The notes under the pieces are model-generated. The model saw only the letters and a list, made by a program, of their open reading frames with translations. It was not told the DNA's origin and did not search any database. DNA of 64,000 bases from Aestuariispira ectoiniformans (GTDB lineage: Bacteria > Pseudomonadota > Alphaproteobacteria > UBA8366 > Aestuariispiraceae), in assembly GCF_025136295.1 (NCBI RefSeq), contig NZ_CP062788.1:1891001-1955000 (forward strand), written 5' to 3'. Position numbers and translations under genes: made by a program. This document shows positions 1 to 64,000 of this stretch, piece by piece. How positions within the stretch are numbered: the first letter of the stretch is position 1; the number at the start of each line of letters is the position of its first letter.

Positions 1-42
1 CAACGGGATCGTGCCAAAATGCTCTTGGAAAGCGGTTCTTGA
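1..42 (+). CDS. C-terminal end of an upstream gene (partial)
   Basis: Frame 1 is open from the window edge to a TGA at 40-42 and encodes QRDRAKMLLESGS. A short Arg-rich amphipathic helix like this often ends regulators such as the GntR/FCD family, but 13 residues cannot identify it. The open frame could also be chance. Confidence 0.3.
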   Translation, partial: QRDRAKMLLESGS

Positions 43-258
43 GCCTTACGTCATCTTCTGTCGGGCAAGGTTATCCGGACGGTCGGACTATTGCCTGCAA
101 ATGAGGGCTGAGAAATCGCATTGTCGTGTCCGCGAAAATTACTGTCGCACGCAAACGAGATGATCGGGGCCATGCGGATTATTGAACGCAGTATAGGGTT
201 CTATCATATGTAACCGATTTGCGGGCTCGGTGTTAACGACCGCATCAACTGGGGATGG

Positions 259-957
259 ATGAAGCCGATGGCTGAAGAAGACGATCTCGATCTCCGCGAG
301 CTGGATGACCAGGAACTTGTGGAACAAATGTGGGATGACCTCTACGACGGTCTTGCCGACGAAATCACAGAGGGCACCAACATCCTGCTGGAGCGTGGCT
401 GGGAACCGTACCGGGTCCTGACGGAAGCGCTGGTTGAAGGCATGCGGATTGTCGGTATCGACTTCCGCGACGGCATTCTGTTCGTGCCGGAAGTCCTGAT
501 GGCGGCCAACTCCATGAAGTCCGGGATGAAAATCCTGCGCCCGCTGCTGGCGGAATCCGATTCCCCGCCGCAGGGCAAAATGGTTATCGGTACCGTTAAG
601 GGCGACATTCACGACATCGGTAAAAACCTTGTCGCGATGATGATGGAAGGCGCCGGCTTTGAGGTGATCGACATCGGAATCAATATTCCGGTCGAGACCT
701 ATCTGGAGGCTCTGGAAGAGCACAAGCCGGACATCCTGGGCATGTCCGCGCTGCTGACCACCACGATGCCGTATATGAAGGTCGTGATCGACACCATGAA
801 GGAACAGGGTATCCGTGATGATTACACTGTTCTGGTCGGTGGTGCGCCGCTGAACGAGGAATTTGCCCGTGAAGTTGGTGCCGACGCATATTGCCGTGAC
901 GCGGCAGTTGCCGTTGAGATGGCCAAGGAATACATGGCGCGCCGCCACAATCAGTGA
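259..957 (+). CDS. Corrinoid (B12-binding) methyl-carrier protein, MtbC/MttC type
   Basis: Cytoplasmic methyl carrier of 232 aa. A helical cap domain (about residues 15-100) precedes a Rossmann-type B12 domain. The base-off signature DIHDIG lies at 116-121, with His118 the expected lower cobalt ligand, followed by MSALLTTT (162-169) and VGGAPLN (193-199). In this family the carrier takes a methyl group from a substrate-specific methyltransferase and passes it to a methyl-THF or CoM methyltransferase. It is the first gene of a unit with the DUF1638 and 'virulence factor' genes. Its likely partners are the MeTr-like protein (4385) and the MttB-like protein (26952). ATG 259 has a GGGG four bases upstream; ATG 268 in the same frame is an alternative start. 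The substrate is unknown. Confidence 0.93.
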   Translation: MKPMAEEDDLDLRELDDQELVEQMWDDLYDGLADEITEGTNILLERGWEPYRVLTEALVEGMRIVGIDFRDGILFVPEVLMAANSMKSGMKILRPLLAESDSPPQGKMVIGTVKGDIHDIGKNLVAMMMEGAGFEVIDIGINIPVETYLEALEEHKPDILGMSALLTTTMPYMKVVIDTMKEQGIRDDYTVLVGGAPLNEEFAREVGADAYCRDAAVAVEMAKEYMARRHNQ

Positions 958-984
958 GGCTGCGCCCCATGATGGGGGCCTGTG

Positions 985-1650
985 ATGACTACGCAGGACC
1001 AGAAAATTGAAACTCCGGGGGCTGATCAGTCCCCGGAGTTTATTTCTGATAAGGCCCGTGTCCTGATCATTGCTTGTGGGGCACTGGCGCGGGAAATCCT
1101 GGATATCATCCGCGTGAATGGCTGGGAGCATGTCGGCGTTACCTGCCTTCCGGCAAAGCTGCACAACCGACCGGACCAGATACCCGAACGGCTTCGCGAA
1201 AAAATCCGTCAGGCCAGGGAAAAGGCGGAATTCTCAAAAATCCTTATCGGCTATGCCGATTGCGGCACAGGCGGTCTCCTTGATCAGGTGATCGCGGAGG
1301 AAGGTGTGGAGCGTATCGGTGGCCCACATTGTTATTCCTTCTTTGCCGGATCGGAGCGCTTTAACGAAATTGCAGAACAGGAACTGGGCTCTTTCTATCT
1401 GACCGACTATCTGGTCAGGGCCTTTGATACGCTGATCATGGAAGGCATGGGGCTTAATAAATATCCTGAAATGCGTGATCTCATGTTCGGCAATTACAAG
1501 CGTCTGGTCTATCTGGCGCAGGTCGATGACCCGGAACTGGACCGGCAGGCGGAGGCCGCCGCGGAAAAGCTGGGGCTGGCTTATGAGAAAGTCAAAACCG
1601 GTTATGGCGAGTTGGCGGATTTCATGGCGAAAGCGGCTGACGAAACATAG
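985..1650 (+). CDS. DUF1638 family protein
   Basis: A 221-aa protein matching my recollection of DUF1638: RVLIIACGALAREI near the N-terminus, GYADCGTGG and GGPHCYSFFAG in the middle, and a helical C-terminal half. No function is established for the family. The conserved Cys/His positions would suit metal or corrinoid binding, but that is inference. It starts 27 bases after the corrinoid-protein stop. ATG 985 is preferred over GTG 982 because GGGGG (974-978) sits at normal spacing. The same family commonly accompanies MttB/corrinoid genes, which ties it to this methyl-transfer system. Confidence 0.85.
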   Translation: MTTQDQKIETPGADQSPEFISDKARVLIIACGALAREILDIIRVNGWEHVGVTCLPAKLHNRPDQIPERLREKIRQAREKAEFSKILIGYADCGTGGLLDQVIAEEGVERIGGPHCYSFFAGSERFNEIAEQELGSFYLTDYLVRAFDTLIMEGMGLNKYPEMRDLMFGNYKRLVYLAQVDDPELDRQAEAAAEKLGLAYEKVKTGYGELADFMAKAADET

Positions 1651-1696
1651 GCCGGAAAGATAACCAAACTGATAAATTAAAGAATAGGTGGATGGA

Positions 1697-1999
1697 ATGG
1701 CTCAACTGATTGTCGTTTACTGGCGCGATATCCCGGCACAGGTGATTGCAAAAAAAGGGCGTCGCGATCAGATCAAGATCCAACTGGAAGAACGATTTGA
1801 GAAGGCGATCGACCGTGCGGCCATGCGGGGTGGTGCGCGCGCGACGGACGACTATCTTGCGGAATGGCGCAAGGCCGATCCGGTTGAGGTTTCCGATGAT
1901 CTGGAAGCCGAGGCCCGCAAGAAAGCCGACGCTTTGGAGGCTGAATATGACGACGCCCGCCTGACCGCTTTGGTCGAAAATGGTGGGGTTGCTGCATAG
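1697..1999 (+). CDS. Small 'virulence factor' family protein of the corrinoid operon
   Basis: A 100-aa soluble protein opening MAQLIVVYWRDIPAQVIA. It has a basic middle and a helical, charged C-terminal half (DDLEAEARKKADALEAEYD). It resembles the Pfam family named 'virulence factor', a name that says little about function. As third gene of the corrinoid unit, directly before a strong terminator, it is more likely an accessory of methyl transfer than a virulence determinant. ATG 1697 follows AGGTGG (1686-1691) at good spacing; GTG 1688 is an in-frame alternative. Confidence 0.8.
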   Translation: MAQLIVVYWRDIPAQVIAKKGRRDQIKIQLEERFEKAIDRAAMRGGARATDDYLAEWRKADPVEVSDDLEAEARKKADALEAEYDDARLTALVENGGVAA

Positions 2000-2042
2000 G
2001 AAATGTCGGCCTACGCCCACTTCCAGGCATGAAGACCAAACA

Positions 2043-2071
2043 CCGCCCGGCATCGCCGGGCGGTATTTTTA
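2043..2071 (+). terminator. Rho-independent terminator of the corrinoid-protein unit
   Basis: A perfect 9-bp GC stem (CCGCCCGGC / GCCGGGCGG) with a three-base loop, then TATTTTTATT. It separates the corrinoid/DUF1638 unit from the ArsR-led unit. Confidence 0.92.
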
Positions 2072-2156
2072 TTAGTAAAGTCATTGCCTTCGTGCTTTCT
2101 GCCTTTTGAAAGCGGCGTTGGCCGGTGATTTTTCGGCATATTGTCATTGACATGTG

Positions 2157-2178
2157 GATATAAAGATATTTTTATGTC
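2157..2178. promoter_or_regulatory. Near-palindromic operator before the ArsR-methyltransferase gene
   Basis: A 22-bp AT-rich inverted repeat with 9 of 11 base pairs symmetric; its core is ATAAAGATATTTTTAT. It begins five bases after a TTGACA (2147-2152) that could be a -35 box, so a bound protein would block transcription. It lies 28 bases before the regulator's start codon. The site resembles AT-rich palindromes bound by SahR-type ArsR regulators of methionine and SAH metabolism. Binding is inferred. Confidence 0.6.
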
Positions 2179-2205
2179 TTACGTAGAGAGCAAGGAATAA
2201 CGGGT

Positions 2206-3213
2206 ATGGAAGAACTGCTTCAAGCGATGAGGGCAATTGCGGAACCGACACGGATTCGGATTCTGGCTTTATGCGCCCATTCGGAACTGACGGTCAGTGA
2301 GATCGTACAGATCTTGGGTCAAAGCCAGCCGCGTGTTTCCCGTCATTTGCGCCTGATGGTAGAGGCAGGGGTTCTCCAGCGTTATCAGGAAGGGACCTGG
2401 GCCTGGTATCGGCTTGTGTCTCGGTCTGCCCTGGTAACCGGTAAAGCGCGCTACAGTGACCGTGTCGCCAGTCTGGCGGAAGAGTTGATCGACCTGATCC
2501 CGGATGATGATCCGGTTGTGTCCCGCGATCTGGAGCGCCTGGATAATGTGCGCCGGGAGCGTGAACGCCAGGCGGCGGAATTCTTTGCCAGCAATGCGGA
2601 AGACTGGGATCGTTTGCGCGCCCTGCATGTGGACGAGGCAGAGGTTGACGCCGCAGTTCTCAAGGCATTCGGTGACCGGACGATTAACCGGTTGCTGGAT
2701 ATCGGTACGGGGACGGGTACTGTTCTGGCCCTGTTGGGTCGGATTGCCGGTTCGGCGATCGGTGTCGATTTGTCGCCCCAGATGCTGTCGCTTGCCCGTA
2801 CGTTGATCGACCGGGAGAAGCTGACCCATTGTCAGGTTCGCCAGGCGGACATGTACCAGCTGCCTTTCGATGCCGCGAGTTTCGACGCCGCCAGCCTGCA
2901 TATGGTGCTGCATTATGCCGAAGACCCGGTGGCGGTGTTGCGGGAAGCCGCCCGTGTGTTGGCACCCAATGGCCGCCTCGTGGTCGTGGATTTCGCCCCG
3001 CATAATGTTGAGGAATTGCGGGCACGCCATGCCCATCGTTGGCCGGGCATTGACGACAAGCTTATGCAGGACTGGTTCCTGGAAGCAGGGCTTGAGGGCG
3101 AGCCCGTGGAAAAGCTGGAGGGCGGGGCGCTGACTGTCTGCCTTTGGAAGGCGGTTCGCCCGGAACAGGCTGAAAATAACCATCCTGCGTCAGTAATTGC
3201 GGGGAACACCTAG
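2206..3213 (+). CDS. ArsR-family regulator fused to a SAM-dependent methyltransferase (SahR-like)
   Basis: A 335-aa two-domain protein. Residues 1-90 form an ArsR winged helix, with recognition region SQPRVSRHLRLMVEAGVL. Residues 125-330 form a class I methyltransferase with SAM motif LLDIGTGTGTVLALLG (163-178), acidic loop GVDLSPQMLSLA and post-motif VLREAARVLAPNGRL. ArsR-methyltransferase fusions in proteobacteria have been linked to control of methionine/SAH-cycle genes, with the second domain sensing SAM or SAH. It leads a unit of homocysteine-methyltransferase-like, MeTr, activator and MetF genes and has an operator-like palindrome just upstream, so autoregulation and local control are likely. 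No metal-binding CxC motif of the arsenic-sensing type is visible. Confidence 0.87.
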   Translation: MEELLQAMRAIAEPTRIRILALCAHSELTVSEIVQILGQSQPRVSRHLRLMVEAGVLQRYQEGTWAWYRLVSRSALVTGKARYSDRVASLAEELIDLIPDDDPVVSRDLERLDNVRRERERQAAEFFASNAEDWDRLRALHVDEAEVDAAVLKAFGDRTINRLLDIGTGTGTVLALLGRIAGSAIGVDLSPQMLSLARTLIDREKLTHCQVRQADMYQLPFDAASFDAASLHMVLHYAEDPVAVLREAARVLAPNGRLVVVDFAPHNVEELRARHAHRWPGIDDKLMQDWFLEAGLEGEPVEKLEGGALTVCLWKAVRPEQAENNHPASVIAGNT

Positions 3214-3307
3214 ACCGACTGTTATTAAACGCAGAAGTAACTATCCGACTGAGAGGAATGATCAAAAGTCGGGTATCGCGCCAAAACGAGAAGGAGGCCG
3301 CCTGATC

Positions 3308-4204
3308 ATGCGTACTGTAAAAGAAGCACTTTCCCAACGTATTCTGTTGGCCGATGGGTCCGTGACCCGTCTGCTGGCAAATGCCAAGACTGATGTGAAG
3401 CGTGATTTCTTTGGGGCGGCTGGAATGTTTCCGGTGCTGAACGTGACGCGTGCCTCTCTCGTGAAGGAGGTTCACCAAGCCTATCTTCTGGCAGGTGCCG
3501 ATGTCATCCGCACCAATTCTCTGGAGGCAAATCCGCTGTCCCTGAAACAGCACGGCCTGCAGGATGAGGCTTTCATCCTGAACTACAAGGCGGCGGAAAA
3601 CGCTGTGAATGCCGTTGATTCGATACCGGGTCAGGGACGCCGCCGCTTTGTTCTGGGCGTTATCCGGGATGACGGCTGGAACGCGACACCGGCAGAGGTT
3701 GAAGCGGCCGTTGAGACCCAGGCCCAAGGCCTGCTGTCCGGTGGGGCTGATGCGCTTATCCTCGACTGTCTGCCGGGTATTGGCCGGGTTCAACCTGTGT
3801 TGACCGGTGCGCGCCGTGCCCGTGCGGCCCTGAATTCCGACGCGCCGATCTTCCTGCAGCAGGGGGCAAAAGGCACTGATTTCTCTGAGCATGTCCGCAA
3901 GCAGGCGGATGGAATCCTTCGTTATCGCCCCGGTGATGCGGATCGCAAGGATGCCCTGCAGCGTTGGGTCGAGGAAGGCTCGGTGAATCTGGTCGGTGGC
4001 GGGGATACCCCCGGCGCGACGGCGCGGCTGGATACGGTCCTCCGCGGTCTGGCCGAAGACGGGCTTCGTCCGGTTCAGGATTGGGTCCGTAGTTCCCAGC
4101 CGCTCGATGAATTTGAACCGGCCTCCAGTTGGGCTCATTTCCCGGAAAATGGTGAGGACGACACGCTGGAAGAGGCGGAACAACTGCTGGAAGCTGCGAA
4201 ATAG
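3308..4204 (+). CDS. Homocysteine S-methyltransferase-like (MetH-N/BHMT fold) protein lacking zinc cysteines
   Basis: A 298-aa protein with the MetH N-terminal/BHMT layout: LLADGSVTRLLANA at the start, then GADVIRTNSLEANPLSLKQHG and ALILDCLPG. Active members bind Zn with a Cys in strand 6 and a GGCC-type pair near the end. Here the corresponding stretches read PIFLQQGAKG and NLVGGGDTPGATA, so all three ligands appear to be missing. It may bind a different methyl donor or acceptor, or be structural. ATG 3308 follows AAGGAGG (3291-3297); the GTG-like start further upstream is less convincing. It lies between the regulator and MeTr. The acidic C-terminal tail (EDDTLEEAEQLLEAAK) is unusual. Confidence 0.82.
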   Translation: MRTVKEALSQRILLADGSVTRLLANAKTDVKRDFFGAAGMFPVLNVTRASLVKEVHQAYLLAGADVIRTNSLEANPLSLKQHGLQDEAFILNYKAAENAVNAVDSIPGQGRRRFVLGVIRDDGWNATPAEVEAAVETQAQGLLSGGADALILDCLPGIGRVQPVLTGARRARAALNSDAPIFLQQGAKGTDFSEHVRKQADGILRYRPGDADRKDALQRWVEEGSVNLVGGGDTPGATARLDTVLRGLAEDGLRPVQDWVRSSQPLDEFEPASSWAHFPENGEDDTLEEAEQLLEAAK

Positions 4205-4309
4205 CGCCATCGATGGTCGCGCGATGACGCGATCAGGACGGATTTGGGCGCGCCTACGCATTCTCGGAACGGCCTCCGGGCATAAATAGAGGCTAATCAA
4301 TCGAAAAAG

Positions 4310-4347
4310 GTTGAAGGCGACTGCAAGAATTTGCGGCCGCCTTCAAC
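4310..4347 (+). other. Long hairpin in the leader of the MeTr gene
   Basis: Arms GTTGAAGGCG (4310-4319) and CGCCTTCAAC (4338-4347) pair perfectly. The loop contains a second small stem (GCAA/TTGC). No T-run follows, so this is not a standard terminator. It ends 37 bases before the MeTr start codon and may be an mRNA-stabilising or processing element giving higher MeTr expression. Confidence 0.55.
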
Positions 4348-4384
4348 TGGTACAAAGCCAACGTTCCAAATAAAGGCGTGATCC

Positions 4385-5290
4385 ATGACCAGAACCGTCA
4401 TCAGCTCAGCAACCAAAGAAGTCGTCATCGGTTTTGAGAACCCGTTCTGCGTGATTGGCGAGCGGATCAACCCGACCGGTCGCAAGAAGCTTGCCGCAGA
4501 AATGAAAGAAGGCAACTTCGAAACCGTTAAGCAGGATGCTTTGAATCAGGTCGCTGCGGGCGCCCATGTCCTGGACGTGAACGCAGGTATTCCGTTGGCC
4601 GACGAGCCGCAGATCCTGGCTGACACCATTGAGCTGGTACAGTCCCTGGTCGATGTTCCGTTGTGCATCGACAGCTCCATCGTCGAAGCGCTGGAAAAAG
4701 GCCTGTCGGTTTACAAAGGCAAGGCGCTGCTGAACTCCGTTACCGGTGAAGAAGAACGCCTCGAAGTCGTGCTGCCGATGGTCAAGAAATACGGTTGTGC
4801 CGTTGTTGGTATTTCCAATGACGAAACCGGCATTTCCGAAGACCCGGATGTCCGTTTCGAAGTCGCCAAGAAAATCGTCGAACATGCTGCCGACTACGGT
4901 ATTCCGCGCGAAGATATCGTCATTGACCCGCTGGTGATGCCGATCGGTGCCCTGGGTACCGCCGGTCGCGGTGCGCTGAACCTGATCCGCCGCCTGCGTG
5001 AAGAGCTGAAGGTGAACACCACCTGCGGTGCATCCAACATCAGCTTCGGCCTGCCGAACCGTCACGGCATCAACGGCGCTTTCCTGTCCATGGCTTCCGG
5101 TTTCGGTATGACCAGCGCGATCATGAACCCGCTGCACGAGCAGGACATGCACGCCATCTGGGGTGCGGATGTGATCAACGGCGTGGATAAAGATTGCGCC
5201 CATTGGATCAAGAAATTCCGTGAGCCTGCTGCGGAAGGTGAAGGCGGTGCACGTGGCGGTCGCGGTGAGCGTCGCCGTCGTCGTGCGTAA
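4385..5290 (+). CDS. Methyltetrahydrofolate:corrinoid methyltransferase (pterin-binding, MeTr/MtgA type)
   Basis: A 301-aa TIM-barrel pterin-binding protein. Visible hallmarks are VIGERINPTGRKKL, GAHVLDVNAGIP, PLCIDSSIVEALE, LLNSVTGEEERL, IVIDPLVMPIG and TTCGASNISFGLPNRHGING. It should exchange a methyl group between the corrinoid protein (259) and tetrahydrofolate. The last 20 or so residues are an Arg/Gly/Glu-rich tail (GEGGARGGRGERRRRRA) that is not part of the catalytic fold. Similar tails occur on the activator (5358) and the MttB-like protein (26952). Upstream AAAGGCG serves as ribosome site, and a 10-bp-stem hairpin lies further upstream. In an aerobe the probable direction is demethylation of a substrate onto THF. 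Confidence 0.93.
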   Translation: MTRTVISSATKEVVIGFENPFCVIGERINPTGRKKLAAEMKEGNFETVKQDALNQVAAGAHVLDVNAGIPLADEPQILADTIELVQSLVDVPLCIDSSIVEALEKGLSVYKGKALLNSVTGEEERLEVVLPMVKKYGCAVVGISNDETGISEDPDVRFEVAKKIVEHAADYGIPREDIVIDPLVMPIGALGTAGRGALNLIRRLREELKVNTTCGASNISFGLPNRHGINGAFLSMASGFGMTSAIMNPLHEQDMHAIWGADVINGVDKDCAHWIKKFREPAAEGEGGARGGRGERRRRRA

Positions 5291-5357
5291 GCCGACCTGA
5301 CCAGAATACGATATAATAAAATAAAGCATATATGGGTTTAGATAGGAGTAAGGTGCC

Positions 5358-7397
5358 GTGCCAGAGTCGTCCAATGGTAAAGAAGAGGCTTTGATCGTCT
5401 TCACGCCGTCGGGCAAGCGCGGCAGCTTTCCTATCGGGACCAAGGTGCTTGATGCCGCCCGTCACCTAGGCGTCGATATCGATTCCGTGTGTGGCGGGCG
5501 TGGCATTTGCGGTCGTTGCCAGGTACAGCCGAGCCTCGGGGATTTCCCGAAGTTCAACGTCAAGAGCCACGCCGACCATATTTCCGAATTTGGCGCAAAA
5601 GAACTGCGCTACAAAGAAAAACGCGGGATGAAGGATGGTCGCCGGCTGAGCTGTTCGGCGGTGATCGAAGGCGATCTCGTGATCGACGTTCCGGCTGACA
5701 GTCAGGTGCACAAGCAGGTCGTCCGTAAACGCGCTGAAGTGCGTAATATCGAGATCGACCCCGTTGTTCGTCTTCACTATGTGGAGGTGGAAGAACCGGA
5801 TATGCACCACCCGTCCGGTGACCTGGAACGCGTCAAGACAGCGCTTAAGTCCCAGTGGGATATCGATGTCACCCGCGCGGACCTGCCGGTCCTGCAGACC
5901 CTGCAGAAGGCGTTGCGTGACGGGGAATGGAAGATTACCGCTGCCGTCCGCTATGACGGCGAACTGATTTATGTCTGGCCCGGTTTTCAGGGCAATGCCT
6001 ACGGGTTGGCGGTGGACATCGGGTCCACGACCATGTCTGTGCATCTGACGGATTTGCAAACGGGTGAGGTCGTCTCCTCCGTTGGTGCGATGAACCCGCA
6101 GATCCGTTTCGGCGAAGACCTGATGAGCCGCGTGTCCTATGTCATGATGAACCCCGGCGGGGAACAGGAAATGACCGCCGCAGTTCAGGAGACGCTGAAC
6201 TTCCTGGCAGGTCAGGCCGCGACGGAAGCCGGTGTAGACCTCACTGAAATTCTGGAACTTGTGCTGGTCGGAAACCCGATCATGCATCATTTGGCCTTGG
6301 GCATTAACCCGGTGGAATTGGGCTGGGCGCCGTTTGCACTGGCGACCAATAGCGCGGTTGAATTGTGGGCGGATGAAATCAATGTCCGTGTGAACCCTGG
6401 CGCACGCGCCTATTTCCTGCCCTGCGTTGCGGGGCATGTCGGTGCGGATGCGGCGGCGGTCACCCTGGCCGAAGGGCCGCAATATCGCGAAGAAATCACA
6501 CTGGTTGTGGACGTGGGAACCAATGCGGAAATCGTATTGGGGAACAAGGATCGCCTTCTGGCCTGTTCCAGCCCGACCGGTCCGGCCCTTGAAGGGGCGC
6601 AGATTTCCAGTGGTCAACGTGCGGCCAATGGCGCGATTGAACGTGTCCGCATTGACCCGGAAACCTTGGAGCCGCGCTTCAAGGTTATTGGTTGTGACCT
6701 GTGGTCCGATGACGACGGATTTGAACTGGCATCCGCCAAGGTCGGCGTGACCGGCATCTGCGGTTCCGGCATTATTGAAGTGATGGCGGAGATGTTCCTG
6801 GCCGGGATCATGAGCGCGGACGGTATTATCGACGGCAGCATGGCCGAGAAGAGTGACCGCATCGTGCCCGAAGGCCGTACCTTCAGCTATATTGTTCGCC
6901 GTGGGGAACCGGAAATCCGGGTCACCCAGGCAGATGTTCGGGCCATTCAGCTTGCCAAAGGCGCGCTCTATGCCGGGGCGCAACTGCTGGTCGACAAGCT
7001 TGGCAAGCCGGTGGAACGTGTCGTTCTCGCAGGTGCCTTCGGTAGTCACATTGACCCGAAATACGCCATGGTTCTGGGGTTGGTTCCTGACTGTGACCTG
7101 GACAAGGTTGTTTCTGTCGGCAATGCGGCCGGCACGGGCGCGCGTATTGCGTTGCTGAACCGGAAGGCCCGTGGCGAGGTAGAACGTCTGGTGGCGGATA
7201 TCGAGAAAATTGAAACCGCGGTCGAGGCCAAGTTCCAGGACCATTTCGTGGGCGCGATGGCCTTCCCGCATAAGACCGCGCCATACCCAAATTTGCAAAA
7301 AGTTGTCGCATTACCGGCGCGCAAAACTGCTCAGGATGGTGATGATAGCGACGGTACAGCGGGAGGCGGGCGTCGCCGACGCAGACGCCGTGGCTAA
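5358..7397 (+). CDS. Ferredoxin-ASKHA reductive activator of corrinoid proteins (RamA/RACo type, DUF4445)
   Basis: A 679-aa protein that in this family uses a low-potential electron and ATP to return inactive Co(II) corrinoid to Co(I). The N-terminal 2Fe-2S domain has C45-x5-C51-x2-C54 and C99. A middle linker follows, then an ASKHA ATPase region beginning YGLAVDIGSTTMSVHL (about 215). Further motifs are VVDVGTNAEIVLG, SSPTGPALEGAQ, GICGSGIIEVMAEM and VVLAGAFGSHIDP. The final residues are a basic Gly/Arg tail (AGGGRRRRRRRG), matching MeTr and MttB in style. GTG start, with AGGAGTAAGG upstream. Its presence shows that the corrinoid carrier is redox-cycled in this organism. Confidence 0.93.
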   Translation: MPESSNGKEEALIVFTPSGKRGSFPIGTKVLDAARHLGVDIDSVCGGRGICGRCQVQPSLGDFPKFNVKSHADHISEFGAKELRYKEKRGMKDGRRLSCSAVIEGDLVIDVPADSQVHKQVVRKRAEVRNIEIDPVVRLHYVEVEEPDMHHPSGDLERVKTALKSQWDIDVTRADLPVLQTLQKALRDGEWKITAAVRYDGELIYVWPGFQGNAYGLAVDIGSTTMSVHLTDLQTGEVVSSVGAMNPQIRFGEDLMSRVSYVMMNPGGEQEMTAAVQETLNFLAGQAATEAGVDLTEILELVLVGNPIMHHLALGINPVELGWAPFALATNSAVELWADEINVRVNPGARAYFLPCVAGHVGADAAAVTLAEGPQYREEITLVVDVGTNAEIVLGNKDRLLACSSPTGPALEGAQISSGQRAANGAIERVRIDPETLEPRFKVIGCDLWSDDDGFELASAKVGVTGICGSGIIEVMAEMFLAGIMSADGIIDGSMAEKSDRIVPEGRTFSYIVRRGEPEIRVTQADVRAIQLAKGALYAGAQLLVDKLGKPVERVVLAGAFGSHIDPKYAMVLGLVPDCDLDKVVSVGNAAGTGARIALLNRKARGEVERLVADIEKIETAVEAKFQDHFVGAMAFPHKTAPYPNLQKVVALPARKTAQDGDDSDGTAGGGRRRRRRRG

Positions 7398-7431
7398 GAA
7401 AAAGTAAAACCCCAAGTTTGAGGAGTTCGCG

Positions 7432-8352
7432 ATGATGTCCGGGCATGTTTCCGAGAAGGATCTCGTCATCGAGTTCATGAAGGGTTGCACCGTGGAGGTT
7501 ACTCCCGGGGGAGCGTCCAAGATTGAGGATTTTCGTGAAATCCTGCGGCCGGATACGACGGTTTATGTCACCTTCCTGCCCGGTTCCGATTTTGCCGATA
7601 CGGTGAAGACGGTAAAGCGTCTGCGGGAAGAGGGGATGAACCCGGTTCCGCATTTTGCGGCGCGCTCGATCCCGTCGAAGGTTTTCCTGGAAGACAACCT
7701 GAAGGCTTTGCAGGGTGAAGTTGGTGTTGAAGAGGCCCTGCTGATCGGCGGTGGTGTCGACAATCCGGTTGGCGAATTCCATTGCGCCATGCAGGTTCTG
7801 GAACTGGGTCTGTTCGAAAAATACGGTATTAAGAAACTGGGCGTCGCGGGTCATCCGGAAGGCAGCCCGGATATTCCGCCGGCGGAAGTTTCCAAGGCAA
7901 TCCGTGAGAAGAACGCATTTGCGAAGAACACGGATATGGACCTCTATATCGCAACGCAGTTCTGCTTCGAGGCAGCGCCGATCCTGGAATGGGACCGCCG
8001 TATCCGTGAGGAAGACGGCAACGAACTGCCGATCCACATCGGTATTCCGGGGCTGGCAACGATCAAGACCCTTATGAAGCATGCCCAGGCCTGCGGCATC
8101 GGCGCTTCCATGCGTGTTCTGACCCGTCAGGCGGCTAATATTGCCAAGCTGATGACGGTGCGCCAACCGGACAAACTGGTCCGTGACCTGGCCCTGGCAA
8201 AGGCAAAAGACCCCAGCATCGGCATCAAACAGTGTCACCTCTATCCGCTGGGCGGTCTGCGCAAGTCCGCTGCCTGGATGTATGCCGTTCTGGATGGCGA
8301 GTTTGAAATGGACAAAAAAGGCGGGTTCAAGGTTAACGTGGAAATCAAATAA
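7432..8352 (+). CDS. metF: 5,10-methylenetetrahydrofolate reductase (MetF-like)
   Basis: A 306-aa FAD-dependent TIM-barrel protein of the MTHFR family. Signatures are RPDTTVYVTFLPGSDF, PVPHFAARSIPS, EALLIGGGVDNPVGEFH, GVAGHPEGSPDIPP and YIATQFCFEAAPIL. It interconverts methyl-THF and methylene-THF. As last gene of the MeTr/activator unit it may run in the oxidative direction, passing demethylation-derived methyl groups to C1 oxidation; that is inference. Two consecutive ATGs (7432, 7435) follow GAGGAG. A perfect-palindrome terminator ends the unit. Confidence 0.9.
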   Translation: MMSGHVSEKDLVIEFMKGCTVEVTPGGASKIEDFREILRPDTTVYVTFLPGSDFADTVKTVKRLREEGMNPVPHFAARSIPSKVFLEDNLKALQGEVGVEEALLIGGGVDNPVGEFHCAMQVLELGLFEKYGIKKLGVAGHPEGSPDIPPAEVSKAIREKNAFAKNTDMDLYIATQFCFEAAPILEWDRRIREEDGNELPIHIGIPGLATIKTLMKHAQACGIGASMRVLTRQAANIAKLMTVRQPDKLVRDLALAKAKDPSIGIKQCHLYPLGGLRKSAAWMYAVLDGEFEMDKKGGFKVNVEIK

Positions 8353-8377
8353 CCTGAACGACCTTGGAATTGCGAAG

Positions 8378-8405
8378 CGCCGGTCAATTGACCGGCGTTT
8401 TTCTT
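8378..8405 (+). terminator. Terminator of the MeTr-activator-metF unit
   Basis: A perfect 20-bp palindrome (CGCCGGTCAATTGACCGGCG, 8378-8397) is followed by TTTTTCTTTT. It lies between the convergent metF and ABC-protein genes. Confidence 0.9.
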
Positions 8406-8443
8406 TTGTGTCCTATGCTCCGGAAAATTGCCGGCGGGATTGA

Positions 8444-11400
8444 TTATTCCTTGTCCTTGGCGGCGTTCAACTCGCTCGTGGTGTTGATCAGCCGCTGGCT
8501 CAGGTCGCGCGTCATATGGAAAGAGAAGTTGGCGTCGTGACGGGCCAATTCCGTGAAGACCTCCTTGTTCAGTTTCAGGGCCGTCAGGTCTGTTTCGGCG
8601 CGGATGGTCGCCGTGCGCGGCGTATCGCAGAGCAGCGCCAACTCACCGACAATCTGGTTTTTGCCCAGTTGGAAGAGGACATTCTCACCATGCTCGTCCG
8701 ATTCCAGGATAACGTCGGCCTTGCCTTTCAGGATGACATAGGCCGCATCGCCGTCGTCGCCCTGACGGAAGAGGTCTTCGCCCGCCTTGTAGGTTTTGCG
8801 TTCGGCGGTAAAGGCCAGCAGCTTGAGCCGGTTGGGGTTAAGTTCCGAGAAGAGGGGCAGACCCTGTAGAATCTGGGCCTCGCTGCCCATGCCTGCGCGG
8901 CCTTCCTGTTCGATCTCCTCCACATGTTCGCGGGTGTCGCCTTCGACGCTGACCCGCCCGTTTCTAAGCTCCAGATGCTGCTCGTAGGGCAGGCCTTCCG
9001 GCACGCTGTCGGTGATCCACAGGATTGTCGCGCCATCGGTAATCCTGCGCAAACGACCCATGATCCGTTTCCGGCCCTCGCTATCGAGACTGTTGAGGCC
9101 GTCATTGACAATCAGAAGATCGGGACGTTTCAAAAGATTGCGTGCCAGGCCCAGTTTCTGGCGCTGGGCGGAGGTCAGCCGTGCACCATTGATGCCGACT
9201 TCGAATTTCAGGGCTGTCCTGATCACAGTGTCGCGCAGGTCCTCGTCATTTGTAATGACTTCCAGCGCTTCCATGATCCGCTCTTTGGCTTCTGCGCGGC
9301 CATAGGCGATGCTGCCGAACAGGATGTTTTCCTGGATGCTGAGGCCTTCGTTGTAATGTTCCGGGTCAAAGGGTTGAACTTCCGTGCCCATCAGTTCCGC
9401 ATAGTTTTCATGCAGGTCCTTGCGCAGGGTGACAATGCGCGTTTGCATGCGATTGTCGATCAGTCCGAGGCGATGCCGTTGCGGGATAATTTTGAACGGC
9501 AATCCCAGCAAGGGCTCGCATTCGGACGGGCTGAGGCTGTCCAACCCGGATTTCTTGACCTTGGAAACGAGCAGTTTCAGGTCCGGCAACGTGTCTTCGT
9601 CAACAAAGCTGAATTGCTCGAAGAAGGGATGGCCGGGGGGAATGTCCTGGAATATTTCGACCATCGTTTCCGCACAGCGCCGCCCGATTGCGAGGAATTC
9701 AGCCATCATGCCATGTTTTTCCACCAACCCCATGATGATCGGGTTGGAGGCGAGGTTCTCCGTTTGGAAGCGGTCGGCGAGAGCACGGCCGAACAGGATA
9801 TTTTCCGCCAGCGTCGTATAATCGTTGTAGGCGTCGAAATCATAGCTGCGGACCAGGTCCGACAGGCCGTGATCCTCAAGATAGCGGCGCATGCGCCGAC
9901 GGGCAGACAACGCACCTTCCGACAGTTTCAGATTTCGGTCCGGATCGGCTGTCTGGCGCAGCCCCAGGGCAAAGAGGTCGTCATCCAGCTCTACGGCTTT
10001 GAGTATCTCAACCGTACGGTTTCTCAGGCTTTCGTAATCTCTTACCCCTGCAAGGTCATAATTCGTCCAGTCCAGTCGGTCGTTATGGACGCTGTTGCCT
10101 GCAACCTCTGCCTCTTCGATCTCCTCTTCCCGTGAGGAATCGAGGTCGGTCTCCTGGGGGATACTTTGATAAACCCCCATGTAGAGGTTTCTGGCGATGC
10201 TGGTATTGAAGAAAAGCGGGGTGGAGGGCTGGTAACCGATCCTTTGCCCGGTCACGGATTCGGGCAGTTCCGCCATGTCATGGCCATTTGCGGTTAACTT
10301 GCCGCGTGTGGGGCTTTGTAGCCGACAGGTGATCTTGGCCAGCAGATCACGCCCTGTACCCGACGCGCCGGTAAGCAGCGTGGTCGTTCCGGGTTTCAGG
10401 GTAAAGGCGACATTATCGAGGATCAGCATACCGTCGTGATCGGCGTAGCTGAGCGATGTTGCCTTTACTTCTCCGTCCAGGTGGGGCACCGGCTGGGGAA
10501 TATCGAGCAGTTGTTCGCGCGACATCATGCCATCCGGAATGAACTGGTCATGAATCTGTTCGTATTTGATCCGGGCGTCGGCCAGGCGCTGATAATAGTT
10601 CAACAACTCCCGCCAGGGTGCGGACAGGTCCTTATAGGCGGCAAGTGCGGCGACGAGCGCGCCCAGGGTCAGGTCTCCGCCGGTCAGGACAAGATACCCG
10701 CCGATGAGATAGAAGAAGTAAGGGGTGAGCTGTCCGATGAAGTTGTTGAGGAACTTCATGAAGAACTTGCGTTGGTAGATCTCGAAGCGGACCCAGAAGA
10801 TATCGCCGAGGCGATGGGAGAAGTCCGCTAGGGTGTATTTGGCGTGATCCTGCGCGTGCACTTCCTCAATGCCGGAAATGACCTCTCCCATACGATTGGA
10901 GAGGGATCGCACATGCTTCACCCGTTCCTTGCCCAGAAGATTGATCTTCCGCTGCAGCTTGGGAATTATATAGCCCTGGATCGGAATGGCCGCGAATGCG
11001 GCGGCGCCCAGAAAGGGGTCCTGGACGAACATGAAGAACATGATGGTCAGGAAGGTACCGCCCTGGAAGGCGATCAGGGCGAAGGCATCCCCGAAGAAGC
11101 CGCCCAGAGGCTCGACCTCGGCGGACACCATCGTGACGATTTCCCCGCCCGACAGCTTCTGGAACTGTGGCAGAGGAAAGCGCAGGCTTCTTTCCAGCAA
11201 TGTATAGCGCAATCGACGCAGCAGCCGTTCCGACATGACACCCTTGTAGGTGTTGATCCGCATCTTGAAGGCGCCATTGATAAACACCAGTGCCAGAAAG
11301 GCACTGGTCAGGACGAGCAGATATTGGAGTTGGTCCAGCTTGAAGCCGTCGAAGGATATTTCCTGACCCAGGATAACCCAGTTGATGCGCAGGAAATCAA

Positions 11401-11557
11401 CCGTGCTTCGGTCACCACCAATGGCCTCGTTGATGATGGTTTTGGGCAGGTCGAGCGAATAATACAGAAAGGGAAATGAGATGAGGATCAACAGCAGCGT
11501 GGTTATTTGCTGCCGGGCGCTGTAGCGCCAGATATATCTGAAGAGGCTGCGATCCAC
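8444..11557 (-). CDS. ABC-transporter-like protein with degenerate ATPase and C-terminal cyclic-nucleotide-binding domain
   Basis: A 1037-aa inner-membrane protein. Residues 1-330 form an exporter-type ABC membrane domain with about five to six hydrophobic segments. A nucleotide-binding region (about 370-870) carries a long insertion, and a cNMP-binding domain (about 895-1020) includes GEDLFRQGDDGDAAYVILKG and GELALLCDTPRTATIRA. The ATPase motifs are altered: Walker A reads GASGTGRDLL without its Lys, the signature reads LTSAQRQ, and Walker B ends IVND rather than DE. The motif ENILFG occurs twice, suggesting an expanded or duplicated core. ATP hydrolysis is therefore doubtful; a regulatory or scaffolding membrane role is possible. 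It is transcribed alone. Confidence 0.85.
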   Translation of the reverse strand: MDRSLFRYIWRYSARQQITTLLLILISFPFLYYSLDLPKTIINEAIGGDRSTVDFLRINWVILGQEISFDGFKLDQLQYLLVLTSAFLALVFINGAFKMRINTYKGVMSERLLRRLRYTLLERSLRFPLPQFQKLSGGEIVTMVSAEVEPLGGFFGDAFALIAFQGGTFLTIMFFMFVQDPFLGAAAFAAIPIQGYIIPKLQRKINLLGKERVKHVRSLSNRMGEVISGIEEVHAQDHAKYTLADFSHRLGDIFWVRFEIYQRKFFMKFLNNFIGQLTPYFFYLIGGYLVLTGGDLTLGALVAALAAYKDLSAPWRELLNYYQRLADARIKYEQIHDQFIPDGMMSREQLLDIPQPVPHLDGEVKATSLSYADHDGMLILDNVAFTLKPGTTTLLTGASGTGRDLLAKITCRLQSPTRGKLTANGHDMAELPESVTGQRIGYQPSTPLFFNTSIARNLYMGVYQSIPQETDLDSSREEEIEEAEVAGNSVHNDRLDWTNYDLAGVRDYESLRNRTVEILKAVELDDDLFALGLRQTADPDRNLKLSEGALSARRRMRRYLEDHGLSDLVRSYDFDAYNDYTTLAENILFGRALADRFQTENLASNPIIMGLVEKHGMMAEFLAIGRRCAETMVEIFQDIPPGHPFFEQFSFVDEDTLPDLKLLVSKVKKSGLDSLSPSECEPLLGLPFKIIPQRHRLGLIDNRMQTRIVTLRKDLHENYAELMGTEVQPFDPEHYNEGLSIQENILFGSIAYGRAEAKERIMEALEVITNDEDLRDTVIRTALKFEVGINGARLTSAQRQKLGLARNLLKRPDLLIVNDGLNSLDSEGRKRIMGRLRRITDGATILWITDSVPEGLPYEQHLELRNGRVSVEGDTREHVEEIEQEGRAGMGSEAQILQGLPLFSELNPNRLKLLAFTAERKTYKAGEDLFRQGDDGDAAYVILKGKADVILESDEHGENVLFQLGKNQIVGELALLCDTPRTATIRAETDLTALKLNKEVFTELARHDANFSFHMTRDLSQRLINTTSELNAAKDKE

Positions 11558-12020
11558 GATATCGTTCCCTACCTATACTGTAACCCGGACTTCAGGCCTG
11601 TCGGGCCCGCGACTGGATATGGCCGTCTAATTTTTGTTAATGCCAATCAGCGGAGGCCACTATGGCGAAGCCGATCAAGCCGTGCGATTTGATGGACACT
11701 TCCATATAGACGTTCCTATCTGTTTTTTAAGGGAAAAATGACGATGTGGGCAAAAGTTATGCCCTCTCGTTCCCTGCACTGGATAGTCGGCCGCAGTTTG
11801 GTTAGGCCGCAATTTCTGATTTTCCCCAAGCATGCCCTCATTGTGATGGAAAATTATCGCGCTGCCAATTGCTTAAAACCACTGGTCGATCCAGGCAATG
11901 GGCTGACCGTGCCGGCGAAGGCGTTTGATGTCAAAGCCTGTAAATTGCCTTATGATTGCCTTATCTCCGCCCGGATTCAGCCCGGCAACAACGCTATACA
12001 GCGCCGCCGGATTGAAAGTG
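11558..12020. other. Intergenic stretch, no convincing gene
   Basis: 463 bases between divergent units. A 15-codon frame (11662-11709, MAKPIKPCDLMDTSI) has a good GGAGG ribosome site, and a 98-codon frame (11738-12034) follows AAGGGAAAA. Neither shows recognisable protein features, and the longer one overlaps the small membrane-protein gene. The 15-codon frame could be a leader peptide. I cannot support more. Confidence 0.4.
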
Positions 12021-12173
12021 ATGCGAATGAGTAAACACGTTGTAGCCGTATTGATGTTGGTTTTGGTGGCCTCTGCTTTGGTGCTGCTGGGGGTGGATAT
12101 ACCGGAATTGCCGAATCATGACGCACCGGCGGTTCATATCATGCCGGACAATCAGGGCATTTTACGCCAATAG
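12021..12173 (+). CDS. Small single-pass membrane protein (hypothetical)
   Basis: A 50-aa frame, MRMSKHVVAVLMLVLVASAL and onward. It has a basic N-terminus, one hydrophobic segment (about 7-25) and a short polar, Pro/Asp/His-containing tail. It would be a membrane-anchored or exported micro-protein. The ribosome site (GAAAGTG) is weak, and either ATG 12021 or ATG 12027 could start it. It precedes the MoCF-domain gene by 71 bases. No family is recognised. Confidence 0.45.
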   Translation: MRMSKHVVAVLMLVLVASALVLLGVDIPELPNHDAPAVHIMPDNQGILRQ

Positions 12174-12244
12174 ACTGAGAGTACTTTTCACCACCGTTTC
12201 AGCGCACTAGACTAGTGTCGCAACAGCGGTAAACGGGTGAAATA

Positions 12245-13030
12245 ATGGCACAGTCTCAGAGTTCGGATTCAGTTGTCTCGGCGGCCTTGATTATTATCGG
12301 CAACGAAATCCTGTCGGGGCGTACGCAGGACGGAAATCTGGCTCATATCGCACAGAAACTGGGAGGTATCGGGGTCTCCATTCGTGAAGTCCGGATCGTT
12401 CCCGATATCGAAGCGGAGATCATTGATGCCGTGAATACCCTTCGTGCGAAGCATGACTATGTTTTCACAACCGGTGGGATCGGCCCCACACATGACGACA
12501 TTACCGCAGCATCCGTGGCCCGGGCCTTTGACCGGCCCCTGATCCGGCATCCCGAGGCCTATCGGCGTCTATTAGCCCATTACAAGCAATTGGGGGTGGA
12601 GATCAACGACGCGCGCGCCCGCATGGCCAATACCCCGGAAGGGGCGACGCTGATCGATAACCCAGTTTCCGCCGCACCCGGGTTCAAGGTGGAAAATGTC
12701 CACGTGATGGCGGGCGTGCCCAAGATCATGCAAGCCATGCTGGAAGGGGTGTTGCCGACGCTTGCGGGTGGCGCCAGGGTCATGAGCCGCACGGTTCTAT
12801 GTTCCCTGCCGGAAGGTGAGATCGCAGCAGGCCTAGGGAAAGCCCAGGAAAGCTTTCCGACCGTCGATATCGGAAGTTATCCGGCCTATGCAAAAAACGA
12901 GTTCCGGTTGTCTCTGGTTCTCAGGGCGACAGATTTGCAATTGCTTGACGAGGCAACCGATCGCGTGATTGCCCTGATCGGGGAATTGGGTGGTAAAAGC
13001 GAACTTCTGACGCCTTCCGACGGGAATTGA
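12245..13030 (+). CDS. Molybdopterin-binding (MoCF/CinA N-terminal) domain protein
   Basis: A 261-aa protein with the MoaB/MogA-like fold. Signatures are ALIIIGNEILSGRTQDGN at the start, FTTGGIGPTHDDITAASVA (about 77-95), and a middle motif PGFKVENVHVMAGVPKIMQAM. This stand-alone form lacks the C-terminal deamidase domain of full-length CinA. Stand-alone members are annotated as competence/damage-inducible A family or molybdopterin-binding proteins; the actual reaction (Moco handling or ADP-ribose pyrophosphatase) is unsettled. It is likely monocistronic. Confidence 0.88.
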   Translation: MAQSQSSDSVVSAALIIIGNEILSGRTQDGNLAHIAQKLGGIGVSIREVRIVPDIEAEIIDAVNTLRAKHDYVFTTGGIGPTHDDITAASVARAFDRPLIRHPEAYRRLLAHYKQLGVEINDARARMANTPEGATLIDNPVSAAPGFKVENVHVMAGVPKIMQAMLEGVLPTLAGGARVMSRTVLCSLPEGEIAAGLGKAQESFPTVDIGSYPAYAKNEFRLSLVLRATDLQLLDEATDRVIALIGELGGKSELLTPSDGN

Positions 13031-13223
13031 CGCCGAGTGGCGATTTGAGCTTTCCATAATAAGATTCGCTGCTTAAAAAGCGCATTCTTCGACTGCCGTG
13101 GTTAAAGCACGGGCAGGAATGCGTGTGGCCTTGAAATTGCCGCAATTCTGCCTTGGCCGCTCCTCAGACTGTCGGCATTCCTTGATGACTTCATCAAACA
13201 GATAAAGACAGGGAGTTCCCATT

Positions 13224-13529
13224 ATGGCGCGTCCCCGGCGCATACGATTAGAACGTGGCGATACCCTTGGCGGGACGGCACCGTTGATTCTGCTGAAAAA
13301 AGGAGACGGAAAGCCATTTCGTGAAGGAGAGTTGCGGCGGCGCAGTCGCAAAAACGGCCGTTTCAAAACGAGTACTATTGTCTGGAACGTAGTGATCGTG
13401 CTGTTCCTGGCAGCGGTTGTTGTGGCGCTTTTGGGGCAGGGCAACGGCGAAGGACCGTTTGACCGGCTGATGGGCAATACCGATTCTTCCGTCTTCCCGG
13501 CCGATGAAATGGACTTACCCAAGCCATAA
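13224..13529 (+). CDS. Small membrane protein with basic N-terminus (hypothetical)
   Basis: A 101-aa protein. The first 50 residues are very basic (MARPRRIRLERGD, RRRSRKNGRF). One transmembrane segment follows (TSTIVWNVVIVLFLAAVVVA, about 53-72), then a short acidic tail ending DEMDLPKP. The predicted topology is N-terminus in the cytoplasm. GGGAG precedes the ATG. No family is recognised. It sits between the MoCF gene and tRNA-Leu. Confidence 0.65.
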   Translation: MARPRRIRLERGDTLGGTAPLILLKKGDGKPFREGELRRRSRKNGRFKTSTIVWNVVIVLFLAAVVVALLGQGNGEGPFDRLMGNTDSSVFPADEMDLPKP

Positions 13530-13594
13530 TCGATCTTCTACGAAAACGAGCTTGCAGCCATCCGTCTTCCTATCTATTTTGTGCGCGCTGTCAC

Positions 13595-13681
13595 GCGGGC
13601 GTGGCGGAATTGGTAGACGCAACAGACTTAAAATCTGTCGATCTTTTGATCGTGCCGGTTCAAGTCCGGCCGCCCGCACCA
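13595..13681 (+). tRNA. tRNA-Leu (anticodon UAA)
   Basis: 87 nt including encoded CCA. The acceptor stem GCGGGCG pairs with CGCCCGC. The anticodon stem ACAGA/TCTGT encloses loop CTTAAAA with anticodon TAA. There is a long variable arm (class II) and a T arm CCGGTTCAAGTCCGG. A short stem with seven Ts follows (13715-13741). Confidence 0.97.
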
Positions 13682-13714
13682 GCATTTTGTGCAGACAGTA
13701 AGTGAGTTGGAAGG

Positions 13715-13741
13715 GCGCCATGAAACAGGGGCGCTTTTTTT
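13715..13741 (+). terminator. Terminator downstream of tRNA-Leu
   Basis: A 5-bp stem GCGCC/GGCGC with a ten-base loop, followed by TTTTTTT. It suits termination of the tRNA transcript. Confidence 0.75.
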
Positions 13742-13781
13742 ATGTCGCGGTGGGTAATCGGTGCGGGATACACCGATTGGA

Positions 13782-14027
13782 TCAGTCGGTCACCTTGCCG
13801 TCGGCGACTTTGGTGATGTGAAATTCCAGAATGGCGCTGACAATATCCAGCGTTTCATCCGTATCTCCCAACCGTCCACGGTTTTCCAACTGCTCCAGAT
13901 AAGGTTTCAGAAGCCTTCGGAAGCCTGCGATATCGCGGTCTACGGAACGGTCGGTCATGCTGGCAACAGTGTCGTCTGAAGCCGTTCGCAATTTGTGACC
14001 TAACCCGTAATTGTATTCTTTTGCCAC
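13782..14027 (-). CDS. Conserved-looking 81-aa hypothetical protein
   Basis: A soluble, helical, charged 81-aa protein ending EFHITKVADGKVTD. A GTG start at 14025-14027 lies behind a purine-rich GGGAAGAGAA ribosome site. No domain is recognised. Its upstream region (14028-14200) is AT-rich and probably holds its promoter. Confidence 0.55.
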   Translation of the reverse strand: MAKEYNYGLGHKLRTASDDTVASMTDRSVDRDIAGFRRLLKPYLEQLENRGRLGDTDETLDIVSAILEFHITKVADGKVTD

Positions 14028-14219
14028 TTCTCTTCCCCTTTCTCTTCACCATGTTGGTCAGGGTAAGACTGCCAAAGCGCAGACGCAGCGCATGGTCGTA
14101 AACCATAATTACATACAATTTTAATTAAAATATAGTAATTTCTCCTAAAAGGAGAATCAATTCTTCCAGAGTAGCGTATTATGGTAATCAAATTTATGTG
14201 AGATCACTCGCAAAAAAAT

Positions 14220-14246
14220 AAGGCCGGGGAGGAATTGCCCGGCCTT
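14220..14246 (-). terminator. Terminator of the ABC binding-protein/permease unit
   Basis: Read on the minus strand, a stem AAGGCCGGG/CCCGGCCTT is followed by ATTTTTTTG. It lies 25 bases past the permease stop. Confidence 0.85.
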
Positions 14247-14270
14247 TCAGAATTCCATTGTCATGGATGA

Positions 14271-15233
14271 TTATCGGCGCTCGCCTTTCCCGTAATGGGC
14301 CTCGATCTTGGTTTGTACCAGTTCCAGGCAGATGGAAAGCATCCAATAAACAAGTGCTGCGGTGATCAGCATCTCCAGATGTTTGAACTCGGCGCGGCCT
14401 GCGGTCTTTGCCCGGTAGGTCAGGTCCCAGACGCCTACAACGGAAATTAGGGAGCTGTCCTTCAGCATGGCGATGAACTGGTTGCCGGTCGGTGGAATGA
14501 TATGTTTCATCGCCTGGGGCAGAATGATCTTCCGGAAGGTCATGCGTTTGGACAGACCCAGAGACCAGGCAGCCTCGCTTTGCCCGGCGGGAATGGCCTG
14601 AATGCCTGCGCGGAAAATTTCCGCCATATAGGCTCCATAGCAGGCGGACAGCGCAAGAATGCCGGCGGGAATCGGATCAATGACAAAACCAAGCTGTGGC
14701 AGGCCGATATAAACTAGGTAAAGTTGCATGAGCAGCGGCAGGCCACGAAAAAATGAAATATAGAAAGTGGCGCAGCCGAAGGCGAAGCCGTTGTTGGACA
14801 TACGCGCCAGCGCGCCGACTAAAGCGATGGCACAGGCAATCAGCGTAGCGATTGCTGAAATGTAGATCGTGGTCCATGCACCTTCCAGAAGGAAGGGGAG
14901 TTTCTTCATGATGAAGGCGTAGCTCAGGTCAAAGGACCAGAAGAAAGCCATGAATAATGCAAACAGTTCCGCCCAGGTAACATAGATCTGAAGTTGGCGG
15001 GGTAGTTTGCTAATCGCGAAAACGTTAAGGGTGAATATAGCGCCGAGGAGGAGCCCGGCTGCGAGCATACCGGGAATACCGGCAGCAAGATCGGATCCGA
15101 TAAAGTCGGCGACCACTGTTTCCAGCGCCGTTTGCCGAAAGTCGACCACGGCGAAAAGCGCAGTGGAGATGAGGAGGACGATCAGCCACTTGTTGCGTGA
15201 CTGATCATCCCGAATGTTGGCAAAAGCACTCAT
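14271..15233 (-). CDS. Polar amino-acid-type ABC transporter permease
   Basis: A 320-aa inner-membrane permease of the HisM/GlnP family. The N-terminal extension (about 90 aa) carries two extra hydrophobic segments, and the core follows. The cytoplasmic EAA loop that contacts the ATPase is visible (EAAWSLGLSKRMTFRKIILP), as is GNQFIAMLKDSSLISVVGVWDL. It is encoded 22 bases after the binding protein. No ATPase gene is adjacent, so it must use one encoded elsewhere. Context (BetI-like regulator, 2OG dioxygenase) suggests import of a betaine or N-methylated amino acid. Confidence 0.9.
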   Translation of the reverse strand: MSAFANIRDDQSRNKWLIVLLISTALFAVVDFRQTALETVVADFIGSDLAAGIPGMLAAGLLLGAIFTLNVFAISKLPRQLQIYVTWAELFALFMAFFWSFDLSYAFIMKKLPFLLEGAWTTIYISAIATLIACAIALVGALARMSNNGFAFGCATFYISFFRGLPLLMQLYLVYIGLPQLGFVIDPIPAGILALSACYGAYMAEIFRAGIQAIPAGQSEAAWSLGLSKRMTFRKIILPQAMKHIIPPTGNQFIAMLKDSSLISVVGVWDLTYRAKTAGRAEFKHLEMLITAALVYWMLSICLELVQTKIEAHYGKGERR

Positions 15234-15255
15234 TGCGATAAGCGACTATGCCGGT

Positions 15256-16083
15256 TTATTTCGCAACGGTGTAGTCGAGACCGTACCATTTTTCGGACAG
15301 CTTGCTCAGCGTGCCGTCTTTGCGCATTGCATCGACGAGTTCAGCAAGCTTGGCATCAAATTCCGCGTCGCCTTTGTCCGTGGCGATCGCCAGCGGTTCA
15401 TAGAAAACCGGGTCGCCGACGAGGCGGAACGGGTAGCCGGACTTGATGGCTTCCTGAACCGTCGGCGTTGGCGTCAGTACGGCGTCCAGGCGCTTGCCAT
15501 CTCCCAGGCGCAGGTCGTCGTAGGCGTTGGTATCGGTTTCATAGGTGCGCTTGTCGCCTGCCGTCACCTGATATTCGAACGGCGGCACGCCCTTGGCGTC
15601 GAGAACCAGATTCTTGTCCATATAGAAGTCCGTCGTGCAACCGGCGCAAACACCGATGGTTTTGCCATTCAGGTCAGCAAGGGTTTTCACGGCGGAATCT
15701 TTATGCACGGCGAAGGATGCCGGTGTGTAGTAGTAGACTGCCGGGAAGTTGAGAACCTCGCGACGGGCCTTGGTCGGCGCCATGGAGCCTACGGAAATGT
15801 CCCAACGGCCTTTCCAGTTCCCTGCGGTGATGACTTCCCAGGCGGGCGTGATGATTTTCAGTTCGACCCCAAGGCGTTTGGCGATTTCGCGGCCAACGTC
15901 GATGTCGAAGCCATCCATTTCGTTGTCGTCATTCAGGAAGGACTGCGGCGGATAGGCTGCGTCCGACGACAAAACCAGCGTCTTGTTTTCCAGGACGCGG
16001 TCCAGTGTCGCGCCTGCCATGGCCGATGTAACCGGTGCCAAGGCAATCATTGCCCCCACTAAAAACTTAAGCCCTTTGCGCAT
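15256..16083 (-). CDS. Periplasmic amino-acid-type solute-binding protein (SBP_bac_3)
   Basis: A 275-aa exported protein. The signal peptide is MRKGLKFLVGAMIALAPVTS plus AMAG. The mature part begins ATLDRVLENKTLVLSSDAAYPPQSF, typical of family-3 binding proteins, with GFDIDVGREIAKRLGV and WDISVGSMAPTKARREVLNF. ATG 16083 follows GGGAGAAAGAG; the longer upstream frame lacks a signal peptide. A putative TetR operator (16143-16158) lies 60 bases upstream of the start. The ligand is unknown; a quaternary or methylated amino acid fits the neighbours. Confidence 0.91.
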   Translation of the reverse strand: MRKGLKFLVGAMIALAPVTSAMAGATLDRVLENKTLVLSSDAAYPPQSFLNDDNEMDGFDIDVGREIAKRLGVELKIITPAWEVITAGNWKGRWDISVGSMAPTKARREVLNFPAVYYYTPASFAVHKDSAVKTLADLNGKTIGVCAGCTTDFYMDKNLVLDAKGVPPFEYQVTAGDKRTYETDTNAYDDLRLGDGKRLDAVLTPTPTVQEAIKSGYPFRLVGDPVFYEPLAIATDKGDAEFDAKLAELVDAMRKDGTLSKLSEKWYGLDYTVAK

Positions 16084-16142
16084 CTCTTTCTCCCAATTTC
16101 CCAATACAAGTTCGGTGATCTGGCGTGCAGTTTTCTTATTAT

Positions 16143-16158
16143 TTGTACAACCGTATAA
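16143..16158. promoter_or_regulatory. Putative TetR operator, copy 1 (TTGTAC-N4-GTATAA)
   Basis: TTGTAC, a four-base spacer (AACC), then GTATAA. The two halves are inverted repeats apart from one symmetric position. The same 6-4-6 arrangement recurs at 16923-16938. This copy lies upstream of the solute-binding-protein gene, in the gap after tetR. Confidence 0.62.
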
Positions 16159-16230
16159 TAGTTGACCGAATTGATGCAACATTTGATTCTGCGAAGTGCG
16201 GTATTAGCGTCCGGTTTTTGCTTTTTAGCG

Positions 16231-16884
16231 TCATTCCGGCACGATTGCGAGGCGTCGATGGACATTTTGTCCGAGAAAACCGTCCAGCCAGCTTTGGCAC
16301 AGCACGATCGCCTGGTCGGAGGAGAACCCGTCGGGGTCCAGGCAAAGTTCCAGCCATAGACCGTCCAGAAGGGCGGACAGGCTGATTGCCATGAGATGGG
16401 CATCCGTATTTACATTTTGCTGCTCGGTCAGCGCAATCAGCGTGTTTTCAAGATGCTGGCGGAAGTCCTGATTGTAACGCCGATGGGCATCGGCCAGTTT
16501 CGGGTCGCTGCGTTGGAGGCTCCAGAAGGCAACCCAGACCCCCAGCATTTCATCGGTGACCCATTCGTCCTTCAGGATGTGCACGAAAAGGTGGGACAGG
16601 CGCTCCTCAGGCGGGAAGCTCTCGTCATCCAGAATTTCGGCGCAACGCTGATTCACCTTGGTGGTCAGGTAATCATAGGTCTGGACGACCAGATCATCCT
16701 TGCCGTCGAAGTAGTGTCGCAAAAGCCCGGGTGATACACCCGCCTCCGCACAAATCTCGCGAACCGACGTGGCCCGTGCACCGATGCGGGCCAGGCAACG
16801 GATGGTTGCGAGTATGAGGGCCTCACGCCGTTCGTCGGCTTCCAGGCGCTGAAATTTCGGTTGGTCCGCGGCATCCCTATCCAT
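16231..16884 (-). CDS. TetR-family regulator, BetI-like
   Basis: 217 aa. The N-terminal helix-turn-helix reads TSVREICAEAGVSPGLLRHYF. The ligand domain shows BetI-like features: WVAFWSLQRSDPKLADAHRR and LSALLDGLWLELCLDPDG. BetI family members repress betaine/choline genes. ATG 16884 with AGAGG upstream is chosen; the longer frame to 17085 would overlap the divergent promoter. It lies between the transporter genes (same strand) and the dioxygenase (opposite strand). Two matching operator-like palindromes flank it, so it probably controls all three promoters. Confidence 0.88.
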   Translation of the reverse strand: MDRDAADQPKFQRLEADERREALILATIRCLARIGARATSVREICAEAGVSPGLLRHYFDGKDDLVVQTYDYLTTKVNQRCAEILDDESFPPEERLSHLFVHILKDEWVTDEMLGVWVAFWSLQRSDPKLADAHRRYNQDFRQHLENTLIALTEQQNVNTDAHLMAISLSALLDGLWLELCLDPDGFSSDQAIVLCQSWLDGFLGQNVHRRLAIVPE

Positions 16885-16922
16885 AACGACCTCTATTCTT
16901 GACTTACGAACTTTGTCATTTA

Positions 16923-16938
16923 TTGTACAGATGTATAA
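16923..16938. promoter_or_regulatory. Putative TetR operator, copy 2 (TTGTAC-N4-GTATAA)
   Basis: TTGTAC, spacer AGAT, GTATAA. It lies in the 133-base divergent region between the BetI-like regulator and the dioxygenase. With copy 1 it defines a conserved 6-4-6 palindrome. Confidence 0.65.
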
Positions 16939-17017
16939 CAAGGGCGAGTAGCCCGATCTGGTATTCCAGTAACTTGTCATAGCAAAGAGATAAACCCCGT
17001 GGAAGGAGCCGGTTGCG

Positions 17018-18124
17018 ATGCAGGGCGTTAAGTTGGTGAAAACACAAGACAAGTCCCTAACAGTTGAGTGGCTTGACGGGCGCATGGCTCAGTTCCCCTA
17101 CTTCTGGTTGCGGGACCATTGCCGTGAACCGGAAAGCCTGAACCAGGACACGCTACAACGGGAGGTGGATACCTTCTCTATTCCGGAGGATATCCGGGCG
17201 GAAACGGCCACGCTGTCCGGGGATGGCTCGAAAATCGCGGTTACCTGGGCACATGATGGATTTGTCAGTGGCTATGAGGCGGCTTTCCTGCGTGAGATGG
17301 CTTTTGGCCCGGAAGGCCGGGTTAAACGCAAGCTGTGGCGGGGCGGTGATATTCAGGAAGATCTGCCGGAATATGATTTTGCCGATATCCAGGCAGGCGA
17401 CAAAGGCCTGCTGTCCATGCTGGAAGGTGTTGAAAAATACGGTTTTGCCGTGATCAACGGATTGCCGACCAATGTGGATGCGACACGTGATTTCATCACG
17501 CGCATCGCCTATATCCGAGAGACGATTTTCGGTGGCTTGTGGGACTTTTCGGCCAATATGGCGCATAGCGACACCGCCTATACAACGGCAGATATCGGGC
17601 CGCATACCGACGGTACCTATTCCTTCGATTCGCCGGGTCTGCAGTTGCTGCACTGTCTGGCCTTTGACGGTGAGGGCGGCATAAGCGTCTTTGCTGACGG
17701 CTTCAAAATCGCCGAAACCATTCGGGAAGAAGACCCGGAAGCCTTCCGTATCCTGACGGAAGTAGCCGTGCCCGGGCACTATCTGGAAGAAGGCGTTCAT
17801 CTGATTGCGCGTCACCGGATCATCAATCTGGATGACGACGGGGAACTGGAGCAGATTTGTTTCAACAACTTCGACCGCGCGCCGTTCCTGCTGGACGAGG
17901 CCCGGATGATGCAGTTCTACAATGCCCTTCGCCGTTTCCACGATCTGGCCTATGACCCTGCCATGCAGGTGCGGTTCCAGCTTGTTCCCGGCAAAGCCGT
18001 ATTGTTCGACAACTGGCGTGTGCTGCATGCGCGCACGGCCTATACGGGGTTCCGGCATCTGGCGGGCGGCTATGTCAACCGCGAGGATTTTGAGAGCCGC
18101 CTGCGCGTTCTGCGCAAGGCATAA
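17018..18124 (+). CDS. 2-oxoglutarate/Fe(II) dioxygenase of the trimethyllysine/gamma-butyrobetaine hydroxylase family
   Basis: A 368-aa protein. The N-terminal DUF971-like domain contains FWLRDHCREPESLNQDTLQR, close to the trimethyllysine-dioxygenase pattern but without the extra zinc cysteines. The catalytic TauD-type jelly roll has the iron triad His196-x-Asp198 (PHTDGTYSF) and His337 (NWRVLHAR), with Arg346 suited to bind 2-oxoglutarate. Family members hydroxylate trimethyllysine or gamma-butyrobetaine on the carnitine route. It is divergent from a BetI-like regulator and near an amino-acid transporter, supporting quaternary-amine catabolism. Start follows AAGGAG. The exact substrate is not determinable. 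Confidence 0.88.
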   Translation: MQGVKLVKTQDKSLTVEWLDGRMAQFPYFWLRDHCREPESLNQDTLQREVDTFSIPEDIRAETATLSGDGSKIAVTWAHDGFVSGYEAAFLREMAFGPEGRVKRKLWRGGDIQEDLPEYDFADIQAGDKGLLSMLEGVEKYGFAVINGLPTNVDATRDFITRIAYIRETIFGGLWDFSANMAHSDTAYTTADIGPHTDGTYSFDSPGLQLLHCLAFDGEGGISVFADGFKIAETIREEDPEAFRILTEVAVPGHYLEEGVHLIARHRIINLDDDGELEQICFNNFDRAPFLLDEARMMQFYNALRRFHDLAYDPAMQVRFQLVPGKAVLFDNWRVLHARTAYTGFRHLAGGYVNREDFESRLRVLRKA

Positions 18125-18146
18125 CGAAACAGACGCGACGAAACAG

Positions 18147-18182
18147 AAAAGGCCGGGCGGCTTCGGTTCGCCCGGCCTTTTT
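18147..18182 (+). terminator. Terminator of the dioxygenase gene
   Basis: Stem GGCCGGGCG / CGCCCGGCC with flanking AAAA and TTTTT, so possibly bidirectional. It lies 22 bases after the dioxygenase stop. Confidence 0.9.
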
Positions 18183-18293
18183 GCTGGCCTTCTGATTCGT
18201 TAGCGAAGTAAATAAAAAACTGCTATAGTGCCCGACAGGAGAGATATTGCCGGACCCAGAAGGGTTGGTCCGGCTTCCAGAATGGAGAGCAAT

Positions 18294-19187
18294 ATGGCCG
18301 ACGTGTCGAAGACTTCGGCGGTGAACTCATCGTTACAATCCATCCAGAAAATCACCAAAGCCGCGGGAAAGGCGCAGACCGCGCTGACCACGGGGCGCAA
18401 AGTCAACAAGGTCACCGACGACCCCAATTCCTATTTCGTGGCGAAGGCATTGTCGGATCGGGCCGGTGACCTGACCCAGCGGAAGGCGGCGGTGGACCAG
18501 GGCGTTTCCGCCCTCAACGTGGCGAATACCGCTCTCGACAGTATTGATAAATTTGCCGAACAACTTAAGGGGATTGCAGAGGCTGCCAAGTCGGCATCTC
18601 CGGCTGAACAGCGCGCTTTGAGCAGACAGTTCGAGGAAGTGGGCCGTCAGATCAGCAACGTGGCCCAGGATGCCAGCTATCAGGGGGTGAACCTTCTGAC
18701 GGGCAATAATCAACTGGACGTTCAATTCGACCAGCGGCCCGACTCCCGACTGACGGTGGATGGCCTGAATCTGGACGGTACGGCGGTGAATGCGCAATCG
18801 GGCCTGTTTTCGGTTGCAGCCTTTCAGGCGAATGGCGACTTCAAACTTTCAGCATTTGGCCTTGCTGGCGGTAGTTTTACCGCCGCAGGCGGCAATGTGG
18901 GCCAGATCGGCAATGTGATCGGTGCGATCGACAGCGGCATCAGTCGCCTGCGGGGGCAGGCGGCAAGTCTGGGCTCTAATGTGGCAATCCTGCGGGAGCG
19001 TCTGAACTACACCGACCAACAGGCCAATGAACTTCAGACAGGAGCCGACAAATTGACGCTGGCCGACCTGAATGAAGAGGCTGCCCGGACGGCGGCGGCG
19101 CAAACGCGGCACCAGATCGGGATCAATTCCCTGTCCATTGCCGGAGATCAGCAACGGGCCATCCTGCAACTTCTGGGGAACGGCTAA
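18294..19187 (+). CDS. Flagellin
   Basis: A 297-aa short flagellin. The N-terminal D0/D1 helices contain ALTTGRKVNKVTDDPNSYFVA and the C-terminal helices contain LTLADLNEEAARTAAAQTRH followed by QIGINSLSIAGDQQRAILQLL. The central variable domain is short. It is secreted by the flagellar type III apparatus to form the filament. ATG 18294 follows GGAG; in-frame ATG 18282 is possible. No other flagellar genes are nearby, so it is an isolated flagellin locus. A TAAA-rich stretch with GCCCGACA (about 18208-18238) loosely recalls a flagellar sigma-28 promoter. Confidence 0.92.
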   Translation: MADVSKTSAVNSSLQSIQKITKAAGKAQTALTTGRKVNKVTDDPNSYFVAKALSDRAGDLTQRKAAVDQGVSALNVANTALDSIDKFAEQLKGIAEAAKSASPAEQRALSRQFEEVGRQISNVAQDASYQGVNLLTGNNQLDVQFDQRPDSRLTVDGLNLDGTAVNAQSGLFSVAAFQANGDFKLSAFGLAGGSFTAAGGNVGQIGNVIGAIDSGISRLRGQAASLGSNVAILRERLNYTDQQANELQTGADKLTLADLNEEAARTAAAQTRHQIGINSLSIAGDQQRAILQLLGNG

Positions 19188-19672
19188 CTGGCTGATCTGC
19201 TTTCGCTGAACGCGTGATGCAGTTCCTGAATTTCAAAGCTTATGTGATGAATGTCTGTCGCACGGCTGGCGGAAAACAGCATGGCGCCGATCAGATGAGC
19301 GGCTTTGCCCTGACCCTTATAATATGGTTTGGCCGTGGCCGTGACGGTGAGGTGCGGCCGGTCTGGCAAAGCAAGGATGTGGCGGACCTTCATCGGGCGT
19401 TTTTCAGCAGCAACTTTTTCGAAAAATTGTAGGACGTCGTCGGACTTGGGCCCATGCACAATCTGGTCGAGGAACAATCCGGCGCAATTGCGACGGACAT
19501 TCCGGTCGATATGGGATCCGGTCAGCGCGATTTGAAACCGCTGGTCGTCCCGGACATGCATGACGAAGACATGCGGCCACAGGCGCGGGGCAACATTGAC
19601 GATATCGAACGCCGCATAGTCATCCGGCAGGGCGGAGGTGAAATATTCCAGATCTGTGACGGTCGCTGTCAT
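19184..19672 (-). CDS. PAS-domain-like protein
   Basis: A 162-aa cytoplasmic protein with a single PAS-like module (PAS_5 type): LWPHVFVMHVRDDQRFQIALTG, LFLDQIVHG and RPMKVRHILAL. Such small proteins in alphaproteobacteria are usually annotated as PAS domain-containing and have no output domain. It overlaps the convergent flagellin stop by four bases. The region upstream is interrupted by the IS copy. Confidence 0.75.
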   Translation of the reverse strand: MTATVTDLEYFTSALPDDYAAFDIVNVAPRLWPHVFVMHVRDDQRFQIALTGSHIDRNVRRNCAGLFLDQIVHGPKSDDVLQFFEKVAAEKRPMKVRHILALPDRPHLTVTATAKPYYKGQGKAAHLIGAMLFSASRATDIHHISFEIQELHHAFSESRSAS

Positions 19673-19759
19673 GGTATCCGTCTATATCGTTGATGGCGAG
19701 CTCGCGTGAATGGCTCGCTCTTATTCTCTCTATCGTTGTTGTGAAGCGCAACAAAGAAA

Positions 19760-19786
19760 AAACGCCGGGAAATATTCCCGGCGTTT
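19760..19786. repeat. 27-bp target duplication (terminator hairpin) left of IS copy 1
   Basis: An exact copy of 21302-21328. It is itself a near-perfect hairpin, AACGCCGGGAA/TTCCCGGCGTT, and was a bidirectional terminator before insertion. Confidence 0.9.
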
Positions 19787-21301
19787 CAGACCGTTGACAA
19801 ACCCCGTCGATATTCGGCGGGGTTTAGTTTTGGATGTTTGCCGGTTGTTATTGAGGGAGAGTGAGAAGTCCCCTTTCGATCAGATCGGGCTGGTTTCGGT
19901 TTTTGGAGCCATTGCGAGGGCGATTTTCTTGATGTTTTGGGCGGCGGCGGCGAGCAGGCATTGCGTTTTGACGGCGATGAGGCCGCGGAAGCGGGCGTAT
20001 CGGTGTCCGAAGAGCTGCTTTGCGTCGGCAAAGGAGCGTTCTACAGTTTCCTTGCGTCTTTTATAGAGCCTTTTGCCCCAGTCGGTGAGACGGTGGGCGT
20101 CCGTGCGCTCCCGGGCGTCCTGCCAGACATGGCGGGTGACGGTTTTGGTGTGTTTGGCGCTGCCGGTGCAGGAGGCAAGCAGCGGGCAGGTGGCGCAGAC
20201 CTTCGGGTCGCTTTTGTAATGGCGATAGCCGTTGCGGTCGGTGGTGGCATAATTCAGGAACTGGCCCTGCGGACAGCGGTAGCCGTCTAACTGCCGGTCG
20301 TACTGATAGTCCCGCTTGCGCAGCATGCCTGCCCGGTGGTTCGGGCGGCGATAGCCGGTTACACCGAGGATATCCCTGTCTTCCAGCCCCTTGGCGATGC
20401 CCGCCGTGGCATAGCCTGCATCCAGCCCGACCGCCTGGACATCCAGGCCGAAGCGGTCCCGCTGCCGGTCGAGCCGGTCCAGATAGGGGATACTGTCATG
20501 CACAGTGGCCGGGGTGGCGTGAGTATCGGTGATGATGCCATAACGCCCGTCCACCGTGCGATGATCCAGATAAAAGAACCCCTTGGGCTTGCCTTCACGC
20601 ACCATGTAACCGGCTTCCGGGTCGGTGCGGCTGACCTTGGTCTCCTTTTGCCCGGGCGCGCGTTCCTTCGCCTTCAGCGGCTTTTTGGCATGGGCCGCCC
20701 GATCCTCCTCAACCGCCAGGTCCAGCGCGTCCCAATAGTCGGCCCGGGACTTGGCGACCACTTGGCTGTCCCATTTGTTCTTGTTGGCATTGGCCTTCAG
20801 ATGGGTGCTGTCGGTATAAAGCACCGTGCCGTCCACAAGACCCTTGGCAATTGCCTGTTCGACAATGTGATCGAAAATATCCTGCGCCACAGACACATCC
20901 TGGTAGCGGCGGCGGCGGTTCTGCGACAGCGTCGAGGCATCGAACACCTTGTCGGTGAGGCCCAAGCGCAGAAACCAGCGATAGGCCACATTCACCTCGA
21001 TCTCCCGCACCAACTGCCGCTCCGAGCGGATGCCGAACAGGTAGCCGATGAACAGCGCCTTGAACAGCATCACCGGGTCCAGCGCCGGGCGGCCATTATC
21101 CGCGCAATACAGACCGGCCACCCGGTCGTGGATAAACGAAAAGTCGATCACCGCATCGATCTTGCGAAGCAGGTGATCCGCAGGCACCAGACCCTCCAAT
21201 GTCACCATCTCAAGTCGGCCCTGTTCAGGCTGGGGCTTCTTCAACATAAGACAATAGAATCACAAAGGCCCCGCTTGCGCGAGACCTTTGTCAGCAGTCT
21301 G
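19787..21301 (-). mobile_element. IS1182-type insertion sequence, copy 1 (1515 bp)
   Basis: Ends are CAGACCGTTGACAAA (left) and, inverted, CAGACTGCTGACAAA (right), so 13 of 15 terminal bases match. Sub-terminal hairpins occur at both ends (e.g. 19799-19826). It carries one transposase gene. Length equals copy 2 (28562-30076) exactly. It is flanked by a duplicated 27-bp terminator hairpin, a palindrome-target pattern I recall for this family. Confidence 0.93.
19880..21247 (-). CDS. IS1182-family transposase (copy 1)
   Basis: A 455-aa DDE transposase. The N-terminal domain opens LKKPQPEQGRLEMVTLEGLV, with YLFGIRSERQLVREIEVNVA next. Candidate catalytic acids lie in LYTDSTHLKANANKN, VGLDAGYATAGIAKGLEDRD and TVERSFADAKQLFGHRYARF. 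A zinc-like cluster CATCPLLASCTGSAKH precedes the C-terminal acid. It differs from copy 2 at three residues seen by eye (Gln/Arg, Leu/Ser, Ala/Val). The frame is intact, so it may be active. Confidence 0.95.
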   Translation of the reverse strand: MLKKPQPEQGRLEMVTLEGLVPADHLLRKIDAVIDFSFIHDRVAGLYCADNGRPALDPVMLFKALFIGYLFGIRSERQLVREIEVNVAYRWFLRLGLTDKVFDASTLSQNRRRRYQDVSVAQDIFDHIVEQAIAKGLVDGTVLYTDSTHLKANANKNKWDSQVVAKSRADYWDALDLAVEEDRAAHAKKPLKAKERAPGQKETKVSRTDPEAGYMVREGKPKGFFYLDHRTVDGRYGIITDTHATPATVHDSIPYLDRLDRQRDRFGLDVQAVGLDAGYATAGIAKGLEDRDILGVTGYRRPNHRAGMLRKRDYQYDRQLDGYRCPQGQFLNYATTDRNGYRHYKSDPKVCATCPLLASCTGSAKHTKTVTRHVWQDARERTDAHRLTDWGKRLYKRRKETVERSFADAKQLFGHRYARFRGLIAVKTQCLLAAAAQNIKKIALAMAPKTETSPI

Positions 21302-21328
21302 AAACGCCGGGAAATATTCCCGGCGTTT
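21302..21328. repeat. 27-bp target duplication (terminator hairpin) right of IS copy 1
   Basis: Identical to 19760-19786; followed by TTTTT. On the minus strand it still lies just beyond the dehydrogenase stop, so it probably keeps its terminator function. Confidence 0.9.
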
Positions 21329-21354
21329 TTTTTGTCTTGTCGTGAGGCTGCGTA

Positions 21355-23919
21355 TTACGACTTCATCCGCTCGTTGGTCGGATCATAGAGCGCCTTCATG
21401 CCCACGGACTCAACCTGGATCGGGAACTTCTGGTTGAAGTATTCGATCTCAAGCTGACGGCCCTCTTCGCAATAGTCCTGCGGCAGGTAGCCCAGCGCGA
21501 TGTTCTTTCCGACCGACGGCCCGTAGGCAAAGCTGGTCGTGTAGGAACGACGGCCAAGGCTGTCGATCAGAACTTCGTTGGTCTTCGGGTCGATGATCGG
21601 GCAGTTGCCCATCATGAAGCGCGCCACGCCGTCCTTGTCGACATTGTCGGTCACGGTCATCGTGCAGAGCATGGCCACCTGGTGGTCCAGGGCGCGCTGT
21701 TCGATGTTAGCGGCCTTACCGCGGAAGTCGGCGGCTTTGACCTTCGGACGGGCCAGACCGGCTTCCAGCAGGTTATAATGGGACAGCAGATCCGCATTCT
21801 GCAGGCGCAGGCTCTTTTCCAGACGACGGCTGTTGGCGTAGGTCTCGATCCCGATCGGGGTGATACCCACTTCGCGGAACATATCCCACAGGGCCAGACC
21901 GTAGCTCATGGAGAAGTGAAGCTCCCAGCCCTGCTCGCCCACATAGGAGATGCGGAAACCTTTGACCGGAATGCCACGCAGGGTGAAGTCCTTGCAGGCA
22001 CCGAAGCCGAAGTTTTCGATATCCAGGCCAGACGGGGTGTCGGCCAGTTTCTTGAGGGTCTCGCGGGCATTCGGGCCCCAGACACCGATACAGCCATAGT
22101 GGTCCGTGCGGTCTTCAACGAAGACATCCCAGCCTTTGTCCTGGGCCATGCGGCGCAGATAGGTGGCGTCACGGTTACCGGCGTCGCCGCCGTCGATCAT
22201 CTGGAAGCGGTTTTCACCCAGACGCAGGACGGTCAGGTCCGCGATCACGCCGCCTTTGTCGTTAAGGAAGTTGGTGTAGACACCTTTGCCCACTGCCGTG
22301 TCGCCCGCCACCTTGGAGGAGGAGACATATTCCATCAGTTCAGCCGCGTCGCGACCGGTGATGTCATAGATTGCAAAGTGAGACAGGTTGACCATGCCGA
22401 CATTCTCGGAAAGCTCCAGATGCTCGGCATTGGAAACGCGCCAGAAGTGACGGTTGTCCCATTCGTTCAGGCGTTCCGGCACGCGGTCGCCGAATTTTTC
22501 CAGCAGATGTTCGTTGGACGCATAGCCGTGGGCACGTTCCCAACCGGCGATTTCCATGAAGTGGCCGCCCAGTTCCTTCTCACGCAGGTAATAAGGAGCG
22601 CAACGCAGGTTACGGCCCATGGAATAGGGTTCGCGGGCGTGAACCGGCGGGTTGTAGATCTTGAACGCCGTCTCGTAGCAGCGGTCATAGATGTATTTTT
22701 CGGATTTCTGGATTTTATAATAGCGCGCGTAATCAATCGTCGCGTGGTCGATTTCGGTTTCGCCGTCGGTCATCCAGTCTGCGATGACCTTACCGGTGCC
22801 CGGGCCGTCCTTGACCCAGACGGAAACACCGTACCACAGGCCGCGCACATCCGGGGATTCACCGATCGACGGGCCGCCATCGGCAGTCACCTGCAGCAGA
22901 CCGTTGAAGGAATGCTTCTCGTTGTAACCCAGTTCCGCCAGAATCGGGGTCAGTTCCATCGCGCGCTCAAGCGGCTCGATGATCTGTTCCATTTCCAGGT
23001 CACGCTGGGAGGGGGAGAGGCGAGCCTCTTCTTTTTCCAGGATGTCACGCGGGTGAACCAGGCGGGGGTCTTTCTCTTCGTAATAACCCCATTCGATCTG
23101 GCCGCCTTCGGTGGTGCCAGCAGCGCCGGTGTCGCGCAGATAGGCGGAGTTGCCCTGGTCGCGCAGCAACGGATAGCCGATTTCCTTGCCGGTGCCGTCA
23201 AACTCGTGATACGGGCCGAAGAAGGTCAGCGGATGGTCAACCGGCATGACCGGCAGGTCTTCGCCCGCCATTTCAGCAATCAGGCGGCCCCACAGGCCGG
23301 CGCAGACCACAACATATTCGGTTTCGATGTAACCTTTTTCGGTGTGAACGCCCTTGATGCGGCCGTCTTCGATGTCGAGACCGGTGCAGGAGCAGTTCGG
23401 GATCGTTTCCAGCTTGCCGGTTGCCTCGGCTTCAAGGATCATTTCACCGGATACGGTCTGCGAACGCGGAACCACGAGACCGGCATCGGGGTCATAAAGC
23501 GCACCCTGAATGACGGTTTCGTCGATCAGGGGCATCATTTCTTTTGCCTCTTCCGGAGAGATCATGCGGACGTTGCTGCCAAGTGCACGACCGGAGCTGA
23601 CACGGCGTTCCAACTCGCCCATGCGCTCGTCGTCGTCCTTGCGGGCTACCTCGATGCCACCGATCCGCTCATAGCGGCCGCGCTTCTCGAAGAAGTCGAT
23701 GGAGTATTTGGTGGTGTAGACCGTCATCTGGTCATGGGCTGTCATGAAGCAGAAGTCCGACGCATGGCCGGTGGAGCCGATATCGGTCGGGATGGCTGAC
23801 TTGTCGATCCCGATGATGTTGTCCCAGCCCCGTTCGATCAGGTGATGGGCAACAGATGCCCCGACGATGCCGCCCTGACCGATGATCACGACTTTCGCGC
23901 TCTTGTGGAATTGCGCCAT
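21355..23919 (-). CDS. FAD-dependent dimethylglycine/sarcosine dehydrogenase-like protein with C-terminal GcvT domain
   Basis: An 854-aa cytoplasmic flavoprotein. The N-terminal FAD domain has VVIIGQGGIVGASVAHHLIE (10-29). STGHASDF places His52 where DMGDH-type enzymes link FAD covalently. The C-terminal half (about 440-850) is a GcvT-like folate-binding module with a central block including GEQGWELHFSM. Such enzymes oxidatively demethylate N-methyl glycines and pass the C1 unit to THF. GGAGACGG precedes the ATG. A 16-bp palindrome lies 74 bases upstream. The mttB-like gene, about 3 kb away, could supply its substrate by removing one methyl group of a betaine. Confidence 0.9.
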   Translation of the reverse strand: MAQFHKSAKVVIIGQGGIVGASVAHHLIERGWDNIIGIDKSAIPTDIGSTGHASDFCFMTAHDQMTVYTTKYSIDFFEKRGRYERIGGIEVARKDDDERMGELERRVSSGRALGSNVRMISPEEAKEMMPLIDETVIQGALYDPDAGLVVPRSQTVSGEMILEAEATGKLETIPNCSCTGLDIEDGRIKGVHTEKGYIETEYVVVCAGLWGRLIAEMAGEDLPVMPVDHPLTFFGPYHEFDGTGKEIGYPLLRDQGNSAYLRDTGAAGTTEGGQIEWGYYEEKDPRLVHPRDILEKEEARLSPSQRDLEMEQIIEPLERAMELTPILAELGYNEKHSFNGLLQVTADGGPSIGESPDVRGLWYGVSVWVKDGPGTGKVIADWMTDGETEIDHATIDYARYYKIQKSEKYIYDRCYETAFKIYNPPVHAREPYSMGRNLRCAPYYLREKELGGHFMEIAGWERAHGYASNEHLLEKFGDRVPERLNEWDNRHFWRVSNAEHLELSENVGMVNLSHFAIYDITGRDAAELMEYVSSSKVAGDTAVGKGVYTNFLNDKGGVIADLTVLRLGENRFQMIDGGDAGNRDATYLRRMAQDKGWDVFVEDRTDHYGCIGVWGPNARETLKKLADTPSGLDIENFGFGACKDFTLRGIPVKGFRISYVGEQGWELHFSMSYGLALWDMFREVGITPIGIETYANSRRLEKSLRLQNADLLSHYNLLEAGLARPKVKAADFRGKAANIEQRALDHQVAMLCTMTVTDNVDKDGVARFMMGNCPIIDPKTNEVLIDSLGRRSYTTSFAYGPSVGKNIALGYLPQDYCEEGRQLEIEYFNQKFPIQVESVGMKALYDPTNERMKS

Positions 23920-24508
23920 AAATACCGTCTCCGTCTTAGAAGAGTGTGTCCAAAGTTTGCCGCAAGAAGTGACGTTGGCGTCCCTGTCCGGCGCATAAAA
24001 AATTATGCCGCATCGATATGCTGCGTCATTTGAGTAGCAATCCTATGCCGTCCGTTTTCAAAGACTGCGCGCGTTACGACATTTTCTTATGATTGAGCGC
24101 ACTCGCCCCTGGCGCTGTTGCACGGCAGGGCATTTATAATAGGCATCGCGACAGCGGTGTGGTGGCGAATGACACTTACTGTTTGACGACTCTTTCCACC
24201 TGTCCGGTTTGGTTATCGTTCCAAGGGAGAAATGGGGTACAATGGAGCCGGAAGCCAACAACCGTGACGAACTGTCGTGAGGTTGCTTTTCTTCCTGGTT
24301 TGTGAACAGCTATAGGTTGTCGCATGTCGGCTAGTGCGAAGGGTGATGTTAGCCCATTGTTAACGAATCCGCACTACAACGAAAAGTAATGGAAAAGTAT
24401 GTCGTCCTTGTAGGCGTTAAATGATTTATGCTAGGCGAGGATTGAGTGCTGTTTGTCGGATATATCAGTCAAAACAGTGTTCAAGGGGCAGGTTAGAGAC
24501 GGTAAAAT
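23920..24508. other. 589-bp divergent intergenic region
   Basis: It holds the divergent promoters of the dehydrogenase (-) and the response-regulator/EAL gene (+). A 16-bp palindrome lies at 23993-24008, and GCAT/ATGC-flanked repeats follow at 24011-24022. No supportable gene was seen on either strand. Confidence 0.5.
23993..24008. promoter_or_regulatory. Perfect palindrome GCATAAAAAATTATGC upstream of the dehydrogenase
   Basis: A 6-4-6 perfect inverted repeat (GCATAA/TTATGC). It is 74 bases before the dehydrogenase start codon and is a candidate regulator binding site. Confidence 0.45.
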
Positions 24509-26764
24509 ATGTCGAGTGGGCAGCTAATTCGGTCGGACGATGATGAGGACTTTCTCCTGGAGGATGATGCCTCTGTCACCGATAAGGCCAAAACGAAAGA
24601 TCACCATTGGCGGCTTCTGGTTGTCGATGACGACGAGGCTATACATACAAGCACCCGCTTTGTTCTCTCCGATTTTGAATATAACGGTGAAACGCTGAAC
24701 CTGTTGCATGCGTATTCCGTTGACGAGGCAAAGGCTTACCTGGCAAAAAATGACGATATTGCCGTCATGCTGCTGGATGTCGTCATGGAAACGGATGATG
24801 CCGGCCTGCGTCTGATCGACTATGTGCGAAACGAGCTTAACAATAAGGAAATTCGCATCATCCTGCGCACGGGCCAGCCGGGTGTGGCACCCGAATGGGA
24901 AGTCATAACCAAATATGACATTAATGATTACAAGACCAAGACCGAACTGACCCAGGAAAAACTGTTCACCACGATCACCACAGCCTTGCGGTCGTTCGAA
25001 CAGCTATTCGAGATCAATACCAACCGGTCGGGGTTGGAGCGGATCGTGGAAGGTGCTGCGGACCTGATGCAACTCCGGGATACCGATCAGTATGTTTCGG
25101 CATTTTCCGCACAATTGCTGGACTTCCTACCTGCATCCGGTGACTACCTGGTCGCTACAGACTGGAATGATGGCGAAGACGGAATTCTTGCCTTTGCCGG
25201 AGGTGGCCGCTTCGCGGACAGTCGGGGAGAGCTTTCGCAGATTGGCGATATTGGAGAGGCCAAAACGCAGATCGAGACGTGTTTCGAGTCGCGCGGCCAT
25301 GTGTATGGTGAAGGTCAAATCTGTGTCTATGTTGAAACACAGCATGACCGTCGGTTGGTCGTCTGGGCGGCCCTGGAACGCCCCTTGGGTCCGTCCGAGC
25401 AGCGATTGCTCAAGGTTTTCTGCGCCAATGCGGCCGTCGGTCTCGATAATGTCGATCTTTATCAGCATGTGACCAATCTGGCCTTCCAGGACCATCTGAC
25501 AAAACTGGGTAACAGGGCCTATTTCCTTGAAAAGTTGAGAAGTGTCCTCGCGGCTTCTTCCGATGATGACAAATTTGCCGTGGTCGATGTGGACCTCGAC
25601 CATTTCGACGATATCAACGATCTCGTCGGTCAGGAAAACGGCGACCTTGTTTTGCAGTCTTTCGCCGACCACCTGCGTGGCATCGGTTCAGAAAGTATTG
25701 CGGTTTGCCGGATATCCGGTGACGAATTCGGAATGATCTATAAAGTCGCGGGCGAGGATGCGGTGGCTTTTGAACCGGGTGAAATCCAGACCAGTCTCCA
25801 GCATGAAGTCAATGTCGCCGCCTATGACATTCCAATTCATTCCACCTTGGGCATTGCGCTTGTCGATGGCGCAAGCCGGGAGGGGGAAACCTCCGAATCG
25901 CTGATGCGCAAAGCCTGGCTGGCATTGAGGAACGCCAAGGAGCAGGGGCGCGATACCTTTGCTTTCTATACGCCGGACATGGGACAGGAAGTCATCCGCC
26001 GTGCGGAGATGGTTTCGGATATCCGTCAGGCCATAGAGGCGGAGGAATTCATTCTCTATTATCAGCCCGTGGTCCGTGTGTCCGATGCAAAGCCCGTGGC
26101 CTTTGAGGCCCTGATGCGCTGGCGCAAGAAGGACGGATCAATTATTCCGCCGGGCTTGTTCATTCCGGAAATGGAGCGTTCCGGCCTTATGATTCCGGCG
26201 GGGCACTGGGCTCTGCGGGAAGCCTGCCGCCAGGCAAAGGAATGGCGGGATCAGGGACTTTGCGAACTGCCGGTATCCGTCAACGTGTCTATGGACCAGA
26301 TTTATCAGGGTGATTTCCCCCAGACCGTGGCCGCGGTCCTGGAAGAAACGCAATTGCCGGCAAAACAGTTGAAGCTGGAACTGACCGAAAGCGTCATCAT
26401 GGCCGATGTCGAAGAGGCGCTGGATGTGCTGCAGCAATTGAGCAAAATCGGTGTGACGCTGGCGATTGACGATTTCGGGACAGGATATTCCTCTCTTTCC
26501 TACCTCCAGCGGCTGAATGTGGATGTCCTCAAGGTCGACCGTTCCTTCATCACCAATATGGCCCGGCGTTCCGGCGATGCGGTGATTGTCGAGGCCATTA
26601 TCACGCTGGCCCATAATTTCGGGATGCGCGTGATTGCCGAAGGGGTGGAAATCAAGGAACAGGTGGATTTCCTTGCAGCCCTGAAATGTGATGAGATTCA
26701 AGGATATTATTACTCCAAGCCACTCCCGAAAGAGAAGGTGGAAGAGTTTATTCACAAATCGTGA
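24509..26764 (+). CDS. Response regulator with DUF3369, degenerate GGDEF and EAL domains (c-di-GMP phosphodiesterase)
   Basis: 751 aa. The REC domain (about 35-160) has phospho-acceptor Asp90 (VMLLDVVMET) after VVDDDEA. A DUF3369/GAF-like region (about 185-320) follows. The GGDEF domain (about 330-480) has signature SGDEF, so cyclase activity is doubtful. The EAL domain (about 500-750) has FEALMRW, DDFGTGYSSLSYLQRLNVD and IAEGVE, consistent with active c-di-GMP hydrolysis. It would link a sensor kinase to c-di-GMP turnover. No kinase is adjacent. The ribosome site is weak. It sits between the demethylation genes and may be unrelated to them. Confidence 0.93.
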   Translation: MSSGQLIRSDDDEDFLLEDDASVTDKAKTKDHHWRLLVVDDDEAIHTSTRFVLSDFEYNGETLNLLHAYSVDEAKAYLAKNDDIAVMLLDVVMETDDAGLRLIDYVRNELNNKEIRIILRTGQPGVAPEWEVITKYDINDYKTKTELTQEKLFTTITTALRSFEQLFEINTNRSGLERIVEGAADLMQLRDTDQYVSAFSAQLLDFLPASGDYLVATDWNDGEDGILAFAGGGRFADSRGELSQIGDIGEAKTQIETCFESRGHVYGEGQICVYVETQHDRRLVVWAALERPLGPSEQRLLKVFCANAAVGLDNVDLYQHVTNLAFQDHLTKLGNRAYFLEKLRSVLAASSDDDKFAVVDVDLDHFDDINDLVGQENGDLVLQSFADHLRGIGSESIAVCRISGDEFGMIYKVAGEDAVAFEPGEIQTSLQHEVNVAAYDIPIHSTLGIALVDGASREGETSESLMRKAWLALRNAKEQGRDTFAFYTPDMGQEVIRRAEMVSDIRQAIEAEEFILYYQPVVRVSDAKPVAFEALMRWRKKDGSIIPPGLFIPEMERSGLMIPAGHWALREACRQAKEWRDQGLCELPVSVNVSMDQIYQGDFPQTVAAVLEETQLPAKQLKLELTESVIMADVEEALDVLQQLSKIGVTLAIDDFGTGYSSLSYLQRLNVDVLKVDRSFITNMARRSGDAVIVEAIITLAHNFGMRVIAEGVEIKEQVDFLAALKCDEIQGYYYSKPLPKEKVEEFIHKS

Positions 26765-26849
26765 TGAAACGGTCCTGTCTTGATGATATTTGCCTCGCTT
26801 TGCCGTCTCTAAAGCGATCATTTCGCCGGTATGACGCCTGAACGAAAGT

Positions 26850-26917
26850 TTCGCGTCGCGAATTTAGAGGTATATAAGGGCATCAACAGGCATAAGCGTA
26901 TTCAATTGTAATTGAAT
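26850..26917. promoter_or_regulatory. Two palindromes in the mttB-like promoter region
   Basis: TTCGCG-T-CGCGAA (26850-26862) and ATTCAATT-GT-AATTGAAT (26900-26917), both perfect. The second ends 34 bases before the start codon. They are candidate operators; no regulator gene is adjacent. Confidence 0.45.
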
Positions 26918-26951
26918 TCAGCTAACAATGCTTTCCCGGAGGGATTAGGAA

Positions 26952-28517
26952 ATGAGCGATGCGCAGGTAGAAGGCCGTGGTCGTGGTGGACGCGGAGGCC
27001 GTGGTGGCGGTCGTGCGGCGCGCCAGGCAAAACGGTCCGGCGGTGGCGAGAAGGCACCGGCCTACATCACGCGGAAGATCGGCTATTTTGAAATCTTCGA
27101 TGAAGAAGGCCTGGCCACGATCGAACGCAACGCGGATATCATCCTGAAAGAAATCGGGATCGAATTTCGTGATGATCCGGAAACGCTTCAGATCTGGAAA
27201 GACGCCGGTGCCGACGTCCAGGGTGAGCGGGTCCGTTTCGAAGAAGGCATGCTTCGCAAGATCATCACGGACAGCGCGCCTTCCATGATCACCCAGCACG
27301 CTCGCAATGCAGAGCGTACGGTGAAAATCGGTGACGGCCATACCGTTCTGGTTCCGGCCTATGGATCTCCTTTCATCCGCAACCTGGATGAAGGCCGCCG
27401 CTATGCAACGATCGAAGACTTCCGGAATTTTGTGAAGCTCGCCTATATGTCGCCGGGCCTGCACCATTCCGGTGGTACGGTTTGTGAACCGGTCGATCTG
27501 CCGGTGAACAAGCGCCATCTCGACATGGTCTATTCCCATATCCGTTATTCAGACAAGCCGTTCATGGGCTCTGTCACTGCGCCGGAACGTGCGCAGGATA
27601 CCGTCGATATGGCTAAAATTACCTTCGGCGAAGACTTCGTCGACCAGAATTGTGTGGTCATCAACCTGATCAACGCAAACTCTCCGATGGTCTTTGACGA
27701 TACCATGCTGGGTGCGCTGAAGGTTTATGCCCGTAACAACCAGGCCTGTGTGATTTCGCCCTTCATTCTGGCAGGCGCGATGAGCCCGGTTACCGTGATG
27801 GGGACCCTGTCTCAGATTCTGGCCGAAGCAATGGCGGGCATGGCGTTGACCCAGTTGGTGCGTAAAGGCGCGCCGGTTGTGTTCGGTACCTTTGCCTCCT
27901 CCATCTCCATGCAGTCCGGTGCGCCGACCTTCGGTTCCCCGGAACCGTCCCTGGTGTTGTATGGTGCTGCACAGTTGGCACGCCGTCTGGGTGTTCCGTT
28001 CCGTTCCGGCGGCGGTTTGAACGCATCCAAAGTGCCCGATGCGCAGGCCGCATACGAATCGGCCAACACCCTGCAGACCGCGGCGCTGGCCGGTGTTAAC
28101 TTCATGCTGCATACCGCTGGTTGGCTGGAAGGCGGCTTGTCCATGGGCTACGAAAAGTTCGTGATGGACGCAGACCAGGCGGCGATGATCGGTCGTCTGC
28201 TGACCGGTCCGGATATGTCCGAGAATGGTCAGGCCATGGATGCGATCCGCGAGGTCGGCCCGGGCAACCACTTCCTTGGTTGTGCACATACGCAGGCTAA
28301 CTTCGAGACAGCCTTCTATCGCTCTCCGCTGGCGGATAACAACTCCTTCGAACAGTGGGAGTCTGAAGGCTCCAAGACGATGGAAGTCCGTGCAAACGAA
28401 TACTGGAAGAAGCTCCTCAACGAATATGAAGCACCGGCGATTGATCCGGGCGTTGACGAAGCCTTGCAGGAATTCATCGCCAAGAAGAAGGCTGCTGTGC
28501 CGGATTCCAATATCTAA
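26952..28517 (+). CDS. Trimethylamine methyltransferase (MttB) superfamily protein, non-pyrrolysine, with Arg/Gly-rich N-terminus
   Basis: A 521-aa TIM-barrel methyltransferase. The frame has no in-frame amber codon, so it is a non-pyrrolysine member; characterised ones demethylate betaines (e.g. MtgB on glycine betaine). Residues 1-34 are a disordered tail, with GRGRGGRGGRGGGRAARQAK. The core shows IGIEFRDDPETLQIWKDAGA, SPGLHHSGGTVCEPVDLPVN and LGCAHTQANFETAFYRSPLA. The methyl acceptor should be the corrinoid protein at 259, with activator 5358 and MeTr 4385. Strong ribosome site CGGAGGG. It is followed by a terminator hairpin, now duplicated around IS copy 2. The substrate is unproven. Confidence 0.92.
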   Translation: MSDAQVEGRGRGGRGGRGGGRAARQAKRSGGGEKAPAYITRKIGYFEIFDEEGLATIERNADIILKEIGIEFRDDPETLQIWKDAGADVQGERVRFEEGMLRKIITDSAPSMITQHARNAERTVKIGDGHTVLVPAYGSPFIRNLDEGRRYATIEDFRNFVKLAYMSPGLHHSGGTVCEPVDLPVNKRHLDMVYSHIRYSDKPFMGSVTAPERAQDTVDMAKITFGEDFVDQNCVVINLINANSPMVFDDTMLGALKVYARNNQACVISPFILAGAMSPVTVMGTLSQILAEAMAGMALTQLVRKGAPVVFGTFASSISMQSGAPTFGSPEPSLVLYGAAQLARRLGVPFRSGGGLNASKVPDAQAAYESANTLQTAALAGVNFMLHTAGWLEGGLSMGYEKFVMDADQAAMIGRLLTGPDMSENGQAMDAIREVGPGNHFLGCAHTQANFETAFYRSPLADNNSFEQWESEGSKTMEVRANEYWKKLLNEYEAPAIDPGVDEALQEFIAKKKAAVPDSNI

Positions 28518-28536
28518 GACAGGCTTCTGTCTGACA

Positions 28537-28561
28537 AAAGGGAAGGCTTTGCCTTCCCTTT
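28537..28561. repeat. 25-bp target duplication (mttB terminator hairpin) left of IS copy 2
   Basis: Hairpin AAAGGGAAGGC/GCCTTCCCTTT, an exact copy of 30077-30101. It was the terminator of the mttB-like gene. Confidence 0.9.
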
Positions 28562-30076
28562 CAGACTGCTGACAAAGGTCTCGCGCAAGCGGGGCCTTTG
28601 TGATTCTATGTTTTTATGTTGAAGAAGCCCCAGCCTGAACAGGGCCGACTTGAGATGGTGACATTGGAGGGTCTGGTGCCTGCGGATCACCTGCTTCGCA
28701 AGATTGATGCGGTGATCGACTTTTCGTTTATCCACGACCGGGTGGCCGGTCTGTATTGCGCGGATAACGGCCGCCCGGCGCTGGACCCGGTGATGCTGTT
28801 CAAGGCGCTGTTCATCGGCTACCTGTTCGGCATCCGCTCGGAGCGGCAGTTGGTGCGGGAGATCGAGGTGAATGTAGCCTATCGCTGGTTTCTGCGCTTG
28901 GGCCTCACCGACAAGGTGTTCGATGCCTCGACGCTGTCGCAGAACCGCCGCCGCCGCTACCGGGATGTGTCTGTGGCGCAGGATATCTTCGATCACATTG
29001 TCGAACAGGCGATTGCCAAGGGTCTTGTGGACGGCACGGTGCTTTATACCGACAGCACCCATCTGAAGGCCAATGCCAACAAGAACAAATGGGACAGCCA
29101 AGTGGTCGCCAAGTCCCGGGCCGACTATTGGGACGCGCTGGACCTGGCGGTTGAGGAGGATCGGGCGGCCCATGCCAAAAAGCCGCTGAAGGCGAAGGAA
29201 CGCGCGCCCGGGCAAAAGGAGACCAAGGTCAGCCGCACCGACCCGGAAGCCGGTTACATGGTGCGTGAAGGCAAGCCCAAGGGGTTCTTTTATCTGGATC
29301 ATCGCACGGTGGACGGGCGTTATGGCATCATCACCGATACTCACGCCACCCCGGCCACTGTGCATGACAGTATCCCCTATCTGGACCGGCTCGACCGGCA
29401 GCGGGACCGCTTCGGCCTGGATGTCCAGGCGGTCGGGCTGGATGCAGGCTATGCCACGGCGGGCATCGCCAAGGGGCTGGAAGACAGGGATATCCTCGGT
29501 GTGACCGGCTATCGCCGCCCGAACCACCGGGCAGGCATGCTGCGCAAGCGGGACTATCAGTACGACCGGCAGTCAGACGGCTACCGCTGTCCGCAGGGCC
29601 AGTTCCTGAATTATGCCACCACCGACCGCAACGGCTATCGCCATTACAAAAGCGACCCGAAGGTCTGCGCCACCTGCCCGCTGCTTGCCTCCTGCACCGG
29701 CAGCGCCAAACACACCAAAACCGTCACCCGCCATGTCTGGCAGGACGCCCGGGAGCGCACGGACGCCCACCGTCTCACCGACTGGGGCAAAAGGCTCTAT
29801 AAAAGACGCAAGGAAACTGTAGAACGCTCCTTTGCCGACGCAAAGCAGCTCTTCGGACACCGATACGCCCGCTTCCGCGGCCTCATCGCCGTCAAAACGC
29901 AATGCCTGCTCGCCGCCGCCGCCCAAAACATCAAGAAAATCGCCCTCGCAATGGTTCCAAAAACCGAAACCAGCCCGATCTGATCGAAAGGGGACTTCTC
30001 ACTCTCCCTCAATAACAACCGGCAAACATCCAAAACTAAACCCCGCCGAATATCGACGGGGTTTGTCAACGGTCTG
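28562..30076 (+). mobile_element. IS1182-type insertion sequence, copy 2 (1515 bp)
   Basis: Same length and ends as copy 1, in the opposite orientation. At least seven base differences from copy 1 are visible by eye (three in the transposase leader near 28604-28616), so the copies are about 99.5% alike. It is flanked by a duplicated 25-bp terminator hairpin whose sequence is unrelated to that of copy 1. Confidence 0.93.
28616..29983 (+). CDS. IS1182-family transposase (copy 2)
   Basis: 455 aa, with the same domains as copy 1 (N-terminal DNA-binding part, DDE core, Cys-rich segment) and intact. Replacements visible against copy 1 are YRDVS for YQDVS, RQSDG for RQLDG, and MVPKTE for MAPKTE. 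The C-terminal acid lies in VERSFADAKQLFGHRYARF. It would mobilise both copies. Confidence 0.95.
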   Translation: MLKKPQPEQGRLEMVTLEGLVPADHLLRKIDAVIDFSFIHDRVAGLYCADNGRPALDPVMLFKALFIGYLFGIRSERQLVREIEVNVAYRWFLRLGLTDKVFDASTLSQNRRRRYRDVSVAQDIFDHIVEQAIAKGLVDGTVLYTDSTHLKANANKNKWDSQVVAKSRADYWDALDLAVEEDRAAHAKKPLKAKERAPGQKETKVSRTDPEAGYMVREGKPKGFFYLDHRTVDGRYGIITDTHATPATVHDSIPYLDRLDRQRDRFGLDVQAVGLDAGYATAGIAKGLEDRDILGVTGYRRPNHRAGMLRKRDYQYDRQSDGYRCPQGQFLNYATTDRNGYRHYKSDPKVCATCPLLASCTGSAKHTKTVTRHVWQDARERTDAHRLTDWGKRLYKRRKETVERSFADAKQLFGHRYARFRGLIAVKTQCLLAAAAQNIKKIALAMVPKTETSPI

Positions 30077-30101
30077 AAAGGGAAGGCTTTGCCTTCCCTT
30101 T
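30077..30101. repeat. 25-bp target duplication right of IS copy 2
   Basis: Identical to 28537-28561 and followed by TTTT, so a working terminator persists between the IS and the DmdA-like gene. Confidence 0.9.
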
Positions 30102-30110
30102 TTTGTTTGG

Positions 30111-30161
30111 TGGTTAGGTCCGCTAACCAGTGGTGAGAAATCATCATTTTGAGGGCGGACC
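30111..30161 (+). promoter_or_regulatory. Overlapping inverted repeats in the leader of the DmdA-like gene
   Basis: TGGTTAG-GTCCG-CTAACCA (30111-30129) is a perfect 7-5-7 palindrome. GGTCCGC (30117-30123) can pair instead with GCGGACC (30155-30161). The two pairings exclude each other, as in an attenuator or riboswitch-like leader, though an operator is equally possible. No known riboswitch consensus was recognised. Confidence 0.4.
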
Positions 30162-30210
30162 ATTTGGTGATTAGGTGAGGGGCAACAGCAACCGGGTTGG
30201 AGGATGGCTT

Positions 30211-31362
30211 ATGACCCAGGACCGGAGCACCCCGCGCATTGCCTTTGGCAATCGGGTAAGGAAATCTCCTTTTTTCGATGCAACCATGCGATCCGGCGTG
30301 AAGGCCTTCACCGTCTATAACCACATGCATATGCCGGCTGCCTATTTCACGGCGGAAGAGGAATATCACAATCTCACTACGGGGGTGACGCTTTGGGATG
30401 TGGCGGTGGAACGCCAGGTGGAAATCCATGGCCCCGATGCCGCCGCCTTTGCCCAGTATCTGACCCCCAGAAACCTGTCTGCCATGAAGGTAGGCCAGTG
30501 CAAATATGCTCTGATCTGTGACGAGGCGGGTATGGTCCTGAATGACCCCATCCTGCTGAAACTTGCCGAAGACCGCTTCTGGTTCAGTCTGGCGGACAGC
30601 GACATCCTGCTTTGGGCGAAGGCGCTTGCCTTTGCGAAAGGGTTTGATGTGCTGGTCTTGGAACCGGATGTATCCCCGCTGCAGGTTCAGGGACCGAAAA
30701 GTGCCGATGTGGTGCGGGCCCTTTTCGGGGACTGGATCGATGACCTGAAGTATTACTGGTTCCGTGAGGTAGAATTGGACGGCGTGCCTGTGGTCTTGTC
30801 GCGAACGGGATGGAGCAGCGAAAAGGGCTATGAAGTCTTCCTCAGGGACGGCAGCAAAGGGGACTGGCTCTGGGACAGGATTATGTCCGTGGGAAAAGCA
30901 TTCGGGATAAAGCCCGGCGTGCCGAACACAATCCGGCGGATCGAGGGCGGGATGTATTCAGTCGGCTCTGACTTCTGGATGGATGCCAGCCCCTATGAAT
31001 TGGGATTGGGGCGGCTGGTCGACCTGGATATGGAGGCTGACTTTGTTGGCAAGGCTGCCCTGGCTGAAATCAAAAAGGCTGGCGTGCGGAAGAAGATGGT
31101 GGGGTTGCAATGGCAGGAACCCCGTCTCGGTGAATCCAACGGAAGGCCGTGGCCCGTGTTCCAATCTGGCAAGTCGGTCGGTGACCTTCTGTCCGCTGTC
31201 TATTCGCCCCGGCTGGAGAAGAATATCGCCCTTGCGATGCTCGACGCAGATTGTGCCCTGTCGTCAACGGTCACGGTGGAAACGCACGCAGGCAAGGTCG
31301 ATGCGGAGATCACCTCAGTGCCGTTCTATGATCCGAAGAAAGAATTGGCGGCGGGGGATTAG
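30211..31362 (+). CDS. DmdA-like GcvT-fold methyltransferase (DMSP demethylase family)
   Basis: A 383-aa THF-dependent demethylase. The pattern follows DmdA closely: FTVYNHMHMPAAYF, TLWDVAVERQVEIHGPDAAA, DEAGMVLNDPILLKL, SLADSDILLWA, LEPDVSPLQVQGPKSADVV, SRTGWSSEKGYEVFL and PYELGLGRLVDLD. DmdA moves a methyl group from DMSP to THF; paralogues act on other methylated compounds. ATG 30211 with GGAGG (30199-30203) is preferred over GTG 30175. Before insertion of IS copy 2 it lay about 110 bases from the mttB-like terminator. It overlaps the convergent small gene by four bases. DMSP specificity is not proven; no dmdB/C/D genes are in view. Confidence 0.8.
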   Translation: MTQDRSTPRIAFGNRVRKSPFFDATMRSGVKAFTVYNHMHMPAAYFTAEEEYHNLTTGVTLWDVAVERQVEIHGPDAAAFAQYLTPRNLSAMKVGQCKYALICDEAGMVLNDPILLKLAEDRFWFSLADSDILLWAKALAFAKGFDVLVLEPDVSPLQVQGPKSADVVRALFGDWIDDLKYYWFREVELDGVPVVLSRTGWSSEKGYEVFLRDGSKGDWLWDRIMSVGKAFGIKPGVPNTIRRIEGGMYSVGSDFWMDASPYELGLGRLVDLDMEADFVGKAALAEIKKAGVRKKMVGLQWQEPRLGESNGRPWPVFQSGKSVGDLLSAVYSPRLEKNIALAMLDADCALSSTVTVETHAGKVDAEITSVPFYDPKKELAAGD

Positions 31363-31628
31363 CTGCCGATACGCGGCGGACCGCCCTTGGATGCCTGGCT
31401 GGGACCGAAGGCCTTGTCGAGAACGTGACTGGAATCCTCTGACAGTTTCACGGCGTCTTCGAGAAGCTGCAGGATTTTGATGTTATTATTGAGGACATGC
31501 TGGGCTTCCGGGCGCTTGTCTTCGGCAATCCGCCCACAGCGGGTGATGACGTCGTTGCGCAAGACCGTCAGGATGTCTTCGAGTTTGTATCCGTCCGGTT
31601 TTTCGTCTGATACCAGGAAGCGGGTCAT
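31359..31628 (-). CDS. Hypothetical 89-aa protein
   Basis: A mostly helical soluble protein: MTRFLVSDEKPDGYKLEDIL, with later LQLLEDAVKLSEDSSHVLDK and a Gly/Pro C-terminus (KGGPPRIGS). GGGCAG precedes the ATG. It is convergent with the DmdA-like gene, the stops overlapping. No family is recognised. Confidence 0.6.
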   Translation of the reverse strand: MTRFLVSDEKPDGYKLEDILTVLRNDVITRCGRIAEDKRPEAQHVLNNNIKILQLLEDAVKLSEDSSHVLDKAFGPSQASKGGPPRIGS

Positions 31629-31737
31629 GGGACTGCCCTTTCTCGTGGTTTGGGTTGTGCAATCGGCCTGCTGGGATTAAGCATGGCCCGGAACGCCGAG
31701 CGCGGTCAATGAAAAGCTGTGAAATGAAAGGCTTACC

Positions 31738-31995
31738 ATGACGAATATGCCGAGCATGGTGGAAATGCAGAAACGCCTGAATGAAGTGACCGAAGAAATG
31801 CTGGTCCTGATTCGCCGTTATGATCTGGACGCGGACAACCCGTTTGACGTGATTGAAGTGGCCCGCCGCAAGATTGGCGACCAGAAGGATTATATCCGCT
31901 TCCTGGAGTTATCCCTGGAAGGGCGTATTTACGGTGAAGCTGCCGCCGCCCTTGAAAAGGCCGAAGCCGAGGCGGCGGAAGCCAGCAAACAGTAA
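31738..31995 (+). CDS. Hypothetical 85-aa coiled-coil protein
   Basis: A short acidic protein, largely alpha-helical (MQKRLNEVTEEMLVLIRRYD), with an Ala/Glu-rich C-terminal helix (AAAALEKAEAEAAEASKQ) likely to form a coiled coil. AAAGG lies nine bases before the ATG. It is divergent from the 89-aa gene and convergent with manC, which ends eight bases away. No family is recognised. Confidence 0.65.
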   Translation: MTNMPSMVEMQKRLNEVTEEMLVLIRRYDLDADNPFDVIEVARRKIGDQKDYIRFLELSLEGRIYGEAAAALEKAEAEAAEASKQ

Positions 31996-32002
31996 CGGGT
32001 CG

Positions 32003-33454
32003 TCATTCGACCGGGATCGTGTTTTCCCGGCCATAGGTGTCTTCCAGGCGTTCGATATCATCCTCGCCCACATAGTCGCCCACCTGCACCTCGATCAGAT
32101 GCAGGGGATCCTCGCCGACATTCTCCAGACGGTGGATCGTTTGTTTCGGGATGTAGGTGGACTGGTTCTCGTTGACCAGGAATTCATCCCCGCCGCAGCG
32201 TACTTTGGCGAGGCCCTTCACAACTACCCAATGTTCCGAACGATGTTGATGGCGTTGCAGGGACAGGACGGCGCCGGGCTGGACTACGATACGTTTGACA
32301 CGGAATCGTTCTTCTTCGTCGATATCCTGGTAGCTGCCCCACGGGCGGTAAACGCGGGTGTGATGCAGGGCTTCCGGCCGATCATCCTTTTTCAGCGTCT
32401 CGACGATATCCTTGACCTTCTGCGAATGATCGTTGTCCGTAACCAGAACCGCATCATTCGTTGCAACGATGGTCAGGTTCGACACGCCGATGGCCGCAAT
32501 CATCTGCCGGTCATGGGCGCGGATATAACAATCACTGCTGTGGTTGGTGACGGCGTCACCGATCAGGACATTGCCGTCTTCATCCTTTTCCGAGATATCC
32601 CACAACGCCTGCCATGCCCCGACATCGTTCCAGTCGATGTTGGCGGGAACAACGGCGGCGCGTTTTGTGTGTTCCATCACGGCATAGTCGATCGAGTCCG
32701 CCGGGCAGGATTCAAGCGCATCGCGGTCCAGACGCAGGAAGTCCAGGTCGGATGAAGCCTTGGACAGGGCCTTTTTGCAGGCGTCCAGAATGTCCGGGCG
32801 ATAGCGCTGCAACTCTTCCAGATACTGCCATGCGGAAAAGAGGAACATGCCGCTGTTCCAGTAGACATCGCCCTGGTCGATCAGTTTGATCGCGCGTTCC
32901 ATATTGGGTTTTTCAATGAATTTTGAAACGGCGAATGCCTTGGCAACTCCGTCAACGGGAGAGCCGCGCTGGATATAACCATAGCCGGTTTCAGGCCGCG
33001 ACGGCTCCATCCCGAAGGTCGTCAGCCATCCGGACTCCGCGGCCGCCTGGGCGGTATCCAGAGCGGCATGGAAGGCACCAAGGTCTCCGATGACATGGTC
33101 CGACGGCAGCAGGAGCATCATGGCATTCGGATCGCGCTCTGTCAGGCGTAGGGCGGCAATGGCGGCGGCCGGCGCGGTGTTACGGCCTACAGGTTCCAGA
33201 ATCAGGTCCTGCCAGTTGAACCCGATTTCCCGAAGCTGTTCCGCCACGATGAAGCGGTGCTGGTCATTGGCAATGACCGTCGGCTGCTCAAACCGGTCAA
33301 GGTCGGCAAAGCGCAGTGCCGTCGTCTGCAGCATGGTCTTGTCACCGGCAAGCGGTAACAGTTGCTTCGGGTAATGCGCGCGGCTCATGGGCCAAAGCCT
33401 GGTTCCCGACCCGCCCGACAGAATGACGGGGTAGATTTTCGGAGTGCCGGCCAT
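32003..33454 (-). CDS. manC: Mannose-1-phosphate guanylyltransferase / mannose-6-phosphate isomerase (type II)
   Basis: A 483-aa bifunctional enzyme making GDP-mannose for polysaccharides. The N-terminal nucleotidyltransferase domain opens VILSGGSGTRLWPMSRAHYP, then KQLLPL. Residues ILEPVGRNTAPAAAIAAL and FIEKPN follow. The C-terminal cupin isomerase domain (about 355-475) has RPWGSYQDIDEEERFRVK and HQHRSEHWVVVKGLAKV with metal-binding His residues. It is encoded 28 bases after nadK in the same direction, so co-transcription is likely. Confidence 0.95.
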   Translation of the reverse strand: MAGTPKIYPVILSGGSGTRLWPMSRAHYPKQLLPLAGDKTMLQTTALRFADLDRFEQPTVIANDQHRFIVAEQLREIGFNWQDLILEPVGRNTAPAAAIAALRLTERDPNAMMLLLPSDHVIGDLGAFHAALDTAQAAAESGWLTTFGMEPSRPETGYGYIQRGSPVDGVAKAFAVSKFIEKPNMERAIKLIDQGDVYWNSGMFLFSAWQYLEELQRYRPDILDACKKALSKASSDLDFLRLDRDALESCPADSIDYAVMEHTKRAAVVPANIDWNDVGAWQALWDISEKDEDGNVLIGDAVTNHSSDCYIRAHDRQMIAAIGVSNLTIVATNDAVLVTDNDHSQKVKDIVETLKKDDRPEALHHTRVYRPWGSYQDIDEEERFRVKRIVVQPGAVLSLQRHQHRSEHWVVVKGLAKVRCGGDEFLVNENQSTYIPKQTIHRLENVGEDPLHLIEVQVGDYVGEDDIERLEDTYGRENTIPVE

Positions 33455-33482
33455 GGATGCCTCCCTAGATTTTGCAGCCCAA

Positions 33483-34262
33483 TCAGGCGGTGAATTGTTC
33501 TTTCAAAATGCGTTCTTCGAGATTGTGCTCCGGATCAAACAGGATTTTAACGCCGGTTTCCCGGTCCTGCTGAATTGACACGGATACCACATCCCGTACT
33601 TCCGTGTCGTCGGCAACGGCACTGACAGGACGTTTGCGGTTCTCGATAACTTCGAATTCTATTTTGGCATTCTGCGGTAGTAAAGCACCGCGCCAGCGGC
33701 GGGGGCGGAACGGGCTGATTGGGGTCAGCGCCAATACCCCGGAACCGAAAGGCAGGATCGGGCCATGGGCCGACAGATTGTAGGCGGTGCTGCCCGCCGG
33801 TGTCGCTACCATCACACCGTCGCAAACCAGGTTATGCAGGCGCACAACCCCGTCAATGCGGATGTCTATACGTGCCGCCTGCCTCGTTTCGCGGAAGAGC
33901 GAGACCTCGTTGATGGCAATGGCCTCTATTGTGTCGCCATTCTGCGTTACGGTCCGCATCCGAAGCGGGTGCAGTTTTACAGTCTGGGCTTCCGCCAGCC
34001 GTTTTCCCAGTGCGTCCGGGCGGTATTCATTCATCAGAAAGCCGATGGTACCGCGGTTGAGGCCGTAAATTGCCTTTTCGCTGCCTACATAGTCGCGCAG
34101 CGTATGCAGCATGAAACCGTCACCGCCAAGTGCGATGATGATTTCGGCATCTTCCGGTGGCACGGTCTCATAACGCGACTGCAGCTCACGCATGGCTGCA
34201 TGGGCCTTATCCGTTTCGCTGGCGAGAACAGCGATCTTTTTCTCTAGCGATTGAACCGTCAT
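33483..34262 (-). CDS. nadK: NAD kinase
   Basis: 259 aa; phosphorylates NAD to NADP with ATP. The GGDG catalytic motif is visible ([17 protein letters not shown]), then [24 protein letters not shown] and [20 protein letters not shown]. The C-terminal half has [19 protein letters not shown] 34262 is chosen over TTG 34274; no strong ribosome site precedes either. It is upstream of manC. Confidence 0.95.
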
Positions 34263-34396
34263 AGGCGCTTTCAAATTCTGAAGTCGTGATCATGCCGCTA
34301 TGGTCTCTATTCGATGTATAGCAGCCGCAGGGAATTAGGCAAAGAGCGATGACGCCGGTCACGGGTGTAGCGATTTGATTTGGAAAGAAAAAGAGA

Positions 34397-35389
34397 TCAG
34401 CCGCCGGTTACACTCATATGCCGGGCGACGGAAACATTGTCGCTGTCGCGGTCAATGATGAAATCATGGCCCTTGGGTTTGCGCGAAATGGCTTCCTCAA
34501 TCACGGCTTGCAGGGCCGTATCGTCGTCCGTTCGGCGCAGAGGTTCCCGCAGGTTGGCGGAATCGTCCTGCCCCAGGCACATATAGAGCATACCGGTGCA
34601 GGTGATGCGCACGCGGTTGCAGGATTCACAGAAGTTATGGGTGAGCGGCGTGATGAAACCCAGTTTCTGGCCGGTTTCCCGAACTGTCCAGTAACGCGCC
34701 GGGCCGCCCGTGCGGTGGCTGCTTTCGTCCAGCGTCCATTCCTTGCCCAATTCGGCCCGGACCATGGAGAGCGGCCAATACTGGTCGAGGCGGTTTTCCG
34801 TGCCCAGGTCGCCCATCGGCATCACTTCAATGAAGGTAAGGTCGAAACCTTCGTCCCCGCACCAGCGGACAAGATGGTGCAGCTCATCATCATTCACGCC
34901 TTTGAGGGCGACGGTGTTCAATTTGACCTGTAACCCGGCTTTCTTTGCGGCCTGCAGGCCTTCCATGACCTGGTCGAAGCGGCCCCAGCGGGTGATTGCC
35001 TTGAATTTGTCGGCGTTGAGCGTGTCGAGCGAAACATTCACCCGGCGCACGCCGCAGTCGTAGAGTTCCTGGGCAAAGCGCGACAACTGACTGCCGTTGG
35101 TTGTAACGGTCAGTTCTTCCAGCTGCCCGCCATCCAGATGGCGGCCAAGGCGGCGGAACAACCACATGATGTCACGGCGCACCAGCGGTTCCCCGCCGGT
35201 GATACGCAGTTTCCGCACCCCCATACCGACAAAGGTGCTGCACAGGCGGTCCAGTTCTTCCAGCGTCAGCAACTCGGTTTTGGGCAGAAAGGTCATGTCT
35301 TCGGACATGCAATAGACACAGCGGAAATCGCAGCGGTCGGTCACCGACACGCGCAGATAAGAGATTTCCCGGCCAAAGGGGTCGATCAT
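34397..35389 (-). CDS. moaA: GTP 3',8-cyclase (molybdenum cofactor biosynthesis protein A)
   Basis: A 330-aa radical-SAM enzyme for the first step of molybdopterin synthesis. The N-terminal cluster CDFRCVYC (Cys-x3-Cys-x2-Cys) follows YLRVSVTDR. The C-terminal 4Fe-4S site lies in [19 protein letters not shown]. The protein ends in the conserved Gly-Gly tail (SVTGG). GTGG and [12 protein letters not shown]-like SAM-binding stretches are present. It is divergent from fdhD across a 192-base region; mobA follows further on, so this is a Moco-synthesis neighbourhood. Confidence 0.97.
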
Positions 35390-35581
35390 GATGGTTAGCC
35401 CTACCTTCTTGTCCCAACCACGAATATGTTAAGTCTACCAGTCAAAAACAAGACGCGTTCCTGTAAGACAGCCTCATAATAACTATGTTTAATGCATGTT
35501 TATCATCAAATTGCGACCTGCGATACCTTGAGCGGGGTCAATTTGCGTTGATTGCGTAAGTGATAGCTTGGCAGGTGGAAT

Positions 35582-36490
35582 GTGGCGGGACATAGTTCGG
35601 GTATGGAAGTATATAATGAATTTTTATTGCGTCCCGACCCTGAAAATTCTCGTTTGACCCAGGCGGTCAAGGGGATTGATCAAGAGGGCCGGGAACAGGA
35701 AATCTCCGTTGTTGTGGAACGCCCGTTGACGCTGTTCCTCAACGGACAGGAAATTGTCACCAATATGACGATTGGCGATTATCCGGACTATCTCGCGGTG
35801 GGTTATCTGTTGAACCAGAATATGCTGCGCCCGGATGATGTGGTAACTGCGGTCGATTATGATGAAGAGCTTGAAACCGTTGTGGTCCGCACCGAACGCG
35901 AGACCAATTACGAAGAAAAGCTGAAAAAGAAAACCCGGACCTCGGGCTGTGCCCAGGGCACGGTCTTTGGTGACCTTATGGAAAAGTTCGAGGATGTGCG
36001 CCTGCCGACAGACGTATGTCTCAAAACCTCATGGCTCTATGAACTGACCCATAAGATCAATACCGTGCCCAGTCTCTATCTTGCGGCGGGTGCTATCCAC
36101 GGATGCGTCCTGTGCGAGGAAGGACGGCCCCTGATCTATATGGAGGATGTGGGCCGCCATAATGCCGTTGATAAGATTGCAGGATATATGTTCCTGCATG
36201 GGATAAAGCCGGATAACAAGATATTCTATACGACCGGGCGGCTGACTTCGGAGATGGTAATCAAGACCGTCCAGATGGGGATTCCCATTCTGGTGTCACG
36301 GTCCGGTTTTACGGCCTGGGGGGTAGAGCTTGCCCGACAGGCCAACCTGACGTTGATCGGGCGGGCGCGCGGCAAGCGTTTTGTCGCACTATCCGGGGGG
36401 GATCGGATAGAATTTGATGCGGACCTGAGTAAGGTTTCCGAAGAACCGAAAAAGGTTGGCCGGAAGGCCGCATCCAGTAGAGAGGGGTAA
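35582..36490 (+). CDS. fdhD: Formate dehydrogenase accessory sulfurtransferase FdhD
   Basis: A 302-aa protein that in this family carries sulfur from a cysteine desulfurase to the Mo/W-bis-MGD cofactor of formate dehydrogenases. Hallmarks are ERPLTLFLNGQEI, MEDVGRHNAVDKIAGYMF, FYTTGRLTSEMVIKT and LIGRARGKRF. The active loop reads TSGCAQGTVFG: one Cys is present but the second Cys of the E. coli CxxC is Gly. A GTG start (35582) follows AGGTGG; ATG 35603 is an alternative. No formate dehydrogenase genes are in the window. Confidence 0.94.
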   Translation: MAGHSSGMEVYNEFLLRPDPENSRLTQAVKGIDQEGREQEISVVVERPLTLFLNGQEIVTNMTIGDYPDYLAVGYLLNQNMLRPDDVVTAVDYDEELETVVVRTERETNYEEKLKKKTRTSGCAQGTVFGDLMEKFEDVRLPTDVCLKTSWLYELTHKINTVPSLYLAAGAIHGCVLCEEGRPLIYMEDVGRHNAVDKIAGYMFLHGIKPDNKIFYTTGRLTSEMVIKTVQMGIPILVSRSGFTAWGVELARQANLTLIGRARGKRFVALSGGDRIEFDADLSKVSEEPKKVGRKAASSREG

Positions 36491-36495
36491 AGCCT

Positions 36496-37413
36496 TTGGC
36501 GCCAACCCGTAAAGATCCGTTTTCCTCCTTTCCTGCCACGGCGCAGGACGTGTTAAAAGCCATGGACCGGGCGCTGGATGACCATCGTCTCTGGTTGCAA
36601 CAATGGCATCGGGCCATTGTCTGTCACCAGATGCCGCCGGAAAATATAACTGCCGATGATCCCGTGCTTCAGACGCGGTTGGGGCTTTGGCTGTCGGCGC
36701 ATCGGGGGCAGGGGCTTCTGAAGCAGGCGGCCTTCGCGGACCTGGAGCGGTGCCTGGCGGAATTTTGCGAATTCGGGCGGATGCTGGCGCTGCGGGCGCC
36801 GGATGGAAAGCCGGTCCCGACCGAAGATTATGACGCCTTTGTCGGCAGGGCCGACGATTTCGTGTTCCAGGCCCGCAGGATTCAGGATGCTTTCCGTAAA
36901 GCGGTCTCCGAGCTGGACCCGCTGACCGGTCTTCATAACCGTCATGTCATGATGCAGGAACTTGCCGCAGAATATGACCGCGCAGTCCGTAATGACGGCC
37001 AGTGCTGCATCGCCCTGGCGGACCTTGATCACTTCAAGCGTGTGAACGACAGCCATGGTCATGCGGTGGGGGATCAGGTTCTTGCAGCGGCGGCGGGGCG
37101 TTTCCTGTCGCGACTGCGCCCTTACGATTCGATCTATCGCTATGGCGGGGAAGAGTTTCTGATCATGTTGCCGAATTCAAACCCCGGCACTGCCGTCAGT
37201 GTTCTGGAACGTCTTCGTCATGCCCTGGCTGACCGGCCGATTGTGGTGGAAGGCGGCGCACGCCTGTCTGTTACAGCATCTTTTGGGATCGCAAGCCTGG
37301 GCAGCGGCGTGTCGTTGAAATCCATTATTGAACAAGCGGATACGGCGCTTTACAGGGCCAAGGAAAGCGGACGGAACAAGGTTTGTGTCTGGGCGGGGGA
37401 AAAAGATGACTGA
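36496..37413 (+). CDS. Diguanylate cyclase (GGDEF) with helical N-terminal sensor
   Basis: A 305-aa cytoplasmic protein. The N-terminal helical region (1-135) has a His/Cys-containing start (HRLWLQQWHRAIVCHQMP) recalling CZB zinc-sensing domains of DgcZ type, but I cannot match all zinc ligands. The GGDEF domain (about 140-300) opens DPLTGLHNRHVMM, has DLDHFKRVNDSHGHAVGD and active GGEEF (YRYGGEEFLIML). It makes c-di-GMP. A TTG start after GAGGGG is inferred. It is five bases after fdhD and overlaps mobA by eight bases, so it is co-transcribed with molybdenum-cofactor genes. Confidence 0.9.
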   Translation: MAPTRKDPFSSFPATAQDVLKAMDRALDDHRLWLQQWHRAIVCHQMPPENITADDPVLQTRLGLWLSAHRGQGLLKQAAFADLERCLAEFCEFGRMLALRAPDGKPVPTEDYDAFVGRADDFVFQARRIQDAFRKAVSELDPLTGLHNRHVMMQELAAEYDRAVRNDGQCCIALADLDHFKRVNDSHGHAVGDQVLAAAAGRFLSRLRPYDSIYRYGGEEFLIMLPNSNPGTAVSVLERLRHALADRPIVVEGGARLSVTASFGIASLGSGVSLKSIIEQADTALYRAKESGRNKVCVWAGEKDD

Positions 37414-38026
37414 GACGGTGATTGGCGTTGTGCTGGCGGGTGGTCTCGCACGCAGGATGGGCGGCGGTGACAAATGCCTGCTGGAACTGGCGGGCCAACC
37501 CATTCTAAAGCATATTCTTGACCGCCTTGCGCCGCAGGTGGATGAGGTTGTCCTGAACGTCAATGGCGCTCCAACGCGCTTTGACGGTTTCGGGCTGCCG
37601 GTGGTGCCTGACGTCGTTGACGGCTTTTCCGGTCCACTGGCGGGCGTTTTGACCGGTCTCGACTGGGCGGCGGAACATCGCCCGGATGCGCAGTGGATCG
37701 TCACGGTTCCAGGCGACGGCCCATTCCTGCCAAGGACGCTTGTGGCGGACTGTCTTGACGCCATTGCGCGGGAACAGGCGGATATGGCGGTTGCCTGCAG
37801 TAACGAGCGGGCACAGCCGGTGGTGGGGCTTTGGCCTGTGCGGCTTCGCGAGGATTTGCGCCATGCCCTCGTCGATGAAGAAATACGCAAGGTGGATCGC
37901 TGGACCGCGCGTTATCGTCTGGCTGACGTTACATTTGAAGGCCATGGTATCGACCCGTTTTTCAACGCGAACCGCCCGGAAGACCTGGCAGAGGCGGAAG
38001 CCTATTTGCAAGGCGTGTCCGATTAA
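37406..38026 (+). CDS. mobA: Molybdenum cofactor guanylyltransferase
   Basis: A 206-aa nucleotidyltransferase that adds GMP to Mo-molybdopterin, giving MGD for the DMSO-reductase family. The N-terminal signature is VVLAGGLARRMGGGDKCLLE. PVVPDVVDGFSGPLAGVL and VPGDGPFLPRTLV follow. ATG 37406 lies inside the end of the diguanylate-cyclase gene (overlap eight bases), suggesting translational coupling. With moaA and fdhD it implies use of molybdenum formate-dehydrogenase-type enzymes. Confidence 0.95.
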   Translation: MTETVIGVVLAGGLARRMGGGDKCLLELAGQPILKHILDRLAPQVDEVVLNVNGAPTRFDGFGLPVVPDVVDGFSGPLAGVLTGLDWAAEHRPDAQWIVTVPGDGPFLPRTLVADCLDAIAREQADMAVACSNERAQPVVGLWPVRLREDLRHALVDEEIRKVDRWTARYRLADVTFEGHGIDPFFNANRPEDLAEAEAYLQGVSD

Positions 38027-38157
38027 TCGGAATATACGTTCGTTTCGCAGAATATTTTTCTCGACCTAGGGGCCGTGGGGGAGTACCACGGAGGTGGATT
38101 TATAAATAATTCCCATTGTCGGCCCGTTATTTCGCGGGCGAGGAAAGAGGTATCCTG

Positions 38158-39360
38158 ATGTCGGTAACGATTGATGACATCCTGGCGGCGCAAAAGAAGG
38201 TTTCCCCCTTTATCCAGGAAACGCGTCAACGCAAGGCGCAAACGCTGAGCCATATAACCGGTGCGAATGTCTTTCTGAAATTTGAAAACCGGCAGTTCAC
38301 GGCGTCCTTCAAGGAGCGTGGCGCGCTGAACAAACTGCTGAGCCTGACGGATGCGGAAAAGAAGGCCGGGGTTATTGCCATGTCGGCCGGGAATCACGCA
38401 CAGGGTGTGGCTTATCATGCTAGTCGCTTGGGCATTCCGGCGACAATCGTAATGCCGACAAATACGCCGATGGTGAAGGTGGAACGGACCGAAGAACATG
38501 GTGCGACGGTAGTTCTGCACGGTGATGTTCTTGCGGAATCGGCGGCTTTTGCGCATCAGATGGGTGAAGACAAAGGCTATACGTTCATTCACCCCTATGA
38601 TGATCCTTATGTTATCGCCGGGCAGGGAACTGTTGCCCTGGAGATGCTGGAAGGGTTGCCGAATCTGGACGCCTTGGTGGTGCCGATCGGCGGCGGCGGC
38701 CTGATTTCGGGTTGTGCGATTGCGGCCAAGGCGATCAAGCCGGATATCGAAATCTACGGTGTGCAGAGTGAACTTTATGCCAGTATGCATGACATTCTGG
38801 CAGGCAGGGAACCTGTTTGCGGTGGGTCGACGATTGCGGAAGGGATTGCGGTCAAATATCCCGGCGAGATTACCCGCAAAATCGTCCGGGAGCAGGTCGA
38901 AGAAATCCTGCTTGTTGGTGAGGGGGATCTGGAAAACGCGGTTTCTCTATTGGCGGGAATTGAAAAAACCGTCGCCGAAGGGGCCGGCGCGGCGGGCCTT
39001 GCGGCCATGATCAAGTTTCCGGATCGTTTCAAGGGCAAGAACGTTGGCCTGATTGTATCCGGCGGGAATATCGACCAACGCCTGCTGGCGACCGTCCTGA
39101 TGCGTGACCTGGTTCGTCAGGGGCGGCTGGCCCGCCTTCGGATCAGCCTGTCGGACCGGACTGGTGAACTGGCCCGGGTCTCATCGATAATCGGGGAAAA
39201 CGGCGGAAATATCGTCGAAGTCTCGCACCAGCGGGTCTTCACGCATGTTTCCGCGAAAGATACCTGCATCGAAGTTGCGCTGGAAACCAGAGATGAGGCG
39301 CAGCTTCATGTAATTGTCGGGAAGCTGGAGGCCGAAGGATACCCGGTACAGCTGCTGTAA
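38158..39360 (+). CDS. ilvA: Threonine ammonia-lyase with ACT domain
   Basis: 400 aa; a fold-type II PLP enzyme that deaminates threonine to 2-oxobutanoate. The PLP lysine lies in FENRQFTASFKERGALNKLL; SAGNHAQGVAYHASRLGIPA and PIGGGGLISG (phosphate loop) follow. One C-terminal ACT domain (about 325-400) starts RISLSDRTGELARVSSIIGE, the shorter TdcB-plus-ACT form. ATG 38158 follows AAAGAGG. A hairpin CCGTGG/CCACGG lies upstream (38073-38091), and a strong terminator lies downstream. Confidence 0.94.
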   Translation: MSVTIDDILAAQKKVSPFIQETRQRKAQTLSHITGANVFLKFENRQFTASFKERGALNKLLSLTDAEKKAGVIAMSAGNHAQGVAYHASRLGIPATIVMPTNTPMVKVERTEEHGATVVLHGDVLAESAAFAHQMGEDKGYTFIHPYDDPYVIAGQGTVALEMLEGLPNLDALVVPIGGGGLISGCAIAAKAIKPDIEIYGVQSELYASMHDILAGREPVCGGSTIAEGIAVKYPGEITRKIVREQVEEILLVGEGDLENAVSLLAGIEKTVAEGAGAAGLAAMIKFPDRFKGKNVGLIVSGGNIDQRLLATVLMRDLVRQGRLARLRISLSDRTGELARVSSIIGENGGNIVEVSHQRVFTHVSAKDTCIEVALETRDEAQLHVIVGKLEAEGYPVQLL

Positions 39361-39390
39361 AACCGTATATCCGGATTGAAAGCCGAAAAA

Positions 39391-39417
39391 GAGGGCGCGA
39401 AAGCGCCCTCTTTTTTT
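39391..39417 (+). terminator. Terminator of the threonine ammonia-lyase gene
   Basis: Perfect 8-bp stem GAGGGCGC/GCGCCCTC with loop GAAA, followed by TTTTTTT. Confidence 0.95.
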
Positions 39418-39448
39418 ATTTGTTCAATATACTATGTGAAATAAAAAA

Positions 39449-39488
39449 AACTCTTATTAGAATAAATAAGTAATAACGTATAAGAGTT
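39449..39488. repeat. Inverted repeat in a very AT-rich intergenic region
   Basis: AACTCTTAT (39449-39457) and ATAAGAGTT (39480-39488) are perfect inverted repeats 22 bases apart. The surrounding 39420-39610 is strikingly AT-rich compared with the window and probably contains the promoter of the 146-aa gene (TTGACG at 39579). Confidence 0.5.
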
Positions 39489-39621
39489 GTAAAAATAGTT
39501 ACCAAAATTATATTTATACATTATTTGTGTAGAATTAGATTTCTGGAGAATGATTATTAGTTTTTACTTGATATAGTCTTGACGTGTGCTATTATTATTG
39601 AAATAGCCAAAGGGGTGAATC

Positions 39622-40062
39622 GTGGTGACTGCGAATCGGGAATTACGTGCAGTGATGGAGCAGATGATCGAGAAGGAGGTCCGCCGACTGGCGGCCGAAG
39701 CCGATATCTGCATCTTTGCTGTCTACGATCCGGCGCGTGGTGATGCCGGACCTGTAGAGTTCAACACCTATGACCGCCGTGAACTCGGTGCGATTGATCT
39801 GGATGTACGTCTGGACTTCGAAGGGGTGGGTGTTTGGTACATTGTCTACCGGGGCGGCGAGGTCTTTCGCTCAAAGAAGGTCTTGCTGAAAATTGAAGAC
39901 GGCCGCTTCGTTCATGGGCAGGTCGGCAATTTCGAAGGCTATTGGGAGGAATTCCCGCAATATGTGGCGGAAGACCGGTGGGTGCAGGCTGTGCTGTCCA
40001 AGGGGACGGCAAACGATGCGTCGCACCAGTCGCCGGATGAAATGCGCTTTGGCGCAGTCTGA
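39622..40062 (+). CDS. Unrecognised 146-aa soluble protein
   Basis: A GTG-started protein after AAAGGGG. It has a basic/acidic helix at the N-terminus (VMEQMIEKEVRRLAAEADIC) followed by what looks like a beta-rich domain (GVGVWYIVYRGGEVFRSKKV, LLKIEDGRFVHG, GYWEEFPQYVAEDRW). There is no signal peptide or membrane segment. I do not recognise the family. Its AT-rich upstream region is unlike its neighbours and could mark transferred DNA or a strong promoter. Confidence 0.7.
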   Translation: MVTANRELRAVMEQMIEKEVRRLAAEADICIFAVYDPARGDAGPVEFNTYDRRELGAIDLDVRLDFEGVGVWYIVYRGGEVFRSKKVLLKIEDGRFVHGQVGNFEGYWEEFPQYVAEDRWVQAVLSKGTANDASHQSPDEMRFGAV

Positions 40063-40141
40063 ACCAGTTTTGTCACCTGGCAGGAAGGGGCGTGTCGCTT
40101 GGGCGGCGCGCCCTTTTCATTTTAGGGGAATGAAAAAAAGA

Positions 40142-40171
40142 TACCCGCCCCAGGGGTATTTGGGACGGGTA
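40142..40171 (-). terminator. Terminator of the 64-aa gene
   Basis: Stem TACCCGCCCCA/TGGGACGGGTA with one mismatch. On the minus strand it is followed by a run of seven Ts. It supports a minus-strand transcript from 40417. Confidence 0.85.
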
Positions 40172-40222
40172 AGGGCTGTCGAGGGGGTTGCCTTGCGGCA
40201 ATAAGGGGACAGGGGTATCCCC

Positions 40223-40417
40223 TTAGTAGGCGGCGTAAACGCCGCCGGAAGTCACGGCAGGCTTCTTGGCATTCAACCGACCGCGACGAAAGTGGTTAAA
40301 CAGGGAGCCAATCGCATCATGAAAAGCCCGGCTTCTTAGTGTGCGGGCGTGCGCGACTGCCTTGTTGATATCGGCGCTGGAAGGATATTGGTCCAGCTTG
40401 TTACTTCTTCCGTTCAT
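40223..40417 (-). CDS. Small 64-aa protein (hypothetical)
   Basis: A 64-aa basic protein: MNGRSNKLDQYPSSADINKA, then a helical stretch HARTLRSRAFHDAIGSLFNH with an amphipathic, Arg-rich pattern as seen in many small alphaproteobacterial proteins. GGAAGG lies nine bases before the ATG, and a clear minus-strand terminator follows. No named family can be given. Confidence 0.65.
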   Translation of the reverse strand: MNGRSNKLDQYPSSADINKAVAHARTLRSRAFHDAIGSLFNHFRRGRLNAKKPAVTSGGVYAAY

Positions 40418-40509
40418 TTTTGGTGCCTTCCATTCTTTTGATTTCTGAAAGCACCCTCCTTCTCCACGCAACAATCTAATCTTGTTCCTTGTCTTTTAAA
40501 ATATAAGGA

Positions 40510-40532
40510 ACTATCACATGACTTGTGATAGT
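40510..40532. promoter_or_regulatory. Perfect 9-5-9 palindrome, probable LysR operator
   Basis: ACTATCACA, five bases, TGTGATAGT. It lies 37 bases before the LysR start, between it and the divergent 64-aa gene. It contains the T-N11-A layout of LysR boxes, so autoregulation is likely. Confidence 0.7.
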
Positions 40533-40569
40533 CCGGCAAAAGATAAGTTGTGGGAAAAGGGCATCGGAA

Positions 40570-41478
40570 ATGGACAAAATCGGAGAATTGACAGTCTTTG
40601 CCAAGGTTGTCGACGAAGGGGGATTCTCAGCAGCAGCGCGGGCCATGAACCTGACGCCTTCCGCGGTCAGCAAACAGATCGGCCGACTGGAAGACCGTCT
40701 GGGCGTGCGCCTGCTTAACCGTACCACCCGCAGTCTGAGCCTGACGCCGGAAGGCCGCAGTTTTTATGAGCGTTGCACGCGGATTTTGTCCGATATTGAT
40801 GAGGCAGAGGCGGAGGTTACCAGCGCCCATACCACGCCGCGAGGCATGTTGCGTCTGAGTTGTGGCGTAGCATTCGGTCGTCATCAGGTAAGCCCGCTTA
40901 TCTCCGAATTCCTTGAGCGTTACCCCGACGTCCAGGTGGAAATGATCCAGACTGACAGCGTGGTTGATCTGGTAGAGCAGGGCGTGGATCTGGCGGTCCG
41001 TTTCGGTGAATTGCAGGATTCCAGTCTGGTCGCCCGCTTCCTCGCACGCAGCAAACGGGCGATCTGTGCCTCACCGGAATATCTGGAAAGACATGGTGTG
41101 CCGCAGCATCCGTCTGAATTGCAAGATCATAATTGTCTGTTCTTCAGTACGCTGCCCCATCTGAATGAGTGGATATTCAAGGTGCCGGAGGGAGAGTATC
41201 CCTTCCGCCCACAGGGGAACTTCTCGGCCAATAACGGCGAGACGATCCACGATATGGCCCTTTCCGGCCTTGGCATTGCGCGTCTGGCGGAATTCCTGGT
41301 GGCGCCCGACGTACGGGATGGAAAGCTGGTCCGGATTCTGCAAGATTATTATCGCGACATCACTGTGCCGATCCATGCGCTGTATCCGACGCGGCGCCAT
41401 CTTTCCCCGAAACTGCGCGCTTTCGTTGACTTCCTGGTTGAGAAGTTCAGCCCCGTCCCCCCTTGGGAGCGCCTCTGA
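40570..41478 (+). CDS. LysR-family transcriptional regulator
   Basis: 302 aa. The N-terminal winged helix-turn-helix (1-60) is GELTVFAKVVDEGGFSAAAR, then LTPSAVSKQIGRLEDRLGVR. The effector domain (about 90-300) follows, with RGMLRLSCGVAFGRHQVSPL. It resembles the CrgA/DmlR/AaeR-like subgroup. ATG 40570 follows AAGGGCATCGGAA. Its target is unknown; the divergent 64-aa gene shares the operator region. Confidence 0.93.
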   Translation: MDKIGELTVFAKVVDEGGFSAAARAMNLTPSAVSKQIGRLEDRLGVRLLNRTTRSLSLTPEGRSFYERCTRILSDIDEAEAEVTSAHTTPRGMLRLSCGVAFGRHQVSPLISEFLERYPDVQVEMIQTDSVVDLVEQGVDLAVRFGELQDSSLVARFLARSKRAICASPEYLERHGVPQHPSELQDHNCLFFSTLPHLNEWIFKVPEGEYPFRPQGNFSANNGETIHDMALSGLGIARLAEFLVAPDVRDGKLVRILQDYYRDITVPIHALYPTRRHLSPKLRAFVDFLVEKFSPVPPWERL

Positions 41479-41797
41479 TCTTAAAGGGGCGGTTGATACC
41501 AGCCCCGTCGCCAATAATTTGAGAACCAAAAAAAACCGGAGGTCCAATAGGGCCTCCGGTAAGTGGATGGGTTAGGACAGAAAGCGGGCTTTTCCCAACG
41601 CTGTCGAGGATCAATCTAGGCTTCTGGCCGTCATGTCTCATTGATTCATATCAATGGCATTCGACGAATTGACCGACTTTTGTCTCCAAATTTAAGGATT
41701 TGCCGGAATTCTGCGGTTTTCACACACCAGGGTGCGACAATGTTGACCAGTTCTGATGCAGATTATCCTTGAAAAGCCTGGCTGAAACAGTACATAT
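41479..41797. other. Intergenic region before the suf operon
   Basis: It contains a hairpin ACCGGAGG/CCTCCGGT (41535-41560) preceded by an A-run, so it would terminate minus-strand transcripts. An AT-rich promoter region follows. No gene was seen. Confidence 0.5.
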
Positions 41798-41826
41798 CTA
41801 AATAGGACCAAATTAGTACGGTTTAG
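41798..41826. promoter_or_regulatory. Imperfect dyad operator before the suf operon
   Basis: A 29-base dyad with arms CTAAA and TTTAG and further symmetric positions towards the centre (10 of 14 pairs match; core GACCAAATTAGTAC). It ends four bases before the Rrf2 gene start. It is probably bound by the Rrf2 protein itself or another iron/Fe-S regulator. Confidence 0.6.
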
Positions 41827-41830
41827 GGAA

Positions 41831-42301
41831 ATGTTCCGGTTAAGCCGCCTGACAGATTACGGCTTCGTAGTACTCAGCCAAATGGCCACAAGCGTGGGTG
41901 AAACAGTCACCGCGCCTGAATTGGCCGAAGGCACCGCGTTGCCGTTGCCGACCGTTGCCAAGACTTTGAAGCTTTTGGCAAAGGCCGGTGTGATTGCCTC
42001 CCATCGCGGGGTTGGCGGCGGTTATGCCCTGGAGCGGGGCCCTGAAGATGTCAGCGTATCGGAAATAATAACCGCCCTGGATGGGCCCGTGGCTTTGACG
42101 GCTTGTGTCGAAGGGGCCGAGGGCGCATGCGATGTGGAGAACCTCTGCCCCATGCGCGGGCACTGGGACCCGATCAACATGGCGGTCAAAACGGCGCTCG
42201 ACGCCGTGAGCCTCGCGGATATCGTGGCAAATCCGGCCGTACCGGACTTCATAAACGTAAAACCAAAGGCTGTGGGCGACCAAACCACGGTGGATCAGTA
42301 A
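41831..42301 (+). CDS. Rrf2-family Fe-S cluster regulator of the suf operon
   Basis: 156 aa. The Rrf2 winged helix opens RLSRLTDYGFVVLSQMATSV. HRGVGGGYALERGPEDVSV is the wing. Three conserved Cys lie in CVEGAEGACDVENLCPMRGH, positioned to hold an Fe-S cluster as in IscR and the SUF-type regulator. It heads the suf operon, 18 bases before sufB, and has an operator-like dyad over its own start. Confidence 0.94.
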   Translation: MFRLSRLTDYGFVVLSQMATSVGETVTAPELAEGTALPLPTVAKTLKLLAKAGVIASHRGVGGGYALERGPEDVSVSEIITALDGPVALTACVEGAEGACDVENLCPMRGHWDPINMAVKTALDAVSLADIVANPAVPDFINVKPKAVGDQTTVDQ

Positions 42302-42319
42302 CTGGATCGGACGCAGAAA

Positions 42320-43792
42320 ATGGCGGCTACTACAGAGACCATTCAAAAAGTTGGCGAGCTTGGTGACAAATATAAATACGGCTTTGTCACCGAGATCGAG
42401 ATGGAGCGCGCGCCCAAGGGGTTGAACGAAGATATCATTCGCTTCATCTCCGCCAAGAAGGAGGAGCCGGAATGGCTTCTGGAATGGCGATTGAAGGCCT
42501 ATGAACATTGGAAGTCCATGCCGGACCCGGAATGGGCGAAGCTGAACATTCCAGCCATCGATTACAACGGCATCTATTACTACGCCGCACCGAAGGCCGA
42601 CGACGACAAACCTAAGTCGCTGGACGAGGTCGATCCCAAGCTGCTGGAAACCTATGCCAAGCTGGGCATTCCGCTGAAAGAGCAGGAAGTGCTGGCCGGG
42701 GTGAAGGGCGCGCCGAAGGTTGCTGTCGACGCCGTGTTCGACAGTGTGTCGGTTGCGACCACCTATAAGAAGACCCTGGAAGAAAAAGGCATTGTCTTTT
42801 GTTCCATCTCTGAGGCGGTGAAAACCCATCCGGAACTGGTGAAGAAGTATCTGGGCTCCGTTGTTCCCTATTCGGATAACAAGCATGCCTGCCTGAACAG
42901 TGCGGTCTTTACCGACGGGTCCTTCGTCTACATTCCGAAGGGCGTGCGCTGTCCGATGGAACTGTCGACTTATTTCCGTATCAATGCGGAAGAAACCGGC
43001 CAGTTCGAACGCACCCTGATCGTGGCCGACGAAGGGGCCTATGTCTCCTATCTGGAAGGTTGCACCGCGCCGCAGCGCGATGAAAACCAGCTGCATGCCG
43101 CCGTGGTGGAGCTGATCACGCTGGACGATGCGGAAATCAAATATTCCACGGTTCAGAACTGGTACCCCGGTGATGAAGACGGCAAGGGCGGCATCTATAA
43201 CTTCGTGACTAAGCGTGGCGCCTGTCGTGGCCGCAATTCCAAGATAAGCTGGACCCAGGTGGAAACCGGTTCTGCGATCACCTGGAAATATCCAAGCTGT
43301 ATCCTGCAGGGTGATAATTCGGTTGGTGAGTTCTATTCGGTGGCGATCACCAATAACCGCCAGCAGGCCGATACCGGCACCAAGATGATCCATATCGGCA
43401 AAAACACGTCCTCGCGCATTATTTCCAAGGGGATTTCCGCCGGCCGCGCGGAACAGACCTATCGCGGCCTTGTCCGGGTACAGCCCAAGGCGGATGGCGC
43501 GCGCAACTATACGCAATGCGACAGCCTGCTGATCGGTGATCAGTGTGGCGCGCATACCACCCCCTATATCGAATCCAAGAACCCGACGGCCAAAGTGGAG
43601 CATGAAGCGACCACCTCGAAGATCAGCGAGGATCAGCTTTTCTATTGCCTCCAGCGCGGCATGACGGAAGAAGACGCGGTTTCGCTCATCGTGAATGGTT
43701 TCTGCAAGGAAGTGATGCAGACGCTTCCCATGGAATTCGCGGTAGAGGCACAGAAACTTATTGGTATCAGCCTGGAAGGCAGCGTCGGTTAA
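42320..43792 (+). CDS. sufB: Fe-S cluster assembly scaffold SufB
   Basis: 490 aa; central subunit of the SufBC2D scaffold. Recognisable blocks are [20 protein letters not shown]-like sequence at about 295-315, [40 protein letters not shown] and [20 protein letters not shown]-like sequence near the C-terminus. A conserved Cys in the core (SCIL region) is expected to act in cluster assembly. Second gene of the suf operon. Confidence 0.97.
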
Positions 43793-43834
43793 GGCGCAAC
43801 AAGAGAAACACATACGGATTAGGAATTCGGCAAA

Positions 43835-44590
43835 ATGGCATTGTTGGAAATTGACAACCTGCACGCCTCTGTAGAAGGCAAGGAAATCCTCAAAGGTGTG
43901 AACCTGACGATCCGTCCGGGCGAGGTACATGCGATCATGGGCCCCAATGGCGCGGGCAAAAGTACGCTGTCCTATGTGCTGGCCGGGCGCGACGGCTATG
44001 AGGTGACCGAAGGCAAGGTAACCTATGATGGTAAGGACCTGTTGGACCTGGAGCCCAATGAACGGGCCTGCGAAGGTGTTTTCCTGGCCTTCCAGTATCC
44101 GGTGGAAATTCCGGGTGTTGCAGGCACCACATTCCTGAAACACGCACTGAACGCCAAGCGCCGCTATCACGGCGAAGACGAGATGGACGGCCTGGAATTC
44201 GTGAAGATGGTTCGCGGTAAGGCCAAGGAACTCGGCATGCCGGACGATATGTTGAAACGCGCGGTCAATGTGGGGTTCTCCGGCGGTGAGAAAAAACGGA
44301 ACGAGACGTTGCAGATGGCCGTCCTGGAGCCGAAGCTTGCCATTCTGGACGAGACGGATTCCGGCCTGGATATTGACGCCCTGCGTATTGTGGCGGAAGG
44401 GGTGAACAAATTGCGCGATCCGAACCGTGCGGTCCTCGTCATCACCCACTATCAGCGTCTGCTGGACTATCTGGTGCCGGATTTTGTTCACGTCCTGGCC
44501 GATGGCCGTATCGTGAAATCCGGTGACAAGAATTTGGCTCTGGAACTGGAAGAAACCGGTTACGCCGAGTTTTCTTCAAGCGCCGCGTGA
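43835..44590 (+). CDS. sufC: Fe-S cluster assembly ATPase SufC
   Basis: A 251-aa soluble ABC ATPase. Walker A is GPNGAGKST, the signature is FSGGEKKRNE (SufC form), Walker B is LAILDETDSGLD, and the H-loop is ITHYQRLLDYL. It drives conformational change of SufBC2D. AGGAATTCGGCAAA precedes the ATG. It is encoded between sufB and sufD. Confidence 0.98.
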   Translation: MALLEIDNLHASVEGKEILKGVNLTIRPGEVHAIMGPNGAGKSTLSYVLAGRDGYEVTEGKVTYDGKDLLDLEPNERACEGVFLAFQYPVEIPGVAGTTFLKHALNAKRRYHGEDEMDGLEFVKMVRGKAKELGMPDDMLKRAVNVGFSGGEKKRNETLQMAVLEPKLAILDETDSGLDIDALRIVAEGVNKLRDPNRAVLVITHYQRLLDYLVPDFVHVLADGRIVKSGDKNLALELEETGYAEFSSSAA

Positions 44591-44603
44591 TCCGGAGGAC
44601 GAA

Positions 44604-45914
44604 ATGTCGGAAGTAATCGACCCCTTTATCCGCGGTTTCGGTAATACGCCGGTGAAACTGCCCCTGGCGGAAGTGCCCTGGCTGGCGGACCGCCGGACGC
44701 TGGCGAAAGATGCCTATTGCATGATGGGCCTGCCGACGGTGAAGCAGGAAGCCTGGAAATACACCAACCTCAAGGATTTGAGGAAACTGGACTGGCGTCA
44801 GGCTGACAGCGTTGACGTTGCCGTACCTGATAGTTTGCCTGCGACCATACCGTCCATTGATGCCTATCGCATCGTCCTGGTGAATGGCCGTTTCAATCCG
44901 GCCCTGTCGGATATCGGCGGTCTCCCGGCCAAGGTAAAGCTTGGCGGGCTGGCACAGGCGATCGAAGATGCTCCGGATGCTTTTGTCGACCGGATCGGCA
45001 CTTTGCTGGCCGATATCGACGAGGCGGTCCTGGCGCTTAATACGGCTTATCTGGCTGACGGATTTTATCTGGAACTCGACCGTGGTGTTGTCTTGGACAA
45101 GCCCATTCATCTCGTGTCCCTGGCTGTTGCCGGCGACACGGCGTTGTCCTTCCATCCGCGCAACCTGATCGTTGCCGGGGAGGGAAGCATCGCAACCGTG
45201 TTGGAAACCCATGTGGGAACCGGCGATGTCGCGACACTGAGCAACCACGTGACCGAAGTCCTGGTGGAGCAGGGGGCGAACCTTGGCCATTACAAATTGC
45301 AGCAGGAAGCCCAGAATGCCTATCACCTGTCCACGACGGCGGTGAAGCTGGACGACAAGGCAGTCTATGACAGCTTTGTCCTGCAGCTTGGCGGTTGTCT
45401 GGCGCGCAGTGATGTTCGTTGTCTGGTCGACGGCAGCCATGCGGAGGCACGGATCAACGGTGCCTATCACGGTGGCGAGGGTCAGCATATCGACAACACG
45501 ACGTTCATTGATCATGCCAAGCCGGACAGCCAGAGCCGCGAAATATACAAAGGCGTGCTGGACGGCAATGGCCGTGGCGTGTTCCAGGGCAAGATCCTGG
45601 TCCGTCAGACGGCTCAGCGTACCGATGGTCACCAGTTGAACCGGGCGTTGCTGCTTTCCCGCAAGGCGGAACTGGATTCCAAGCCGGAACTGGAAATCTA
45701 CGCAGACGATGTGAAATGCAGCCATGGTGCTACCTCTGGTGACTTGGATGAGGATCAGCTCTTTTATCTGCAGGCCCGCGGGATCGATGAAGACAAAGCT
45801 CGCAAGATCCTTGTGCAGGCTTTCATGTTCGACGTTCTGGGGGAAATCCAGAACCCTGCGGTTCGTGAGATTTTCCATGATGCGATCGGTGAAAAACTGG
45901 GAGATATCGCATGA
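44604..45914 (+). CDS. sufD: Fe-S cluster assembly protein SufD
   Basis: 436 aa, the SufB paralogue completing the SufBC2D scaffold. Features are VKQEAWKYTNLKDLRKLDW in the N-terminal part, a beta-helix core, and KCSHGATSGDLDEDQLFYLQ plus ARGIDEDKARKILVQAF near the C-terminus. ATG 44604 follows CCGGAGGACGAA. The stop overlaps the sufS start (ATGA). Confidence 0.96.
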   Translation: MSEVIDPFIRGFGNTPVKLPLAEVPWLADRRTLAKDAYCMMGLPTVKQEAWKYTNLKDLRKLDWRQADSVDVAVPDSLPATIPSIDAYRIVLVNGRFNPALSDIGGLPAKVKLGGLAQAIEDAPDAFVDRIGTLLADIDEAVLALNTAYLADGFYLELDRGVVLDKPIHLVSLAVAGDTALSFHPRNLIVAGEGSIATVLETHVGTGDVATLSNHVTEVLVEQGANLGHYKLQQEAQNAYHLSTTAVKLDDKAVYDSFVLQLGGCLARSDVRCLVDGSHAEARINGAYHGGEGQHIDNTTFIDHAKPDSQSREIYKGVLDGNGRGVFQGKILVRQTAQRTDGHQLNRALLLSRKAELDSKPELEIYADDVKCSHGATSGDLDEDQLFYLQARGIDEDKARKILVQAFMFDVLGEIQNPAVREIFHDAIGEKLGDIA

Positions 45915-47161
45915 CGATACAGGCGGCCAACCCGGTGAATGAAACCTATGATATCGATGCCGTTCGTGCAGAATTTCCTATTCTGCAGGAAAAGGTAAAT
46001 GGCTATCCGCTGAGCTTCCTGGACAACGGGGCGTCGGCGCAAAAGCCGCTGGCCGTCATCAATGCGATGAGGCACCATTATGAACATTGCTATGCCAATG
46101 TGCATCGCGGGGCCTACACATTCTCTGAGGAGACCACGGCGGCCTATGAGGGCGCCCGGGAAAAGATTCGTGCGTTCCTGAATGCGCGTAGCGAAAAGGA
46201 AATCGTCTTTACGGGTAATGCAACCGGCGCCATCAACCTGGTCGCCTACGCTTACGGGCGCGGCATTCTGAAGGCGGGTGATGAGATTGTGATCTCCCAT
46301 ATGGAGCATCATTCCAACATCGTTCCCTGGCAGATTCTGCGCGACGAAACCGGTGTGCACCTCAAGGTTGCACCGATCTCGGACGAGGGCGAATTCCTGC
46401 TTGAAGAATATAAGGCGTTGCTGACGGAGAAGACCAAACTGGTCGCCATCACTCATGTATCCAACGTTCTGGGTACGGTGACGCCGCTGAAGGCCATTAT
46501 CGACACGGCGCACAGCGTTGGTGCGAAGGTTCTGGTGGATGGAAGTCAGGCCGTGATGCATATGCCGGTTGATGTTCAGGAACTGGATTGCGACTTTTAC
46601 GTCTTTACCGGCCATAAGATTTATGGGCCGTCCGGCATCGGCGTGCTTTATGGCAAGGAAGCACTGCTGGATGCCATGCCGCCTTTCATGGGCGGTGGCG
46701 ATATGATTTCCAGCGTTACTCTGGAGAAAAGCACCTGGGCGGACCTGCCTGCCAAGTTTGAGGCAGGAACGCCGCCGATCGTGCAGGCCATTGGGCTTGG
46801 GGCGGCCATCGACTATGTCTCTGGCGTCGGACTTGAGTCTATCGCGGCCCATGAACAGGCGCTTCTGGGCTATGCCACACAGAAACTGGCCTCGATTGAC
46901 GGTTTGCGTGTGATCGGTACCGCGCCGGCAAAGACTTCGGTCATCTCTTTCGTCATGAAGGATGCCCATCCCCATGACATAGCAACGATCGCGGACCAGA
47001 AGGGCGTTGCCCTTCGTGCGGGCCATCATTGTGCAGAACCACTGATGCAGCGTATGGGTGTAACCGGGACGACAAGGGCCTCCTTTGGGATGTATAATAC
47101 CCATGCAGAAGTGGACGCCCTGGTTTCCGCCATGGAAAAAGTGAAGGAGTTCTTCGGCTGA
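45911..47161 (+). CDS. sufS: Cysteine desulfurase SufS
   Basis: A 416-aa class V PLP enzyme supplying sulfur. The N-terminal block LDNGASAQKPLAVINAM and THVSNVLGTVTPLKAI are typical. The PLP Lys lies in FTGHKIYGPSGIGVLYG, and the catalytic Cys lies in RAGHHCAEPLMQRMG. It overlaps sufD by four bases and sufT by one, so translation is coupled. Confidence 0.97.
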   Translation: MTIQAANPVNETYDIDAVRAEFPILQEKVNGYPLSFLDNGASAQKPLAVINAMRHHYEHCYANVHRGAYTFSEETTAAYEGAREKIRAFLNARSEKEIVFTGNATGAINLVAYAYGRGILKAGDEIVISHMEHHSNIVPWQILRDETGVHLKVAPISDEGEFLLEEYKALLTEKTKLVAITHVSNVLGTVTPLKAIIDTAHSVGAKVLVDGSQAVMHMPVDVQELDCDFYVFTGHKIYGPSGIGVLYGKEALLDAMPPFMGGGDMISSVTLEKSTWADLPAKFEAGTPPIVQAIGLGAAIDYVSGVGLESIAAHEQALLGYATQKLASIDGLRVIGTAPAKTSVISFVMKDAHPHDIATIADQKGVALRAGHHCAEPLMQRMGVTGTTRASFGMYNTHAEVDALVSAMEKVKEFFG

Positions 47162-47631
47162 TGGATGGCGATAAAGTCAAAACCGACAAACCGGAAGAAA
47201 CCCCGGCTGACTATATGGATATGGGGCCGGGCGGGATGGTACATCCCTATCTCGGTAACTTTGGGATGCCTGCCGCTGAAGAGGGCATGACTGCCCGTGC
47301 GGGTACGCGTCTGGAAGAAGGGGCGGCCAAGGCAACCCCGGAGGCAGTCGAAGACTCCCTTCGCACAGTCTATGACCCGGAAATTCCGGTCAACATCTAT
47401 GACCTGGGGCTGATCTATAGCTGTGAAATGGATGACTATGGGGATGTTGCCGTAACCATGACGTTGACGGCGCCTGCCTGTCCGGTCGCGGGCGAGATGC
47501 CCGGTCAGGTGGCGGAGGCTGTTGCCGGTGTCGACGGTGTCGGCGAAGTTGCCGTAACCCTGACCTGGGAGCCGCCGTGGCGTCCCGACATGATGTCGGA
47601 AGATGCCAGAATGGCCCTGGACTTGTTCTGA
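47161..47631 (+). CDS. sufT: SUF-system assembly protein SufT (DUF59/MIP18 family)
   Basis: 156 aa. A poorly conserved N-terminal part (1-60) precedes a DUF59 domain: SLRTVYDPEIPVNIYDLGLI, then TMTLTAPACPVAGEMP with the conserved Cys, and VTLTWEPPWRPDMMS. Family members help maturation of Fe-S proteins. The ATG overlaps the sufS stop by one base. Confidence 0.94.
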   Translation: MDGDKVKTDKPEETPADYMDMGPGGMVHPYLGNFGMPAAEEGMTARAGTRLEEGAAKATPEAVEDSLRTVYDPEIPVNIYDLGLIYSCEMDDYGDVAVTMTLTAPACPVAGEMPGQVAEAVAGVDGVGEVAVTLTWEPPWRPDMMSEDARMALDLF

Positions 47632-47682
47632 TGTCGCGACATTCCAATATAAAAAGTCTCAAGGCTTAGGAGAAAGGTAATC

Positions 47683-48030
47683 ATGTTCGGTTCCGGTGGA
47701 CCTGTACTGACCTTGACGGATAACGCCGCCAAACGGGTAAGGCAGTTGATGGACCAGGGCGACAAAGACGTTCTGGGCCTGCGTGTTGGTGTTTCATCCA
47801 AGGGCTGTTCCGGCTTGTCCTATGTGGTGGAATACGCCATGGAACAGAAAAAATTTGAAGAAGTCGTTGAAGACAAAGGCGTTAAAATCTTTATCGACCC
47901 GGCGGCGATCATGTTCCTGATCGGCTCGGAGATGGATTTTGTCGAGGACAAGCTGGAAAGCCGATTCACCTTCAGCAATCCGAATGAAACAGCCCGCTGT
48001 GGCTGTGGTGAAAGCTTCAGCGTCCAATAA
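47683..48030 (+). CDS. sufA: A-type Fe-S carrier SufA
   Basis: 115 aa. Three Cys of the A-type carrier are visible: KGCSGLSYVVEY and the C-terminal RCGCGESF. Other blocks are LTLTDNAAKRVRQLM and FIDPAAIMFLIGSEMDFVED. It passes clusters from SufBC2D to apo-proteins. Last gene of the suf operon; a terminator follows 20 bases later. Confidence 0.96.
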   Translation: MFGSGGPVLTLTDNAAKRVRQLMDQGDKDVLGLRVGVSSKGCSGLSYVVEYAMEQKKFEEVVEDKGVKIFIDPAAIMFLIGSEMDFVEDKLESRFTFSNPNETARCGCGESFSVQ

Positions 48031-48050
48031 TCTTCTTTTCGAATGAATGA

Positions 48051-48077
48051 ACAACCGGCCCCTATCGGGCCGGTTGT
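48051..48077. terminator. Terminator between sufA and the histidine-kinase gene
   Basis: An 11-bp perfect stem ACAACCGGCCC/GGGCCGGTTGT with a five-base loop between convergent genes. T-runs are poor on both sides, but symmetry and position suit bidirectional termination. Confidence 0.75.
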
Positions 48078-48083
48078 TTGCGT

Positions 48084-50168
48084 TCAGGCGGCATTCTGAT
48101 CGCGCACTTCCATTGGCAGGTGAAGTTCAAAGCGCGTTCCATTGCCGGGGCTGCTTTCAACCGCGATTTCCCCACCGAGGCGAAGGGTAACCAGATTGTG
48201 GACCAACAGCATTCCCAGGCCCGTTTTCTCACCGTCCTTGATAGAGCTTTGATAAGGGTCGAAAATCTTGCGGGTCTGCTCCTCCGTCATGCCACAGCCG
48301 TTATCCTCATAGACGATTGTGACACCCTGGGCGGTGGTGTTGGCCAGTATGTTGATATGCCCGGTTGCATCGGCATCATAGGCATGTGTCAGTGAATTCA
48401 TGATCAGGGTGGTCATGATCTGGGACAGGGCCACGGGATGGGTTTTGATATTGACCTTGTCGGGACAGTAAATCGAGACGTCGATCTGCCGGTCGCGCAG
48501 ATGCTCCTCACGGTCGGCGAGACAGCCTGCGAGAAATTCATTGAGGTTGACCACACGCTTCTGGTCCATCGGCTTGTCCCGGGACAATTGTTTGAAACGC
48601 TCGATCAGTTCAATCGTGCGATCAATGTTTACCTGCAGGATCTGCGTGCCTTCGGTAACAAAGTCGTAAAAGCGCTGTACGTCGGATTTCTTCAGGCGGC
48701 CTTCCTTCAGGTGCTCGCCGAAGATTTCAACCTTTGCGTAAAGATGCGAAACGACACTGACCGCTGCCCCGAGAGGGGTGTTCAACTCATGCGCCACACC
48801 GGCGACGAGCGTGGCAATAGAGGCCAGCTTTTCGGACTGGATCAGGCTTTCCTGCGTCATATGCAGTTCCGCCAGCGCGGCTTCGGCCTTTTCCTTTGAG
48901 GCGCGAATGTCCCTCTCCGATTCCACCATACGCTCGACATCCTGTTCGATCCGGTTCAGGAAGAAATCGAGGGCGCGGCAGATATCGGCGATTTCATCGA
49001 TGCCCTTCAATGGAATCTGATCGCGTATATAGACGCCCTTCTGACCAAGTTCCATGAGGTTTCGCAGGTTATAGAGGCGGTTGATGACCATGCGCCCGAC
49101 CAGAACCCAGGCCGTAGTGGCGGCCAGCAACAGGCCCAGCCCGGTCAGGATGATGACCAGGATTGTTCCCCGGTGATTGAGTGCATTCAGGTCTTCCGCC
49201 GTGTTGCGGACGTTTACGGCAACCTGTCCCGACAGTGTTTGCCCAAGGGAGGCAAAATGCGAGGCGTCCTCGATTGCAGAGGTCACAGCCTTTGCTGTTT
49301 GTGCGCGTCTTTCCAAAAGCAGGAGCGTTTGCTGGAAGAGATTGTCCGGTACCAGTCCAAGTGACGTGAGCTGGCTGACGAGTTCTTTCAGGTCTTCGGT
49401 TTTCGCGTCAGGACCGAAGCTTTCCATATGCCGTTGCAGTTTGTCCGCAACGGATTGAAAGCTTGCCTGGAAAGTGGAAACCACCCGCGGATTGTTTTCG
49501 TTAAATGCCTGCGTCAGCAACGCATGGGCCTGTCCGGCACTGCTCTCCACTTCCAGACTGTATTGGAAATTGGGAAGATCGCTTTCAAAGAAACGCCGCC
49601 GCAGCGAGTCTGTCGGCTTCTGCTTTTCATTGATCAGGCCATAGAGGGCGACATTCAGTTCGAACCCGGCATTGTTTTTGATCGGCTGTATTTTCTCGTT
49701 GATGCGCTTCAGGGTTTCGTTGCCTTTACGCATTAGCAGGCGGCGCTGGTTTTCAATCTGGAGTTCTTCCATCCGACTTTGGTAGATGCTCTGCAGGCGC
49801 GCAGATAGCGTTTCTGCCTGACGGTTCATCTGGTCGACCTCGGTCGCAAGATTGTGACTTCTGATCGTTGCTATCTGCCTCACCAGTTTCTCAAGCGAAC
49901 CGGACAGCTTTTTGTACTGATAGTCCAGCCGCGCCGGATTGGAGGTATTGGCAAAGTTCTGAATGTCATTGGCGATAATATGGGCTCTGGCCGCGGCCAG
50001 ATAGCCGGTTTCGATGGCGGGCAGGTTGGTTTCTTGCGCCTGCCTGGTTGTGCGGCCTACAAAATAGAATGCGGAAATGGATGTCAGTCCGACACCCAGA
50101 AACAGGACGGCCATGACACCCATGGCCAGGTAAAAGCGGGCTTTGATGGTGGATGGAAGCTTGAACAT
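48084..50168 (-). CDS. Membrane sensor histidine kinase with large helical periplasmic domain (TorS-like layout)
   Basis: 694 aa. TM1 is about 12-34, followed by a helical periplasmic sensor of about 290 residues, TM2 (TILVIILTGLGLLLAATTAW) and a HAMP domain. A coiled-coil/HisKA region has H-box VAGVAHELNTPLG. The HATPase has YEDNGCGMTEEQTRKIFDPY and GLGMLLVHNLV. There is no receiver domain. ATG 50168 lies seven bases after GGAGG and overlaps the end of the binding-protein gene (ATGATCATG), so translation is coupled. This pairing suggests the binding protein presents a ligand to the sensor. No response regulator is adjacent. Confidence 0.9.
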   Translation of the reverse strand: MFKLPSTIKARFYLAMGVMAVLFLGVGLTSISAFYFVGRTTRQAQETNLPAIETGYLAAARAHIIANDIQNFANTSNPARLDYQYKKLSGSLEKLVRQIATIRSHNLATEVDQMNRQAETLSARLQSIYQSRMEELQIENQRRLLMRKGNETLKRINEKIQPIKNNAGFELNVALYGLINEKQKPTDSLRRRFFESDLPNFQYSLEVESSAGQAHALLTQAFNENNPRVVSTFQASFQSVADKLQRHMESFGPDAKTEDLKELVSQLTSLGLVPDNLFQQTLLLLERRAQTAKAVTSAIEDASHFASLGQTLSGQVAVNVRNTAEDLNALNHRGTILVIILTGLGLLLAATTAWVLVGRMVINRLYNLRNLMELGQKGVYIRDQIPLKGIDEIADICRALDFFLNRIEQDVERMVESERDIRASKEKAEAALAELHMTQESLIQSEKLASIATLVAGVAHELNTPLGAAVSVVSHLYAKVEIFGEHLKEGRLKKSDVQRFYDFVTEGTQILQVNIDRTIELIERFKQLSRDKPMDQKRVVNLNEFLAGCLADREEHLRDRQIDVSIYCPDKVNIKTHPVALSQIMTTLIMNSLTHAYDADATGHINILANTTAQGVTIVYEDNGCGMTEEQTRKIFDPYQSSIKDGEKTGLGMLLVHNLVTLRLGGEIAVESSPGNGTRFELHLPMEVRDQNAA

Positions 50169-50170
50169 GA

Positions 50171-51475
50171 TCATGCCTCCAGAAAGCGCTGCCATTCGCG
50201 CCGAAGGTAACTGTGGTCGCGCATGAATGAGTTCCAGCATGCGATCTTGCCAATGCGATCCGCCATGCTTCCCCCGGTCCGGGCGGTGCCTGCTTGCTCT
50301 ACAACGTCCCCGGCGGGAGACAGGATATCGTCCTCTGCGGTTTTGCCCTCATACCAGTATCCCCATTCGTCTGCGGACAAATGGTCTTTGGTCTTTTTGG
50401 GGACGGCGCTGTAGTAACCCTGCCGGGATATGACGGAGCCTGGAAAGCCATCCAGATACCAGTTGAATACGTCATAAGCCATGTCGGTTTTATACTGGCT
50501 CAGGTTTCTGGGGAGGGTCAGGCCGCGTGCCCAGCCACGATACCCTTCCTCGAAATCAGCCATTCTGCAATCAATGCCGGTCAGGCGGGTTCTTGTAATA
50601 GCCGGGAACCACATTGACTGGATGACGACCTCTTTATTGGTCATGAGGTCCACACTTTCGGAAAAAGTGTGCCAGATGCCCCGGAAGTGATCTTTTTTCT
50701 TGAAGTCGATCAAACGGTTTACAGTGAAAGTGATGTCATCGTGGGTCATTTCACTTTTGTTGGCGTAACGATGATCTCCGCGTGATTCCAGGGCCATGGC
50801 CGCATCGATGATGCCGACCGATGGTATGCCGGTTATTGCCGCGTGTCCGGCGAATTCCGGCGCGAGCAAGGCTCGCCAATGTGTGGGTATCCCGGTCGCC
50901 TGGCTCGGCACCCGCACGCCAAGGGAGTCTGCGTTGAACGTGACCGGGATCGCGGCCAGCCAACCCGATTGATCGGAGGTAGGGCCACCGGAAATCTCCT
51001 TGGTGACATGGCAAAGGTCTCGGGGACTGCGACCATCGGCCTGTCTGGGTGTGGCACCCTTGTTGCCGGGAATGAAAACCGGGGAGATTTCGTCAAAGAA
51101 ATTGATATTCCTGGCGTCGATGCCACGGATTTTGTTCAGGTCGATCAGGAAGGGCAGGCTGTCGAAGGCAATTTCGAGGAGGTCGAGGCTGTTGGGCTGG
51201 GTGACGGCGAGTTTGAGCAGGTCTTCGTTGGAGTAGACGTTGAATTCGATCTCTATTCCAAGATCTTCTCTGGCGCGCCTTGCAATCTGGGGAAAGGCAG
51301 TTACACCATTGCAGGCATAGGACAGCTTGCGTTTGCCGGAGGCATGAACAAAGGGGGCGGACAGAGTCGCACCGGCGGCAAGGCCGACCGCGCCGGTGGC
51401 AATTCTGCCTAAGGCCTGTCTCCTGCTAACCTGGGAGCCTCTTGTCTCACTCGCCATTACAGTCTCGACGCTCAT
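50171..51475 (-). CDS. Tat-exported extracellular solute-binding protein coupled to a sensor kinase
   Basis: 434 aa. The N-terminus has a Tat-type signal: SRRQALGRIATGAVGLAAGA, ending near APFVHASG. The mature part resembles ABC/spermidine-type family 1 binding proteins (FNVYSNEDLLKLAVTQPNSL, VPSQATGIPTHWRALLAPEF). No permease or ATPase is adjacent; instead the gene overlaps the start of a sensor kinase. It probably works as a periplasmic co-sensor, as TorT does for TorS. ATG 51475 or 51457 may be the start; both ribosome sites are weak. Confidence 0.85.
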   Translation of the reverse strand: MSVETVMASETRGSQVSRRQALGRIATGAVGLAAGATLSAPFVHASGKRKLSYACNGVTAFPQIARRAREDLGIEIEFNVYSNEDLLKLAVTQPNSLDLLEIAFDSLPFLIDLNKIRGIDARNINFFDEISPVFIPGNKGATPRQADGRSPRDLCHVTKEISGGPTSDQSGWLAAIPVTFNADSLGVRVPSQATGIPTHWRALLAPEFAGHAAITGIPSVGIIDAAMALESRGDHRYANKSEMTHDDITFTVNRLIDFKKKDHFRGIWHTFSESVDLMTNKEVVIQSMWFPAITRTRLTGIDCRMADFEEGYRGWARGLTLPRNLSQYKTDMAYDVFNWYLDGFPGSVISRQGYYSAVPKKTKDHLSADEWGYWYEGKTAEDDILSPAGDVVEQAGTARTGGSMADRIGKIACWNSFMRDHSYLRREWQRFLEA

Positions 51476-51543
51476 TTAATCGCGATAGTAGTGTAGCCTG
51501 TCCTATTTTTCCCATTCCATAGGTTGAAGTAAACCATAATCCT

Positions 51544-52401
51544 CTATCGGATTTTGACGTTGTCGATCAGACGCGCCTTGCCCAGATGGGCAGCGACGAA
51601 CAGTCTTGCTTCTTCTCCCTGATACTGTGACAGCAGGCCGAGGCCACACTCTTTTCGAAGTTCAAGGTAGTCTACCTTTGCAAAACCCGCGTCTACCAAC
51701 GCTTTGATCGCCTCTTCAATGAGGGGGCAGACATCGGTGCCGGGTGTGATTTTTGTCGCAAGTTGCGTCAGGCATTGATGTAGCATTGGGGCAATGGCAC
51801 GTTCCCGGTCGCTTAAATAACGATTGCGCGATGACATCGCCAGGCCGTCCGCCTCACGCCATGTGGCGCTGCCGACGATCTCCACCGGAATATCGAGGTC
51901 GGTGACCAGCCGCCGGATGACCTGAAGTTGCTGAAAGTCTTTTTCACCAAAAACGGCCACATCCGGCAGGGCCTGTAACAGCAGCTTCGTCACGACCGTG
52001 GCAACGCCCTGAAAATGTGTCGGGCGGGCCTGACCGCATAGACAGTCCGTGATCCCGGTCACGGAGACGGCCGTAGCAAAGCCATCCGGATACATTTCCG
52101 ATACGGTGGGGGTATAGACGATTTCAACGCTTTCGCTTTCCAGCATCGCCCGGTCGGCGTCGAAGGTGCGCGGATAGCTGTCGAAATCCTCTGTCGGGCC
52201 GAACTGGGTCGGGTTCACAAAGATGGTCGCACAGACGACATCGGCATGGCGGCGTGCCTCACGGACCAATGACAGATGCCCGTCATGCAGGTTTCCCATG
52301 GTTGGAACCAGGGCGACCGTTTTGCCTTTGGCACGGAATGCCGCGACGGCGGAACGAAGGTCGGCCACCGTGCGAACAACTTGAATATTCTTGTTTTCCA
52401 T
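51544..52401 (-). CDS. panC: Pantoate-beta-alanine ligase
   Basis: 285 aa; makes pantothenate from pantoate, beta-alanine and ATP. The nucleotidyl-transferase HIGH-like motif is VPTMGNLHDGHLSLVREARR. FVNPTQFGPTEDFDSYPRT, FGEKDFQQLQVIRRLV and MSSRNRYLSDRERAIAP are typical. It follows panB in the same direction. Confidence 0.97.
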   Translation of the reverse strand: MENKNIQVVRTVADLRSAVAAFRAKGKTVALVPTMGNLHDGHLSLVREARRHADVVCATIFVNPTQFGPTEDFDSYPRTFDADRAMLESESVEIVYTPTVSEMYPDGFATAVSVTGITDCLCGQARPTHFQGVATVVTKLLLQALPDVAVFGEKDFQQLQVIRRLVTDLDIPVEIVGSATWREADGLAMSSRNRYLSDRERAIAPMLHQCLTQLATKITPGTDVCPLIEEAIKALVDAGFAKVDYLELRKECGLGLLSQYQGEEARLFVAAHLGKARLIDNVKIR

Positions 52402-52428
52402 AGAGGTGCTGAACCCGGTTTACTGAGG

Positions 52429-53265
52429 TTAGGTGTTCTTTTGCGTCATACCGAAACAGTGGTCGGCATCGGGGAACTGCCGCTGCCTCACTTCCTCGGC
52501 ATAGGAGGCGACAGCGTTGCTCACATCGTCGGACAAATCTGTATAACGTTTGACAAATTTCGGCTTAAAGGCGGCAAAGAGGCCAAGAATGTCCTCGGTT
52601 ACCAGAACCTGGCCGTCGCAAGCAGGTGACGCGCCAATGCCGATTGTCGGAATTTTGACGATTTCGGTGACCTTCCGGGCGACGGGTTCCATCACCCCTT
52701 CGATGACAAGGCTGAATGCCCCTGCACCGGCAATGGCTGTGGCGTCTTCGATCACCTGATGGGCGCTTTGGTCATCCTTGCCCTGGGCCTTGAAGCCGCC
52801 CAACGCCTGCACCTGTTGGGGCATAAGGCCGACATGACCCATCACCGGAATGCCGCGCTTTGTGAGGAATGAGACTGTCTCCGCCATTTCTTCACCGCCT
52901 TCCAGTTTGACGGCAGCGCAACCGGTCTCGCGCATCAGGCGGGCGGCGTTCTGAAAGGCCTGCTGGGGTGATTCCTCATAGGTGCCGAAGGGCATGTCGA
53001 CCACCACGCAGGCCTGGCGGGACCCGCGCATGACAGCCTTGGCATGATTGATCATCATCGTCAGGTCAACGGAAAGGGTTGTGTCCATGCCGTAGAGCAC
53101 CATGCCAACGGAATCGCCGACCAGCAGGATATCCACATGCGGGTCGAGCAGTCTTGCCATCGGCGCGGTATAGGCGGTCAGGGTGACCAAGGGGGTGCCG
53201 CCTTTTCGGGCGGTGACTTCGGGCACCGTAAAACGCGATGCTGTCTGATCGGATGATGCGGACAT
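52429..53265 (-). CDS. panB: 3-methyl-2-oxobutanoate hydroxymethyltransferase
   Basis: 278 aa; adds a hydroxymethyl group from methylene-THF to ketoisovalerate. Signatures are [59 protein letters not shown] and [20 protein letters not shown]. It uses the methylene-THF pool that metF and the demethylation genes also feed. AGGAGGTTCC precedes the ATG, and panC lies 28 bases downstream. Confidence 0.97.
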
Positions 53266-53385
53266 GGAACCTCCTTGTGCCGATGCTACCGCCCCTTGAG
53301 GGGGCGCTGTTCTTGATTACGACGCTTCTAGCATGCTGCGCCGCAAAATAGAAGGCTAAGGAGGCGGTGGGATAAGATTGTCGGC

Positions 53386-54567
53386 CTAGCGGATGATCCC
53401 AGATACGGCAGGAAGTTTGGCAGAGCCGGGGAAGACCGTATTGTCGAGTGTTTTGGTGCCGATGTTCATCTGCGCGGCCAGCACCGCCTTGAAAACGGAC
53501 CGCGTATCAATGGTTGGTGTCAGTTGCTGTCCTGTCGTCAGGCCGGGCCATTTGCCGAGGAACCGTCCTCCTTTGACCCGTCCGCCCAGAACCAGAGTTG
53601 CGGTGGCGCCACCGTTATCCGTTCCGTTCCAACCGTTGGGCCGGATCGTGCGGCCGAACTCGCTTGTGACAACGACAACGGTGTCGTTCCAGACCTGCGA
53701 CATCTCTGTGGCAAGGCTTTCCAGGGTCGAGGCAAGTGCTGCGAAGCGTCGGGCCTGACGTCCCTGATCTGCCCCCTGGTTGCGATACATGTCCCAGCCG
53801 CTGCTTTCCATGACGGCAATGCGATCGCCGTCTTTTGCGGCCAGACGGCGTCCGACGTAACGGGCGACAGCCGCATCTTCGAAGCTGGTCAGGCTGTTTT
53901 CCATCGCCCCGTTTGCGGCGTCGGGATGCATGTCCGCATCCTCTTTCTGCTGGCGTTGCGAAAGTGCCAGGGCATGGGCCAGAAAAGCATCCTTCTCGTT
54001 GATGAAACCCAGTCTTTCCTGCAACCCGGCGATTGGTTGCAGGCGCTCTTTCTGCCAGATTTCCGTGTCAGCATCCCCCCGAAGGATCATGGGGGTGTCC
54101 TGCTGTACGGCCAGGCCTTTGGAGCCGTCCATTGCCTGAAGTGCCCGGTTTAACCAGCCGCTGTCGAGCGCGTCCGGCGTTGCGGCACCCGTGGCCAGTA
54201 TATCCCGGGCCTGTTTGTGATTGCTGCCGCGATAGGGCGTTGCCGTGGCCGGAAAGACCAGCAGTTCCTTTCGTACCCAGAAGGGCAGAAGGGCATCTGC
54301 CGCCGGATGCAGGCCATAAAAATTGTTGAGTTCAATCAGTTCTTCAATCGCCAGCGGCCCTCGCATCGGCCGGTATTGCTTGTCGCCGTAAGGGGGGAAG
54401 AGGGACAGGCCGTCGAGACCGCCATGCAGGAGGATGACGACAAGCCGCTTGTTTGTTGAGGCCTTGGCAAGCGCCAGATTGCCCCATGGAAGGCTGGCCG
54501 TAGCAATACCGGCAGCGGCTGTTTTCAGGAACTGGCGACGGGATGGCGCGTTGGAAATCATGGACAT
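53386..54567 (-). CDS. DUF1501 family protein, Tat-exported
   Basis: 393 aa. A clear Tat signal SRRQFLKTAAAGIATASLPW is near the N-terminus, then NLALAKA. The rest matches DUF1501 (sulfatase-like alkaline-phosphatase fold): LVVILLHGGLDGLSLFPPYG, TEFGRTIRPNG and GGRVKGGRFLGKWPGL. Function is unknown. It is almost always encoded with a DUF1800 protein, as here (11 bases apart), suggesting a periplasmic complex. Confidence 0.9.
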   Translation of the reverse strand: MSMISNAPSRRQFLKTAAAGIATASLPWGNLALAKASTNKRLVVILLHGGLDGLSLFPPYGDKQYRPMRGPLAIEELIELNNFYGLHPAADALLPFWVRKELLVFPATATPYRGSNHKQARDILATGAATPDALDSGWLNRALQAMDGSKGLAVQQDTPMILRGDADTEIWQKERLQPIAGLQERLGFINEKDAFLAHALALSQRQQKEDADMHPDAANGAMENSLTSFEDAAVARYVGRRLAAKDGDRIAVMESSGWDMYRNQGADQGRQARRFAALASTLESLATEMSQVWNDTVVVVTSEFGRTIRPNGWNGTDNGGATATLVLGGRVKGGRFLGKWPGLTTGQQLTPTIDTRSVFKAVLAAQMNIGTKTLDNTVFPGSAKLPAVSGIIR

Positions 54568-54578
54568 TCGCTTTCTCC

Positions 54579-55934
54579 CTATCGCCGCTGGAATTCGGAA
54601 CTGCTGAGCAGGATGGCGATGCCGGTCGCATTGTTGCGGGCAACCGTCAGTGACCGGAAGGTCCGGGGCGTCAGCAACGGCCCCAGAACATGAATGCCAT
54701 GAACAGGCGGGGTAAGTTGCACCCCGTTGGCGCGGGCCATGCCGACAACCCAGTCGACCCGGTCGGCCAGAAGATCAGGGCCAGCCCAGAAGGTCGCATC
54801 CGTCGGCCAGCCTTCGCGCGGCGGGGATTTCAGCATCGGCTGACCCAGCATCTGCATCGCGCGGACCAGCGGTCGCCCGTCTGCCAGTGGAACATCCAAT
54901 GCCTTGAAGGTTGAATAGACCAGGTCTTCCGGCGTCTTCAGTTTCTGTTGGCGATCCTCCCAGGCGTATCCCGAATTGATTAGCGCCAGCGCCATGGATC
55001 GCAAATCGCCACCGGAATCGGCATAGCCGTTCACAAGGTCCGTCACCAGACCCTCCGGTGGTGCGTCACCAATAAAGTATTCGGCCATCCGGCGCGCCAG
55101 ATGCCAGCCGGTGCTTTCCTGGTGGGTCAGAAGCTCAAGGGCGGCTTCTCCTTCAAGGATACCGCCTTCCGGCATGATCCGGTGAAGGAAGCGTTTCTTG
55201 TTAATCTGATGCCAGTCATCGCGATAGACGAAACCGCCCGGATTATTTGATCGCAGGCTGCCAATCGTCCAACCGCTCAACATCGCAGCCAGACTTTGGA
55301 CGTCACCCTGAAAGAACTTTCCCTGCGGGCCCATGGTGTAGCGCCCCATGATTTCGCGGGCCAGCGTCTGGTCCAGCCGGTAATGCCCGTCCCAGCCGAC
55401 GTCGGACATTGGCCCGATGGAGCCGTCATTACCCCAGATCGCCAGCATGGCGGGATGTTTGATCACCGCCAGCAACATCTTGTAAAACGGACCCAGGACA
55501 TAGGGGCGGATGGCATCTCTTTCGAAGGCGGCAACCAGTGGTGCCATATGAGGCAGCTTTGCCGCCGACAGTGTGAAATGGCCGGACCAGAATTTCACCA
55601 GTCGTTCAACAAATGGGTTCGGGCTGTTATAGACGGCCAGTGCCGTTTGGGCTGCTTCATACTGGCCGCTTTGGATGGCCTCGTGGATAAAACCGCGATA
55701 CGTGCTTTTCTTTCCCGCGCCGGCTTCCAGCACCCGCTTCATATGGTGGGGGCCGTTTGGCAGGTTTTTGATTTCAGGGGGCGTGTCCGCATAGTCGAGC
55801 TGATCAGTCAGCCATTTCTGTGGACCTGCCGCAATGATTGCCAGTTCACCGGGACGCAGGCCGAAACCAAACCGGGTTGCCGCGATGGCGGCGTGTTTTT
55901 CTGCCTCACCGAATTCCGGATAGGTAACGGACAT
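54579..55934 (-). CDS. DUF1800 family protein
   Basis: 451 aa. Typical DUF1800 blocks are AAIAATRFGFGLRPGELAII near the N-terminus, FVERLVKFWSGHFTLSAAK, AREIMGRYTMGPQGKFFQGD and LRSMALALINSGYAWEDRQQ. The family is predicted helical, of unknown function. It is translated first in a two-gene unit with the DUF1501 gene. ATG 55934 is chosen over the upstream alternative start. Confidence 0.9.
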   Translation of the reverse strand: MSVTYPEFGEAEKHAAIAATRFGFGLRPGELAIIAAGPQKWLTDQLDYADTPPEIKNLPNGPHHMKRVLEAGAGKKSTYRGFIHEAIQSGQYEAAQTALAVYNSPNPFVERLVKFWSGHFTLSAAKLPHMAPLVAAFERDAIRPYVLGPFYKMLLAVIKHPAMLAIWGNDGSIGPMSDVGWDGHYRLDQTLAREIMGRYTMGPQGKFFQGDVQSLAAMLSGWTIGSLRSNNPGGFVYRDDWHQINKKRFLHRIMPEGGILEGEAALELLTHQESTGWHLARRMAEYFIGDAPPEGLVTDLVNGYADSGGDLRSMALALINSGYAWEDRQQKLKTPEDLVYSTFKALDVPLADGRPLVRAMQMLGQPMLKSPPREGWPTDATFWAGPDLLADRVDWVVGMARANGVQLTPPVHGIHVLGPLLTPRTFRSLTVARNNATGIAILLSSSEFQRR

Positions 55935-56112
55935 GCTTCTGCGCTCCAACCAAACCCTGCCTATCCTAACCGTGGTTCCAATCCGATCCAAGGCCTAGTA
56001 GGCCAGTCACCATAAACCGATTCGGCCAGGGGACAATCTGCGTTGGCGGGTTACGCTTTCTCTGATATGTAGGCCGCCAGGTAGGTTTCACTTATATAAA
56101 TGGGGTCAGAAA

Positions 56113-57111
56113 ATGGCTATTGAGCATCCATATCTCATGTTCCTGGGCGACGCGCCGGATCAGCTTGCCGCAAAGGTTGCCGACGGTGTCGCAAAATGGC
56201 GTCCGGAATGGTGCCTGGCCCAGTTCCGGCTGGACGGGTGCAAGGCCGATCTGGGCCTGCAGGATATGACCATGGAAGAGGCTGCTGCAGCCGGTCTCAA
56301 GACTGTCGTGATCGGTGTTGCCAATCGCGGTGGCGTCATTCCCGATAGCTGGAAGGAAAGCCTGCTGAAGGCTTTGGACCTGGGGATGGATATCGCCAGT
56401 GGCCTGCATAACCGTCTGGTCGACATTCCGGAGATCAAGGAAAAGGCAGACGCCCTGGGCCGTCAGCTTTTCGATGTACGCCATCCCAGCCGCGGCTTTG
56501 ACGTTGCCAAGGGCAGCAAGCGTCCGGGCAAACGAATTCTCGCGGTCGGCACGGATTGTTCCGTCGGCAAGATGTTTACGGCCCTGGCTGTGGAACGCGA
56601 AATGAAGGCCCGTGGCATGAATGCCGATTTCCGGGCAACGGGGCAGACCGGTATCTTCATCGCAGGCGATGGCGTTTCCGTCGATGCTGTCGTCGCCGAC
56701 TTCATTTCCGGTGCAACCGAATGGTTGTCCCCGGCCAATGATGATGATCACTGGGATGTGGTTGAAGGTCAGGGTTCCCTGTTCCACGCCTCTTTTGCCG
56801 GTGTCAGCCTCGGCCTGCTGCATGGTTCCCAGCCGGATGCGCTTGTGATGTGTCATGTGGCAAAACGTGACCACATGCGCGGCCTGCCGGACTTCCAGTT
56901 GCCGTCCATTCAGGAATGCATCGAGGTGAATGAACGCATGGGCCGGATGGTCAACCCGGATTGCCGCGTGATCGGCATTTCCGTCAACACCTCCATGCTG
57001 GATGATGCAGAAGCAGACGAATACCTGCAGAAACTCGAGGCCGAAACCGGCCTGCCTGCCGTTGACGCCTTCCGTCACGGCGCCGGTCGTCTGGTCGACG
57101 CACTCGGTTAA
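56113..57111 (+). CDS. dgcN: DUF1611 family protein, D-glutamate N-acetyltransferase (DgcN)
   Basis: A 332-aa P-loop-like protein: VGTDCSVGKMFTALAVEREM (about 146-165). LFDVRHPSRGFDVAKGSKRP precedes it, and DHWDVVEGQGSLFHASFAGV follows. Members paired with a DgcA-type epimerase acetylate D-glutamate. The next gene, 11 bases on, is that epimerase, which supports the call. GGGGTCAG precedes the ATG. Confidence 0.88.
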   Translation: MAIEHPYLMFLGDAPDQLAAKVADGVAKWRPEWCLAQFRLDGCKADLGLQDMTMEEAAAAGLKTVVIGVANRGGVIPDSWKESLLKALDLGMDIASGLHNRLVDIPEIKEKADALGRQLFDVRHPSRGFDVAKGSKRPGKRILAVGTDCSVGKMFTALAVEREMKARGMNADFRATGQTGIFIAGDGVSVDAVVADFISGATEWLSPANDDDHWDVVEGQGSLFHASFAGVSLGLLHGSQPDALVMCHVAKRDHMRGLPDFQLPSIQECIEVNERMGRMVNPDCRVIGISVNTSMLDDAEADEYLQKLEAETGLPAVDAFRHGAGRLVDALG

Positions 57112-57122
57112 GGGGAGGGGAT

Positions 57123-58103
57123 ATGCTGGATCTGACGTTACGGCACGAATCCTGGCCCATCGCAGGGAAATTCACGATTTCCCGCGGTAGCAAAACATCG
57201 GCTGAAGTCGTCGTCGCGGAACTGAACGACGGCACCAACCGTGGTCTCGGCGAATGCGTGCCCTATGCCCGATATGGGGAAAGCATTGAAAGTGTTATCG
57301 CCGAACTGGAAGCCCTCAAAGGGGCGATTGCCGATGGTGCGGGCCGTGACGACATCCAGACCCTGCTTAAACCAGGTGCTGCCCGCAATGCTCTGGACTG
57401 CGCGTTCTGGGATTATGAGGCCAAGAAAGCGGGAAAACGGGCCTGGGAATTGGCGGGGCTGTCCGCGCCCAAGTCATTGGTGACGGCCTATACGATCAGT
57501 CTTGATACGCCGGAGAAGATGGGCCAACAGGCGAAAGCCAACGCTCATCGTCCCCTGATGAAGCTGAAGCTGACCGGTGAAGGCGATCTGGAACGTGTGG
57601 CGGCGGTTCGTGACAATGCGCCCAACACACGTTTGATTGTCGATGCCAATGAGGGCTGGTCGGTGGATATGGTGGAACCGTTTTCCGCCAAGCTGAAAGA
57701 GCTTGGGGTGGAAATGATTGAACAGCCGCTTCCGGCCGATGCCGACGCACCACTGTCGGATGTTGCTCATCCCATTCCCCTATGCGCCGATGAATCCGCC
57801 CATGCCTGCGCCGATTTCCATAAATTGGTCGGCAAATATGACATGATCAATATCAAGCTGGATAAGACCGGCGGCCTGACCGAGGCCCTGAAACTACGCC
57901 AAATGGCACTGGATGCGGGGATGCAGGTCATGGTCGGTTGTATGGTCGGTTCGTCTCTTGCCATGGCCCCGGCAATGCTTGTGGCCGAAGGGGCCACTGT
58001 GGTCGATCTCGACGGGCCGCTTCTACTTGCCAAAGACCGGGAGCCGGGGATTGCCTTTGAGGGCAGTACGATGCAACCGGTTGATGCCGCCCTTTGGGGG
58101 TAG
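57123..58103 (+). CDS. dgcA: N-acetyl-D-glutamate racemase (DgcA), enolase superfamily
   Basis: A 326-aa muconate-lactonizing-type TIM barrel. Catalytic features are KLKL (the K-x-K base), metal ligands in IVDANEGW, IEQPLPADAD and ADESAHACADF, and the second-base Lys in INIKLDKTGGLTEAL. It resembles dipeptide epimerases, but its pairing with dgcN indicates racemisation of N-acetyl-glutamate in D-glutamate catabolism. AGGGGAGGGG precedes the ATG. Confidence 0.9.
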   Translation: MLDLTLRHESWPIAGKFTISRGSKTSAEVVVAELNDGTNRGLGECVPYARYGESIESVIAELEALKGAIADGAGRDDIQTLLKPGAARNALDCAFWDYEAKKAGKRAWELAGLSAPKSLVTAYTISLDTPEKMGQQAKANAHRPLMKLKLTGEGDLERVAAVRDNAPNTRLIVDANEGWSVDMVEPFSAKLKELGVEMIEQPLPADADAPLSDVAHPIPLCADESAHACADFHKLVGKYDMINIKLDKTGGLTEALKLRQMALDAGMQVMVGCMVGSSLAMAPAMLVAEGATVVDLDGPLLLAKDREPGIAFEGSTMQPVDAALWG

Positions 58104-58133
58104 TGGCGACAACAAAAACTGTTTAATAAAGGG

Positions 58134-58162
58134 CGGTGCCGAAAGCGGCACCGTTCTTTTTT
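58134..58162 (+). terminator. Terminator of dgcN-dgcA
   Basis: Perfect 8-bp stem CGGTGCCG/CGGCACCG with loop AAAG, followed by TTCTTTTTTG. Confidence 0.92.
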
Positions 58163-58178
58163 GTGCGAAGGGGGAGTT

Positions 58179-59015
58179 ATGGGGGAATACGAAGCCTATC
58201 TTGACGAGGACCGTCTGCCAGTTTTTGCGACGGTCGCGGCGACCTATCGCTTTGTTGTATCCAATATCGGGGCATTGGTGAAAATTGCCTGGCTGCCCAT
58301 GCTGCTGGTCGCGGGTCTGTCTTTCCTGAACTTACAATACACGTTGGGTGTCCTGGAAAATCCGGCCCTGCCGTCCAGCTTTGACATCGCAAGGCAGTTT
58401 GTAACCAATGTCGCTTTGGCTCTTGTCTTTGTTCCCTTCGCCACAGCCTGGCACCGTCGGGCCATTTTACGCGAGGACCTTTCCTCAACCGTTATCGGGG
58501 TGAAGGCCGGGGCGGCAGAACTGAAATATTGTATTTACGGGATTGCAGTCTCCGTGCTGGCTCTGCTGGTCGCCGCAGCCTTGAGTGTTCTCGTTGGCGT
58601 GGTCAGTTCCGTTGCTCAATCGCAAGCTCTGGCCTGGATCGGCTCGCTGGCGGTTTTTGTCACCTGCGTCTTCATCTTCATCCGGCTGTGTCTGATTTTC
58701 CCCGCCGCGGCGATTAGCGCACCGGCGCGGTTGAAAGATTCCTGGCGTGCCACGAGCGGGAGCGTCTGGCGGATTTTCTTTGTCTATCTCTTTGCCCATC
58801 TTCCTGTGATTGTCGTTGGTTTCCTGGTCCAGTTCAATTTCTTCGGGGCAGAGGCGGTTCAACATGCCATCGACGGTGGAGTAGAGTCGCTGAAAAGCCT
58901 GTTTTACCTGGGGTGGGTGTTTAATCTGATCTTATATCCGGTCGCCATTGCCGTCAGTGTTGGATGCCTGTCCATGATCTTCAAATTCCTGACGGCGAAG
59001 GATCACCCTGAATAA
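58179..59015 (+). CDS. Multi-pass membrane protein (hypothetical)
   Basis: 278 aa with about six hydrophobic segments (roughly 30-50, 75-95, 115-145, 155-175, 200-225, 245-270). The cytoplasmic N-terminus is MGEYEAYLDEDRLPVFATVA. It resembles uncharacterised integral proteins of the glycerophosphoryl-diester phosphodiesterase membrane-domain or 'DUF' type, but no family is certain. ATG 58179 follows GGGGGAG. A terminator separates it from dgcA. Confidence 0.75.
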   Translation: MGEYEAYLDEDRLPVFATVAATYRFVVSNIGALVKIAWLPMLLVAGLSFLNLQYTLGVLENPALPSSFDIARQFVTNVALALVFVPFATAWHRRAILREDLSSTVIGVKAGAAELKYCIYGIAVSVLALLVAAALSVLVGVVSSVAQSQALAWIGSLAVFVTCVFIFIRLCLIFPAAAISAPARLKDSWRATSGSVWRIFFVYLFAHLPVIVVGFLVQFNFFGAEAVQHAIDGGVESLKSLFYLGWVFNLILYPVAIAVSVGCLSMIFKFLTAKDHPE

Positions 59016-59038
59016 AGTGGGCTTCAATTCGATGAAGC

Positions 59039-59067
59039 AAAAAAGGGGGCGCGTTGGCCCCCTTTTT
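59039..59067. terminator. Bidirectional terminator
   Basis: AAAAAGGGGGC/GCCCCCTTTTT with a six-base loop. It serves the membrane-protein gene (+) and the small minus-strand gene ending at 59074. Confidence 0.9.
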
Positions 59068-59073
59068 CTGTTG

Positions 59074-59178
59074 TTAGTCCCCGATAGGAGGGGACTGGGC
59101 GGCAGGGGCGCGTTTATCGTCTGCCGAGCGGCGGGTCAGGTAGTTCAGTACCAGCGAGACAGCAATCACATAAATCAT
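59074..59178 (-). CDS. 34-aa membrane micro-protein
   Basis: It encodes MIYVIAVSLVLNYLTRRSAD, then a short Pro/Ala tail ending IGD. One hydrophobic segment is followed by a basic stretch. AAAGGA lies six bases before the ATG, and a bidirectional terminator follows. It is 24 bases downstream of the DUF1127-like gene and may be in the same operon. No homologue is recalled. Confidence 0.5.
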   Translation of the reverse strand: MIYVIAVSLVLNYLTRRSADDKRAPAAQSPPIGD

Positions 59179-59202
59179 GATCAATCCTTTCTGTTTGGTT
59201 GG

Positions 59203-59376
59203 TTACCGCCAGTTATTCGGGTCCATTGGCGGACGAAAGCTGGGGTGGTTTCGGGGTTCCAGTCCCATGTCCCGCAGGACATGATCGTTTAACTCATAAA
59301 TGCGTCTTTGCTTTTGCCTTTGCCGTCGGCGGGTTTGGCTGGGAAGGATAAACAGCCTCCACAGTGCTCTAAGCAT
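59203..59376 (-). CDS. DUF1127-like small protein (57 aa)
   Basis: MLRALWRLFILPSQTRRRQR is followed by RRIYELNDHVLRDMGLEP, matching the DUF1127 pattern (basic helix, then L-D-x-L-x-D-M/I-G-L). Some DUF1127 proteins bind RNA and affect phosphate or carbon metabolism; function here is unknown. AAAGGAGAAACAA gives a strong ribosome site. The tail HPSFRPPMDPNNWR is Pro-rich. Confidence 0.72.
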   Translation of the reverse strand: MLRALWRLFILPSQTRRRQRQKQRRIYELNDHVLRDMGLEPRNHPSFRPPMDPNNWR

Positions 59377-59799
59377 TTGTTTCTCCTTTGTACTTAGGAA
59401 TGATGAAAAATTTCCTGATCGAGGCGTTGCAAAAGGAGATCCGTCATTGCCCGGACAGACACATAGGTCTCCGGACGAAATCGGGATTCCGCCTGCGCTT
59501 GTTCAGATCAGTTTTTCAGGAAGTGATGAGGCCGACTGGAAAAGTCGGCATCGGTCTCCGTCTAGTGTCGTCGCATGGTGGACGTGGAGACAATCCGCAA
59601 CTGAACAGCGCCCCGAGCCATAGAGCCGGTATGCTTTTTCACACATACATTGGTCATGGGACGTCCCCTCAGAAGTTGAAGTCAGTTGCGATAGTGGTAC
59701 TAGAATACAGATATCAATTTGCAGACGTAAAGCAGTTTTTCACGACTTGTTCCGGTTGTGTGGAGGGCTGTTGTATTTCTGCAACAGCCCTGTGGCCGC
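59377..59799. other. 423-bp intergenic stretch, no supported gene
   Basis: It lies between the DUF1127-like gene and the aminotransferase stop and should contain the DUF1127 promoter. A hairpin GGGCTGTTG/CAACAGCCC (59765-59790) sits just past the aminotransferase stop and may end that transcript. Plus-strand open frames here lack protein-like features. Confidence 0.5.
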
Positions 59800-60972
59800 T
59801 TAGAGGTGTCTGATCGCCTCCACAAACCTCTCGATCTCTGCTTGCGTATTATAATAATGAACGGAGGCGCGAGCGGTTGCATCTACGGCGTGGTCGCGCT
59901 GTTCGGTGCGGGTTAACTGTGTGGTTGACACCGAAACATTGATGTTGCTGGCCCGCAAGCGATCCCGAATATCCTTGGGCTCCCTACCGTCTTTGGTGAA
60001 GGTGATCAGTCCGCATTTCTCCTGTCCGGGGTCCCAGACCGTCACACCGGGAAGGTTGGACAGTTCCGCCCGAAGGGTTCCGGACAAAAGTTTGATGCGC
60101 GCCCAGATGTTCTCCATGCCCAGGTCCGTCATATAAGCAAGGGCCCTGCCCAACGCGATCTTGCCGGCAAAATTGCTTTCCCAGTTTTCAAAACGCCGCG
60201 CGTCTTTGCGAATCTCGTAGCGGTCGACAGAAACCCAGGGGGCGGCATGGTTGTCGAGCAGGGGTGGCTCCAACCTCTCGATCCAGTCTTCCCGAACCCA
60301 GAGAAAGCCGGTGCCCCGAGGGCCGCGAATATATTTACGCCCCGTTGTGGACAGCATGGTGCAGCCGATTTCCGCCACGTCAATCGGCAGTTGGCCAACC
60401 GACTGACAGGCGTCCAGCAGATAGGGAATGTTGTATTTGGTGGCGACCGCGCCGATTGCGGCGGCGGGATTTACCAGTCCGCTATTGGTTGGAATGTGGC
60501 TGACGGAAATCAGGCGGACACGGTCGTCAATAGCACGTTCCAATGCGGCGACATCGAGGGCACCGGATTCGTCGTCCGGCACCATGACGATTTCAACGCC
60601 GTATTTACTGGCGACCTGCCAGTAGGACACCATGTTTGAGTTATAGTCCGCGCGTGAGGTGAGGACCTTGTCGCCCGGCTGCCAGTCAAAGGCGTAGAAC
60701 ACCATGTCCCAGGCGCGGGTGGCGTTTTCAATAAAGGCGATCTCCTGGGGTTTACCACCAATGGCCCCGGCTGCTGCGGTGTAGAATGCTTCCAGTGTTT
60801 CCTGTGTGGCATCGGCTGCTTCATAGCCGCCAATCTCGGCTTCCAGTTTCAAATACTTTATCTGGCTGTCCAGGACCGGTGTTGGGGGAATTGAAGACCC
60901 GGCATTATTGAAATGGATGCGTTGGAGACAGGCGGGGGTGTCAGCGCGAAGGTGGTCAATGTCCAAAGTCAT
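59800..60972 (-). CDS. Class V aminotransferase (cysteine-desulfurase/isopenicillin-N-epimerase-like)
   Basis: A 390-aa PLP enzyme. The PLP-binding block STTGRKYIRGPRGTGFLWV contains the Schiff-base Lys. SVSHIPTNSGLVNPAAAIGA and YLLDACQSVGQLPIDVAEIG (cofactor Asp) precede it. ITFTKDGREPKDIRDRLRAS is C-terminal. There is no clear catalytic Cys loop like that of SufS, so desulfurase activity is uncertain. It is transcribed alone. Confidence 0.88.
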   Translation of the reverse strand: MTLDIDHLRADTPACLQRIHFNNAGSSIPPTPVLDSQIKYLKLEAEIGGYEAADATQETLEAFYTAAAGAIGGKPQEIAFIENATRAWDMVFYAFDWQPGDKVLTSRADYNSNMVSYWQVASKYGVEIVMVPDDESGALDVAALERAIDDRVRLISVSHIPTNSGLVNPAAAIGAVATKYNIPYLLDACQSVGQLPIDVAEIGCTMLSTTGRKYIRGPRGTGFLWVREDWIERLEPPLLDNHAAPWVSVDRYEIRKDARRFENWESNFAGKIALGRALAYMTDLGMENIWARIKLLSGTLRAELSNLPGVTVWDPGQEKCGLITFTKDGREPKDIRDRLRASNINVSVSTTQLTRTEQRDHAVDATARASVHYYNTQAEIERFVEAIRHL

Positions 60973-61089
60973 GGGATTCCTGCACAGGCTTTGAAAGGGG
61001 AACGGTCTGAAAATCAGACGCAGGTTATCGTCTCGATGGTGTTGGAGGTAGTCAAAGATATTGAATAGGGAGTATACGCCTCCGCCGGG

Positions 61090-62655
61090 TCAGGGCGCGG
61101 AAGGGACTTTCTTGCTGTCCGACCGGACGGGCAGGGTTCGGTTGGCAGGAAAGTCGACATGAATATCGGTTCCTTTGCCACGCTCGCTGTCGATGGTCAG
61201 GCCCGCTTCATGAAGTTTAACCAGATTTCTGACTAGCGGCAGGCCAAGGCCGGTTCCCTCATATTTTCGGGTCAGGTGCGATTCGATCTGGGCAAAGGGG
61301 GCCAGCGCGATTTCAATGTCGTCATTATTCATCCCGATGCCCGTGTCCGACACGGTGAGGCGCAGGCCGCCGTCCTCGCGTTGTGTTGCGGTTATCTGCA
61401 CATGCCCTTCCTCTGTGAATTTTACGGCGTTCGACAACAGGTTGATCAGGATCTGCCGCAAGACAACCTCATCGGCCATCAAGGGCGGCAGGCCGGGCGG
61501 GATTTTGTTTTCCAGCGCGAGGCTGTTCTTCTGGGCCCGGCGTTCCACATAATGCAGGCAGGAAACGGCAGTGGCGTTTATATCGACTTCGGTCTCTGAC
61601 AGTTCCTTCTGTCCCGCCTCGAGGCGCGACAGGTCGAGGATATCACTGATGATGGATAGAAGATGTGTTCCGCTGTTGTGGATATCCTGGGCGAAATCCT
61701 TGTATTCGGCTTTGCCCAATGGTCCATAGAGTTCATCGCGAATGATTTCCGAAAACCCGATAATGGCGTTCAGCGGCGTTCGCAGCTCATGGCTCATATT
61801 GGCCAGGAACTGGGTTTTTGTATAATTGGCGAATTCGGCTGTTTCCTTGGCTTCAAGCATCAGCTGCGCCTGGCGTTTCTGTTCGGTGATATCCGTATAG
61901 GTCATGATCAGAACGCCGTTTTCCAGGGAGCGGCGATGCAACTGCAGGGTCGTGCCATTCGGGTTGGTGAGTGTCTCCACGGCATCCCGTCCGGACCGGT
62001 AGACATTCACCCTGTCCTGTACCCGCCTGTCCAGGTCGCCTTTCATTTCGGCCAGCCAGCCCTGTTGAATATTATGCGTAATAATGTCCTCAAGAGGCGT
62101 GCCGGGACGTGTCAGGCTTGGCGGTAAGTTGAACAGGACCGCCAGTGGTTCATTGCAGACAAGCAGTTCCAGATTGCGGTCAAAGGCCAGGACAGCCTGG
62201 TTCAGTCCGTTGAGTATAGACGCCAGAAGGTCGGTCTGGACCTGCAGCCGTTTTTGCGCCTCCTCCATATTCCGGCGGGCCTGATATGTTTCTGTAATAT
62301 CCGATGCACCGCCGCGATAGCCCTGGAATACATTCTGCTCGTCAAAAATGGGGCGGCCGCTTATGGAGAAAACGCGGATGATGCCACTTGGCAGATGTGC
62401 ATGATAGGTAAAGTTTTTAAACGGTGCGTGAGACTTCAGGCAGTCAAGATGCTGTATGACATGAGGCTGTTTCAGGTCGTCTTCGGAAAACAGCTCCATG
62501 CGTTTCCGGCCCAGCATACTGTCGGCATCTATCGGAAGATTCGTGAAGGCTCCCGGGGAGAAATAGGTAAAGCGAAAATCCGCATCCATCTCCCAGAACC
62601 AGTCGCTTGCTATTTCCAGCAAAGGCTCCAAATGGCGGATATCGTCATCGGTCAT
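61090..62655 (-). CDS. PAS sensor histidine kinase (soluble)
   Basis: 521 aa without membrane segments. PAS 1 (about 5-125) has SDWFWEMDADFRFTYFSPGA; PAS 2 (about 150-270) follows. HisKA has LANMSHELRTPLNAIIGFSE with the phospho-His. HATPase_c has VLRQILINLLSNAVKFTEEG, VSDTGIGMNNDDIEIALAPF and GTGLGLPLVRNLVKLHEAG. No receiver domain and no adjacent response regulator. A cytoplasmic redox or metabolite sensor is plausible. Confidence 0.93.
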   Translation of the reverse strand: MTDDDIRHLEPLLEIASDWFWEMDADFRFTYFSPGAFTNLPIDADSMLGRKRMELFSEDDLKQPHVIQHLDCLKSHAPFKNFTYHAHLPSGIIRVFSISGRPIFDEQNVFQGYRGGASDITETYQARRNMEEAQKRLQVQTDLLASILNGLNQAVLAFDRNLELLVCNEPLAVLFNLPPSLTRPGTPLEDIITHNIQQGWLAEMKGDLDRRVQDRVNVYRSGRDAVETLTNPNGTTLQLHRRSLENGVLIMTYTDITEQKRQAQLMLEAKETAEFANYTKTQFLANMSHELRTPLNAIIGFSEIIRDELYGPLGKAEYKDFAQDIHNSGTHLLSIISDILDLSRLEAGQKELSETEVDINATAVSCLHYVERRAQKNSLALENKIPPGLPPLMADEVVLRQILINLLSNAVKFTEEGHVQITATQREDGGLRLTVSDTGIGMNNDDIEIALAPFAQIESHLTRKYEGTGLGLPLVRNLVKLHEAGLTIDSERGKGTDIHVDFPANRTLPVRSDSKKVPSAP

Positions 62656-62890
62656 GCCCCACCCCCTGCAGGGGAGCAGGCATATGCTTGTGCAACGAGC
62701 CGGGGACGGTCGTTGTTATTGAGGCCGATATTACGATTATTATTACTGTTACAACTACGCACTAGATGCGCCCCCATCCGTAAATGCTTGTTTGATCAAG
62801 CTTACCTATTGCCCCTGCTGCCGAAGTTGCAATCCCTATTGGATTTCACGTTATACCGGAATGAAATCACGGCAAAGGGAAAACGCGTCC

Positions 62891-63643
62891 TCACTGCGTT
62901 GCCTGCGACATGAGCCGCGCACGGACAGTTTCTTCCTGGCGCTTCTGTGCCGCGTAGTTCCGGAAGAGGGGCGCGCGGGCAGGGTTTGCCGCCCAGCCGG
63001 GTGCCTTGTTGCTGTTGGCCGCAAGCCTCTCTCCGCGTGCGCGTTTCTGCAATTTACGCCAGGCGGTGAACACTTTCTTGCGATAGTAGCTTTGCCGCTC
63101 GCGGTCGGAAGAGTGATAGAATTTGACCGCCATTGTCCAGGAATGCCGGTCTTCGCGCAATTTGCTGAGCAGGGTCGCCGCATAGGCGACATTGTGAATC
63201 GGATCGAAGGCCTCTTCGAGAGAGGAAAAGGCATCGCCATGGTAATGCAGGTTTACCTGCATACAGCCGACATCAATATTGGTGACCCCTTTCTGGCGCA
63301 GCATCCTGACTTCCCGGATGGCGGCTTCCTTGCTGGGCAGGTAGCGGCCGCGCCCTTCGGCCATGACGGTCCAGGGCCACGCGGTGAAGGTTTCCCGGTC
63401 CTCGGCATCCTGTGCTGCCCCGGACGGCGGCATGGAAATGGTCCTGCCGGATTCAGTGAGGGCGACAGCCTGCAATAAATGCCGGGGTATATTCAATTCC
63501 TGCTCGGCCTGCCCGATCAGCGTATGGCACAGCTTGGCCGCCCGGGCGGCGCTGTTGCTGGGCGTTGGCGCGGCGTCTGCCGGGGGCAGACACCAGAGCC
63601 ATAAGGCGGAAATTGCGAATATAAGATACGCCGGACGGCGCAT
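62891..63643 (-). CDS. Lytic transglycosylase (SLT domain), exported
   Basis: 250 aa with signal peptide RRPAYLIFAISALWLWCLPP, cleaved after ADA. The SLT fold opens LNIPRHLLQAVALTESGRT with Glu as catalytic acid. NIDVGCMQVNLHYHGDAFSS and DPIHNVAYAATLLSKLREDR are typical of the motifs after it. The basic C-terminal tail follows RKKVFTAWRKLQKRARGERL. ATG 63643 lies eight bases after AAGGAG; the GTG 63652 start lies inside that site. It cleaves peptidoglycan; a flagellar or secretion role is possible. Confidence 0.9.
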   Translation of the reverse strand: MRRPAYLIFAISALWLWCLPPADAAPTPSNSAARAAKLCHTLIGQAEQELNIPRHLLQAVALTESGRTISMPPSGAAQDAEDRETFTAWPWTVMAEGRGRYLPSKEAAIREVRMLRQKGVTNIDVGCMQVNLHYHGDAFSSLEEAFDPIHNVAYAATLLSKLREDRHSWTMAVKFYHSSDRERQSYYRKKVFTAWRKLQKRARGERLAANSNKAPGWAANPARAPLFRNYAAQKRQEETVRARLMSQATQ

Positions 63644-63708
63644 GGGTCTCACTCCTTGGTCTCTTCTCCGTCAATAAACGAAGCAAGGAGCATGCCGTTT
63701 TGTCTGTA

Positions 63709-64000
63709 TTACTCCGGCAGGGTATCTTTGCCCTCACCCAGTGCGCGTTGCATCAGGATGCTGTCGACCCACTGTCCGAATTTGAAGCCAGTGGCTTCCA
63801 GAGTGCCGACCATCCGGAAATCGCGGGATTTATGCAGGGCGATTGATGCTGCGTTGGCACTGTCGCCGATAACGGAGACCATCTGCCGAAGGCCAAGGGC
63901 GCTACAACGGTCGATAATAATATCCATCAGCGCGCCGCCCAGGCCCTTACCCTGGCCGTCGGGGGCAATATAGACGGAATTTTCGACCGTGTAGCGATAG
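63709..64000 (-). CDS. GNAT N-acetyltransferase, C-terminal part (runs off the window)
   Basis: 97 residues are seen, reading RYTVENSVYIAPDGQGKGLG, then GALMDIIIDRCSALGLRQM, and DSANAASIALHKSRDFRMVG. The acetyl-CoA loop Q/R-x-x-G-x-G/A appears as GQGKGLGG. It resembles phosphinothricin acetyltransferase-type GNATs. The start lies beyond base 64000. Confidence 0.88.
   Translation of the reverse strand, partial: YRYTVENSVYIAPDGQGKGLGGALMDIIIDRCSALGLRQMVSVIGDSANAASIALHKSRDFRMVGTLEATGFKFGQWVDSILMQRALGEGKDTLPE

Follow-up and report, generated by a model that had tools for sequence, protein, structure and literature searches.

Why does the same 16-bp palindrome stand both before a pair of transporter genes and inside a divergent tetR/dioxygenase promoter, and which compounds would such a set of genes serve? 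The question arises from a 64,000-nucleotide stretch of Aestuariispira ectoiniformans DNA (NZ_CP062788.1, positions 1,891,001 to 1,955,000), hereafter the window. An earlier note had described a TTRTAC-N4-GTAYAA repeat there and proposed a common operator and a small BetI-like regulon for quaternary-amine use. The repeat was confirmed at both promoters, and the features concerned are as follows (window coordinates).

14271-15233, minus strand: amino-acid ABC permease, extended at its N-terminus by about 100 aa and with no adjoining ATPase gene
15256-16083, minus strand: amino-acid-type substrate-binding protein (SBP_bac_3), 275 aa
16143-16158: candidate operator 1, TTGTACAACCGTATAA, about 60 bp 5' of the binding-protein ATG (16083); exact match to TTRTAC-N4-GTAYAA
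16231-16884, minus strand: TetR-family regulator, 217 aa, with PF13977 (TetR_C_6); closest PDB chain 3e7q
16923-16938: candidate operator 2, TTGTACAGATGTATAA, in the promoter region shared by the divergent tetR and dioxygenase genes; exact match to TTRTAC-N4-GTAYAA
17018-18124, plus strand: Fe(II)/2OG dioxygenase of the trimethyllysine-dioxygenase (TMLD) type, 368 aa; TIGR02410, 305.3 bits against a cut-off of 268.3

Both sites are 6-4-6 palindromes with one imperfect pair each, and the second lies about 39 bp from the tetR ATG (16884) and 80 bp from that of the dioxygenase (17018). Thirty family sites, picked for matching the motif, align to a symmetric, roughly 20-bp pattern similar to TATTRTACRNNYGTAYAATA, in which the innermost C and G of the half-sites never vary. 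By themselves, site counts are weak proof of an operator: the window holds four matches with up to two mismatches against 2.13 expected, and the 4.36-Mb genome holds nine with up to one mismatch against 21 for a reversed control pattern. It is the placement and the conservation of the sites that are decisive. The three exact matches in the genome are all within promoters; in the genomes of nine relatives, five of the six exact matches fall inside the tetR locus, as do four matches of the reversed control, so that place, and not count, is the evidence.

Counts not clearly above the control are what would be expected if the palindromes arose by chance or served some unrelated DNA-binding protein. 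The comparison covered 37 loci with a tetR of this subfamily, cut with 1.5 kb per side (8 + 26 + 3, the last three from larger stretches), several of them from one genus (g294) and hence not all independent. A site with up to one mismatch was present in 26 of the 37, compared to a mean of 0.10 and a maximum of 2 in 100 dinucleotide shuffles, and on this basis chance palindromes were rejected. At least eight families have such sites, and only one of six more distant tetR loci carries one (up to one mismatch). On a tree that counted G060 and the distant locus L018 as site carriers (their sites being outside the 1.5-kb cut or from another scan), the site label needs five changes, against a mean of 12.6 under shuffled labels. 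Likewise, 10 of 12 dioxygenase loci collected without using the motif carry a site; the two that lack it belong to one genus (g246), with no such tetR adjoining within the fetched stretch.

Sites are also kept at orthologous promoters, even after gene relocation, and this, too, argues against chance. The binding-protein promoter of Aestuariispira insulae (G001) has the orthologous site TTGTACGAGCGTATAA (L019:7478), and its tetR promoter also carries a site. In this species the dioxygenase gene is on a separate contig, where TTATACAAATGTAAAA nonetheless precedes it (L048:195), so the link between gene and site exceeds mere position. In Curvivirga aplysinae (G002), the tetR/dioxygenase promoter has a site in the equivalent place (L020:4068), as happens in four genomes of family f41 and in G374 and G121.

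The sites also change together with the regulator; on all of this evidence, chance or an unrelated protein is very improbable. In most loci the recognition helix of the regulator reads SPGLLRHYF, SPGLVRHHF, TAGLIRHYF or similar, whereas SVGLINHHY is found in L063 (genome G297) and the Pseudomonas-like L066-L068, which are among the relatives without the TTRTAC consensus. At the corresponding promoters of L063 and L066-L068, TTGAAC-N4-GTTCAA replaces the usual site: L063 has it at both promoters (TTGAACACATGTTCAA for the binding protein and TTGAACGTTTGTTCAG for an aminotransferase), and L066-L068 have it at the tetR promoter with one or two mismatches. The TTGAAC site, with up to two mismatches, was absent from the six TTRTAC-type loci scanned (L010, L034, L035, L036, L071 and L072) and, in the same scan, from L089-L091. 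Among the sequence data, this covariation is the strongest indication that the palindrome would be bound by this TetR protein.

To what extent, then, is the regulator a BetI? BetI models are its best NCBIfam matches, as the earlier note had anticipated, but both fall below their cut-offs (110.3 bits for TIGR03384, cut-off 201.3; 109.6 bits for NF001978, cut-off 118). BetI, a choline-responsive member of the TetR family, shares with it the TetR_C_6 C-terminal domain; unlike BetI, the window regulator is not adjoined by betaine synthesis genes, its neighbours being the dioxygenase, binding-protein and permease genes instead of betA and betB, and its operator presumably differs from that of BetI. 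The structure model (pLDDT 88.6) has 3e7q, from Pseudomonas aeruginosa, as its closest solved structure (39% identity); its other fold neighbours include one solved with choline, an N,N-dimethyl compound and benzamidine, as well as RcdA with TMAO. The relatives of 3e7q in L066-L068 combine the SVGLINHHY helix with a TTGAAC-N4-GTTCRA-like operator and, by eye, an adjoining polyamine-type binding protein. An identity of 3e7q with AguR (PA0294) was considered and is not supported, as these relatives have no agmatine genes adjoining within 3.6 kb (by eye). The open-licence papers searched do not name 3e7q, and excerpts of an AguR paper (PMC4287709) give no operator for comparison.

A genome search with the motif, suggested in the earlier note as a way to the missing ATPase gene and to other members, supplied two members but not the ATPase, which was found at none of the exact or one-mismatch sites of the genome. 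The two members are:

G000:C1:1727758-1729362: CrtO/PYROXD2-type FAD oxidoreductase, 535 aa; third exact site in the genome, 30 bp before the ATG
G000:C1:2908802-2909665: DDAH-like hydrolase; one-mismatch site at 2908771-2908786, 15 bp before the ATG

With conserved sites and four promoter units, the proposal of a common operator and a small regulon stands, and comparison of these sequences makes the operator and its predicted members very probable. Other one-mismatch sites (L004, L005, L007, L008 and L009) were not accepted as members, some being inside or after genes and others lacking an orthologue comparison. The one at L008:1501-1516, probably a chance match, is 17 bp 3' of an ORF whose product looks, by eye, like the gamma subunit of a sarcosine oxidase.

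The third exact site (G000:C1:1727712-1727727) separates the FAD oxidoreductase gene from a divergent FemAB-like gene 38 bp away; the latter was discarded as the target, because it is the FAD oxidoreductase that recurs beside the operator elsewhere. Its A. insulae orthologue (78% identity) has TTATACAAATGTAAAA in the equivalent place, and in G738 a site likewise precedes the FAD-oxidoreductase gene itself. Orthologues in G694, G284, G646 and G620 (family f16) lie directly 3' of a Rieske-type gene beginning at the tetR operator, with Rieske domains confirmed in the G694 protein; those in G005 and G006 had no site. The best NCBIfam match of the protein is CrtO, with 275.5 bits, far below the cut-off of 1000, and it is under every NCBIfam cut-off. 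It presumably resembles PYROXD2, for which published work gives indirect support: it is reported that bird PYROXD2 is most similar to CrtO, with about 35% identity to a cyanobacterial CrtO and no detectable carotenoid activity (PMC12010460). In people, a PYROXD2 variant accounts for 50% of the variance of plasma N6-methyllysine and 48% of that of dimethyllysine (PMC8109053), an association that also appears in PMC9730628.

Two observations touch the surroundings of this gene. In family f16 (L104-L108) the operator has tetR on one side and an operon for a Rieske oxygenase and the FAD oxidoreductase on the other, in a neighbourhood with peptidase-like genes and, in L105, also a basic amino-acid antiporter-like gene. 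Besides, a perfect TGTGATCACA palindrome, possibly the site of a second regulator, occurs a few bases 5' of the FAD-oxidoreductase operator in both the window genome and A. insulae (L103:~5700-5709 and L110, just before 1465).

The DDAH-like gene depends on a site with one mismatch, a class that is not enriched genome-wide (nine against 21 for the control). Its C. aplysinae orthologue (G002, 75% identity) has CTATACATTTGTACAA 18 bp upstream of its start codon, and in family f177 the operator is followed first by a DDAH-like gene (34% identity in L080) whose operon also includes tetR; the orthologues of family f41 (52-53% identity) had no site in four of four cases. The protein resembles DDAH in its nearest solved structures (3rhy, E 1.9e-13) and in the EAPG.VEGGD, HLMS and GGPTC motifs, shared with a rhizobial relative, which we take to be the catalytic Glu/His/Cys motifs of DDAH; the curated cut-offs, in contrast, are far off (81 of 340, 57 of 450 and 26 of 300). 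DDAH acts on methylated, not plain, arginine.

The earlier note had called the dioxygenase TMLD/GBBH-like, of which the first half holds. In a profile search of the genome it scored 303.8 for TMLD and was the only one of three family members above the cut-off, which no protein exceeded in 14 control genomes. It remains below those for GBBH (TIGR02409, 306.3 of 414.75) and TmpA (NF049936, 283.7 of 400). The window enzyme shares with TMLD, BBOX1 and TmpA the GBBH-like_N and TauD domains, the iron ligands and the cage residues; it differs in being bacterial, with 26-32% identity to TmpA and BBOX1 in a fold alignment, and in exceeding the cut-off for TMLD alone. In alignment with BBOX1 we find F171, W175, Y188 and Y342, presumably the aromatic cage, and H196, D198 and H337, presumably the iron ligands, so that both the triad and the cage expected of a TMLD are in place. 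W175 is kept in nine of ten aligned dioxygenases, the one from G121 lacking the cage tryptophan, and Asn191 of BBOX1 is replaced by D185, which is invariant in the ten sequences and where, we presume, the human trimethyllysine hydroxylase also has an aspartate. Trimethyllysine is the predicted substrate. The structure model of the enzyme has a pLDDT of 80.8 and is weak near the active site (residues 181-204). A phylum-wide search at E 1e-120 retrieved the dioxygenase from two of 339 genomes, both already known. The same genome contains two more dioxygenases of the family (G000:C1:1083543-1084616 and 3567057-3568136), 34% identical to the one in the window and under the TMLD cut-off.

The transporter points to amino acids. 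T104, R107 and D200 are kept in six of six orthologues of the binding protein, with R107 aligning with an arginine of a solved amino-acid-binding relative; these residues presumably hold the alpha-carboxylate and alpha-amine of the ligand, and their conservation leads us to expect an amino acid as ligand, not a betaine. Inspection by eye of six genomes (the window, L019, L024, L058, L060 and L063) found no ATPase gene of amino-acid type next to the binding protein-permease pair, which may borrow an ATPase. In G297 (L063), a binding protein 59% identical to that of the window is beside a protein that scores as a 5-guanidino-2-oxopentanoate decarboxylase (773.8 bits, cut-off 500), which suggests an arginine-like substrate in that genome.

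Quaternary-amine use, as the earlier note had it, turns out to be too simple. Such a regulon, BetI-like and responding to gamma-butyrobetaine, carnitine, betaine or 2-trimethylaminoethylphosphonate, which have a trimethylammonium group in common, would agree with the GBBH/TmpA-family cage kept in the dioxygenase, with the fold neighbours of the regulator that bind choline and TMAO, and with a Rieske oxygenase resembling GbcA (147.8 bits, cut-off 670) that adjoins the operator in family f16. We nevertheless hold it to be unlikely, given the GBBH, TmpA and BetI scores below their cut-offs, a binding protein of alpha-amino-acid type that keeps the presumed carboxylate and amine residues, and a DDAH-like gene among the members. 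The FAD oxidoreductase, the DDAH-like enzyme and the amino-acid-type binding protein point instead to methylated lysine or arginine. A TMLD-type dioxygenase, a PYROXD2/CrtO-type FAD enzyme, a DDAH-like gene and an amino-acid-type binding protein converge on this class, methylated basic amino acids, which in our judgement has about an even chance of being the substrate.

The partner genes found elsewhere could also be read as a regulon for guanidino compounds, with arginine, agmatine or a relative as effector and a dioxygenase acting on a guanidino substrate. In rhizobia-like and other Alphaproteobacteria, the operator heads operons of DDAH-like and/or tetR, aminotransferase and AruI-like decarboxylase genes (L071, L073, L074, L077, L080, L081, L082, L083, L084, L085 and L087), with amino-acid ABC genes on its opposite side (from domain calls for some, the rest by eye). 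An arginine-type decarboxylase and an aminotransferase accompany the regulator in families f177 and f26 and in L063, DDAH-like genes belong to the regulon, an agmatine-deiminase-like ORF (PAD_porph) adjoins the Curvivirga tetR, and one fold neighbour of the regulator was solved with benzamidine. Against this, the dioxygenase is above the TMLD cut-off with its cage intact, the FAD oxidoreductase is of a type tied to methyllysines in people, and the substrate of DDAH is methylated arginine; we regard the guanidino regulon as quite unlikely. Since the same subfamily is found elsewhere with either an arginine-type decarboxylase or a Rieske oxygenase and its partner genes thus vary, effectors may differ between clades. 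The FMN oxidoreductase of G374 and the isochorismatase-like and PRK06148 proteins of G121 beside tetR suggested no clear pathway.

Our preferred reading is a regulon for methylated basic amino acids in place of one for quaternary amines at large. Degradation of methylated proteins releases methylated lysine and arginine. Protein turnover would thus free N6-methylated lysines, trimethyllysine and possibly methylarginines, which would enter via the binding-protein transporter and bind the regulator. A TetR dimer, probably autoregulated and substrate-released, would otherwise occupy TTRTACRNNYGTAYAA at four promoters, those of tetR/dioxygenase, binding protein-permease, FAD oxidoreductase and DDAH-like hydrolase, and would leave the operator upon binding its ligand. 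The dioxygenase would hydroxylate trimethyllysine, the FAD enzyme would oxidise methyl- or dimethyllysine, and the DDAH-like enzyme would cut methylarginine. Sites, promoter places, conservation and covariation with the regulator are directly visible in the sequences; DNA binding, repression, dimer, autoregulation, inducer and the substrate of each enzyme are predictions from them. As a whole, a substrate-released repressor over uptake and breakdown of methylated lysines, trimethyllysine and perhaps dimethylarginine is a reading that we favour slightly. According to one paper, human SLC25A45 recognises dimethylarginine and trimethyllysine but not the corresponding plain amino acids (PMC12594208), a precedent for one carrier taking both compounds.

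More tentatively, and somewhat short of even, this TetR subfamily of Alphaproteobacteria might respond to the methylated state of basic amino acids in itself, with a single regulator and operator coordinating the salvage of both methylated lysines and methylated arginines. With similar reserve, the salvage regulon could be the bacterial counterpart of the human handling of these compounds by SLC25A45, trimethyllysine dioxygenase, PYROXD2 and DDAH. If true, bacterial PYROXD2 and TMLD relatives would have a common physiological role. That a single operator joins TMLD-type, CrtO/PYROXD2-type and DDAH-like enzymes makes the idea directly amenable to testing, suggests a biosensor for methylated lysine and arginine metabolites, and puts bacterial models for PYROXD2 on offer. 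We found no bacterial regulon for methylated lysine or arginine in the open-licence papers searched, nor this operator or the predicted effector class; TetR regulons as such are known, and an earlier description elsewhere is possible.

Two further genes are found downstream of the dioxygenase in the window. A dimethylglycine-dehydrogenase-like protein (21355-23919; DAO, FAO_M and GCV_T domains) is encoded 3 kb from the cluster, without an adjoining operator, and is separated from it by an ORF that by eye resembles an IS transposase (19880-21247). Next, 3' of the dioxygenase, there is a flagellin-domain gene (18294-19187), and a similar-looking ORF is 3' of the Curvivirga dioxygenase (L020:6275-7207), which suggests an old synteny.
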